Shown in pieces: positions 1 through 36,829 of a DNA stretch of 36,829 nt. Source of the stretch: a virus. Numbering within the stretch: the first letter of the stretch is position 1; each line of letters begins with the position of its first letter. The stretch spans positions 1 to 36,829 of IMG/VR virus record IMGVR_UViG_3300032268_000161, one strand, 5' to 3'. A program made the position numbers and the translations under genes. The notes beneath the pieces are model-generated. The model searched no databases and was not told the origin of the DNA. It saw nothing but the letters and a program-made list of their open reading frames with translations.

Positions 1-123
1 GCTTTTTTATTATTTGACTAACACCATTTTGGGCGGCGGGTTCTCCTCTACCATGCGGCGCAAATCCGATTTACCATAATCGGCCAAATCAGGGGCGCAA
101 AATATATGTTTCTTAGTATCAAA
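1..123. repeat. Terminal direct repeat, left copy
   Basis: Bases 1-123 are identical to the last 123 bases of the window. The repeat begins in the descending arm of the terminator described near 36,700 and covers the last codons of the primase-helicase. It most likely marks a circular assembly, as expected for a headful-packaged, circularly permuted phage genome; a true short fixed terminal repeat is the less likely alternative, since it would cut through a gene and a terminator. Confidence 0.9.
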
Positions 124-2310
124 TTCCCTTGATTTAAGCCGGCCACGATCAACCCAACCCGCTTCTTTAAGGGCGTGTAGTAATGCGGCCTGTGGCACTT
201 TCACGCCGCTAGGTGCAGCCCCCGCCAAGCGATCACAAAGCGCATGAAAGGGTGAGCCTATGACGCCGCGCGCAAAGTCCCCCACGCGGTTTCTAAGCAT
301 CTCCACAAGGTACGATTCAGCCATAGACATTCCATGTTCTACTAGGTTCGCTTTAAACTCAGTCCACATCGGCGGCGCGCTAGGGTTAAATTGCGAAACA
401 TCTCTATCACGCAAAAAGCGAGCGATCATACCAAAGCCGCCGCTTCTATACCAATCCCATATTGCAGACGCTTTTTTCGATTCCATCCGAGGCGCGGTAG
501 ACCAAACACAGAACCAACGCCGATCTTGACTAGCAAGCGAAATAGGTACAGGGTCATTACTAAACGCCAATACAAACAAACGATTAGCCATATAGTACGG
601 ATGCAAGCCCTTACGGTTAATTGGCAACATCTCAGGCGGCGCTGCAATGATGGGTTTTAATTGGTTAGCAAGCTGGCGACGCGTTGCGGCATCAGGCTCT
701 TTTAACTCGTTAATAATTAAAATTTCGGATTCTAATTGATAACCCCATTGGCTATTAACAGAATTGTTATCCATAATGCCGCGATTCTTGAGGTGATCGC
801 CGCAAACCGCCCAAATAAACGGCGCCCAAAATGTATCCTTACCACTACCTTCATCCCCTGCGTGTAGGATTGCATGGTTGACCTTGATCTCAGGGTGTTG
901 CACTTTAAACGCCATTACATCAAGAATGTGATCTAGCTCTGCTTGCTCAGGCACTAACTCTTGGCAATGATCCATCCATATAGAAATGTCACCGTCACGC
1001 AAATTCTGAACATCTGGCCGCGCATCGCGCCACCGGTTACCAAACAGGTCGCCGTCACGGGTGACAATCACATCCTCGCCCGCCGCGTAAGTAACGCCGA
1101 CCAGCGCCTTGGCGCCCATTGCTTGCCTGTTCTCATCAAAGCAAATTGATGCCTCGACCTTACGGGCGGTGTGAATGGACTTGCAAGGAATATGACGGAA
1201 CAGGGCGTTGAACGTCTGACGGCCAACCTCACGCCTGTCTTGCATATCAAAATAAGACTCGTCGTCCTGAATGTACGCAAAGCGGTTGTACCAATCAGCC
1301 TTCTCAATCCGTCCGAGTTCTTTGCGCTCAACCTCAGCGATCAGTTCGGCTGCGGTGTCGCGGTAGATTTCATTTGGGGTGATCTTGGACAAAGCGGCGC
1401 TCATCTTTTCTGCGATCAGCTCATCACGCAAACCGTGATCTACTTCGGGGCCACCATTGTCAGCTACCCAATCAAGGAACATCTGCGAGCTAAAGTCGAC
1501 GCAATGCCCATGCAGGCAGCAGTAACTACGATCTAAGGGTTTGTACCTACCTTCAATGTTGCCATCGGTATGCTCGGCGTTATTGGGGCAAACGACACCC
1601 ATCCAGCCCTCACTATTAACGCCAGACATGATTAGTCCCTGATCGTTAAGCCACGTCATAACCGTGTCTTTGCCCGTGTCAGCAAGGCGAATGGGATTGT
1701 TTTGGGCGGTATCAGTAGGATCAGGCACTACGTCAAGAGCAGTGCAAATGTCAGCCAAGGTGTACTCAAGCTCAGGTTTAAACTGTATCAACTTGGATAC
1801 AAAGTTACCGCGCCCAGGTTTGAGATTGACTGAGCCAGGCAGACGGAAATTGCGAACGGCATTGGTCGCGCCTGGATCGGTGTAGCCTGCTTTGGCAATC
1901 GCTTTGATCGCTGCGGTAAAGTCGCCCTTCGATGGTTGCTCACTAAACGCGTAGCCCCACTGGTACGAACCTTCGGACGTTTCCATAATCCATGTAGGCG
2001 CAAGGGGCGGCTCTTTGGACTTGGTGCCGATGTCATCTAACATCATTACTAGGACGTACTCGCAGTTGGCGGCAGACGCCGACACCTTGCCATCGGCAAA
2101 GCGGTCAAGGATGAACGAGCCTGTGTTGCCGTAGATCGCCCAGTCGGGCTTGGTCTTGGCGGTAGGCAAAAAGGCAGGCCACGTACATTTGATCGTGCCA
2201 TCGGCATGGCTCTGCATCAGCCCGTTGCCGTCTAACTGTGGCTTTTGACGCACAATTAAAGCGGTTTCGCCCTCGGGGGCTAAGTTCGTGATATATTCTA
2301 AAAAGTTCAT
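10..2310 (-). CDS. Primase-helicase (AEP-type primase fused to D5-like SF3 helicase)
   Basis: A 766-residue replication protein that should both prime and unwind phage DNA. The N-terminal part (about residues 55-195) resembles RepB/AEP-type primases: an acidic MLDD pair near residue 92 and an RLPGSVNLKP block near residue 158. A Cys/His cluster follows (CPNNAEH, CCLHGHC, residues 240-270), probably zinc-binding. The C-terminal half is a superfamily 3 helicase of the DUF5906/D5 type: Walker A GDEGSGKD (about 484-491), Walker B LIINE (530-534), a sensor-like FSND and an arginine pair DRRW near 596. The start is taken as ATG at 2310, with AAGGA five bases upstream; a TTG lies one codon before. 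It is the last gene of the operon and ends beside the bidirectional terminator at the genome junction. Confidence 0.9.
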   Translation of the reverse strand: MNFLEYITNLAPEGETALIVRQKPQLDGNGLMQSHADGTIKCTWPAFLPTAKTKPDWAIYGNTGSFILDRFADGKVSASAANCEYVLVMMLDDIGTKSKEPPLAPTWIMETSEGSYQWGYAFSEQPSKGDFTAAIKAIAKAGYTDPGATNAVRNFRLPGSVNLKPGRGNFVSKLIQFKPELEYTLADICTALDVVPDPTDTAQNNPIRLADTGKDTVMTWLNDQGLIMSGVNSEGWMGVVCPNNAEHTDGNIEGRYKPLDRSYCCLHGHCVDFSSQMFLDWVADNGGPEVDHGLRDELIAEKMSAALSKITPNEIYRDTAAELIAEVERKELGRIEKADWYNRFAYIQDDESYFDMQDRREVGRQTFNALFRHIPCKSIHTARKVEASICFDENRQAMGAKALVGVTYAAGEDVIVTRDGDLFGNRWRDARPDVQNLRDGDISIWMDHCQELVPEQAELDHILDVMAFKVQHPEIKVNHAILHAGDEGSGKDTFWAPFIWAVCGDHLKNRGIMDNNSVNSQWGYQLESEILIINELKEPDAATRRQLANQLKPIIAAPPEMLPINRKGLHPYYMANRLFVLAFSNDPVPISLASQDRRWFCVWSTAPRMESKKASAIWDWYRSGGFGMIARFLRDRDVSQFNPSAPPMWTEFKANLVEHGMSMAESYLVEMLRNRVGDFARGVIGSPFHALCDRLAGAAPSGVKVPQAALLHALKEAGWVDRGRLKSREFDTKKHIFCAPDLADYGKSDLRRMVEENPPPKMVLVK

Positions 2311-2333
2311 CAAATTCCTTTCGTGAGGGATAT

Positions 2334-2365
2334 CCCCCTAGCTCAACACTAGGGGGTTTTTTTTT
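2334..2365 (+). terminator. Intrinsic terminator pointing against the operon
   Basis: CCCCCTAG (2334-2341) pairs perfectly with CTAGGGGG (2349-2356) around a 7-base loop and is followed on the plus strand by nine T. By shape it is a strong rho-independent terminator for plus-strand transcription, yet both flanking genes run on the minus strand. Read on the minus strand it is a hairpin preceded by an A-run, between the polymerase stop codon and the primase ribosome binding site. Confidence 0.75.
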
Positions 2366-4334
2366 ATTTGCCGTACCGTTGCATTGTTGCTATTTCTACG
2401 CCCAAAGGGATGCCTTTAGCCCACTCAGGTGGGGTACACATTATGCGCTCCATTTCAAGGGCTACTGCTTCGGGTCTATCTGTTTCGACCACAATTTCAT
2501 CATGGACGTGTAATACCACATCATCCAATTCACGCAAAGAATGTCTAAGTAAATCATTTGCAACCGCTTGGGTAATGTTTTCACAGGCTAAACCTTTCCA
2601 TAATCTTGCTCTAGGCCATTCTTTAGCATCGGCTGCGGGTTTCCATGCTGCCTTAGCGTACGTGACACCATCGGCGTCTAACTTGGCAAACGGGTAACAA
2701 AGAACGCGCCCAGAAGGTAAAGAATACCAAAGATGCTGACCGTCGTACATATAGGTTACCCTACCCGCCGAGAACTCATGGTTTTTGTTCCGCATCGCCC
2801 TTGTATACGCCGACTCAAGGCTCTGCCAATATGGTACAGCCCACGGATTTGCCAAACGCCACCCTGCCACCATGCGCTTGGCTTGGGGTTCAGGTAGCAA
2901 GATGCCATATACCCTACCCATTGCAGCAAACGCGCCCACACCGCCTGCAAAGCCACAGGCTAACTCTTGAACTTTGCCGATTTGTCGCTGTTCACTGTCA
3001 ACGTCAGCGACGGGGATATGGAAGGTTGCGGAAGCGTTAACCCGATAGACGTCCTCTCCGCGTTCAAAAAGCGATAGCTTCTGAATACCGGCGTCGGAAT
3101 TGGAGAGCCAGGGGTTGACCCTTGCTTCGATTCCTGACCAGTCGGCAACGACGAGGGACTTTCCCACAGCGGGTACCAAAGCTGGCCTAAGCATCCCTTT
3201 GAGGACGTCGGTAACCCTTCGTCCAAAGGCAGGGACAATTGAGTGGCCTCTAACCATAGCTTGTCGAGTGGCGTCGGGATCCTTAGCGCATTTGCGGGTA
3301 AAGTTGTGGACTTGAGCGCCATAAGAACTTGCTCTGCCCGTGGCAGACCCACCAGCAAACACAAACGCGCCACGTACTCGGTGATCTTCTTCATCGGCTA
3401 GCTCCGTTAATCTCTTGAATTTTGCAACACTAGACGCCCATAGGTCGTCCGCACATTGAATAACATCTGCAACTTCCGCTGGTATTTCATCGGGGTTTTC
3501 TTCAGCAAGAATAAGTAGGTTAGCTCGAACTGTTTTGTCGATCGAATATTTTTTATCGCCATCTTTATAGTTTTCCATGAGTTTTTTAGCCTCGTCGCCA
3601 ACACGGGCAAGTACCCATTCTTTCATGCGAGGTGAGCGCACCGATGATATTTCGCCTTGAGTTATCTCAGATACTAGGTTCTCGATCTCTGCAAGCTCGT
3701 GGCCTGCATAACGGATCGCCGATTCAGCTAATGGCTTATCTAGTAACACGCCGCGATCATTGATGCGCTCATTAACATGATAGTCCATAAGCTCATCAGT
3801 TGATAACTCTCGCATGGCTTGTGAGATGGCGCGCATTGCCCGCACGTCTTGCAGGGCGTAGTTAGCCATTTCTGCCATCAAGGTGGGATCTGTATTAAAT
3901 GTACCATCTGCCTTGGGAATACACAACAAACGGATCAATTGCTTGCCCCGGTGGTCTTTCTTCATGCTACTGCTAGCAAAACGGCCAACGTCCTCAAGTG
4001 AGCCTGGCGCGCAGTTGGCACGGGCTTGCGCTGCTGTGCAGTACCACTGCTCTAGCTTGGGCGTTGGCACACCAAAGTCAGGACATAAAACGTACTCGGT
4101 AATCAGGCGGTCAAAGCCTGCGTTGTGCGCTCTAATCTGACCACCTGCAACGATTAGGTCAATCACCTGTTGCGGAAACGGTTGGTCAGGCGTCCACAAG
4201 GCTACCTCCTCATCATTGATGGCATACGCCATGCAGATAACTTCGGTGCTAGGATCTTGCGCATAGTTGTACCCGCCGCGGCTAGGTAAGTCGCAACGGC
4301 TACGGGTTTCGTAATCAAGCCAAAGTATGTTCAT
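2364..4334 (-). CDS. DNA polymerase, family A, with 3'-5' exonuclease
   Basis: Replicative DNA polymerase of 656 residues. The N-terminal DnaQ-like proofreading domain has exo I as D7-Y-E9, exo II in HNAGFD (70-75) and exo III in Y159-xxx-D163. The polymerase domain has an SATGRASS region (330-337), motif A ADWSGIEAR (397-405), motif B with R450, K454 and GFAGG (461-465), and motif C VHDE (610-613). There is no 5'-3' exonuclease domain, as usual for phage family A polymerases. ATG at 4334 is the natural start. It sits between the ssDNA-binding-type gene and the primase-helicase in the replication operon. The phage also encodes a clamp-like protein at 34,369, which could be its processivity factor (inference). 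Confidence 0.95.
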   Translation of the reverse strand: MNILWLDYETRSRCDLPSRGGYNYAQDPSTEVICMAYAINDEEVALWTPDQPFPQQVIDLIVAGGQIRAHNAGFDRLITEYVLCPDFGVPTPKLEQWYCTAAQARANCAPGSLEDVGRFASSSMKKDHRGKQLIRLLCIPKADGTFNTDPTLMAEMANYALQDVRAMRAISQAMRELSTDELMDYHVNERINDRGVLLDKPLAESAIRYAGHELAEIENLVSEITQGEISSVRSPRMKEWVLARVGDEAKKLMENYKDGDKKYSIDKTVRANLLILAEENPDEIPAEVADVIQCADDLWASSVAKFKRLTELADEEDHRVRGAFVFAGGSATGRASSYGAQVHNFTRKCAKDPDATRQAMVRGHSIVPAFGRRVTDVLKGMLRPALVPAVGKSLVVADWSGIEARVNPWLSNSDAGIQKLSLFERGEDVYRVNASATFHIPVADVDSEQRQIGKVQELACGFAGGVGAFAAMGRVYGILLPEPQAKRMVAGWRLANPWAVPYWQSLESAYTRAMRNKNHEFSAGRVTYMYDGQHLWYSLPSGRVLCYPFAKLDADGVTYAKAAWKPAADAKEWPRARLWKGLACENITQAVANDLLRHSLRELDDVVLHVHDEIVVETDRPEAVALEMERIMCTPPEWAKGIPLGVEIATMQRYGK

Positions 4335-4373
4335 AAATAGGTAAGGGTGTCGATTTGGTCGCTACTGCGTGTG

Positions 4374-4429
4374 TGGTTGAAGGCAGAAAAAACCCACACT
4401 TGCAACATCCTCGAACGTCTGCCTAACCA
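4374..4429. other. Intergenic long-loop stem with bulge
   Basis: TGGTTGAAGGCAGA (4374-4387) can pair with TCTGCCTAACCA (4418-4429), leaving a two-base bulge and a loop of about 30 bases. It occupies most of the 105-bp gap between the ssDNA-binding-type gene and the polymerase gene. There is no T-run, so it is not an obvious terminator; an RNA-processing or translational control structure is possible. No function is assigned. Confidence 0.4.
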
Positions 4430-4439
4430 CCCTTATTTT

Positions 4440-5090
4440 TTAACTGCGACGACGACGCGTTGGCGCTGCTTCGGCTTCCGGCGCTTCAATTGCAGGCGCT
4501 TCTTTAGCTTGTACAGCATCGCCGTCCATACCAACCCATTCAATAACTTTGAATACTGGGGTATAAATACGGCCGTACGACTTATGGGTGTAATGCTCTT
4601 TGCCTAGCTCAACGACGGGTACTGGTTTGTCTTGCTCTTTGTCTACTTGAGTAGCAATCGCTACTGCCAAGGCTTGAACCGCTTTTTTACCGCCCACAGA
4701 CGTAGTGGTATAGCGCGCTTCCATGCCTGTGTCAGCACCAGATATGCACTTGATTGACATACCAACCTGCGTTTCCCAACCCTTTTTAGCACTAGGAGGC
4801 GCTGCATCGAGTTCAGGCAATGGCTGGCTAACGTTGACCATCTTCTCGGCTAACACTTCACCGTCGCCCCACGCAATATAGCCGTGGACAAACGAAAAAG
4901 GATTAACAGCCCAAGTCGAGTCGTCCTCGATCTCGGTCTGATCTGCACCGAATACCCAATGGCCTGTCTTGTCCATCTTGATGATAACGGTACCAGCACC
5001 GCCAACATCGGCTTCGATGGTACGCAAGGCTGTAGCCAATGACTTAACAGAAGGAAGGTTTGCACCTGAGAAAGTTGTGATATTTGACAT
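4440..5090 (-). CDS. Replication-module protein, candidate ssDNA-binding protein
   Basis: A 216-residue protein without a motif I can name firmly. It begins with a short N-terminal arm, has a central beta-rich region (residues 30-165), then an Ala/Glu/Pro-rich linker and a basic TRRRRS end. It lies between the DUF2800 nuclease and the polymerase, where many phages carry their single-strand-binding or recombination mediator protein. That position is the main argument. Against a classical SSB: the tail is basic, not the acidic DDDIPF-type tip. ATG at 5090 has AAGGA upstream (TAAGGACTTTAATA). Treat the function as inference. Confidence 0.6.
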   Translation of the reverse strand: MSNITTFSGANLPSVKSLATALRTIEADVGGAGTVIIKMDKTGHWVFGADQTEIEDDSTWAVNPFSFVHGYIAWGDGEVLAEKMVNVSQPLPELDAAPPSAKKGWETQVGMSIKCISGADTGMEARYTTTSVGGKKAVQALAVAIATQVDKEQDKPVPVVELGKEHYTHKSYGRIYTPVFKVIEWVGMDGDAVQAKEAPAIEAPEAEAAPTRRRRS

Positions 5091-5101
5091 TATTAAAGTC
5101 C

Positions 5102-6241
5102 TTATTGAAGTTTAGAAAGGGCGGCGGTGAGTTGCTGCCCGATTTGTAATACCGCAGGTCTTGGGTCTGACTCCTCAACCAGCGTACTGCCACTGCTTAC
5201 TGCTACTACTTGATTGGCAGGCAATTGCTTGCCGTGCTTTTTCAATACTTTTTCAGCCTGAGCTGGTGATATTACCTTACTTGTGAGTAGCTCACTCTCA
5301 GGAATACCCTCATTTAACATCGCAACCAAGGCTTGATCGTCGTCAGCCCATTGGCGCGTAGCGCGCTTGGCGACTAACTTAAAGCCTGGCACGGGTTTAC
5401 CAGCGTCAAGAATCTGATGCGCTAAGGCGCGCACATCGGTAACCCACTGCTCAAGCATATCAGCCTTCTTAAGATAGTCAGCGATTTGCTCTACGTTTAA
5501 TATGTCAAGCTGGGCGTGTAAGCTGCGGTCAACCAAACCGGTCATTTTGGGGCAGGTAGGTTTTGCAGCGCACCAACGGCAATGCTCGCCTGTATTTAAG
5601 GGCGCGTCAGGCGTTTGGCTCATCTTGACCGCCATCAAAAGTTCTTGCTCAAACTGCTTAATGCGCTTAGTAGTTGTAACCCAACGCTTTACACTTGGTG
5701 GCTGGACAATGATGCACTCGATTTCTTCACAATTATCGAAGACCCATTGAACTTCGGGGGTTCGCATAGCTGCGGCTGCGTAAAACATAAGCTGTTCGTT
5801 TTCTTCGGCGGCCACTGCCACTCCTGAACCAAATTTCCAATCCAAGATGACAGCGCGTTTCCCAATACGACCAAGGAGATCGGTACTACCAAAAACATCA
5901 GGCAAATAATCACCAAAACCAACGCGTGTTTCAGTCGCATACTCCATCTCCTTATTTGGGTCAATATCGTCTAATGCGCGCAAGGCAGGGTACACCTTCT
6001 CGTCTATTAGTTCTTGGGTTAATTTGATACCTTCGTATTCCATGCCGGCAAATGACTCAGGCGTTTGGTTGGTAGTCAGGATCAAGTCCATGACGTTATG
6101 TAGAAGGGTGCCTTCGTCAGCGTATTTGCTGGATGGCTTAGCGGGCATCTTGGCGCATAAGGCTACAGAGCCAGGACAACTGATAACCCGCTTGGCCGTA
6201 GAACCACCAACTACACGGGAATGTTGGACTACTTCGTTCAT
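5102..6241 (-). CDS. DUF2800 family PD-(D/E)XK nuclease (Cas4/AddB-like)
   Basis: A 379-residue Cas4/RecB-type nuclease. Visible parts: Cys22 and Cys29 near the N terminus; His48 in the LLHN motif; Asp121 in GSTDLL; the catalytic D134-W-K136; and a C-terminal cluster C221, C224, C230. One early Cys plus three late Cys is the usual arrangement of the iron-sulphur cluster in Cas4/AddB-like nucleases. In phages DUF2800 proteins sit with ssDNA-binding protein and family A polymerase, as here, and probably process DNA ends in recombination or host DNA breakdown. First gene of the leftward replication operon; ATG at 6241 is preceded by AAAGGAAACAAA. It diverges from the VRR-NUC gene. Confidence 0.85.
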   Translation of the reverse strand: MNEVVQHSRVVGGSTAKRVISCPGSVALCAKMPAKPSSKYADEGTLLHNVMDLILTTNQTPESFAGMEYEGIKLTQELIDEKVYPALRALDDIDPNKEMEYATETRVGFGDYLPDVFGSTDLLGRIGKRAVILDWKFGSGVAVAAEENEQLMFYAAAAMRTPEVQWVFDNCEEIECIIVQPPSVKRWVTTTKRIKQFEQELLMAVKMSQTPDAPLNTGEHCRWCAAKPTCPKMTGLVDRSLHAQLDILNVEQIADYLKKADMLEQWVTDVRALAHQILDAGKPVPGFKLVAKRATRQWADDDQALVAMLNEGIPESELLTSKVISPAQAEKVLKKHGKQLPANQVVAVSSGSTLVEESDPRPAVLQIGQQLTAALSKLQ

Positions 6242-6314
6242 TTTGTTTCCTTTACTTTAGTTGACTGAGATTAAACTTTACCACAGCTTTTAAACTTGTG
6301 CTAAACTTTTTTAC
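6242..6314. promoter_or_regulatory. Divergent intergenic region, presumed promoters
   Basis: This 73-bp AT-rich gap separates the leftward replication operon from the rightward VRR-NUC/SNF2 operon, so promoters for both are expected here. It contains TTGACT (6261-6266) and several TTTAAACT/TAAACTT-like hexamers, but no pair with convincing sigma-70 spacing on either strand. The rightward gene has almost no Shine-Dalgarno and could be read from a very short leader. Confidence 0.4.
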
Positions 6315-6602
6315 ATGAACTCAAAAATATCCGAAAAAGAAATTGAAAAGTACTTTGTATGGGCTGTCCAAAACCTTGGCGGCGTAACGTACAAGTTCAA
6401 GTCCCCCACCCAGCGCGGCGTAGCCGACCGCATCGCTTGCTTGCCAGGCGGTGTGACTTGGTTCGTGGAACTCAAGACCGAGGGCGGTAAACTGTCGGCC
6501 TTGCAAGAGATCCATGCGCGCAACCTTAAACAACTTAATCAGAATTACGCTTGCTTGTGGTCGATTGAACACATTGACACATGGATGAAGGACAACCAAT
6601 GA
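6315..6602 (+). CDS. VRR-NUC domain nuclease
   Basis: A 95-residue minimal VRR-NUC protein (PD-(D/E)XK superfamily). The signature is complete: RGVADR with Asp38, then E52-L-K54 and Gln64 after GGKLSALQ. Stand-alone VRR-NUC proteins of this size are common in phages; related domains cut branched DNA (FAN1) or Holliday-like junctions as small homomultimers. The gene is followed by the SNF2-type helicase with a 4-base ATGA overlap, so the two are translationally coupled and probably act together. No clear Shine-Dalgarno precedes ATG 6315. Confidence 0.9.
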   Translation: MNSKISEKEIEKYFVWAVQNLGGVTYKFKSPTQRGVADRIACLPGGVTWFVELKTEGGKLSALQEIHARNLKQLNQNYACLWSIEHIDTWMKDNQ

Positions 6603-7933
6603 AGTTACGCGATTACCAAGAAAAAGCCGCTGACTTCTTGTACGAAAACAACAGGGCTATGATTCTTGCCCCTGTGGGCGCGGGAAAGACCGCCCTGACG
6701 CTTACAGCTATGCAAGATATGTTGCGCTACAAGATTGTTAAACGGTGGCTTGTACTGGCTCCTAAACGCGTCTGTACCGACGTATGGCCTGTCGAGCAAC
6801 CTAAGTGGGCTACCGATATGCCCATAGCGATAGCGGTGGGTACACCTGTGCAACGCAACCAAGCCCTACATTCGGGTTTTCCCGTAGTTGTTACTAACTA
6901 CGACAACATCCAATGGCTTGCTGACCAAGAGCTAGACTTTGACGGCATTGTGTTTGACGAGCTAACTAAGCTCAAGAACCCCTCTGGCAAGCGCTACAAA
7001 GCCTTGGCTAAGATCGTCGATAAGATCGACATCCGTTGGGGTTTGACTGGTTCGTTTACTAGCAACGGCCTTGAGGACGTGTTTGGGCAGTGCAAGATTG
7101 TTAAACAAGACCTGCTTGGACGGGCTAAGGGCGCGTTTATGCAGCAATACTTTGTCCTGGTCAATAAAGACTTTGGTGAGTGGGAACCGCGCGTAGGATC
7201 GCTAGCGCAGGTCATGGCTCGGATTAAGTCTGCGACCTTCTTGCTTGACGCTGGCGAGTACGCTGACAAACTGCCACCTTGCCATACGGTTGAAATGAAA
7301 TGCGATCTGCTTGACCGCGCCCCATACGAAAAGATGAAGAAGGACTTTGTTATCGAGTTTAAGGACGTGGAGATCACCGCCGTTAACGCAGGCGTGGTTA
7401 CAGGCAAGTTGCAACAGATGGCGTCAGGTTTTGTGTACAAGACCGAAACAACTGCTTCGGACACGCCTGGCAAGATGAACGTCAGCAACACACCTGTGTG
7501 GTTCTCTAGCCACAAGTTCGATATGCTTGACGAGCTGATCGAGGAAAATCAGCACGACAACACCATCATTGTCTATAACTACGTTGAGGAGCTAGCTGAA
7601 CTTAAACGCCGTTACCCCCACGCCCAGACAATCAACGACCCCAAGGCCATCGAGCGCTGGAACGAGGGCAAGATTGAGCTATTCTTGATCCACCCTAAGT
7701 CAGCTGGGCATGGTTTGAATTTACAGCATGGCGGTAATAAAATGGTTTTTGTATCGCTGCCGTGGAGCCTTGAGCTGTACGAGCAAACGGTTGGGCGCTT
7801 GCACCGCAGCGGTCAGAAACACGACGTATGGGTTTACCTTTTATTGACCAATAAAACGATTGATTTAAGGATTTGGGACGCCCTGAAGGACAAAAGGGCA
7901 ATTAGCGACATAGCATTGGAGGAACTAAAATGA
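6599..7933 (+). CDS. SNF2-type DEAD/H helicase-like ATPase
   Basis: A 444-residue superfamily 2 ATPase. Walker A APVGAGKT (residues 24-31), motif II FDELT (119-123) with the following KLKNPSGKR as in SNF2/phage helicases, and motif VI QTVGRLHRSGQ (396-406) are present. Such short SNF2-like proteins in phages are paired with VRR-NUC and likely remodel branched DNA or displace proteins. ATG 6599 is chosen over the in-frame ATG 6581 because it overlaps the VRR-NUC stop (ATGA) and has GAAGGA six bases upstream. The next gene again overlaps its stop. Confidence 0.92.
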   Translation: MKLRDYQEKAADFLYENNRAMILAPVGAGKTALTLTAMQDMLRYKIVKRWLVLAPKRVCTDVWPVEQPKWATDMPIAIAVGTPVQRNQALHSGFPVVVTNYDNIQWLADQELDFDGIVFDELTKLKNPSGKRYKALAKIVDKIDIRWGLTGSFTSNGLEDVFGQCKIVKQDLLGRAKGAFMQQYFVLVNKDFGEWEPRVGSLAQVMARIKSATFLLDAGEYADKLPPCHTVEMKCDLLDRAPYEKMKKDFVIEFKDVEITAVNAGVVTGKLQQMASGFVYKTETTASDTPGKMNVSNTPVWFSSHKFDMLDELIEENQHDNTIIVYNYVEELAELKRRYPHAQTINDPKAIERWNEGKIELFLIHPKSAGHGLNLQHGGNKMVFVSLPWSLELYEQTVGRLHRSGQKHDVWVYLLLTNKTIDLRIWDALKDKRAISDIALEELK

Positions 7934-8079
7934 CATTACGTGAAGAAGCATTAAAACTAGCAGACGACATTGCAGAATATGCGCCTGACACCAACATCGA
8001 AATAATGATTCGCCGTTTGGTAGACCACATTGACTGGCTAAACGACCAAGATAAGTTTGACATGGACGGGCGGTGCTAA
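7930..8079 (+). CDS. Small acidic hypothetical protein (49 aa)
   Basis: Starts at the ATG that overlaps the helicase stop (ATGA) and reads MTLREEALKLADDIAEY to a TAA shared with the next ATG (TAATG). The product is acidic and mostly helical, ending MDGRC. Overlapping both neighbours strongly suggests a real, coupled gene. No family recognised. Confidence 0.7.
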   Translation: MTLREEALKLADDIAEYAPDTNIEIMIRRLVDHIDWLNDQDKFDMDGRC

Positions 8080-8255
8080 TGGACAGGCTTATTCATTTTA
8101 AAGCTAAACTCAAAGCGGCGCAGGCAGAAGAAACGATTCGCGTCAAAGAGTACAACCAGGCCATGCGGGCGTTGTCGCGGGTAACTAAAGAAGTAATTAA
8201 CTTACAGACTAAGGTAGAGCAATATGAGCGATCTAAGCTGGCGCAAGCTGAATGA
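8079..8255 (+). CDS. Small coiled-coil hypothetical protein (58 aa)
   Basis: MDRLIHFKAKLKAAQAEE onward: an almost wholly helical, heptad-like sequence rich in Lys, Glu and Gln. ATG at 8079 overlaps the previous stop as TAATG; an in-frame GTG at 8073 is less likely. Its 3' end overlaps the next gene by 32 bp. Function unknown. Confidence 0.7.
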   Translation: MDRLIHFKAKLKAAQAEETIRVKEYNQAMRALSRVTKEVINLQTKVEQYERSKLAQAE

Positions 8256-8418
8256 CATTCTTAGCCAATTAAGCGAAGAACAGGTACTAGCTATGCTAAA
8301 CGCAGAGCGCACAGGCAGCCGCCGTGTGTCCATGTTACAACGCCTGCACCAGCGTTACACCATGCTACGGTGCGCTAGGGAGCGTATCGAGCTACTTAAG
8401 GAAGCCGTTAAGCCATGA
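8224..8418 (+). CDS. Small hypothetical protein (64 aa)
   Basis: MSDLSWRKLNDILSQLSEEQ followed by a basic, helical C-terminal half with several Arg and two Cys/Met-rich turns. AAGGTAGAGCAAT upstream supplies a modest ribosome binding site. It ends in an ATGA overlap with the following gene. The Ser-Glu-Glu-Gln-Val-Leu-Ala-Met-Leu stretch resembles short helical protein-binding segments, but no family is recognised. Confidence 0.7.
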   Translation: MSDLSWRKLNDILSQLSEEQVLAMLNAERTGSRRVSMLQRLHQRYTMLRCARERIELLKEAVKP

Positions 8419-8576
8419 CCGACTTTAGTGCCTGGAGCCATGCCAACTTGGTGGCGTTTGCCGAGCAAAGCCATAAAGAAATTTTAGATTTAAAAGCCGA
8501 TTTAAAAGATGCAATTAATGCGTATCGTGAACTAAACACAAAGGAAAAAGAAAATGATGAACATGGAAAAAATTAA
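8415..8576 (+). CDS. Small helical hypothetical protein (53 aa)
   Basis: MTDFSAWSHANLVAFAEQ, then an acidic/basic alternating helix (KEILDLKADLKDAINAY) and a charged tail. ATG 8415 overlaps the previous stop (ATGA) and its own 3' end overlaps the next gene by 23 bp, a packing typical of real phage accessory genes. Function unknown. Confidence 0.65.
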   Translation: MTDFSAWSHANLVAFAEQSHKEILDLKADLKDAINAYRELNTKEKENDEHGKN

Positions 8577-8760
8577 ACAACTTTGGGCATTAATAACGTA
8601 CCGCCCAAAAGCAAAAGACCTTGCAGTTAAAGAGCTAGAAGATGCCAAGCGCAGCTACCTTGTCAACAAGACTAACGCCGAGTATTACACTGTACTGTGC
8701 AACTTTGAAACGCAGCGCATTAAACGGCTTGAGCAGTATCTTGAAAATCCAAATGAGTAG
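8554..8760 (+). CDS. Small helical hypothetical protein (68 aa)
   Basis: Begins MMNMEKIKQLWALITYRP; a good AAGGAAAAAG Shine-Dalgarno lies just upstream of ATG 8554. The body is an amphipathic basic helix containing one Cys. It ends eight bases into the next gene. No family recognised; by position part of the coupled small-gene string behind the SNF2 helicase. Confidence 0.65.
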   Translation: MMNMEKIKQLWALITYRPKAKDLAVKELEDAKRSYLVNKTNAEYYTVLCNFETQRIKRLEQYLENPNE

Positions 8761-8899
8761 TTGGCTAATTATTGTGACTGGTTTAATTTATGCCTTTATT
8801 TCTATCGAACAAGGACTTAAAGGTAACATGGGGCTGGCGTGTATGTACGCTGGCTATTGTTTTGCGAATTATGGGGCTTATTTGATTGCTACCAAGTAA
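8753..8899 (+). CDS. Small membrane protein (48 aa, two TM segments)
   Basis: From ATG 8753, which overlaps the previous stop, the product is MSSWLIIVTGLIYAFISIEQ, a short polar loop (GLKGN), then a second hydrophobic segment MGLACMYAGYCFANYGAYLI and the end ATK. Two short helices with a tight loop suggest a small inner-membrane hairpin. A longer upstream reading frame exists but would overlap the previous gene heavily. Role unknown; a membrane-acting early protein such as superinfection exclusion is one possibility (inference). Confidence 0.65.
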   Translation: MSSWLIIVTGLIYAFISIEQGLKGNMGLACMYAGYCFANYGAYLIATK

Positions 8900-8975
8900 C
8901 GTATATATAGATGTGTACAAAAGGCTACTTAATGATACTTAGATGTGCAATATCAACACAAAGGAAGCAGGGAAA

Positions 8976-9197
8976 ATGACTATATGGGATGCAGCAAACA
9001 ACTTAGAAGAATTTTCTTACAAACTGTCTAATATACGAGATGTTGTTGAACTCATTGCGGAAAGTGTCGGTGATCCGCATAGCGGTGCGCTTTGGGCAGT
9101 AAGCAGCATGATGAATGATTTACAAGAAAAAATGTATATTCAAGCCGAGATGGTAATGGAATTACATAGAGAAGAATCTAAGAAAGCAAAGAAGTGA
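8976..9197 (+). CDS. Small conserved-type hypothetical protein (73 aa)
   Basis: MTIWDAANNLEEFSYKLSNI, then a helical acidic body with a Gly-Asp-Pro-His-Ser-Gly turn and a Lys-rich end. ATG 8976 has GGAAGCAGGGA close upstream; an in-frame ATG at 8943 would add eleven residues but lies before that ribosome binding site. The helix-turn-helix pattern with a central SGALWAV stretch resembles many small phage proteins of unknown role. Confidence 0.7.
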   Translation: MTIWDAANNLEEFSYKLSNIRDVVELIAESVGDPHSGALWAVSSMMNDLQEKMYIQAEMVMELHREESKKAKK

Positions 9198-9313
9198 GCT
9201 TTACGATCATGCAACACAACGGCATGAAAGTTATTCAATACTTCTTTACTATAGACGAACTCATTAAATCAATGCTAAAGAACCCTAAAGATGTTTACCA
9301 CCGCAATCTATAG
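9194..9313 (+). CDS. Very small hypothetical protein (39 aa), GTG start
   Basis: A GTG overlapping the previous stop (GTGA) opens a frame giving (M)SFTIMQHNGMKVIQYFFTI and ending at TAG 9311-9313. An internal ATG at 9209 is an alternative. It is the last rightward gene and its end overlaps the end of the convergent SprT-like gene by six bases. Called on overlap logic alone. Confidence 0.45.
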   Translation: MSFTIMQHNGMKVIQYFFTIDELIKSMLKNPKDVYHRNL

Positions 9314-9661
9314 TTCTAGGGGATCAAGGCCAATTTCAAGGGCAACCATAAAACACCTAGTTCTAAAGGGTTTTCCATGTTGCAACCATTTATCACCCTT
9401 TTGTTTGTGAAAGCTACAATGGATCATTTCGTGGCATAAAGTACTTAACAGAGTTGAGAAGTGCGCACACCTAGCCGATGAAATGGTAATGGTATGTTCA
9501 TATTCATCTGAATCGCAATACAAATAGCTGCCCATTAAATCTCGGTCGTGCAAAATCTGAAAATTAATAGCTTCAGGCAAAGGCATAGGCCATTTAGTGA
9601 ACGGATATGTAACCACTAAACTTGAGTAGAGATGGCGAACGGCTTCAGGTGTAATTCTCAT
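9308..9661 (-). CDS. SprT-like zinc metalloprotease
   Basis: A 117-residue protein with the gluzincin-like motif C-H77-E78-M-I-H81 and a further His95 in the downstream QHGKPF segment, the arrangement of SprT-like/Spartan proteases. In eukaryotes Spartan removes DNA-protein crosslinks; the role of phage SprT-like proteins is not settled. The zinc-ribbon that follows the protease core in full-length SprT is absent. Last gene of the late block; its ATG overlaps the phosphoesterase stop (ATGA). Confidence 0.85.
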   Translation of the reverse strand: MRITPEAVRHLYSSLVVTYPFTKWPMPLPEAINFQILHDRDLMGSYLYCDSDEYEHTITISSARCAHFSTLLSTLCHEMIHCSFHKQKGDKWLQHGKPFRTRCFMVALEIGLDPLEL

Positions 9662-10641
9662 ACTTTATTTATACAACCTCTGAATTCAAACTCACCATTT
9701 TGTTCATCCGTTACCATAATCATTTCAGGCATTAACATTCTGCCTTGGTCAAACGATAACATTACAAAACCGCTGCGCCAGTCTTTAGGGCCATCTTCCG
9801 TATATTCAAAACTAGGTGACATAGGATCAGCAAGGCATCCCGTCTGTACACCCCAATAAGTACCTTGATAGTTGGTAATCGGCTGCAAAGCTAATACGTG
9901 GGTATGCCCCGTAATAATGTTCGTATTCCCCGCTGCCAACAAATTGGCATAACCCGCCATGCGGCCACCACGATGCCGGTGCTTGATTATCGTATCTTCC
10001 CCAACCCAGTAAGACCAGCAGGTTTTCCATTCAGGGAAATGATATTTAAGACTAAAACCATCTACGCCAGAATACTCAGGCACTTTGTTTACAAGCCAAG
10101 ACTCATAACGCATATCGTGATTACCGAGAGTCCATATCAGCTCACAGCCTGGCGGCTTGTGTTTTACGATTTCGTCTAAGTGGTAACGGCAGGCTTTTAA
10201 TTCTTGCAATACATTGGGTTTTTGGTCGTAGTTAATGCTTGGAAAGCGGCTTAGAACTTGCCCGTCAAACGCATCACCATTGCAGATAATGACCTGCGGC
10301 TTAAACTCTTTAATCATTAATAGCAACGCTTTAAACGCTGTAGTGGTGGTATCAGTAAAGTGAGCATCCGAAAATACAATAACTCGTTTTACTTTATCAA
10401 CATCAATGCCCCTGCGTACATTGTGCGCTGCTAACTCTCTTTTCTTTGGTTTTTCTTTTTTAACATCACGCAATGAGCCATGCGTAGGCAATTTGATGCC
10501 ATACCTGATTTCCAAACTGGCTCGTCTGTTTAATGCACTTCTTGGATTTGTGCCAGTTGCTTTACCTACTAAAGTTGGACTTCCTAATTTATTCCAAAGC
10601 TCAATAAATTCTTTGTCTTTGTCTTTATTTGATTTAGCCAT
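9658..10641 (-). CDS. Calcineurin-like metallophosphoesterase
   Basis: A 327-residue protein. Residues 1-80 are basic and helical and may bind DNA (a helix-turn-helix-like region around 12-42). The phosphoesterase core follows: SDAHF (D92, H94), CNGDAFD (GD at 122-123), LGNHD, and C-terminal ITGHTHV, which together give the metal-binding set D-x-H, GD, GNHD, H and GHxH. The substrate is unknown; SbcD/Mre11-type nuclease or nucleotide phosphodiesterase activity is possible. It overlaps the endolysin gene by eight bases and the SprT gene by four. Confidence 0.88.
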   Translation of the reverse strand: MAKSNKDKDKEFIELWNKLGSPTLVGKATGTNPRSALNRRASLEIRYGIKLPTHGSLRDVKKEKPKKRELAAHNVRRGIDVDKVKRVIVFSDAHFTDTTTTAFKALLLMIKEFKPQVIICNGDAFDGQVLSRFPSINYDQKPNVLQELKACRYHLDEIVKHKPPGCELIWTLGNHDMRYESWLVNKVPEYSGVDGFSLKYHFPEWKTCWSYWVGEDTIIKHRHRGGRMAGYANLLAAGNTNIITGHTHVLALQPITNYQGTYWGVQTGCLADPMSPSFEYTEDGPKDWRSGFVMLSFDQGRMLMPEMIMVTDEQNGEFEFRGCINKV

Positions 10642-11158
10642 ATTGAGTCATTTTTAGAGCCTTTTCTTTAACTTCTGCAACTCGACGGCTCCAACCTTTA
10701 CCAAAAGTTTCAAAAGTGCGCAAGGATTGTAAGAACTCAAGACGCTCGGCGCAGTATAACTCTATGATTTTATTAGGGTCAGATGACACTTTTTTTACGG
10801 CAGCCAAAGTAGCAGGCCCAAAACCGCCATCAGCAACAACGCCGACACAACTTTGCAAAAATTTAATAGCGCGCCCTGGCCCTGAATTAACAGCAACGTC
10901 AAAAACGCAGTAGTCAAGACCATCCACAAGATCATCAGCTCGGCAAGCATCCCAATACTTCCTTTTATAGAGCGGCGCTACTAGCTCAGGGGTTAGGGCG
11001 CGCATCTGCTTTTCGTCAACCTCATGCCCTGTCCACTCCTCCCAAACCCGCTTAGTTACGCCAAGGTTAGTCATACCACCTGGGTCTTGGGGGTGGTTTA
11101 CAAAGCCGCCCTCATGCGCCAACATGAGCGCCAAACAAATATTAAAATTGCCTGTCAT
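10634..11158 (-). CDS. Endolysin, GH108 family with peptidoglycan-binding end
   Basis: A 174-residue lysozyme-like muramidase. The N terminus has AHEGGF with the expected catalytic Glu16, followed by DPGGMTNLGVTKRVW, the GH108/TtsA signature. The C-terminal part (VVADGGFGPATLAAVKKV) is the small peptidoglycan-binding helix pair usual in this family. There is no signal sequence, so it depends on the holin encoded just before it (11,155-11,523), with which it overlaps by four bases. Confidence 0.93.
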   Translation of the reverse strand: MTGNFNICLALMLAHEGGFVNHPQDPGGMTNLGVTKRVWEEWTGHEVDEKQMRALTPELVAPLYKRKYWDACRADDLVDGLDYCVFDVAVNSGPGRAIKFLQSCVGVVADGGFGPATLAAVKKVSSDPNKIIELYCAERLEFLQSLRTFETFGKGWSRRVAEVKEKALKMTQYG

Positions 11159-11523
11159 TTTTTAAGGTTAGCCATAATGCGTGTACCAAACAAAAATCCA
11201 AAAGCAATGTTAGCGGCTTCAACCCCAATGCGTTGGATTTCAGGGGCTACTGGCAAGAACAATGTACCGATACCTACAACAATTACAAACAATGCCCCTA
11301 GATAGCGACTAGATGCCCTCAGATCAACTACCCATTGGCTAGGTGTACCGTAAGGGTTATCTAATGCAGCAAGGGCTTGTAGCTTGTTTATTTCGTTATT
11401 GTCTAGCTTTATCTGCTCATCAACAGAAATAGGCTTTACACCGCCTGTAACCATACCAATAAGGCTTTTAATTCCGTCTATACCTACTGGAACTAAAGCA
11501 CCAATAATAGTTTCTAAAATCAT
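11155..11523 (-). CDS. Holin, three-TM type
   Basis: A 122-residue membrane protein: an N-terminal amphipathic/hydrophobic segment (ILETIIGALVPVGIDGI), a polar middle (residues 30-67), and two strong hydrophobic helices (YLGALFVIVVGIGTLFLP and AANIAFGFLFGTRIMA). This matches the 3-TM holin family first described from gene transfer agents. It is flanked by the XhlA-like gene upstream and the endolysin downstream with ATGA-type overlaps, forming the lysis cassette. Confidence 0.85.
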   Translation of the reverse strand: MILETIIGALVPVGIDGIKSLIGMVTGGVKPISVDEQIKLDNNEINKLQALAALDNPYGTPSQWVVDLRASSRYLGALFVIVVGIGTLFLPVAPEIQRIGVEAANIAFGFLFGTRIMANLKK

Positions 11524-11726
11524 TTTCTAAAAAATAAATCTGTTATATAACTAATAAAAGCACCAGCAACAGAAGCAACTCCCATTAAAGCCCATAGACT
11601 TCCTTTAGAACGCTCTGCCATAGCTAGTAATTTTTTGATGTCTACTTCCATGGCATCTACTTTACGCTCTAAGTTTTCTACGGAATTAACTAACTTGCCG
11701 TATTCTATTGGGTCAATATCAGCCAT
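11520..11726 (-). CDS. XhlA-like lysis accessory protein
   Basis: A 68-residue protein with an acidic coiled-coil first half (ENLERKVDAMEVDIKKLLAM), then one C-terminal membrane helix (SLWALMGVASVAGAFISYI) and the basic end FFRK. This is the layout of XhlA/hemolysin-like lysis helper proteins. It precedes the holin with a four-base overlap. Function is assigned from architecture and place. Confidence 0.7.
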   Translation of the reverse strand: MADIDPIEYGKLVNSVENLERKVDAMEVDIKKLLAMAERSKGSLWALMGVASVAGAFISYITDLFFRK

Positions 11727-11728
11727 GA

Positions 11729-14230
11729 TTACCTCGCAAGTTTGTTTTTAACTTCAATGTCTTCGGCTAACGCATTACGTTTAGCTTCGCGTGTTTTTGG
11801 GCCTTGAGTTTTACGAGATGTGTCAGGGCGTGACAAACTTAGCTTTTCTTCTAATGATTCAGCAAGATCCATCATACGTTGACGTTGCGCCATTGCGTTA
11901 AATTTAGCTTGTTCTGACGCGGCTCTAGCAGCAATTTGCTCAAACGCTATGGCTTGTTGACGTGCTTTTTGAATAAGAGCGTCAACTTGTTGGCGATCCA
12001 TCATACGCTCGGTAATTTGTTTGTCAGACAACTTAGCGTAACTAGGCTCAACAACCGCAAGGTCTACTTTGGTTTTATTAAATGCAATCCGTTCTTCGGC
12101 GGTTAAATCAAACGCTTTTCCTGCCGCAATTTTGTTTGCGGCTGAATCTAGCGATGTACCGTAGTTTTGGAATGTTTCAGGCGTAGCGCCTTTCATACCA
12201 CGGCTAACTTCACGCAATTGCCCTGTAACGGGGTCAAGATCAAAAGCTACACCACCGCTTGTAGGCGCTCTGCCTTGGGAGGCTTGCGCGATTGCTCGTT
12301 CTTCCGCAGCTCTACCTGCTGCAATGTCGTATGCTCTACGAGAAGCGTTACTTGCTTCCATAGATGTTGCGCTTGGCGGCGCCAACTGTGGCAACTGACC
12401 TTCAAGACTAAACTCAGGGGTGCCTTGTTGACGGGGCATAGTAAAGTTAGGTGTATAGCCTGGCTCTACAAGCGCATTGCGCGGGTCAAACGGCACAGGT
12501 AAATTTTGGGTAGTGCTTGGAGGCGCCGGGCGCAACATATTAATTGGTGGGCGAAAATCTTCAGGTACAGCGCGCGCCGCTTGGTATTCGGGCGATGCCA
12601 TACGTTTAGCAGCTAACTTAGACCCTAAAATACCCGCGCCTGCGCCAAGCGCGCCGCCCGCAACAGCACCAGGGAAACCAGCTACCGATCCAATGACGGC
12701 GCCTGTAGTTCCTAACGTTCCGCTTCGAGTAAACCGTTGTATGCCTTCGCGTTTAATTGGCGTTAATGAAGTAATTTCAGGGTAATTACCTGCAATACGT
12801 GCCATAGCTTCTGCATCACCAGACAACGGAACGCCTTTATCTAACATCCGTTTTAACTTTTGTGGGTCTACAAGCCCTGTTGATATGTCTGTAGCCGCTT
12901 CGTACGTATATGACCTAGCCATCTCCTGACGGGCTTTTCTAAACGCCGTTAATTCTTCAGGTTTTCTTACGTTGGCTTCAATTAAATCTTCTAACGCATT
13001 TGCGATACCCATACGCACATCAGCAACATCAATCATTTCGGGCGTTGCTGCGTTAGAATTGTATGTTTTGGTTGCTTTTTTACGTAAATCGCTAAGACTA
13101 TCTAATACCTTTTGTCCTGTCATACCGCTGTTAATTTTTTCAACGGCGTCTGCAATTAAACTGTTAATTGCGTTTTCGGATGTTTTACCGCCAATAAGAC
13201 CTGTGTCGTATAAACCTTCAATTTTGCTAATAACTTCAGGGTTTGGCTCAAATTTTTGAATACTACGGATGTTTTCGTATGGTTTAGCCGCTTGCGCCCG
13301 TGCTTGCTCAAACGGTTTGCTAGATGTCAACGACACCGTTTCAGGCAGTCCCATTTCTTTTTTAGCAATAGACACCCATTTTGTCTTGTTTTGCTGAGAA
13401 AATTTATTGTGGATTTCTACAGGGTCTACACCAAATTCACGTAGCTTATTGCCCATTGTAGGGTTTGATATTGCAGGGTCAAGCAAGATGCCTAAACGAG
13501 CAGCGTCTTTGGCAGCGTCAATTTGAGGCGCGCGTTCAAACGATTCGGCGGTTCTTTGCGTTGCCTTACCTGCTGCACGGGCTTCCAACGCTTTTGTAAT
13601 AGGTTGCGCGGCTAACGCCGCTTCTTCGCCAATAATGTTTTTGCCATACTGAAGCGCGGGTCTTATTGATTGAACAGGAATTGAGCTTGCAGGTAAACCA
13701 ATGGCGCCTTGTAGCGGACGCAAGGCTTCACTGCCAAGCACTTCACTTAACGCTTCTAAGTTACGACGACCTTCAGCCGTTTGTGGCTGATATGTCATTG
13801 ACTTCATTACTTCTTTTGCACGTTTCTGACCAATTTCAACACCTTCAGCCGTACCATATTTACCGCTTTTAATGGTTTCCAAAACACCTGCAACTGGGCC
13901 AGCAACAGCGCTTACTGCGCCAGTTAGTATGGTGCTTGGCACTTCAAACGCGCCTAATATTTCATCGTTAGCCCGTCTAAATAAACTTTTGTTAGCACCT
14001 TGTCTAGCGTCAACAGGCACATTTGTAAGCGCCGTTTCACCATCAAATAACGGTCTGCCTTGTTTATCGTACGAAATAGTCATTGGCACATCGCTAGATG
14101 GCATTAAATTAGTACGTTCAAGTCTTGTTCTAGGTTCAGCGGCTACATTTGCACGGTAACTACCGCCCGCTGCTTTAGCTTCAAGTTCAGCCATGCGCCG
14201 AAGCGCAGATAGTTCTTCCCTTGGATCCAT
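11729..14230 (-). CDS. Large virion protein, probable DNA-ejection protein
   Basis: An 833-residue Ala/Arg/Glu-rich, mostly helical protein. Near residues 500-540 it has a glycine-zipper-like hydrophobic stretch (GAVIGSVAGFPGAVAGGALG), suited to membrane insertion, and a second hydrophobic part near residue 100 (ILTGAVSAVAGPVAGVLETI). The rest is low-complexity, Pro/Gln-rich around 540-640 and coiled-coil at the end. It is the last of three consecutive genes between the SET gene and lysis, where P22-like phages carry ejection proteins. That it enters the host envelope with the DNA is inference. Confidence 0.7.
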   Translation of the reverse strand: MDPREELSALRRMAELEAKAAGGSYRANVAAEPRTRLERTNLMPSSDVPMTISYDKQGRPLFDGETALTNVPVDARQGANKSLFRRANDEILGAFEVPSTILTGAVSAVAGPVAGVLETIKSGKYGTAEGVEIGQKRAKEVMKSMTYQPQTAEGRRNLEALSEVLGSEALRPLQGAIGLPASSIPVQSIRPALQYGKNIIGEEAALAAQPITKALEARAAGKATQRTAESFERAPQIDAAKDAARLGILLDPAISNPTMGNKLREFGVDPVEIHNKFSQQNKTKWVSIAKKEMGLPETVSLTSSKPFEQARAQAAKPYENIRSIQKFEPNPEVISKIEGLYDTGLIGGKTSENAINSLIADAVEKINSGMTGQKVLDSLSDLRKKATKTYNSNAATPEMIDVADVRMGIANALEDLIEANVRKPEELTAFRKARQEMARSYTYEAATDISTGLVDPQKLKRMLDKGVPLSGDAEAMARIAGNYPEITSLTPIKREGIQRFTRSGTLGTTGAVIGSVAGFPGAVAGGALGAGAGILGSKLAAKRMASPEYQAARAVPEDFRPPINMLRPAPPSTTQNLPVPFDPRNALVEPGYTPNFTMPRQQGTPEFSLEGQLPQLAPPSATSMEASNASRRAYDIAAGRAAEERAIAQASQGRAPTSGGVAFDLDPVTGQLREVSRGMKGATPETFQNYGTSLDSAANKIAAGKAFDLTAEERIAFNKTKVDLAVVEPSYAKLSDKQITERMMDRQQVDALIQKARQQAIAFEQIAARAASEQAKFNAMAQRQRMMDLAESLEEKLSLSRPDTSRKTQGPKTREAKRNALAEDIEVKNKLAR

Positions 14231-14232
14231 AG

Positions 14233-15504
14233 TTATTTTTTTCCAGTAGGCAAAAGTCGCTTACGAAGGCTATCTAATTCAGCTTGTTCTGCGGCAGTTA
14301 AACCGCCACTAGCGGATGGTTTTGGTGGCGTTGCGGATGTTTGAACATTGTATTTTTTAAGCTCAGGGCGCTCAAACAATGACTTACCGCCATCACCTGT
14401 GTACCAAGCATTTTCGGCACCATCATACGTTTTATTTTTTGTAAACCAATTATCGTAAAAATTACGTTGTTCTATGTCACGTTTAAGTTGCACTTTAGCA
14501 ACGTCCAATATAAATTTGTTAGCTTCAGCGGTGTTGGTAAGCTGCGCGCCCGTTTGAGCAATACGTTGTGCGTCCGATTCGGTTTGTGGGCCTTTTTGTT
14601 CTAGCTGACGTTGTAAGACGGCTTCGCTTGCTTTAGCTTGAAATACCTGAGCATTTGTTGCAAACTTATTTGCATTTTCGACGCCCAAAGCACCCAAAAT
14701 ATTTGCTGCGCCTTTTTGTACTTCAGTGCCAAACCCTGTTTTAAACCCTTGGTCTAACAAATCTAAGTTAACTTCAATAGCAGGTAAGGTTTTAGCCGCA
14801 ACTCTAGCCGCGTTATTTACGGCTTTGTAGTCTTCAACAAGGAATTTACCACGCTCTGTTTGTTCAGATTTTTCTTGCGGCGGTAAATTAACTACAGATC
14901 TTGCAGCTCCTGCGGCTGCTTTATTCATTTGATAATTAGTAAACGCAGGGTTTTTTAGCCCGTAGTTAAATTCTCTAATTGCAGGGGTAGACGATTCTTT
15001 AAAAAGATCTTCTGCTCTAGCTAAACCTTGTGTAATGTACGCCACACGCTGATTAGCGGGTATAGCTGTGTAAATTTGTACGCTGCGCTTTGCTTGTTCT
15101 GGACTAATTAAACCATCACGTAAACCTTCTTGTATATGGGCAATGTAATTTTCGTTTGATGGATTTTGAAGAAGATCTTTACTACGCTCGCGCATAATAT
15201 TCATACCTTTTTCGGTAAGCTCAAAACCTGTTTTCTTAACTTCACCTTGAAGTTTTTGGCCTTGCAACACTTCTGTACGAAGTTTTGTAGCAATAGCGGG
15301 GTCAACAGACGCAACTTGTTTAAAACCTTCAGGGGTACTAACGTCGATGCCTTGCGAATACAGTTCACGCAACTTGTTCTGCGTGTCTACACCACGTTGC
15401 ATTTCGCCAATTTTTATGGCTTCGCCCATCATCGCCAACTGATTGACTGGCGATTCTAGTTTTACATTTTTAACTTGTAAGGGAATACTTGGATCGATTG
15501 GCAT
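14233..15504 (-). CDS. Virion protein, probable DNA-ejection protein
   Basis: A 423-residue helical, Ala/Gln/Lys-rich protein with no signal sequence, starting MPIDPSIPLQVKNVKLESP. The C-terminal third contains a Tyr/Trp-rich segment (NFYDNWFTKNKTYDGAENAW) of the kind seen in many phage internal virion proteins, then a Ser/Gly/Pro linker and a short charged helix. Position between the gp7-like protein and the 833-residue protein fits an ejection set of three proteins, as in P22 (gp7, gp20, gp16). No closer assignment is possible by eye. Confidence 0.65.
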   Translation of the reverse strand: MPIDPSIPLQVKNVKLESPVNQLAMMGEAIKIGEMQRGVDTQNKLRELYSQGIDVSTPEGFKQVASVDPAIATKLRTEVLQGQKLQGEVKKTGFELTEKGMNIMRERSKDLLQNPSNENYIAHIQEGLRDGLISPEQAKRSVQIYTAIPANQRVAYITQGLARAEDLFKESSTPAIREFNYGLKNPAFTNYQMNKAAAGAARSVVNLPPQEKSEQTERGKFLVEDYKAVNNAARVAAKTLPAIEVNLDLLDQGFKTGFGTEVQKGAANILGALGVENANKFATNAQVFQAKASEAVLQRQLEQKGPQTESDAQRIAQTGAQLTNTAEANKFILDVAKVQLKRDIEQRNFYDNWFTKNKTYDGAENAWYTGDGGKSLFERPELKKYNVQTSATPPKPSASGGLTAAEQAELDSLRKRLLPTGKK

Positions 15505-15513
15505 AGTTATTCC

Positions 15514-16239
15514 TTATAGACCAAGTTCGGCGTTCATGCCAGTATTAGTGGTGTAATAACTTGGTGTTGTTCGTTGCGGCGCAAATCTATTTAATAATTG
15601 ATTTGTTTGGTATTGGCTAACACCCTGCCCAATAGCGTTGGCGTACGCATTAGCAGAGCCAACTTGCCCCGCTGCCATCGCGTTTCCAGCGCCTGTTGTC
15701 AAATTGGCTATGTTCCCTGTTGCTGCGCCAATGTTAGATGCTTGCCCTGCACCCGCAGCTTGCCCCACGCCAGTTAAGAATTTTAACGGATCCATCTTAT
15801 TGCTACGCTCGGCATAGTACCGATTAAACGCGTTGGCGTACTCTTGCGACCCCATGTCTTGACCATAGGCTGTAGCGGCTCTTAGGGCATTGCCTGAGAT
15901 CAAGCCACCTCTAGCGGCGGCTGACGCGTTAAGCGCGTTCATGCCTTCTTTAAGCCTAAACGCGTAACCAGGATCTTGTCTAAAATCGGTTTTTGAAAAA
16001 GGCTCATAATACTCGCCGCCAGGTTCAGTCATGGCCGCAAGGCGGTTCATTGCTTGCGTACCTGTATCAAGAAACGGTGCGTTAATAGCTGCTTGTTCTG
16101 ATAACCCCGCTTGTTGCGCCGCAATAGCTCTATCTGACGCTTCCGCTTGTGTTCTAGCTGCGCTTTTAGCTGCTTGAGAGGACATATAGCCAGAAGCTAC
16201 TGATCCTACTACTACGGCACCGGCTACCCATCCTGACAT
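15514..16239 (-). CDS. P22 gp7-like DNA transfer/ejection protein
   Basis: A 241-residue protein. The N terminus has a hydrophobic glycine-rich stretch (GWVAGAVVVGSVASGYMSSQ), then a helical Ala/Gln region, a central conserved-looking FRQDPGYAFRLKEGMNALN block (about residues 86-105) and a Gly/Ala/Asn-rich repeat-like C-terminal half. This pattern is common in phage DNA transfer proteins of the gp7 type. GGAGAATTGCC precedes ATG 16239. It overlaps the SET gene by 16 bp. Confidence 0.75.
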   Translation of the reverse strand: MSGWVAGAVVVGSVASGYMSSQAAKSAARTQAEASDRAIAAQQAGLSEQAAINAPFLDTGTQAMNRLAAMTEPGGEYYEPFSKTDFRQDPGYAFRLKEGMNALNASAAARGGLISGNALRAATAYGQDMGSQEYANAFNRYYAERSNKMDPLKFLTGVGQAAGAGQASNIGAATGNIANLTTGAGNAMAAGQVGSANAYANAIGQGVSQYQTNQLLNRFAPQRTTPSYYTTNTGMNAELGL

Positions 16240-17090
16240 GGCAATTCTCCTTGTAAAGCAATACCAAAATTAACTCTCATTGATGATCTATAGTCTACTA
16301 ATAATTCTTCACCTATGTGAATAATACGTTTAGCTACGGCGTTAATGTCGTCGCCAACAAGCGTTGGGATAACATTACTATCAAAAGAATGATTAATAAA
16401 TCGGCCTGCGGGCGTACGTTTGCCGTTAATTCGTCCTGGGCAGATAACTTCACCTGCTTCAAAACGCTTAGTTGCAAACAACCCTTTGCCGTGAATCTTA
16501 GAATCTCTAAGCTCTACAGCGTATCCTTCAGGCATATCAATTAAGTCACTCTCAATTTGCACAATCGCATTTATTTGCGCTTGGTCAAGACCAAGTTGAG
16601 ATACAAACAGATTATAGTCATTTTGTGCGTTTTGGATCATTAATGCAACTCTATTTTCACCTAAACCGCAAGTAGGTACAACGTATAGGCGTTCTTCAAG
16701 CACTGCAATATCTTTGCAATTGTCTGGGTTATCATAAATATCAACCCAAATCACTTCTTCATCAAACACGCGCCCTACACGTTGAGCGCCTGCTTTAGCT
16801 TCAAATTCACATGGCGCAGTCATTACTTTGACCTTATCGCCTACATTGACCGCAATTGTGCCTTTTTCAAGGCGAATTTTGTAATCTGTCTTATGTTCTG
16901 CGCCTGTTAACACAGTCCAAGCTGGGATACGAATGGCGCGTTCATATACATTAGGCTTAAACGTATGCGTAGTCACAATGTCAGCTTGGGGCATCTGTAA
17001 AAGATTTTCTTGTAATGCTTCAATCTTTTGCGCAAAGGGGAGCGTTACTTCAAACCCTTTGCCGTAAGTGACGTTGACTGTGTGCAACAT
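16224..17090 (-). CDS. Cupin-like and SET-domain fusion protein
   Basis: A 288-residue two-part protein. Residues about 70-160 look like the cupin domain often found in phage structural blocks (PAWTVLTGAEHKTDYKIRLEKG... GAQRVGRVFDEEVIWVDIYDN). Residues 186-275 form a compact SET domain: HGKGLFA (200-206), RFINHS (230-235, the NHS pseudo-knot motif that binds S-adenosylmethionine) and GEELLVDY with Tyr267 as the expected catalytic tyrosine. SET domains methylate lysine. The target is unknown; neighbours are tail and ejection genes, so a virion protein is a candidate. ATG overlaps the preceding stop (TAATG). No post-SET cysteines are seen. Confidence 0.85.
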   Translation of the reverse strand: MLHTVNVTYGKGFEVTLPFAQKIEALQENLLQMPQADIVTTHTFKPNVYERAIRIPAWTVLTGAEHKTDYKIRLEKGTIAVNVGDKVKVMTAPCEFEAKAGAQRVGRVFDEEVIWVDIYDNPDNCKDIAVLEERLYVVPTCGLGENRVALMIQNAQNDYNLFVSQLGLDQAQINAIVQIESDLIDMPEGYAVELRDSKIHGKGLFATKRFEAGEVICPGRINGKRTPAGRFINHSFDSNVIPTLVGDDINAVAKRIIHIGEELLVDYRSSMRVNFGIALQGELPCQDG

Positions 17091-17431
17091 TAGCTTGAGA
17101 TCTCACGGCCGTTAGACCGGATATTGATGGAATTAGCGGCGCTGGCAATAGTAGAAATAAAGCCGCCTGGCTCTAACGCTTGCCCCACAATCTCAGGAAA
17201 CCGATACGTTTCGCCTGCCAATAGGCTCTTAGCCTTAACAATCAAGTTGTTATTGCCTGCCGTACCCGCTACCGTAACAAGGTTCACACTAATCGTAGCT
17301 GTAGAACCGCTATAGTTAGTAGCCGTAAACCTGTCAATAATTGTAGTAATGTTGTTCCCCGCAGTGTACTGCGTAGTTTGCGTATTTTCAGCAATCTTGG
17401 CGGAGATTAAAACCTTAACGTAAACAGTCAT
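17090..17431 (-). CDS. Small beta-rich structural protein (113 aa)
   Basis: A Thr/Ser/Asn-rich beta protein (TVYVKVLISAKIAENTQTTQ; later LLAGETYRFPEIVGQAL and EPGGFISTIASAANSINIRS). The alternation looks like a small beta sandwich used as a head or tail decoration or fibre cap. It sits just before the cupin-SET gene, sharing a TAATG junction with it, and directly after the small protein at 17,431 whose stop it overlaps by one base. Function is inferred from composition and place. Confidence 0.65.
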   Translation of the reverse strand: MTVYVKVLISAKIAENTQTTQYTAGNNITTIIDRFTATNYSGSTATISVNLVTVAGTAGNNNLIVKAKSLLAGETYRFPEIVGQALEPGGFISTIASAANSINIRSNGREISS

Positions 17432-17592
17432 TATTCATCCGCTGGTAATGGTGTATTGCCTTCTTCAAGCCATTTTAGATAGGCTTGGTAGTCTGTGTTG
17501 GCTGGGTCTGTTAAAAAAGAAGTTGTAGAACCATTGCCGTTGTTTTTAACTACAACCGTTTCATTAAAAGAATTTTTTATTAGTTTGTACAT
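17431..17592 (-). CDS. Small tail-region protein (53 aa)
   Basis: MYKLIKNSFNETVVVKNNGN, then SFLTDPANTDYQAYLKWLEEGNTPLPADE. The closing pattern (N-x-D-Y-x-x-Y-L-x-W-L-x-x-G-N-T-P-x-P-A-D) recurs in small proteins next to phage tail fibre genes. ATG 17592 is preferred to the upstream TTG at 17613, which would run into the fibre gene. Possibly a fibre accessory or assembly protein; not proven. Confidence 0.7.
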   Translation of the reverse strand: MYKLIKNSFNETVVVKNNGNGSTTSFLTDPANTDYQAYLKWLEEGNTPLPADE

Positions 17593-17594
17593 TT

Positions 17595-19409
17595 TTATAG
17601 TTCCGCTGTCCAAATTGCAAAAGCTGCATCTGTGTTATCTGAAAGGCAACGACCACTATAACCAGCAGTTAAGCCGCTGCCTCCAGTTAAAGAAAAAACA
17701 CCGCCTATTGGGCTTGCTTGGTCAATTATGCTACCAGTAAAATCTGAAGTGGTTGGATCTACAAAAAATGTATTTCCAGCACTTAAAGTTACAGAAGGTT
17801 TTATTCTCATGGTTACTGGATATGTAACCAAACAATTCGCAGCTGAAGAACTTACTGGAGCACTTACACCAAAATAAAAAAACGAATTTCCAGCACGATT
17901 ATCTTGTGCATAGCAATACCGCTGACACAAAGCCAACTCAGTACCATACTGTCTGTATTCAAATCCAGTAGCTTGTGAGCCTACCTCTAGCTGAACTCCA
18001 GTAATGTAGAAGGTAGCACCGTTTGTACCGACTACGGATGTTGCGCCTGTGGCTGAAAAAGCTAAAGAACCTGCCCAAGCACCAGCAGTTGCACTATAAG
18101 TTGAACCAACACCTAAGCCAAATACAAGAATTAAACCAGTCCCATTTGTTGTAAGCCAAGTGCCTGATGTATCGCCAGCAATTGTTACTGATTTTTGTTC
18201 CCAAGTATCTGCAACGGAAATTGTGTAACTAAATGGATAAGAACGATTTGATGCATCGTTATATATTGAACCACCAAAAGTTCCAGTTAAAGAACTACGA
18301 ACCCAAAAAGATACAGTTACAGTTTTAGCATTAGCAGTTCCCCAACCTAAATCAGCAACATTATAACCTTCAATTCTTTGTCCAACATACGCAAATTGAG
18401 TTGCTCCAAGTGTTGCATCGGCGGTTGTAGTTGTAAGTTTTAATGAATTATTAAACCCAGTAGGGGCAGTTGTTACTTGCTGGGCAGTCATTACTCCGTC
18501 TGTTGATTCAATTGCTCCCCATCTATCAACAGTATATGTAAAATTAGTAGTATCAACAGTAACACTAGCACCAGCGTTTCTTTGGTCAATAACCATTGCA
18601 CCGTTTATGATGCGGTTATTTATTGTAACTACATTAGTAACATTACCACTAAAACTTGACCATGAATGAGCTACATAAGAACCTACGACGCTAGCGTTAC
18701 CCCCTGGGTTTGAAGCCATAGTGTAGCTAAACGAAGTGCTACTAATATAAGTAATGTTGTATGAGCCGTTATACGCAGCAGGCGTAGCCCCTGAAACGGT
18801 AATGTAATCACCTGTAGATAGCCCATGAGGGTTAGCTGTAGTCAAAATAGCTGTTACGGTGCCAGTTAATTGCAAAGTAGAAATAGTTTGACCAGCTACA
18901 GTGCTATTACCTTCATACAGATCTGTTGTGCTGTTATAACGAATCATGCCATCTACGGGGGTTGTAGAACGATTTGCGCTAGGCCCAGCAGGAATTTGCA
19001 TTTGCGTGACGCCATTAAAAGTAATAGTGCCAGTTGCGCTCAAATTGGTAAATACAGCGGTTCCAGGTGCAATATTGCCAATCGTAACGCCGTTAAGTGT
19101 ACCGCCAGTAATGATGACGTTGCTAAAGTTAATACCTAAATTAATATTGTCTACAGTCCAAATTAAAGCATCGGCACTGTCCCTTAATATAAATTTATAC
19201 GCATTGGCAGGTAAAAGCCAAAGATTGCACTCACCCCTAGAATCCAAAATAATAGGGTTAGTGTTACTAACGGTGCCAGTAGAATCTTGATATGTAGCTA
19301 GCGGCGTAGAGGTACCCGCAGCGTATGTATAAACTTTACCCCCTACTAATGGTACGCCAGCAGCGTTAAAAAACTGTTGTTTAGGGGATGGGGTTAAAAA
19401 TGTTGTCAT
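17595..19409 (-). CDS. Tail fibre / receptor-binding protein
   Basis: A 604-residue fibre. Residues 1-90 (QQFFNAAGVPLVGGKVYTYAAG ... LDSRGECNLWLLP) are a virion-anchoring domain shared by many podovirus fibres and tailspikes. Residues 90-250 are a Gly/Thr/Ser-rich shaft. From about 265 (NRIINGAMVIDQRN) a carbohydrate-binding-like jelly-roll domain follows, ending near the ITGVQLEVGSQATGFEYRQY motif that closes this domain in other fibres. The last 90 residues form a further beta-rich tip. The C-terminal parts likely decide host range. No protease triad of the S74 type is seen. Confidence 0.85.
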   Translation of the reverse strand: MTTFLTPSPKQQFFNAAGVPLVGGKVYTYAAGTSTPLATYQDSTGTVSNTNPIILDSRGECNLWLLPANAYKFILRDSADALIWTVDNINLGINFSNVIITGGTLNGVTIGNIAPGTAVFTNLSATGTITFNGVTQMQIPAGPSANRSTTPVDGMIRYNSTTDLYEGNSTVAGQTISTLQLTGTVTAILTTANPHGLSTGDYITVSGATPAAYNGSYNITYISSTSFSYTMASNPGGNASVVGSYVAHSWSSFSGNVTNVVTINNRIINGAMVIDQRNAGASVTVDTTNFTYTVDRWGAIESTDGVMTAQQVTTAPTGFNNSLKLTTTTADATLGATQFAYVGQRIEGYNVADLGWGTANAKTVTVSFWVRSSLTGTFGGSIYNDASNRSYPFSYTISVADTWEQKSVTIAGDTSGTWLTTNGTGLILVFGLGVGSTYSATAGAWAGSLAFSATGATSVVGTNGATFYITGVQLEVGSQATGFEYRQYGTELALCQRYCYAQDNRAGNSFFYFGVSAPVSSSAANCLVTYPVTMRIKPSVTLSAGNTFFVDPTTSDFTGSIIDQASPIGGVFSLTGGSGLTAGYSGRCLSDNTDAAFAIWTAEL

Positions 19410-19467
19410 AAATTACCTCGTAGCTTTCGCGCTAGTGTATCAGAAGGATAGGTATAAAAAAGCATAT

Positions 19468-19644
19468 TTAGTCAGTAGATGGTGGGCCAAGTTGCAGATC
19501 TGTTAAAGAAATAGAATTTCTACCCGATCCGGTTAATGTGTATAAATTAAAGAAAAAACGATACCATTCATTAGAAATTAATCCAGTAGCAGGGTCTATT
19601 AAAGGAACTCGAGGCGCGGGGATTGTAGTTAAAGTATTAGGCAT
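19468..19644 (-). CDS. Small conserved virion-region protein (58 aa)
   Basis: MPNTLTTIPAPRVPLIDPAT, then GLISNEWYRFFFNLYTLTGSGR and a Leu/Pro-rich end. The P-x-V-x-x-x-D-x-x-T-G-L-I-x-x-x-W-x-x-F-F-x-x-L pattern is common in short proteins beside phage fibre or neck genes. ATG 19644 overlaps the gp10-like stop; a GTG nine bases upstream is an alternative. Possibly a fibre-attachment adaptor (inference). Confidence 0.7.
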   Translation of the reverse strand: MPNTLTTIPAPRVPLIDPATGLISNEWYRFFFNLYTLTGSGRNSISLTDLQLGPPSTD

Positions 19645-21076
19645 TTGTACCACTCAATATTAGTTCGGCGCCCATAATGACTATTTTATTTGGGTCTGTG
19701 CCTGAAATTTCATACACTCGGTCACGCAGTTTAAGTGTCATACCAAGGCGGCGCCAAATAGCCCGGCGGTAATACTCACCTATTTTGCCAACAGAAACCC
19801 AATGTTCGTTTGACCAGGTATGACCGCCGTCATCTGACCAACGAAGCATAACTTGCGGGTCTTGCGCTTGCCCAGTGTCTGTACCAACGCCTGATTCGCA
19901 GTCAAGCTGTAATGAGTGCTGCGCGGTGCGTTTTAGGTTGTTAGTGCCTGTGGGAAGCGCTCTCCAAGAACGAACCCATTTTTGCACTGCACCATTATCA
20001 TCGTAGACGTTTAAGTCAAAAGCATAGATGTTGCCGTTTATATAATCGCCAACAATGGTTTGGTTTTCAAAGTTCATTTGGCAATTTGAACGATGACGGG
20101 TAAAAAAGCCATCTTCAAAGCCTGCACGTTCATGCCAAGCGCCTGTAGCTACATCAAATACCCATGTCTTATTAACGGTAGGAAATATCAACACATAAAA
20201 AGCATGGCCTTCTTGCTGGTAAGTGTAGGCAAGCGCGTTAGACACGTCGCCATAACTTTGAATGGCAAATTCAACAGCGTGAGTAGATACGCGTTTACCC
20301 CGATAGCCTTCACCTCGGTAAACAATACCGTAGCCACGGGGGTCGCTACCAAGCCAAAACAGCGTGTTATCAAGTTTTGCTACGGAGTAAGGGGCTATGC
20401 ACCCTAACTCGTTAAACGCGCCTTGGATGCGCGCAAAAGGAAAATTGGCGGTGCCTGCGTTGTACCAGACTTCAATGGTGTCTGTACCAAACACCCAAAG
20501 CTCGCGTTGATCTACGTTAATAGCTTGGACTAAGTCGGGCGCGCCTTCAGCACTAGCAAACGCTAAGGGCTCAATAATAGTGCCATCAAATATTTCCGTA
20601 ACCCATAGCTTTTGGCTGTTTGGCTCATTAAACACAAAATAACCGTCTAAATATCCTACCGTTACTGCGCCAGGGAAGTCTGGGTCAGTAATTTGTACAA
20701 ACGTATTGGCAACCTCATCGTAAATAAACCCGTCAGGATTGCAAGCAAAAAACAGTTGAGTGCCGTTATCAGCAATGGATACTGGGCCTGAACCCGTTAT
20801 GTTGCCTAACTTTGCAGCTTGATAACTAGCATCAATTTTAAAGACTTCATTACCAGACACAACGTAAGCGTCTGAGCCGTTAGTTTGATGCGACCATAGG
20901 GCGCGGATTGGGCCATTGCCAATAGTGGCGAGTTTACGCATCCCTGGCGTTCTGTTTAAAAAACCGTTTTCTTTACCTGCATCCGGCGTAGCTTCTGGAA
21001 ACAAATTTATCATTACGTTGTCCGCAGCATTAATGCTACGGGCTACATAAGATTGACCAAGAATGTGTGACTTCAC
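19637..21076 (-). CDS. P22 gp10-like packaged-DNA stabilisation (neck) protein
   Basis: A 479-residue, all-beta protein. Start MKSHILGQSYVARSINAADN followed by NLFPE and TPGMRKLATIGNGPIRALW, the typical opening of the P22 gp10-like family, whose hexamer closes the portal-adaptor channel and carries the fibres. It directly follows the gp4-like gene (shared base at 21,076), the same order as in P22 (gp4, gp10). Beta-propeller-like repeats of D-G-x-x-F/V run through the middle. Confidence 0.85.
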   Translation of the reverse strand: MKSHILGQSYVARSINAADNVMINLFPEATPDAGKENGFLNRTPGMRKLATIGNGPIRALWSHQTNGSDAYVVSGNEVFKIDASYQAAKLGNITGSGPVSIADNGTQLFFACNPDGFIYDEVANTFVQITDPDFPGAVTVGYLDGYFVFNEPNSQKLWVTEIFDGTIIEPLAFASAEGAPDLVQAINVDQRELWVFGTDTIEVWYNAGTANFPFARIQGAFNELGCIAPYSVAKLDNTLFWLGSDPRGYGIVYRGEGYRGKRVSTHAVEFAIQSYGDVSNALAYTYQQEGHAFYVLIFPTVNKTWVFDVATGAWHERAGFEDGFFTRHRSNCQMNFENQTIVGDYINGNIYAFDLNVYDDNGAVQKWVRSWRALPTGTNNLKRTAQHSLQLDCESGVGTDTGQAQDPQVMLRWSDDGGHTWSNEHWVSVGKIGEYYRRAIWRRLGMTLKLRDRVYEISGTDPNKIVIMGAELILSGTNA

Positions 21077-21786
21077 TAGAAGTTACCTGCGTAAATGTTA
21101 AAGCGCTGGCGGGTCGCTACTAGGCTGTATGGCAGAGCCATAATGTCGTCTGGGTTGTTAATGCGCTTCAGATTGCGTTTAGAGGTCATAGCGACGCGCA
21201 AAACTTGTGGGCTAGGCTCAACCCCAAACTCAGCCGCAAGCTCGCAAGCAAGGTTGTATTTAAACGCCCGTAGATAGCCCAAAGGCATAGTGATGTCGGT
21301 AGCCAAGGTAGGTACGGACATTAGCGGCTCAACCGACACAAAATGGAACTCTAACGGTTTTGTGGGTACGGGGTACACGTAGATCTCAATGTCAGGGTAG
21401 GTCATATTGACCCACATGACTTGTGGATAGGTCGAAGTGACCGTTTTAACGGCAATACCGTTGTATTGCTGTTGGTTAATTAGCTTAATACCATACGAGA
21501 TGTTATTGGCTGGGTCACGGAAATAAGTAGCGTCATCTACCAAAACAGGGCGTTGACCAACCAGCGTACCTGTAGGGCCAAGGGTGTTGGATATTAGGTT
21601 AGGTAACCAAGTCTTAACCTGGTCTTGGGTAGAAAACACCGACAAACGCTCGGTATTCCACGAATCAATCATTTGATTTAAAACGCTTAAAGCGTCTTGT
21701 GACGTAGCGGCAGAAGGCGTTTCGCTTTCGGCTAACACACCTAGTAAGCGCAAGGCGCCGTTGATTTGTTCGTTAGCCGTGGTCAT
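21076..21786 (-). CDS. P22 gp4-like tail accessory / head completion protein
   Basis: A 236-residue protein starting MTTANEQINGALRLLGVLAE with the following DALSVLNQMIDSWNTERLSVF block, the hallmark of the gp4-like family. In P22 gp4 forms a dodecameric adaptor under the portal and gates DNA. The C terminus (LKRINNPDDIMALPYSLV) is the segment expected to reach toward the neck. Located directly before the gp10-like gene. No peptidoglycan hydrolase motif is evident. Confidence 0.88.
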   Translation of the reverse strand: MTTANEQINGALRLLGVLAESETPSAATSQDALSVLNQMIDSWNTERLSVFSTQDQVKTWLPNLISNTLGPTGTLVGQRPVLVDDATYFRDPANNISYGIKLINQQQYNGIAVKTVTSTYPQVMWVNMTYPDIEIYVYPVPTKPLEFHFVSVEPLMSVPTLATDITMPLGYLRAFKYNLACELAAEFGVEPSPQVLRVAMTSKRNLKRINNPDDIMALPYSLVATRQRFNIYAGNF

Positions 21787-21799
21787 AGCTACCCCTTAA

Positions 21800-22012
21800 T
21801 TAAGCAGATTTACGTCGTGTCTTTGGTTTTAGCGTGTTTACTTCTTCGACAGCAACGGGTTCTTCAACCGCAACTTCGACCACTTCAACTACGGGAGTTG
21901 GCGTGTCAATAGTATAGCGTGTCCAGCCGTTTTGTTCATCAAATTCAGCTTCTTGTTCCATTGTGGCAATTTTGTTGCCGTGGTCAGGGTGTTCTAAATA
22001 GATGAGTGGCAT
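21800..22012 (-). CDS. Small acidic hypothetical protein (70 aa)
   Basis: MPLIYLEHPDHGNKIATMEQ, then EAEFDEQNGWTRYTI, a Val/Glu/Pro-rich acidic tail and a basic end TRRKSA. Short proteins with an LEHPxHGxKxA start and a variable charged tail are frequent between phage head genes. Function unknown. Confidence 0.7.
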   Translation of the reverse strand: MPLIYLEHPDHGNKIATMEQEAEFDEQNGWTRYTIDTPTPVVEVVEVAVEEPVAVEEVNTLKPKTRRKSA

Positions 22013-22028
22013 ATTTTTCTCTAGTTAA

Positions 22029-22048
22029 ATAGGGGCCGAAGCCCCTAT
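22029..22048 (-). terminator. UUCG-loop hairpin after the second decoration gene
   Basis: On the minus strand ATAGGGGC-TTCG-GCCCCTAT forms a perfect 8-bp stem with a UUCG tetraloop just after the stop of the 22,052-22,570 gene, followed by TTAACTAGAGAAAAAT. With only a weak U-tract it is more likely a partial terminator or an mRNA 3'-end stabiliser. Confidence 0.6.
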
Positions 22049-22051
22049 GTA

Positions 22052-22570
22052 TTACACAACTGTAAAGTTCACACGATAAACAGGGAATGTCACAGTATTA
22101 GCAAGCGTACCAGTTGCGGCAGCACGAATACGTAAACGATCGCCAGCGGCTACAGCTAAATTAGCTGCGGTGCCGTTTAAAGTTAACGTACGTGCAGCAT
22201 TAGCTGTTAACGCAGTTCCACCTGTAGCTTTGGTAGTATTAGCATCGGTTGCGGCTAACATTACAGCCGAACCAGAACCAGTTAAACCTAAGTTGGTGAT
22301 GGAAAAAGTGATGTAATTTGTGTCGCTAGTTGTAAGCGCATCTACACCAGAAAAGACAGCGGATGTCAGTGTACCTGCTGCGGGAGCAATTACAAAAACA
22401 TCACTATTGCCAGTAGTAGCAATAGTTGCGCCTTGTTGCGATGCAGTAGAACCGTTAGCAATATTAGATAGAATTTTTGATGTGCTATCAATAACTGCGC
22501 CTGTAATCGTAGTGCCAGAAGTTAATTCAGGGTCGCTAAAAGCAACCCCTACAGGTTTGGTATTAGGCAT
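22052..22570 (-). CDS. Decoration-like virion protein (172 aa)
   Basis: A Thr/Ala/Ser/Gly-rich beta protein, MPNTKPVGVAFSDPELTSGT onward, ending TFPVYRVNFTVV. Few charged residues and regular beta alternation fit a capsid surface protein. It is the second gene after the coat gene and is bracketed by UUCG-type hairpins, like the first. Family not recognised; called by composition and location. Confidence 0.65.
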   Translation of the reverse strand: MPNTKPVGVAFSDPELTSGTTITGAVIDSTSKILSNIANGSTASQQGATIATTGNSDVFVIAPAAGTLTSAVFSGVDALTTSDTNYITFSITNLGLTGSGSAVMLAATDANTTKATGGTALTANAARTLTLNGTAANLAVAAGDRLRIRAAATGTLANTVTFPVYRVNFTVV

Positions 22571-22581
22571 AATTTTTCCTT

Positions 22582-22609
22582 AAAAAGAAACCTGCCCCGA
22601 AGGGCAGGG
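22582..22609 (-). terminator. UUCG-loop terminator between decoration genes
   Basis: Minus strand CCTGCCC-TTCG-GGGCAGG is a 7-bp stem with a UUCG loop, followed by TTTCTTTTT: a good intrinsic terminator placed after the 132-residue gene and just before the ribosome binding site (AAGGA) of the next. Read-through must occur, since no promoter is visible for downstream genes. Confidence 0.7.
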
Positions 22610-22624
22610 TATTACATTAAACGA

Positions 22625-23023
22625 TTAAGCAATACGGTAGCAAGTCCAAGCACCTTCGCCTGTTTTACGGGCGCGGAACTGTGCTGAAGTAGCTTCAGCT
22701 ACGACTGCATTGCCAACGATTGTCCAGCCTGTACCAACTGTCAACGTAACATCGTCAGTTGTAGCGTCTGCGTTGATAATGATAAAGTCAAACGCAGAAT
22801 TTACTTTGTCTGCGCTAGAAACATCAGCTTCAAGCAAAGCTACAGTTGGCAGAACTAAATTGCCAGCCGTACCGTTAAAGACAAACAAACCGTTTACTAA
22901 TTGAGCTGCGGTTGCTGTTGCGCCAGCAGCTAATGCTGTTGGAGCTGCTTGTACAATTAAAAGCGGCTCATCAACGTTACCAGCACCTAATTGATAACCA
23001 CCTGCACCATTTGGTAATGCCAT
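22625..23023 (-). CDS. Decoration / head-fibre-type protein (132 aa)
   Basis: A beta protein directly downstream of the coat gene. Residues 50-132 (NLVLPTVALLEADV, FDFIIINADATTDDVTLTVG, TGWTIVGNAVVAE, FRARKTGEGAWTCYRIA) follow a pattern seen at the C termini of phage head fibre and decoration proteins. The same pattern (LPTAVAGMRILIRN ... TQWYTF) ends the beta-propeller protein at 26,082. Probably bound to the capsid shell. Confidence 0.7.
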   Translation of the reverse strand: MALPNGAGGYQLGAGNVDEPLLIVQAAPTALAAGATATAAQLVNGLFVFNGTAGNLVLPTVALLEADVSSADKVNSAFDFIIINADATTDDVTLTVGTGWTIVGNAVVAEATSAQFRARKTGEGAWTCYRIA

Positions 23024-23049
23024 AATAATTCTCCTAAATAAATTTGAAA

Positions 23050-23069
23050 GCCCCCGCTTGCGCGGGAGC
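23050..23069 (-). terminator. GNRA-loop hairpin after the coat gene
   Basis: Minus strand GCTCCCGC-GCAA-GCGGGGGC is an 8-bp stem with one T-G wobble and a GCAA tetraloop, followed by TTTCAAATTT. It sits eight bases past the coat stop codon and probably reduces transcription or protects the coat mRNA 3' end. Confidence 0.6.
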
Positions 23070-23076
23070 AGTTAGA

Positions 23077-24279
23077 TTAGCCAAAAATACGGCAGGCCAT
23101 CTGTGGACGGATTGTGCTAAAGCCATAAAGAACGTCAATACGGCAAGGCAAACGGTCATTGTTGATGTCGTATTGGCGAACAATACGCATCGAAATACCG
23201 TTGTGAACTTGACGTGAAGCCATGTCTACGCCCTGTGGCATCAACAAGTCAGCGGTCGCAAAAGTGATCGCATCTTTGTGATATACCAAGTTCTGAGCGT
23301 ATTGACCTTGAGCGTTACCCAACATTGTTACTACAGCAGAAGCCGCAGGCAATGCAGATACAGTAGCCAAGGCTTGAGTAGCTGAGAATAGCGCTGGGCT
23401 AATTGACAAAGTAGCTGTTGAAGAACCAGTTGCAGCAGCAGTTACAGTGAACTGTTGCAGTGAACCAGTTGATTCGCGAGTTTGTGGGTTAACAGCAAAT
23501 ACACTGCCGATAGTAAACACGTCACCCACGTTCCAAGTCTTGCTAGAGCCTGTAAAGCTGATACCAAGAGTTGTTGCGCCTTCGGTGGTTACAGTTGAGG
23601 TAACAGTAATAGTTGTACCCCAGTCGCCGTTGGTGTGTTGCTTGATGGACTGTGACATATTAACTTCTTCAAAGCCCAATACACCCATACCCATCATGCC
23701 ATTCTTAAACTGCTTAGAAATGGTGTCGGTTGGGTTAAACAGGCCTTTCATGCCTTCAACCAAGCCAGCGTTTGCTGCTGGGTTAACAGTAGCGTAGCGT
23801 GGTGACATAACAGCAGCGTTCTCGTTTAGCTTTTGTTGGGCTTGTAACAGCACCAACGAAGTAGAAGGAGTTGTGCCAGGCGTACCGACCGAGTTAGCAA
23901 TCGCTTTATACGAATTAGCTACGTCAGCGTCGATAGAAGAAGCCAATTGCGAAATACGTGGTTTTAGAACACGCTCTGCAAAATCGTCTAACTGCATGGT
24001 CATTTCAGCAGATGTGAAGTTTACGCCGATGTGCTTTTGGCTAGCAACGGCTAAAGTTGTGAACTGCTCGTTGTCTGCTTGAACTTGCAAGGCAGCACCG
24101 TCAGTTACCAAAGTGCGATCTGGTAGACGGATACGGAGAGTAGAACCGATTTTTGCGCCTTCAACAGCAAAAGAATCGTCATACTGGCGATTTACGTTAC
24201 GTGTGAGTACAAGGTTGTTCTCGAGGATTTCGAGCGCTTTTCTTGTAATCATGTCGATGGTTAAGATCGAATTTGACAT
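23077..24279 (-). CDS. Major capsid protein, P22 coat family
   Basis: A 400-residue HK97-fold coat protein of the P22 gp5 family: long N-terminal helix (ITRKALEILENNLVLTRNVN), GSTLRIRLPDR in the region of the P-loop/E-loop, and an inserted beta domain around residues 215-320 (GDWGTTITVTSTVTTEGATT ... FTVTAAATGSSTATLSIS), matching the I-domain position of P22-like coats, then the C-terminal GISMRIVRQYDINND. ATG 24279 has AAGGAC upstream. P22 coat folding needs GroEL/GroES in the host, notable because this phage has its own GroES gene. Confidence 0.93.
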   Translation of the reverse strand: MSNSILTIDMITRKALEILENNLVLTRNVNRQYDDSFAVEGAKIGSTLRIRLPDRTLVTDGAALQVQADNEQFTTLAVASQKHIGVNFTSAEMTMQLDDFAERVLKPRISQLASSIDADVANSYKAIANSVGTPGTTPSTSLVLLQAQQKLNENAAVMSPRYATVNPAANAGLVEGMKGLFNPTDTISKQFKNGMMGMGVLGFEEVNMSQSIKQHTNGDWGTTITVTSTVTTEGATTLGISFTGSSKTWNVGDVFTIGSVFAVNPQTRESTGSLQQFTVTAAATGSSTATLSISPALFSATQALATVSALPAASAVVTMLGNAQGQYAQNLVYHKDAITFATADLLMPQGVDMASRQVHNGISMRIVRQYDINNDRLPCRIDVLYGFSTIRPQMACRIFG

Positions 24280-24297
24280 ATTAAGTCCTTAAAATAG

Positions 24298-25086
24298 TTA
24301 GCGGTTTCGTTGCGCTTCGTACTTTTTGATCTGGCGTTGGCGTTCTGCTTCAATCCATTCTGACGTACTCATGCTTTTCAGCGATCGTGGGTCAGTCGTA
24401 TCGTACGCAGGCGATCCACTGCTGGATCTCGCCGTCACCGGAGCAATAGGCGCCGGAGCATTTGTAGTCTTTTTTACAACTGGGTTATCAGCTAATTTAG
24501 CCTCAATTTTCCCTAATTCTTTGGCTTGTTGGAGAGGTGATAAACGAGAAATACGCTCTGCTTCTTTTGGATTAGACCCTAGGTAATAAGCCATATCGGG
24601 GCCAATTTCGGAAGACTGAATCGTTTGAGCCATTGCGTCAGTAATTGGAAGTTTAGGGTTGTAGGCGACTTGTTCAAAGTCATCGTACTTATTCCTAGCT
24701 TCTTCTTCTCTGTCGTGAAATGCCTCAAGAGTTTCGGACTGCATCCTAGCTTGTTCACGCCTAGCAAGCAATTCTTCTGCCTTACGTTCTGCCAACAAGT
24801 CGGCATATTCTTCAGGTGAATTAAACTGCTCAATCGGCGGGATTTCTACTGGAGTTTTAAGCTGCTTTTCAGCGGCTTTAGCGGCCTGTTCTCTTTCCCA
24901 CTTACGTTGTTCTCTAGCAAGTCGTTTACCAATAGCGGCATCAAGTTCTTCTTGTGAGAAGGTCTTAGGTGCTTCTGCTGCTGGTTCTACTACTTCCGGC
25001 GCTAATTCTTCAGTTTCAGGTGCAGCCGTTGCCACCTGCTCTGGCGCGGATACTTCCGCTGGTACTACTTCTTGACTTTCGTCCAT
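24298..25086 (-). CDS. Capsid scaffold protein
   Basis: A 262-residue, highly charged helical protein. The first 40 residues are acidic and rich in Val/Pro/Ala/Glu, then a long coiled-coil (TFSQEELDAAIGKRLAREQR ... ) to about residue 140, a linker, and a basic C-terminal helix (SEWIEAERQRQIKKYEAQRN) of the type that docks on coat protein in P22. Located directly before the coat gene. ATG 25086; the leader carries a small hairpin. Confidence 0.88.
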   Translation of the reverse strand: MDESQEVVPAEVSAPEQVATAAPETEELAPEVVEPAAEAPKTFSQEELDAAIGKRLAREQRKWEREQAAKAAEKQLKTPVEIPPIEQFNSPEEYADLLAERKAEELLARREQARMQSETLEAFHDREEEARNKYDDFEQVAYNPKLPITDAMAQTIQSSEIGPDMAYYLGSNPKEAERISRLSPLQQAKELGKIEAKLADNPVVKKTTNAPAPIAPVTARSSSGSPAYDTTDPRSLKSMSTSEWIEAERQRQIKKYEAQRNR

Positions 25087-25107
25087 TTCGATGTTTCCTT
25101 AGAAACC

Positions 25108-25124
25108 CTGGTGTGTCGCACCAG
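25108..25124. other. Hairpin in the scaffold leader
   Basis: CTGGTG (25108-25113) pairs with CACCAG (25119-25124) around five bases, in the 51-bp gap before the scaffold gene and upstream of its AAGGAAAC ribosome binding site. No T-run follows on the minus strand beyond GGTTTC. It may tune scaffold expression. Confidence 0.4.
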
Positions 25125-25137
25125 TACGATTTAATTC

Positions 25138-25635
25138 TTATACGTTAATAGATGCAACCTTGTCCTGAAACGCCTTAATACGGGCTTCTAATGCAGCTTG
25201 GTCAGCAACTAAACGTAATTGTTCATTTTTTACTGCATTTTGCGCAGTTTGTAAAGAAACTTCAGCGTCAGCAACTGCTTTTTTGTGCGCTTGAATTGCT
25301 TTCTCTAAAGCTGCGTTGTTTTTTTCGTATTCACCTTCGCGGGTGTTTAAGCTAGCTTCGCGGCTGTCTAAAGTTGTTTTTAGCTCTTTAGCGCTTGCAT
25401 TAGTTTGTTTAGCCTGGCTTAAATTAGCATCGGCTTCGGTTTTTAGGTTTTGAGCGTAAGTTTGGGCGTCTGAACGTAGCTTGTTGGCGTCTTCTACCGC
25501 CGATAGCGCGCCTTGGCGTTTAGCCAATTCATCGCGCAAAACAGCCATTTGACCAAGATCCTTTAAAAAATCTTTGGTGAAATAGTCTATTAATTTGCTA
25601 GAGTCAATACCGCCAGAGCCGTTAGAGAGATCCAT
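25138..25635 (-). CDS. Coiled-coil virion-block protein (165 aa)
   Basis: After a short Gly/Ser start (MDLSNGSGGIDSSKLIDYFT) nearly the whole protein is one long coiled-coil, rich in Ala, Lys, Glu and Gln with regular heptads (DANKLRSDAQTYAQNLKTEA ... ). It precedes the scaffold gene. It could be a second scaffold-like factor or an internal virion rod; no family recognised. Confidence 0.65.
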   Translation of the reverse strand: MDLSNGSGGIDSSKLIDYFTKDFLKDLGQMAVLRDELAKRQGALSAVEDANKLRSDAQTYAQNLKTEADANLSQAKQTNASAKELKTTLDSREASLNTREGEYEKNNAALEKAIQAHKKAVADAEVSLQTAQNAVKNEQLRLVADQAALEARIKAFQDKVASINV

Positions 25636-25644
25636 GTCTGTTCC

Positions 25645-25950
25645 TTACGCGTAATAGCTAATGTTAAGTTCGGCGGTGCCGCCGTTTTGAATAAATTGAA
25701 TTTTACTCAAATCGCCATCATACTGCAAAGTAACGCCTGCGGCCAAGGGCATACCGATTGAAGCGGTAGGCGCAATGCCGTCATCGCGCCAACGAACAGC
25801 GGCAGTTAAAGGCGTAATTAGGGCAAACGTAGGCTTTTGGTTAAGGCCCTGTAAGTCACGTTGCGGTACAGTAAGTGCTGTTGCCGCAGTCAAACTGGTG
25901 ATTTGTTGATAGCCAAGGCAAGTGGTTATCGCTTTTAAATTCATAGACAT
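25645..25950 (-). CDS. Small beta-rich structural protein (101 aa)
   Basis: MSMNLKAITTCLGYQQITSL, then LTVPQRDLQGLNQKPTFALI, RWRDDGIAPTASIGMPLAAG and FIQNGGTAELNISYYA. The W-R-D-D-G-x-x-P-T-x-x-x-G-x-P-L motif and the closing beta strands are found in small phage head-region proteins that bind near capsid fibres. ATG directly follows the stop of the preceding 38-residue gene. Confidence 0.7.
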   Translation of the reverse strand: MSMNLKAITTCLGYQQITSLTAATALTVPQRDLQGLNQKPTFALITPLTAAVRWRDDGIAPTASIGMPLAAGVTLQYDGDLSKIQFIQNGGTAELNISYYA

Positions 25951-26067
25951 TTAACATCTCCCTCGTTCCGTAAATGACCGGAGTTTTACATAAAGTTGTT
26001 CAGCAGCCTCAATAATACCCCCAAAAAACCCGCCTGCAAAGAATTTTCCGTTAAAAAAATTATCCAT
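25951..26067 (-). CDS. Tiny Phe/Gly-rich protein (38 aa)
   Basis: Opens with MDNFFNGKFFAGGFFGGIIE and continues EAAEQLYVKLRSFTERGRC to a TAA that abuts the next ATG. An AAAGGACTGCTAAC leader gives it a good ribosome binding site, and it fills exactly the gap between the fibre and the 101-residue gene. Tiny F-x-x-G-x-F-F-x-G-G-F-F-G proteins recur in phage head blocks; the role is unknown, perhaps a membrane- or capsid-interacting peptide. Confidence 0.65.
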   Translation of the reverse strand: MDNFFNGKFFAGGFFGGIIEAAEQLYVKLRSFTERGRC

Positions 26068-26081
26068 GTTAGCAGTCCTTT

Positions 26082-28097
26082 TTAGAATGTGTACCATTGG
26101 GTAGTGGTAGTAGCCACTAATTCAATGGTTAATCCTGCAATCAATGTAAAAGCAGCGTTAGCCGCTAAAGCATTAATAGTGCCGCCTGTGGCTGGGTAAA
26201 TACTTAATGTATCTAAACTATCTGAGTTTCTAATTAGGATACGCATACCAGCTACCGCAGTTGGCAGTCTTACTCCAGCAGCCGCAGCCGTTACTACAGT
26301 CACATTATTTATATTAGAAACTAACCCAGTAGCACCTGCTTGGTCTGTCCCAGCCGCACTTACTGCCGCACTAATACTGTTAATTACTAAGCCGTTTAGG
26401 GTAGTTGTGCTAGTTGCGCCTGATACCGCAGAACCAATGTTAATAGCAGTAGTAGAACCTGATACACCAGCCGTACCAATATTTAATGTTTTTGTTGTTG
26501 CATTAGCAGTAGCACCAGTACCTAAATTTAATGTTTGTGCGGCTGTTGATTGACCAACAGTAATTGCACCAGTTTGGGAAGTGCCACCTATAGTAGTTGT
26601 TCCAGTTGTGGCAGAAGTTCCAAGTGCTGTTGTGCTTGATGTTGTACCCTGTAATGTTATGGTTGAACTAGCAGTTAAAGTACCGCTAATACTTGTTGTT
26701 CCAACTGTAAGGTTTCCAGCAGTTAAAGCGGCATCTATATTGGCATTGCCATATACTGCTAAGTTACCTTGTACCCTAGCGTTGCTAGTTGTATTAAATA
26801 CATCGGTTACTGCACTTATTGAGTTAGTTGCTGTGTTGTATTGAAATACTGTGTCGTTTGTTTGACCAGCCATGTAAACACGATTAGCGGCAGTAGAATC
26901 AATAAACAATCCATTTGGGTTGGTATCTTGAAAACCAACATAAAACGAATTTTCAAATACTGCGGTAGAAACATTAAATGCAGTCCCAAGCGCATATTGG
27001 CTAATATCGTCACCATTTGCACCAAGAATCCACATAGTTAAACCATCGGCACTAAGGTTTACTTGGTTTGGTGTACCGTCTTGTGATGCAACGCTGAATG
27101 AAATACTTGCATAAGAAGCAGTAGAAACATCACAAGCCGTACCTAAAGTGTATTGAAATACTGTGTCATTAGTTGACCCAATCACATACATAATTGTGCC
27201 ATCAGATTTAAACCAAAGACCAGTTGGGCTAGTTTCTTGCGAGGTTACGCTAAACGACTTTGATGCGTAAGTTGCAGTAGAAATATCAAAAGCAGATGAT
27301 AGTGTGTATTGAAATACAGTATCGTTAGCTGAACCCATGATAAACATGGACAATCCATCAGGTTTAAAGAAAATATCTTGAGGGTTAGAATCTTGTGATG
27401 CAGTAGAAAACAACCTTACAAAAGTAGCTGTGGATATATCAAAAGCAGTTGATAGCGTATATTGGTTTACATCATCGCCTGTAGAACCATTGACATACAT
27501 ATTTAAACCATCAGGACTAAGGAATAATCCAGTAGGAGCATTTTCTTCAGTAGCAACAGATTTACTTAAACCTGAGTAATTCCAGCCAGTAATGCCTGTG
27601 TTTGGTGCTATTTCTGCATCTGTTCCGCTAGTAACAATGTCTACTGTAGTAAATGTACCTGCTTTGGGTGTTATTGAGCCTATGGTTATGTTGTCCATTT
27701 CTCCAACAAAAGTAGGCGCAATTTCAACCGAATTAACACCTGTAGGCTTTATGTGTACATGACCTGTACCAGTAGGGCTAATGTCTATTTGTGCGTTTGC
27801 ACCATTAATATTTGTAGCTACAGCAATAGTGACATTATCGCCACCGCCAGCACCCATGCTAATTTGAGTTGTGCCACCTGAGTTTCTAAGTGCTAAACCA
27901 GCAGAGTTTGTAGCTTGTACTACTGGAGTAGTAACGCTAGTAAGCGTCGCCGTTCCACCAGTAATGGCTACAGCGTTGGCATTTTGTTCTGCCATTGTTC
28001 CTACGCCTGCTAACGTATGGTTAGCGTTCCAGGCAGTTGCGCCTGTAGCGCTAAAAGTACCGTCGGCAGGCGTTGAATGGTTGACAGTTATTGGCAT
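26082..28097 (-). CDS. Beta-propeller fibre / head-fibre protein
   Basis: A 671-residue protein. Residues 1-185 are Thr/Ala/Gly-rich beta repeats. Residues about 188-435 hold five repeats of about 51 residues with the consensus P-x-G-L-x-x-x-x-D-G-x-x-M-Y-V-x-G-S-x-x-D-x-V-x-Q-Y-T-L-x-x-A-F-D-V-S-T-A, a beta-propeller blade pattern. Residues 450-600 are N-I-G/T-I-G triple-beta-like repeats, and the end (LPTAVAGMRILIRN ... TQWYTF) matches the decoration-type domain in the 132-residue protein. Placed among head genes, it is more likely a capsid-bound fibre or adhesin than the main tail fibre (inference). Confidence 0.75.
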   Translation of the reverse strand: MPITVNHSTPADGTFSATGATAWNANHTLAGVGTMAEQNANAVAITGGTATLTSVTTPVVQATNSAGLALRNSGGTTQISMGAGGGDNVTIAVATNINGANAQIDISPTGTGHVHIKPTGVNSVEIAPTFVGEMDNITIGSITPKAGTFTTVDIVTSGTDAEIAPNTGITGWNYSGLSKSVATEENAPTGLFLSPDGLNMYVNGSTGDDVNQYTLSTAFDISTATFVRLFSTASQDSNPQDIFFKPDGLSMFIMGSANDTVFQYTLSSAFDISTATYASKSFSVTSQETSPTGLWFKSDGTIMYVIGSTNDTVFQYTLGTACDVSTASYASISFSVASQDGTPNQVNLSADGLTMWILGANGDDISQYALGTAFNVSTAVFENSFYVGFQDTNPNGLFIDSTAANRVYMAGQTNDTVFQYNTATNSISAVTDVFNTTSNARVQGNLAVYGNANIDAALTAGNLTVGTTSISGTLTASSTITLQGTTSSTTALGTSATTGTTTIGGTSQTGAITVGQSTAAQTLNLGTGATANATTKTLNIGTAGVSGSTTAINIGSAVSGATSTTTLNGLVINSISAAVSAAGTDQAGATGLVSNINNVTVVTAAAAGVRLPTAVAGMRILIRNSDSLDTLSIYPATGGTINALAANAAFTLIAGLTIELVATTTTQWYTF
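26792..27536 (-). repeat. Five-fold ~153-bp coding repeat (propeller blades)
   Basis: The DNA encoding the propeller contains five diverged tandem units of about 153 bp; the YQFVTD-type core (TATTGAAATACTGTGTC on the plus strand) recurs near 26,840, 27,150 and 27,305. Similarity at DNA level suggests fairly recent duplication and a potential for blade-number change by recombination. Confidence 0.7.
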
Positions 28098-28459
28098 TAT
28101 GCTAGAAACCGTAATTTATAAAGTGTTGTTAAATACAAATCAATAATTCCATCAATTAAGTTTTGTAACGGAGCGTCATCTTTGCTACACACTTCATATC
28201 GCATAGTTTCAAGCTCGGCAAGCTGATCTTCTAAAAACTCAAGGACGTTATTGGTCTTTTTGGCTGACGCTAATGCAATCGGGCCAATCAAACCTTTTCG
28301 TCCTTGGTACGCCTCGGCAAACGCGTCTGCCCGGTCAATAATATTCTCGTAAAATTTTTGTAGCGCTTTGTGCTTGGAGTAGCTACGGGTGTTAAGGTGC
28401 GCCGAATGGGTAACATCCCGTGCCAAAAACAACATTCCTATAAATTTTTCGCAGCTCAT
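28097..28459 (-). CDS. Dps/ferritin-like helical protein (DUF5856-type)
   Basis: A 120-residue four-helix-type protein. Its second helix, THSAHLNTRSYSKHKALQKF, followed by YENIIDRADAFAEAYQGR, resembles the ferroxidase segment of Dps proteins: His21 (A-H-x-N), His30, Asp45 and Glu49 keep the H-15-D-4-E spacing of Dps. The Asp expected four residues after His30 is Gln34 here. Phage proteins of this kind are listed as DUF5856; I give that name with reservation. It lies between portal and fibre genes and overlaps both (portal by four bases, fibre by one). Iron binding, DNA binding or a purely structural role are all possible. Confidence 0.65.
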   Translation of the reverse strand: MSCEKFIGMLFLARDVTHSAHLNTRSYSKHKALQKFYENIIDRADAFAEAYQGRKGLIGPIALASAKKTNNVLEFLEDQLAELETMRYEVCSKDDAPLQNLIDGIIDLYLTTLYKLRFLA

Positions 28460-30678
28460 TGTGGCATCATCCCTTCAGGCGGTATTTGACCTTCCATTGG
28501 CATTTCTTGAGGCATCTCCATTGGCATTTCTTCAGGCATTTCCATTGGTTGACGTTGTAATTCGTTACCAACCAAATCGCCTGTATCCAAAGCGGCTGCA
28601 ATGGTACCCATTACAATGTCTTGAATCTGCTCTTGGGTCATGCCTGCGGAAACAGCGCTAATTCGCTGGGTTTCAGCTTGGTAAGCCTTAATCTCAGCTT
28701 CAAAGTTCTTACGATCAAGGTCTTGTGCTTCCATCGACTTTTGGACGTTTTGCAACATGGTGTGCATACCTTCCATTTCCTGACCCATCATCTGTATTTG
28801 TTGTTCTGCGGCTTGCAACTCAGGTGACTTGTCGTCGTTGCTCATTAGTTTAGGATCGATTGTCTTGGCAAACCGCGCTGCCATCTCTTGAGCGCCAGGC
28901 CAATCCATGTTCTTAACGAACAAATCGCCTGCCACTGCCCAAAGTTGAGGATTACCCTGCAATAGTTGGCTCATGGCATCTAACGACTCTTGGCGCTTGG
29001 TCATGTAGCTTGGGCCAGTTGTAACCACTACGTCGTAAGTACCTACGCCTGGGTTGTAGATCTTTTCAATTAGCAAACCTGTTTCGTCGCGGATTTCCTT
29101 GACTGGCTCGGGTTGCTCGGGGTTAATTCTAACCATCTCGACTTCACCATCAAGCCCTACGATGCGAGCAATGCGCTCGGTGTCGTAAATCTTGGGGATC
29201 ATGTCAACTAACTGACGGGTGATGTGACGAATTGCACGGGATAGGTTGTCAACATAGTGATACGTACCTGTGTCACCTTGTTTTTCCCGTGCCAAAATAG
29301 CCCGACCTGAGCGTTCGTTACTTGTGGCTCCTAAGCTCGAGTCGTACTGTCCAGTGGTGGACTTGATGTCATCGCTTGCACCCATCTTGGCTTGAATCAA
29401 GCCAGTCTGGGGTAATGGGGGCGGCGCGCGCTGTGGCAAAGGCAAAACAGCGCCCATGCCATCGGTCACGTCGGGGTTAACTTCTAAATACGGCCAGTTG
29501 GTCGTGTTTGCGGTTTTCCATTGCTGCTCGTAACCTTCAAACTGACCGCCGTAGCCAATAAATGGTGCTTTTGGCGCCAATGCAAGCATCTCTGCCTCTT
29601 GGCTAGTCCAGTAGTTGTACATCCGCTGGGCATCTTTGGCGTTACGTACCAAGCCAGATATGTAAATCTGACCTTCTACCTCAAATTCATTGCCAATTAC
29701 GCGTACGACAGGAATCCATTTGCCTGCCCACTCGCGTTCTTCAAGCACTTCGTAACCGTTTGTTTTCATCCACATTACAGTTTTGCGCTGTACTGGACGG
29801 CTTTTGATGGGTTTTAATCCCATCATCTTCATTTCTTTATCTTCAGGCGATCCATCAAACAAACTGACGTTGCCAGGGTACAAATTTAGGGTTGCGTCTT
29901 TGTATCTGTAGTAAAAATACTCGGCAATACGAATGGTGTTCTCATCTAGCCATTGGCTAAGGTACTGATCGCCTACACCGCTTGCCAAAATAGAGCTAAC
30001 GGGCGCGGCATCAGGAAATTCACGCTCGTATTCTTCTTTAGTCAAATCTTCGGTAATAAAACACCAGCAGGCGTCCGCGCCCGTAGGGTCTTGCGCCATC
30101 GGATCCATGTAAACGCTGAAGCTGTTGCGTACGCGGCCAATCTTGAGGTCTTGATCGAAGCTGTTGTCGTTGCAATACTCGGTCAAGACGCGAATGTAGC
30201 CTTCGCCGTACGTGACCTGGTTCTCGCAGGCGGTGTCGTACGCTACATCGGCGTCTGACAGGTACTCAATGTGGCGAACCATGCCGTCGTAGATCTCAGC
30301 GACCTGCACGTCAGCCTTGTCATCCGCGGGGATGACCTTACCTGATGGGCGGTTTTGACGTTGTTCGTTGGTAACCATCCGAACGTGCTGCGGTAGCTTG
30401 TTGATTGTGAGGCAAGGACGTGCATTGATTGTTTGACCCTGCACCGAACCGCGCGTTTGCAATACATCGGCAGGCCATTGCCACTGATTGTCAGGGCTAC
30501 CTGCCATAAAGCGCAAGTCATCTAGCTCATCTTCACGGCTGTCGCTGTAAGCCGCAATCGCCATCGTGTACCGATGACGCATCTCAGCCAACTTGTCGCG
30601 GTGGTCGTCTGGGCCAGTAGGGTTGCTACCTACGTTGGCTACTTGACCTACTTTGTTCATGCCTGTTGGGTCATTCAT
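28456..30678 (-). CDS. Portal protein, P22 gp1-like
   Basis: A 740-residue portal. It opens with helical and charged segments (DHRDKLAEMRHRYTMAIAAY), then RPCLTINKLPQHVRMVTNEQ, the conserved wing/stem lead of the P22-type portals, MDPMAQDPTGADACW with WCFITE, and a stem-crown region to residue 640. The C terminus is a Met/Pro/Glu-rich barrel-like tail (MEMPEEMPMEMPQEMPMEG). ATG 30678 overlaps the GroES stop; a TTG at 30690 is rejected. P22 portals also form a C-terminal barrel, though the M-P-x-E repeats seen here look disordered. Confidence 0.92.
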   Translation of the reverse strand: MNDPTGMNKVGQVANVGSNPTGPDDHRDKLAEMRHRYTMAIAAYSDSREDELDDLRFMAGSPDNQWQWPADVLQTRGSVQGQTINARPCLTINKLPQHVRMVTNEQRQNRPSGKVIPADDKADVQVAEIYDGMVRHIEYLSDADVAYDTACENQVTYGEGYIRVLTEYCNDNSFDQDLKIGRVRNSFSVYMDPMAQDPTGADACWCFITEDLTKEEYEREFPDAAPVSSILASGVGDQYLSQWLDENTIRIAEYFYYRYKDATLNLYPGNVSLFDGSPEDKEMKMMGLKPIKSRPVQRKTVMWMKTNGYEVLEEREWAGKWIPVVRVIGNEFEVEGQIYISGLVRNAKDAQRMYNYWTSQEAEMLALAPKAPFIGYGGQFEGYEQQWKTANTTNWPYLEVNPDVTDGMGAVLPLPQRAPPPLPQTGLIQAKMGASDDIKSTTGQYDSSLGATSNERSGRAILAREKQGDTGTYHYVDNLSRAIRHITRQLVDMIPKIYDTERIARIVGLDGEVEMVRINPEQPEPVKEIRDETGLLIEKIYNPGVGTYDVVVTTGPSYMTKRQESLDAMSQLLQGNPQLWAVAGDLFVKNMDWPGAQEMAARFAKTIDPKLMSNDDKSPELQAAEQQIQMMGQEMEGMHTMLQNVQKSMEAQDLDRKNFEAEIKAYQAETQRISAVSAGMTQEQIQDIVMGTIAAALDTGDLVGNELQRQPMEMPEEMPMEMPQEMPMEGQIPPEGMMPQ

Positions 30679-30946
30679 GTAATATTCCAATCACGTCTGG
30701 CTCGCGCATCATTAGCAATTCTTCGCCATCGACCGTAACCTTTTGCCCGGAATACTCACCGAATAGCACACGGTCGCCGACTTTGACGTTCATAGGCTCA
30801 ATATGCCCTTTCGGACTTTTTTTGCCTTCTCCCGCTGCCACAATGATACCGCTAAATAATTTATTTTGGGGTAAAACAATCAGGTCAGATAATTTTTCAA
30901 TGTCTTGCCTGATTAGAACACAGTTAGATAAAGGTTGTAAGCTCAT
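30671..30946 (-). CDS. groES: GroES-type co-chaperonin (Cpn10)
   Basis: A 91-residue Cpn10. The N-terminal LQPLSNCVLIRQD matches GroES, and the C-terminal NVKVGDRVLFGEYSGQKVTV and EELLMMREPDVIGILHE are canonical. The mobile loop (about residues 16-33, DIEKLSDLIVLPQNKLFS) keeps the hydrophobic I-V-L GroEL contact but lacks the usual two Gly before it and is a few residues shorter than in E. coli. No GroEL gene is present, so it must work with host GroEL. It sits just before portal, inside the head block, overlapping it by 8 bp. Confidence 0.93.
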   Translation of the reverse strand: MSLQPLSNCVLIRQDIEKLSDLIVLPQNKLFSGIIVAAGEGKKSPKGHIEPMNVKVGDRVLFGEYSGQKVTVDGEELLMMREPDVIGILHE

Positions 30947-31086
30947 TTTTTCATTTTAGGTTTAACCGCAGCGCGTTTGGTCGCATACGCAATGGCTACT
31001 GCCTGCTTGACGGGCTTGCCACTTTTGACCTCAGCCTTGATGTTCTGACGGAACGCCTCTTTGCTTGCGCTTTTCTTGAGTGGCAT
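30943..31086 (-). CDS. Small basic protein, DUF6496-like (47 aa)
   Basis: MPLKKSASKEAFRQNIKAEV, then KSGKPVKQAVAIAYATKRAA and a Lys-rich end. The G-K-P-x-K-Q-A-V-A-I-A-Y pattern is typical of short DUF6496-like phage and bacterial proteins. Its stop overlaps the GroES ATG (ATGA) and its start overlaps the preceding stop; an ATG one codon upstream (31,089) is equally possible. Likely nucleic-acid-binding by charge, function unknown. Confidence 0.75.
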   Translation of the reverse strand: MPLKKSASKEAFRQNIKAEVKSGKPVKQAVAIAYATKRAAVKPKMKK

Positions 31087-31250
31087 CATTTCCCCTTTTT
31101 AGCAGGTTTGGCTGTCTTAGCCGATTCTTTAAAATCCTTTGCAGTAGGCGCGCCTTTAGCGCCAACTTTACGCATCCTCTCACCACTACCAGCCGCAATA
31201 CGAGCCTTTTTTGCGTGAATATTCGCGTACAATCCAGGTTTTGTTGCCAT
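31086..31250 (-). CDS. Small basic Lys/Ala-rich protein (54 aa)
   Basis: MATKPGLYANIHAKKARIAA, then GSGERMRKVGAKGAPTAKDF and a KTAKPAKKGK end. The start at 31,250 follows GGAGAATGAA. Proteins with L-x-A-N-I-H-A-K-x-x-R-I-A-x-G-S-G-E-x-M-R are common next to phage packaging genes. Strongly basic, probably DNA- or RNA-binding; no proven function. Confidence 0.75.
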   Translation of the reverse strand: MATKPGLYANIHAKKARIAAGSGERMRKVGAKGAPTAKDFKESAKTAKPAKKGK

Positions 31251-31260
31251 TTCATTCTCC

Positions 31261-31548
31261 TTATTTTTTACCGCAGTTCCAATTTTTGAGCGAGGCTTTC
31301 GCGCGCGGGGCGTCGCCTTTGGCGTTTTTAACAACGCCGGACATTCTGGCGCAGAAGCTGGCTTTTCGACCAGCGTCGGCTTTAGTCTTAGGATTTGGCG
31401 CAGGCGCCTTAAGATTTGCATTATTTTTTGCATTGTATTCAGCCCTTCCTTTGGCAGTCATTCCCGCACCTTTGTCGGTCGGTTTGTAGTTAGCACCTTT
31501 ACCTGTGGTGGTGCGAGCGATCGGTTTGTCTTGTTTCTTTGTTGCCAT
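31261..31548 (-). CDS. Small basic protein, DUF6321-like (95 aa)
   Basis: MATKKQDKPIARTTTGKGAN, then GAGMTAKGRAEYNAKNNANL, KADAGRKASFCARMSGVVKN and the end LKNWNCGKK. The G-x-x-A-K-G-R-x-x-Y-N ... N-L-K-x-P ... S-F-C-A-R-M ... W-N-C pattern is that of DUF6321-like proteins near phage terminases. ATG 31548 shares a base with the terminase stop (TAATG). Two conserved-looking Cys (SFCARM, WNCG) could bind zinc. Function unknown. Confidence 0.8.
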   Translation of the reverse strand: MATKKQDKPIARTTTGKGANYKPTDKGAGMTAKGRAEYNAKNNANLKAPAPNPKTKADAGRKASFCARMSGVVKNAKGDAPRAKASLKNWNCGKK

Positions 31549-33077
31549 TACGACCCCATCCATGAGTTAAGAGCAGCGCTCTGACTTGAGTACGTTGATT
31601 TGCGAATTGTACCTTTATATTCCCGATGTGCAACAGGAAATGCAAACGTCAGCGCAATAGCGTCTGCGCTGTCGGGTGATGCCAACCCCCGTGCCTTCAT
31701 CTCTTTCTTGCCTTCTAGGTAGATTGCCCCCTTACTGTCGGGCTTCATCATAGGGCTAATCAAGTCGGTCTTGAGCATTTTCTCGTTTGGAACGCTAGCC
31801 GTCTTGAGCCAATCCTTCATCGTCCCCCAAATCTGCGCCCGCATATTGCCATACATCATGGGGTTTTTACTCTTGTTCGCGAAGTTCACACCCCTGATCT
31901 TGTAGCGCTGCTCCTTGAGCCGATCCACAACCCCAGCGCCTAACCCACCTTCGTCGATGGCAACGACCGCTGGCTGGTACTGCTCGATTGCTTCAATTAC
32001 ATGGCCGACCACCGTCATGGTATCGTCGCCCTTGAACCTGCGGATCTCTACAATGTCCCGCCCTTGCCGCACTGCAATAACCGTACTGTCCGAACCAAAC
32101 CGAGCTGGATCTACCCCAATCACGATGGGCGCGGAGTCGTCTTTGTGTTTGTCCCGTTTCATGGCTTCGTCCACCAAGGTTGACGGTATGAACTGATCGT
32201 CGCCTTCTGAGGGGAACGAGCCGTAAACCTCAACGTGCGCCTGGTAAGAATCAGCGCCGTATTCTTCAATAATCTGGTTGTAGACGTTCTTGTCCGTGCC
32301 TTCGACATCCCGAGCGTCTACCTGCCTTGATTGCCAAAAGTCACGCTTGCTACCCTCGATCGCTTCGTAGAAGTAGCCCGTATTACGCCGTGGGTTGCTA
32401 AAGCAGCACCAAAAGCGGTTCGGTGTGTTCTCCGTAAAGAAGCCACTGGTCACCGCCCAGATGGAGTCGTCAATACCTGACGCCTCGTCAAACACGACCA
32501 TTACCCCGTCGTAGTTGTGTACCCCCGCGAACGCGTCGGGATTCTCAGCCGACCATAGTCTGCCTTCCAAGTTCCAGTAGCGGGTGCCTTTCTTGAGGTC
32601 GCGCTCAACCAGCTCGGTCAGCCATTTGGCGGGCATGACTCTTGTTGCCGAGATCTCCCACCAGTGGGTGTTGATCGACATCGACGACCACTTGGTAATC
32701 TCAGCCCAAGTTACCGAGCGAAGCTGCGATTCACTGTTGGCACTAACGATCACGGTGGATCCGATTCGTGTGGTCATCATCCATAGCACTAACCAACTAA
32801 CCAAGGCCGACTTGCCAATACCACGGCCTGACGCAATCGCTAGCCTTAATACGTCAAAGTCTACCTTGCCGTTGTTGCGCTTGATGTGATCTGCCAAGTC
32901 TTGCAATACCTGGCGCTGCCACTTGCGTGGGCCAGTGAAATATTCCAATGGCGTACCTGCTTGCCCCCACGGGAACGCAAACATCACAAACGCTAGGGGG
33001 TTGTCTTTGATGCTTGGCGTCCAAAGCCGCGCCATGAGTTCTTGTTCATCTTGCGCAGAATAGCGGGTAGTTTGCAT
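31548..33077 (-). CDS. terL: Terminase large subunit
   Basis: A 509-residue packaging motor ATPase-nuclease. Walker A is SGRGIGKS (83-90); Walker B VVFDE (194-198) with the catalytic Glu198; a coupling-like WCCFSNPRR follows. The RNase H-like nuclease has IGVDPARFGSD, VAIDEGGLG and the C-terminal DSADAIAL acidic residues. Length and motifs fit headful or P22-like terminases, in agreement with a circularly permuted genome. It overlaps the small subunit stop by one base (TAATG). Confidence 0.95.
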   Translation of the reverse strand: MQTTRYSAQDEQELMARLWTPSIKDNPLAFVMFAFPWGQAGTPLEYFTGPRKWQRQVLQDLADHIKRNNGKVDFDVLRLAIASGRGIGKSALVSWLVLWMMTTRIGSTVIVSANSESQLRSVTWAEITKWSSMSINTHWWEISATRVMPAKWLTELVERDLKKGTRYWNLEGRLWSAENPDAFAGVHNYDGVMVVFDEASGIDDSIWAVTSGFFTENTPNRFWCCFSNPRRNTGYFYEAIEGSKRDFWQSRQVDARDVEGTDKNVYNQIIEEYGADSYQAHVEVYGSFPSEGDDQFIPSTLVDEAMKRDKHKDDSAPIVIGVDPARFGSDSTVIAVRQGRDIVEIRRFKGDDTMTVVGHVIEAIEQYQPAVVAIDEGGLGAGVVDRLKEQRYKIRGVNFANKSKNPMMYGNMRAQIWGTMKDWLKTASVPNEKMLKTDLISPMMKPDSKGAIYLEGKKEMKARGLASPDSADAIALTFAFPVAHREYKGTIRKSTYSSQSAALNSWMGS

Positions 33078-33529
33078 TAGGCTGCTTTTAGCTTTTCTTT
33101 GGTTGGTAGTTCTTTGAAGTCTACAGTTTGGGCGGGTTGGCTTTCCAGAGCTTGGACAACTCTTGATTGCGCTGATTCAAGCGCTGCCGTGATAGATATT
33201 CGTTGTTCAACGTCGATTGAAAGTTGTTGCTTGGCAACCCATCCGTGCTGGTGCTGGAGGACTGCGAGGGCGGCTTTGACGTCACCTTCTTTTGCAGCAA
33301 GGTGCAAGACTTCAGACATTTCACGCTCTCCATCTGCTCTCCCTTTGAGTTCGGCGTATTCGGCGATTGGATCAAACAAGATCAATTGCCGGTATTCGGT
33401 CGGGGTCATTCCGGCGGCTAGCGCCAACGAGTCGCCCTTAAGCCCGAGCTTGGCGGCTTTCATTATGGCTTCTAGCCTGCTTTCGGTGGCTTCGAGCTTG
33501 CGAGGTTCGTAGTGGAAGCTAGTAAACAT
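33077..33529 (-). CDS. terS: Terminase small subunit
   Basis: A 150-residue protein. The first 60 residues form a helix-turn-helix-like DNA-binding part (RLEAIMKAAKLGLKGDSLAL, GMTPTEYRQLIL), then a helical oligomerisation region and a basic/acidic C-terminal tail (KELPTKEKLKAA) that should meet TerL. It lies directly before terL and is the first gene of the late block. The ATG at 33,529 has no clear Shine-Dalgarno, unusual among these genes; a start at internal ATG 33,463 is less likely as it would cut the first helix. Confidence 0.8.
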   Translation of the reverse strand: MFTSFHYEPRKLEATESRLEAIMKAAKLGLKGDSLALAAGMTPTEYRQLILFDPIAEYAELKGRADGEREMSEVLHLAAKEGDVKAALAVLQHQHGWVAKQQLSIDVEQRISITAALESAQSRVVQALESQPAQTVDFKELPTKEKLKAA

Positions 33530-33669
33530 GATTCGGATGTTATCACTTTTTAAATAAAAAATAAAAATTGTTCGTGGAACCTACACTGACACACACCCCT
33601 AGCTCCAGGCCCTACCCCCCCATGCTTTAAGGCTAAGGGTTTACTTTAGTAGCTCACGCTATGAGCTTG

Positions 33670-33697
33670 TGGCCGGCGGGCGCGTAGCTTGTGGACA
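33670..33697. repeat. 28-bp direct repeat, copy 1
   Basis: Bases 33670-33697 (TGGCCGGCGGGCGCGTAGCT followed by TGTGGACA) recur exactly 80 bp downstream. Each copy joins a GC-rich block to a DnaA-box-like TTGTGGACA. Confidence 0.9.
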
Positions 33698-33715
33698 TTG
33701 TGGATATATCCACAA
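33698..33715. repeat. 18-bp perfect palindrome of two box motifs
   Basis: TTGTGGATATATCCACAA is its own reverse complement; it consists of two DnaA-box-like motifs head to head without a spacer. It directly follows the first 28-bp repeat. Confidence 0.9.
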
Positions 33716-33749
33716 GTATTGGGCGCGAAACACCAGGGCGTTTTACACA

Positions 33750-33777
33750 TGGCCGGCGGGCGCGTAGCTTGTGGACA
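33750..33777. repeat. 28-bp direct repeat, copy 2
   Basis: Exact second copy of the repeat at 33,670. A degenerate third copy (GGCGGCGCGGGCGCGATAGCT) starts near 33,837 and again leads into GTGGACA motifs. Confidence 0.9.
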
Positions 33778-33970
33778 ATATGGACATGGTGTTTTTAAAT
33801 TGTCCAAATTGTCCACAAATATTCTGGTTTGAACTGGCGGCGCGGGCGCGATAGCTGCACAACGTGGACAATATGGACATTGTGGACACCCCCTGTTTAG
33901 TCGCTGGCTTATAACATTGCGCGGCGGTAACCATATAAATATACAAATCCATAGAATAGGTTAATTAGAA

Positions 33971-34077
33971 TTGTCCACAATATCCACAACCAAGCTGGCT
34001 TTGGCTCTCATAGCATATTGGCATTGTCCACAACACTATCCACAACCAGCCCACAACCGCCGCCAAATTGTCCACAA
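33971..34077 (+). other. Cluster of five same-strand DnaA-box-like motifs
   Basis: TTGTCCACAA at 33,971, 34,024 and 34,068, and TATCCACAA at 33,981 and 34,037, all in the same direction, lie within 107 bp just before an AT-rich segment. Adjacent boxes at 33,971-33,989 are directly joined. Confidence 0.75.
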
Positions 34078-34107
34078 AATTATTTTTATCTTTTTTGCAT
34101 TTATCGC

Positions 34108-34136
34108 TTGCATTGTGTAAAAGAATCGTTTACAGT
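34108..34136 (+). promoter_or_regulatory. Possible early promoter
   Basis: TTGCAT (34108-34113) and TACAGT (34131-34136) are separated by 17 bases, ahead of the rightward early cluster. Matches to the sigma-70 hexamers are only partial, so this is a candidate resting mainly on its spacing and location next to the box array. Confidence 0.35.
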
Positions 34137-34143
34137 TCTAAAT

Positions 34144-34165
34144 AACGGCAGCCCATCGCCGTTTT
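34144..34165 (+). terminator. Leader hairpin with short T-run (possible attenuator)
   Basis: AACGGC (34144-34149) pairs with GCCGTT (34158-34163) around eight bases and ends in TTTT. It lies between the candidate promoter and the first early gene, so it could act as an attenuator. Confidence 0.4.
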
Positions 34166-34198
34166 AATCCACTAAACTACACGAAAGGCAACACCAAA

Positions 34199-34339
34199 AT
34201 GACTCAAAACCAATTTATATACCTATGCAACGAAAGCAATATAGAGCCCGCGTTAGCTCTCGAAAATGACAACATCGTGGCCGCGATCAAGGCTGGCGAC
34301 GTTGAGCTGGTTCAGTTTTTATTAGATAACGAGTTCTAA
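34199..34339 (+). CDS. Small early protein (46 aa)
   Basis: MTQNQFIYLCNESNIEPALA, then LENDNIVAAIKAGDVELVQF and LLDNEF. Helical and acidic, with an ankyrin-like I-K-A-G-D-V-E-L-V-Q-F-L-L stretch. GAAAGGCAACACCAAA precedes ATG 34199. It is the first gene of the early cluster, 29 bp before the clamp-like gene. Short proteins of this look (Q-F-I-x-L-C ... E-P-A-L-A-L-E) recur in phages; role unknown. Confidence 0.75.
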   Translation: MTQNQFIYLCNESNIEPALALENDNIVAAIKAGDVELVQFLLDNEF

Positions 34340-34368
34340 ACAATTCACTAAAGTAAGGTAAAAACATC

Positions 34369-35022
34369 ATGCAAAATCAATTTCACGTATCACAATCAAC
34401 CCTCGACGCCATGCTTTTATTAGCTGGTAAAAAGGATATTCGCTACTATTTAAACGGTTTAAACATCGAATGGAATAGCGAACTAACCCGCGTAATCGCT
34501 TGCGACGGCCACAAACTAGGTATTTTTCAGGCCGCCGCGCCCGACAATCGCGGCGCGGGTTCGATCACAATACCCCGCGACGCCATCGAATTATTACCAA
34601 AAAAAGCGGGTATTTTAACTTTTACGCAAGTAAGCGAAACCCATTGGATGATTGATTGCGGCAACGGCGCATTTAAGTTTGCGCCATGCGAATCTAAGTA
34701 CCCCGATTTTCGCCGCGTAGTTCACCCAATACAAACCGCCGGCACAAGCGGCCTGGCTGCTGGTTTTAATCTCGAATACTTAAACCAGTTCGAAAAATGC
34801 GGCAACTTGTTGGCTGGTTCTAAGTTACGCGTAGGCAACCGCTTACACCTGCACCATAACGGCGATGGCGCGGCCTTAGTGTTGCTGAATTGCGTTGATG
34901 GGTTCGCGGGCGTGGTAATGCCAATGCGTGATTCTGTTGGCAGCTCTGGCGCGTTATTCCCTGCCGAACTGGTTAGCGATCTAGCAGGGCAACCAGCAGC
35001 CGCCGAACCCGTAGCAGCCTAA
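34369..35022 (+). CDS. Reduced DnaN-type sliding clamp protein
   Basis: A 217-residue protein clearly related to bacterial beta clamp. IRYYLNG (24-30), CDGHKLG (45-51), ITIPRDAIEL (66-75) and YPDFRRV (111-117) match domain 2 of DnaN almost word for word. GFNLEYL (132-138) and VVMPMR (182-187) match the second half of domain 3, including the C-terminal MPMR that lines the client-binding cleft. Domain 1 and the first half of domain 3 are missing, and a 30-residue Ala/Pro tail is added. DnaN is about 366 residues. It may be a processivity clamp for the phage family A polymerase, or may interfere with the host clamp. AAGTAAGG lies upstream of ATG 34369. Confidence 0.85.
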   Translation: MQNQFHVSQSTLDAMLLLAGKKDIRYYLNGLNIEWNSELTRVIACDGHKLGIFQAAAPDNRGAGSITIPRDAIELLPKKAGILTFTQVSETHWMIDCGNGAFKFAPCESKYPDFRRVVHPIQTAGTSGLAAGFNLEYLNQFEKCGNLLAGSKLRVGNRLHLHHNGDGAALVLLNCVDGFAGVVMPMRDSVGSSGALFPAELVSDLAGQPAAAEPVAA

Positions 35023-35040
35023 TTTGTAGTGGATCGCGCC

Positions 35041-35062
35041 GCCGCCCCGCGTATTGGGCGGC
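35041..35062 (+). terminator. GC-rich hairpin after the clamp gene
   Basis: GCCGCCC (35041-35047) pairs with GGGCGGC (35056-35062) around an 8-base loop in the 70-bp gap after the clamp gene. It is followed by ACTTAATA, not a T-run, so it could be a weak terminator or a 3'-end stabiliser. Confidence 0.45.
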
Positions 35063-35092
35063 ACTTAATAAACTAAACGAAAGTAAACCAAA

Positions 35093-35413
35093 ATGAAAAC
35101 AACTGTAAACCTATACGATTTTCGCCGCGAATTCGCACAATGCCGGCCTGATAATTTTTCTTATGAGGGTTTAGCTCTGTTATTTGACTATATCGAAGAT
35201 CTTGAGCGCGATAGTGGCGAAGACTATGAACTTGATGTAATCGGCCTATGCTGTGAATGGTGCGAGGATACGCCGGAAAATATCGCAGCCAACTATTCGA
35301 TAGATATAGAAGACGACGGCAACGCCCTAGCTAACGTGCTAGATCATTTAAACGATGAAACGATGGTGGCCGGTGCAACTGACGCCGGCACAATCGTTTA
35401 CCTAGCATATTAA
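35093..35413 (+). CDS. Acidic conserved-type phage protein (106 aa)
   Basis: MKTTVNLYDFRREFAQCRPD, then NFSYEGLALLFDYIEDLERD, DVIGLCCEWCEDTPENIAAN and a C-terminal beta part ending GTIVYLAY. Very acidic, with four Cys in the centre and N-terminal region (LCCEWCE). Proteins with the V-N-L-Y-D-F-R ... F-S-Y-E-x-L-x-L-L-F-x-Y-x-E motif are seen in many proteobacterial phages; the role is not established, and strong acidity would suit a DNA mimic (inference). ATG 35093 follows GAAAGTAAACCAAA. Confidence 0.8.
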   Translation: MKTTVNLYDFRREFAQCRPDNFSYEGLALLFDYIEDLERDSGEDYELDVIGLCCEWCEDTPENIAANYSIDIEDDGNALANVLDHLNDETMVAGATDAGTIVYLAY

Positions 35414-35423
35414 GGGGCAAACC

Positions 35424-35507
35424 ATGAACCAACCAACGAAATGGGACATTTTGGGCGCGTGTATTTTTGGCGCGATCCTTGGCGCATATATTATTTTTAA
35501 CTTTTAA
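35424..35507 (+). CDS. Single-TM micropeptide (27 aa)
   Basis: MNQPTKWDILGACIFGAILG then AYIIFNF: one membrane helix with a short polar start. The initiation box TAAGGGGCAAACCATG uses the previous stop codon as part of the leader and recurs before the next gene. Too short for family recognition. Confidence 0.6.
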   Translation: MNQPTKWDILGACIFGAILGAYIIFNF

Positions 35508-35517
35508 GGGGCAAACT

Positions 35518-35712
35518 ATGGAATTGTACTTAGTGAAAAGTAGCGGCCAAGATGAATGGGGCGCGGAATATTGGGAAAATTTGGCCATTTACGACAATTT
35601 AAAAGCCGCCCGCCAATTTGCCGCTAAAGTTAAAAAGATGATCCGCGCCGAGGGTACTCAGGCCACAGAATCAGTTGAAATTGAAAACTTTACTTTACGA
35701 AAAGAGGCATGA
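35518..35712 (+). CDS. Small early protein (64 aa)
   Basis: MELYLVKSSGQDEWGAEYWE, then NLAIYDNLKAARQFAAKVKK and a beta/charged end. ATG 35518 is preceded by AAGGGGCAAACT. The beta-alpha-beta pattern resembles small phage proteins with a ferredoxin-like layout. Ends in an ATGA overlap with the next gene. Function unknown. Confidence 0.75.
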   Translation: MELYLVKSSGQDEWGAEYWENLAIYDNLKAARQFAAKVKKMIRAEGTQATESVEIENFTLRKEA

Positions 35713-35894
35713 AAATGATTCAATATTATATCAACGGGCGCCCGGTACCCCGGGCAATCGCCCGCCATCACCTAGCACAAGCTCGCCCGCATATTGATCT
35801 TAAAACCATCAATTCTATGCTTACATGGGCTAAAACTGACAGTAAAGCCGCCGCGCATTGCGCCGAATTTGGCGTTTCTATGGCAAAAATCTAA
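35709..35894 (+). CDS. Small early protein (61 aa)
   Basis: MKMIQYYINGRPVPRAIARH, then HLAQARPHIDLKTINSMLTW and a His/Ala end. ATG 35709 overlaps the previous stop (ATGA); a second ATG two codons on is possible. Basic N-terminal part and a helix-turn-helix-like arrangement hint at nucleic-acid binding, without proof. Confidence 0.65.
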   Translation: MKMIQYYINGRPVPRAIARHHLAQARPHIDLKTINSMLTWAKTDSKAAAHCAEFGVSMAKI

Positions 35895-35904
35895 AAGGGA
35901 AAAA

Positions 35905-36081
35905 ATGAACACTTATAAATTTACTTATGTTGCAAAGCAATATTTTGACGTAGATATTGAAGCGGCCAATTTAGACGACGCGCGCGACCAGTTTGAGAAC
36001 CTATTGGCCGACGACAAACTAGATTGGCAAAACCCCGACTATCTTGATTCTGATAGTTACTACGAGGAGATCACAGAATGA
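35905..36081 (+). CDS. Small acidic early protein (58 aa)
   Basis: MNTYKFTYVAKQYFDVDIEA, then ANLDDARDQFENLLADDKLD and a strongly acidic C-terminal part. The beta-beta-alpha layout (Y-x-F-T-Y-V-A ... D-V-D-I-E-A-x-N-x-D-D-A) is like DpnD/PcfM-type small proteins. AAAAGGGAAAAA precedes ATG 35905. Its stop overlaps the next start (ATGA). Function unknown. Confidence 0.75.
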   Translation: MNTYKFTYVAKQYFDVDIEAANLDDARDQFENLLADDKLDWQNPDYLDSDSYYEEITE

Positions 36082-36251
36082 ACCCGTTACCACTTACCCG
36101 CACCCATGAACAATCGTGGATTGAAACTATATGGCAAGCCGTCGATCTTGACGCGCTAGGCGACGAACAACGCGACGATTTTTGCACCGCTATGGCGTGG
36201 ATCTGTGAAGAATTGAACAACGCTGGCTGCACCATTGACGATCAATATTAA
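36078..36251 (+). CDS. Small acidic early protein (57 aa)
   Basis: MNPLPLTRTHEQSWIETIWQ, then AVDLDALGDEQRDDFCTAMA and WICEELNNAGCTIDDQY. Helical, acidic, with three Cys. ATG 36078 overlaps the previous stop. The TAA runs into the AGGGGCGATT ribosome binding site of the next gene. No family recognised. Confidence 0.7.
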   Translation: MNPLPLTRTHEQSWIETIWQAVDLDALGDEQRDDFCTAMAWICEELNNAGCTIDDQY

Positions 36252-36260
36252 GGGGCGATT

Positions 36261-36422
36261 ATGACTAGATACCAACTCCAACACGCCATTTTTAAGATGA
36301 CTATGCAGCTATACCCTAATTATCAGCATGACGCTGTTTATAAGCACCTGCAAAACCTTTGGAAACGCGACACTAAAACCATCGAAAAATACTATAAAAC
36401 CATGAAAGCGATAACAGAATGA
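36261..36422 (+). CDS. Small basic early protein (53 aa)
   Basis: MTRYQLQHAIFKMTMQLYPN, then YQHDAVYKHLQNLWKRDTKT and IEKYYKTMKAITE. Basic, Tyr/Lys-rich and helical. AAGGGGCGATT precedes ATG 36261; the stop overlaps the next ATG. Function unknown. Confidence 0.7.
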   Translation: MTRYQLQHAIFKMTMQLYPNYQHDAVYKHLQNLWKRDTKTIEKYYKTMKAITE

Positions 36423-36613
36423 ACACTTACCAAGTTTTTAGCGTAAATAATACGCTTATCAGCGCCCACGATAGCCCAAGCGCAGCCATTAAACACGCGC
36501 TGATCTATCAGCACGTCACCGGCCAACCCGCCCACGTTGAACAAGTACCAGACGCGGCGTACCAGGCCGCCGACGATCTAGCCGATTGGCAAGCGCAAAG
36601 GGGCGAACAATGA
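36419..36613 (+). CDS. Small early protein (64 aa)
   Basis: MNTYQVFSVNNTLISAHDSP, then SAAIKHALIYQHVTGQPAHV and an Asp/Ala-rich end. The N-terminal M-N-T-Y-x-x-F/Y and beta-alpha layout resemble the 58-residue protein at 35,905, so the two may be distant paralogues. ATGA overlaps at both ends. Confidence 0.7.
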   Translation: MNTYQVFSVNNTLISAHDSPSAAIKHALIYQHVTGQPAHVEQVPDAAYQAADDLADWQAQRGEQ

Positions 36614-36672
36614 TTATTGCAATATGCGCCGCGTTACTGGTGGCCTTACTAGCCCTTATCTTTAAACTATAA
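36610..36672 (+). CDS. Membrane micropeptide (20 aa)
   Basis: MIIAICAALLVALLALIFKL: an entirely hydrophobic helix ending in Lys-Leu. ATG 36610 overlaps the previous stop and lies behind GGGGCGAACA. Last gene of the early cluster. Very short, so called mainly from the overlap and the clean membrane helix. Confidence 0.5.
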   Translation: MIIAICAALLVALLALIFKL

Positions 36673-36688
36673 ACCCCGCCACGACGCT

Positions 36689-36716
36689 AAAAAGCCCCTC
36701 TACGGGGCTTTTTTAT
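36689..36716. terminator. Bidirectional terminator at the genome junction
   Basis: AGCCCC (36693-36698) and GGGGCT (36704-36709) form a stem with a five-base loop, flanked by an A-run on the left and a T-run on the right, so it can end both the rightward early cluster and, across the circle, the leftward replication operon that stops at position 10. Confidence 0.85.
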
Positions 36717-36829
36717 TATTTGACTAACACCATTTTGGGCGGCGGGTTCTCCTCTACCATGCGGCGCAAATCCGATTTACCATAATCGGCCAAATCAGGG
36801 GCGCAAAATATATGTTTCTTAGTATCAAA
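36707..36829. repeat. Terminal direct repeat, right copy
   Basis: Identical to bases 1-123. It repeats the last part of the primase-helicase gene, so the real genome is one unit shorter by this length. Confidence 0.9.

Follow-up and report, generated by a model that had tools for sequence, protein, structure and literature searches.

A predicted half-clamp of phages that keeps the client-binding cleft of the bacterial beta clamp

The phage genome analysed here encodes a protein of 217 amino acids that, judged from profile comparisons and predicted structures, is a relative of the bacterial beta clamp DnaN composed of the whole of domain 2, the second half of domain 3 and a short tail. The conserved cleft of this protein, referred to below as the mini-clamp, makes it likely that it binds clamp-binding motifs. 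We assign a probability of about 0.5 to the reading that it is an off-DNA, non-ring cleft module acting on host proteins.

The window, i.e. the whole stretch of DNA that was analysed, comprises the entire IMG/VR record IMGVR_UViG_3300032268_000161 (36,829 bases). Identical 123-base direct repeats are present at both termini (1-123 and 36707-36829), and the window therefore probably represents a complete phage genome. In the group to which this phage belongs, the mini-clamp gene is located between the terminase genes and small early genes. The relevant features of the window are as follows.

2364..4334, minus strand: family A DNA polymerase of the phage (PF00476, 61.5 bits; phrog_17)
34199..34339, plus strand: small ORF, 46 aa, just 5' of the mini-clamp gene (ORF list)
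34369..35022, plus strand: predicted mini beta-clamp gene, 217 aa, ATG start (ORF; PF02767; phrog_3007; AlphaFold2; dN/dS)
34378..34536, plus strand: domain 2, predicted first beta-alpha-beta motif, residues 4-56, with cleft elements R25-L28 and C45-L50 (AlphaFold2; hhalign to DnaN 126-249)
34558..34680, plus strand: domain 2, predicted second motif, residues 64-104 (AlphaFold2 secondary structure)
34702..34719, plus strand: cleft segment PDFRRV, residues 112-117, equivalent to E. coli P242-V247 (P in 37/37 relatives, R in 32/37, V in 34/37; residue list of PMC11139829)
34762..34929, plus strand: predicted third motif, equivalent to the second half of DnaN domain 3, residues 132-187, with the cleft residues N134, Y137 and VVMPMR (hhalign; PF02768 in relatives; AlphaFold2)
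34930..35019, plus strand: C-terminal tail extending past the end of beta, residues 188-217, with FPAEL in this protein (sequence; pLDDT)
35093..35413, plus strand: small early ORF, 106 aa, phrog_9974 (function unknown), just 3' of the mini-clamp gene

The 46-aa ORF gave no match in a family search, and its spacing suggests that it is probably co-transcribed with the mini-clamp gene. The phrog_9974 ORF adjoins the mini-clamp gene in several relatives too. Directly upstream of the mini-clamp, at 33690-34076, there is a cluster of 9-base repeats (TTGTCCACA / ATATCCACA), often spaced 9 bases apart. Exact copies of TTGTCCACA occur five times in the window genome (expected, 0.25), all of them within 33770-34076. 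Relatives carry comparable arrays, in which the unit is either of the DnaA-box-like TTGTCCACA type or of another type (ATGACTAAC / CATGACTAC). Since the arrays are built of one or the other unit, this region resembles an origin or an operator whose specificity can be exchanged. The DnaA boxes were also considered as a sign of a role connected with DnaA/Hda; this was rejected, as TTGTCCACA is found in some phages and ATGACTAAC-like units in others, and the class of array is independent of the mini-clamp allele. Elsewhere in the window, at 26837-27347, the large ORF 26082-28097 contains ~156-base internal repeats (two 124-base copies and a 26-base unit present three times), which suggests that its product is a repetitive structural or tail protein.

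The relationship of the mini-clamp to DnaN was examined by several types of searches. In Pfam, the 217-aa protein matched DNA_pol3_beta_2 (PF02767, domain 2) over residues 14-113 with 30.5 bits (cut-off 27), and phmmer against the PDB matched beta clamps over domain 2 (E 5e-10). The phrog_3007 profile aligned from residue 5 to residue 188 with its positions 3-186 of 190 (E 1.2e-27). All of the DnaN motifs quoted in the sequence-only reading of this DNA were located within the 217 residues: DIRYYLNG (23-30), CDGHKLG (45-51), YPDFRRV (111-117) and VVMPMR (182-187). A profile of 37 aligned relatives was then compared by hhalign with 29 chromosomal DnaN sequences, the DnaN reference set being derived from a scan of genome contigs. 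Residues 4-119 corresponded to DnaN 126-249, i.e. to all of domain 2 (E 1e-32). The C-terminal part, when aligned alone, corresponded to DnaN 318-365 (E 3e-8) and covers only the second half of domain 3; the preceding half (~60 aa) is missing. The domain 3 model PF02768 matched the related proteins of Skate, Bas81 and pYD38-A only with model positions 64-121 of 121. One whole-length hhalign comparison had equated the helix of the third motif with the helix of the first half of domain 3, leaving only the last strand to the C-terminal half. This assignment was contradicted by the second profile comparison, by alignments of the helix alone and of the strands alone, and by PF02768.

The AlphaFold2 models of the window protein (pLDDT 89, pTM 0.81) and of relative L043, which is ~37% identical to it (pLDDT 92, pTM 0.85), both contain two complete domain 2 motifs and a third motif consisting of a helix and three strands. 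With VIA-align, 174 residues of the mini-clamp were superimposed on E. coli beta 124-366 at 2.3 Å, and both modelled members fitted many beta structures in one rigid alignment (166-176 residues, 2.1-2.6 Å). A single rigid superposition of this quality indicates that domain 2 and the domain 3 half are predicted to be arranged as in beta. The Foldseek whole-chain rmsd of 7-9 Å arises from an alignment forced across the gap. The tail is semi-ordered in the model (pLDDT 60-80); the tripeptide P-x-W occurs in 13 of the 37 tails of relatives, compared to 2.1 expected from shuffling. The profile matches, the modelled motifs and the superposition together uphold the earlier description of one and a half DnaN domains with three beta-alpha-beta motifs per chain, and the profile search against DnaN kept the protein within the clamp superfamily, with the second half of domain 3 only.

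A 2024 review lists 18 residues of beta that line the client pocket (subsites I and II; PMC11139829). Seventeen of these could be mapped onto the mini-clamp, and they are strongly conserved among the 37 aligned relatives; examples are R25, L28 and P112 (37/37), G47 (36), P185 (35) and H48, V117 and M184 (34 each). Because two of the motifs had served as search seeds, the conservation test was confined to the ten cleft columns outside them, which have a mean conservation of 0.80, compared to 0.48 for the remaining positions (p about 1e-5). In the superposition of the AlphaFold2 model, all client-pocket residues that can be placed adopt the native beta geometry. The proposal that the client cleft is exactly the retained part of the clamp thus agrees with the residues mapped, their conservation and their predicted arrangement.

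According to the profile match, the window protein is a member of phrog_3007, a family already present in databases. A tblastn search of GenBank phage records gave 65 matches with the window protein and about 290 with the Bas81 protein, and a scan of IMG/VR yielded at least 375 confirmed relatives; in both sets a minority may be full-length clamps. In PHROG, phrog_3007 is labelled 'RusA-like Holliday junction resolvase', a name that has spread into many RefSeq phage annotations (L008, L010 and others). This label looks wrong: a Pfam scan up to E 10 yielded DNA_pol3_beta_2 only, and in the Bcep781 record gp15 is noted as 'DNA Pol III b subunit fragment', the Rus note belonging to gp22. Depositors in GenBank often named the family 'DNA polymerase III beta subunit' or 'DNA clamp protein'. 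The record of Edwardsiella phage PEi21 (L173 4001-4528) shows two adjacent ORFs, gp53 and gp52, in place of a single mini-clamp gene, which would thus be split or frameshifted in this phage. A moron-like position recurs in Bcep781, Skate and TheodorHerzl (L008, L009, L170), where the mini-clamp gene lies on the opposite strand within a set of head or structural genes. One phage paper employs the mini-clamp gene as a marker and does not discuss its structure (PMC9901506). Our search of the freely accessible journal literature on truncated, mini- or half-clamps of phages found no dedicated paper; within this literature, the cleft-only half-clamp architecture is undescribed.

The genomic context of the family was examined in 26 carriers, some of whose IMG/VR records may be fragments; 15 of the 26 encode a family A polymerase, and the other 11, including the GenBank genomes of Skate, Bas81, pYD38-A and P400, gave no match to PF00476, phrog_17, PF07733, PF00136, phrog_1252 or phrog_262. 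IME_EC2 and LIET2, searched with three models, had no match to PF00476, phrog_1252 or phrog_262. In Bas81 a helicase, primase parts and an SSB are present, and a polymerase was not found. In BcepC6B, PEi21 and L076 the gene immediately upstream of the mini-clamp gene encodes a DNA polymerase, and in L083 a polymerase-exonuclease; such an arrangement suggests that the protein acts at the phage fork. The family A polymerase of the window phage is a possible client. Three candidate clamp-binding motifs in phage proteins were rejected: QKLSLF in PolA lies within the conserved family A fold just after motif A and varies freely in relatives, QLIQLF in the PolA of BcepC6B is lost in L076, TheodorHerzl and PEi21, and QLILF in TerS becomes QLCQF and similar sequences in relatives. 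Counts of clamp-binding motifs in the phage's own proteins showed no excess over shuffled sequences, and no conserved motif was found in these proteins, polymerases included, which mildly favours host clients.

Comparison of closely related phages showed that divergent mini-clamp alleles are swapped between near-identical genomes. The terL genes of L013 and L026 are 99% identical, while their mini-clamps share 45% identity; the DNA identity profile of this pair displays a block of ~0.8 kb at ~50%, with flanks mostly above 85%. Where terL identity between two phages was 90-95%, the mini-clamps had a median identity of 50%, compared to 88% for the primases. One would expect a dedicated partner of the phage polymerase to be inherited together with it, which is not required of a host-facing protein. 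It should be noted that terS and further small early genes are variable as well, and the swap can be explained alternatively by neutral mosaicism of the early region.

The loss of half of the parent protein and the word 'fragment' in the Bcep781 record could suggest a decaying or mis-assembled dnaN fragment without function. This is scarcely credible: the domain boundaries recur identically in hundreds of phages, the dN/dS values among close relatives (0.07-0.25) indicate purifying selection, the cleft is conserved, and in a tree 45 mini-clamps were separated from 16 chromosomal DnaN sequences with 100% bootstrap support (branch 1.13). The recurrence together with the purifying selection shows that this is not a decayed gene. 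The sequence-only reading had offered a ring of four subunits, whose arithmetic (four chains of three motifs, twelve motifs in total) does follow from the AlphaFold2 and hhalign results. Such a ring would probably have D2 symmetry, via paired domain 3 halves and paired domain 2 edges; in the inferred geometry the motifs run C-N-C in space, so that two kinds of two-fold contacts could close it. It would represent a new clamp architecture, with a stoichiometry not seen before, a cleft on every subunit and no dedicated loader. However, both halves of the canonical dimer interface are deleted: one is provided by domain 1, the other by the first half of domain 3, in which I272/L273/E298-E304 are situated. 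The mini-clamp therefore lacks the canonical head-to-tail interface. Domain 1 (PF00712) was found neither in the mini-clamp nor in the 26 sampled carrier genomes at E 0.01, and searches of these carriers for a clamp-loader gene (PF13177), and for domain 1 or the first half of domain 3 encoded elsewhere, were likewise negative. The helix of the third motif has a single hydrophobic face, with no second conserved face seen, and many carriers are without a recognisable polymerase. Long frames upstream of the gene in L081, L079 and L085, considered as natural tandem fusions of mini-clamps, proved to be non-homologous. Compared to the two-domain clamps that form trimers (PCNA, T4 gp45), the mini-clamp has one full domain and a half, and the best fold matches listed are all bacterial beta. 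A closed four-chain ring is disfavoured, and we regard it as very unlikely.

Without a ring or loader, the mini-clamp could serve the family A polymerase of the same phage as a processivity or tethering factor, sitting on DNA together with the polymerase as a monomer or dimer. The polymerase-adjacent genes mentioned above argue for this and against a host-client module; the presence of the polymerase in more than half of the sampled carriers also argues for it. Moreover, non-ring clamps that need no loader exist in herpesviruses (PMC9690074), and proteins of this family are less acidic than the corresponding segments of DnaN (mean net charge -0.2 vs -5.2). This charge is, however, not strongly positive, unlike that described for clamps of the UL42/UL44 type (PMC9690074). 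In addition, 11 of the 26 carriers lack a recognisable polymerase, the mini-clamp is swapped while the primase and polymerase stay conserved, and the polymerases carry no conserved clamp-binding motif; a polymerase partner is consequently possible but rather unlikely. The mini-clamp might instead bind the host clamp or clamp loader, for example by holding delta, and so shut down host replication early in infection. Monomeric beta variants are established traps for delta, and a non-dimerising subunit such as this one could act in the same way. The Leu-Phe plug of delta docks in subsite I of beta (PMC11139829), which is conserved in the mini-clamp, and the gene occupies an early-region position in the window. 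On the other hand, phages without a polymerase need the host Pol III and its loader, and in Bcep781 and TheodorHerzl the gene is placed among structural genes on the opposite strand. Shutdown of the host loader is accordingly a still less probable role than assistance to the phage polymerase.

The deletion of the ring-closing surfaces, the carriers without a polymerase and the allele swap favour a non-ring module for host peptides over a polymerase processivity factor. The inhibitor or adaptor that the sequence-only reading had named as the alternative to a ring fits better in the form of a competitor for clamp clients, and is the better lead. The mini-clamp would be a single, spatially continuous piece of beta, the smallest to contain the whole client cleft, stripped of the surfaces that close the ring, and would fold as a free module. 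Its cleft would probably take the QLxLF-type motifs of proteins whose usual docking site is the host clamp; candidate clients are the clamp-loader delta, Pol III alpha, Hda, MutL/MutS, Pol II/IV/V, and ligase or Pol I. Early in infection such clients would be drawn off the host clamp or toward the phage DNA. It counts against this reading that phages relying on host Pol III would gain nothing if Pol III or its loader were strongly decoyed, and in these the client would need to be another protein; it may differ from phage to phage.

A free-standing clamp docking pocket thus appears to be encoded, under a wrong or vague name, by hundreds of phages, among them members of the BASEL collection that infect E. 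coli K-12. If the mini-clamp binds clamp clients off DNA, it would be a natural tool to rewire replication, repair or the control of initiation, and could guide the search for antibacterial inhibitors directed at the cleft.

The closest counterparts of the window protein are the phrog_3007 proteins of described phages (Bcep781 gp15, Skate gp41, Bas81_0046, BcepC6B gp31, TheodorHerzl gp07), which have the same predicted architecture and cleft in 170-225 aa. Identity is about 30%, and the window type has a C-terminal tail of ~30 residues, whereas the proteins of Skate, Bas81 and Roufvirus end at MPMRL or MPMRI. Bacterial DnaN has in common with the mini-clamp the client cleft, the folds of domain 2 and the C-terminal half of domain 3, and the way in which these parts are placed relative to each other; domain 1, the first half of domain 3 and the dimer interface are missing from the phage protein, and the tail has been added. 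A natural shortened beta that keeps the C-terminal part is also found in E. coli: beta*, a UV-inducible form reportedly described by Skaliter and Livneh in 1996, is said to contain the full domains 2 and 3 and to form a trimer. The mini-clamp has only half of domain 3 and is the product of a separate phage gene. The staphylococcal phage protein Gp168 has a non-clamp fold and binds the clamp. Like this inhibitor (PDB 7evp), the mini-clamp would be directed by the phage against the clamp system of the host, but it is itself a piece of a clamp. A possible functional parallel is provided by herpesvirus UL42/UL44, which have a clamp fold and work without a closed ring or a loader; unlike the mini-clamp, however, they belong to another branch and are built of two PCNA-like domains, with a strongly positive DNA-binding surface and a dedicated polymerase partner (PMC9690074).
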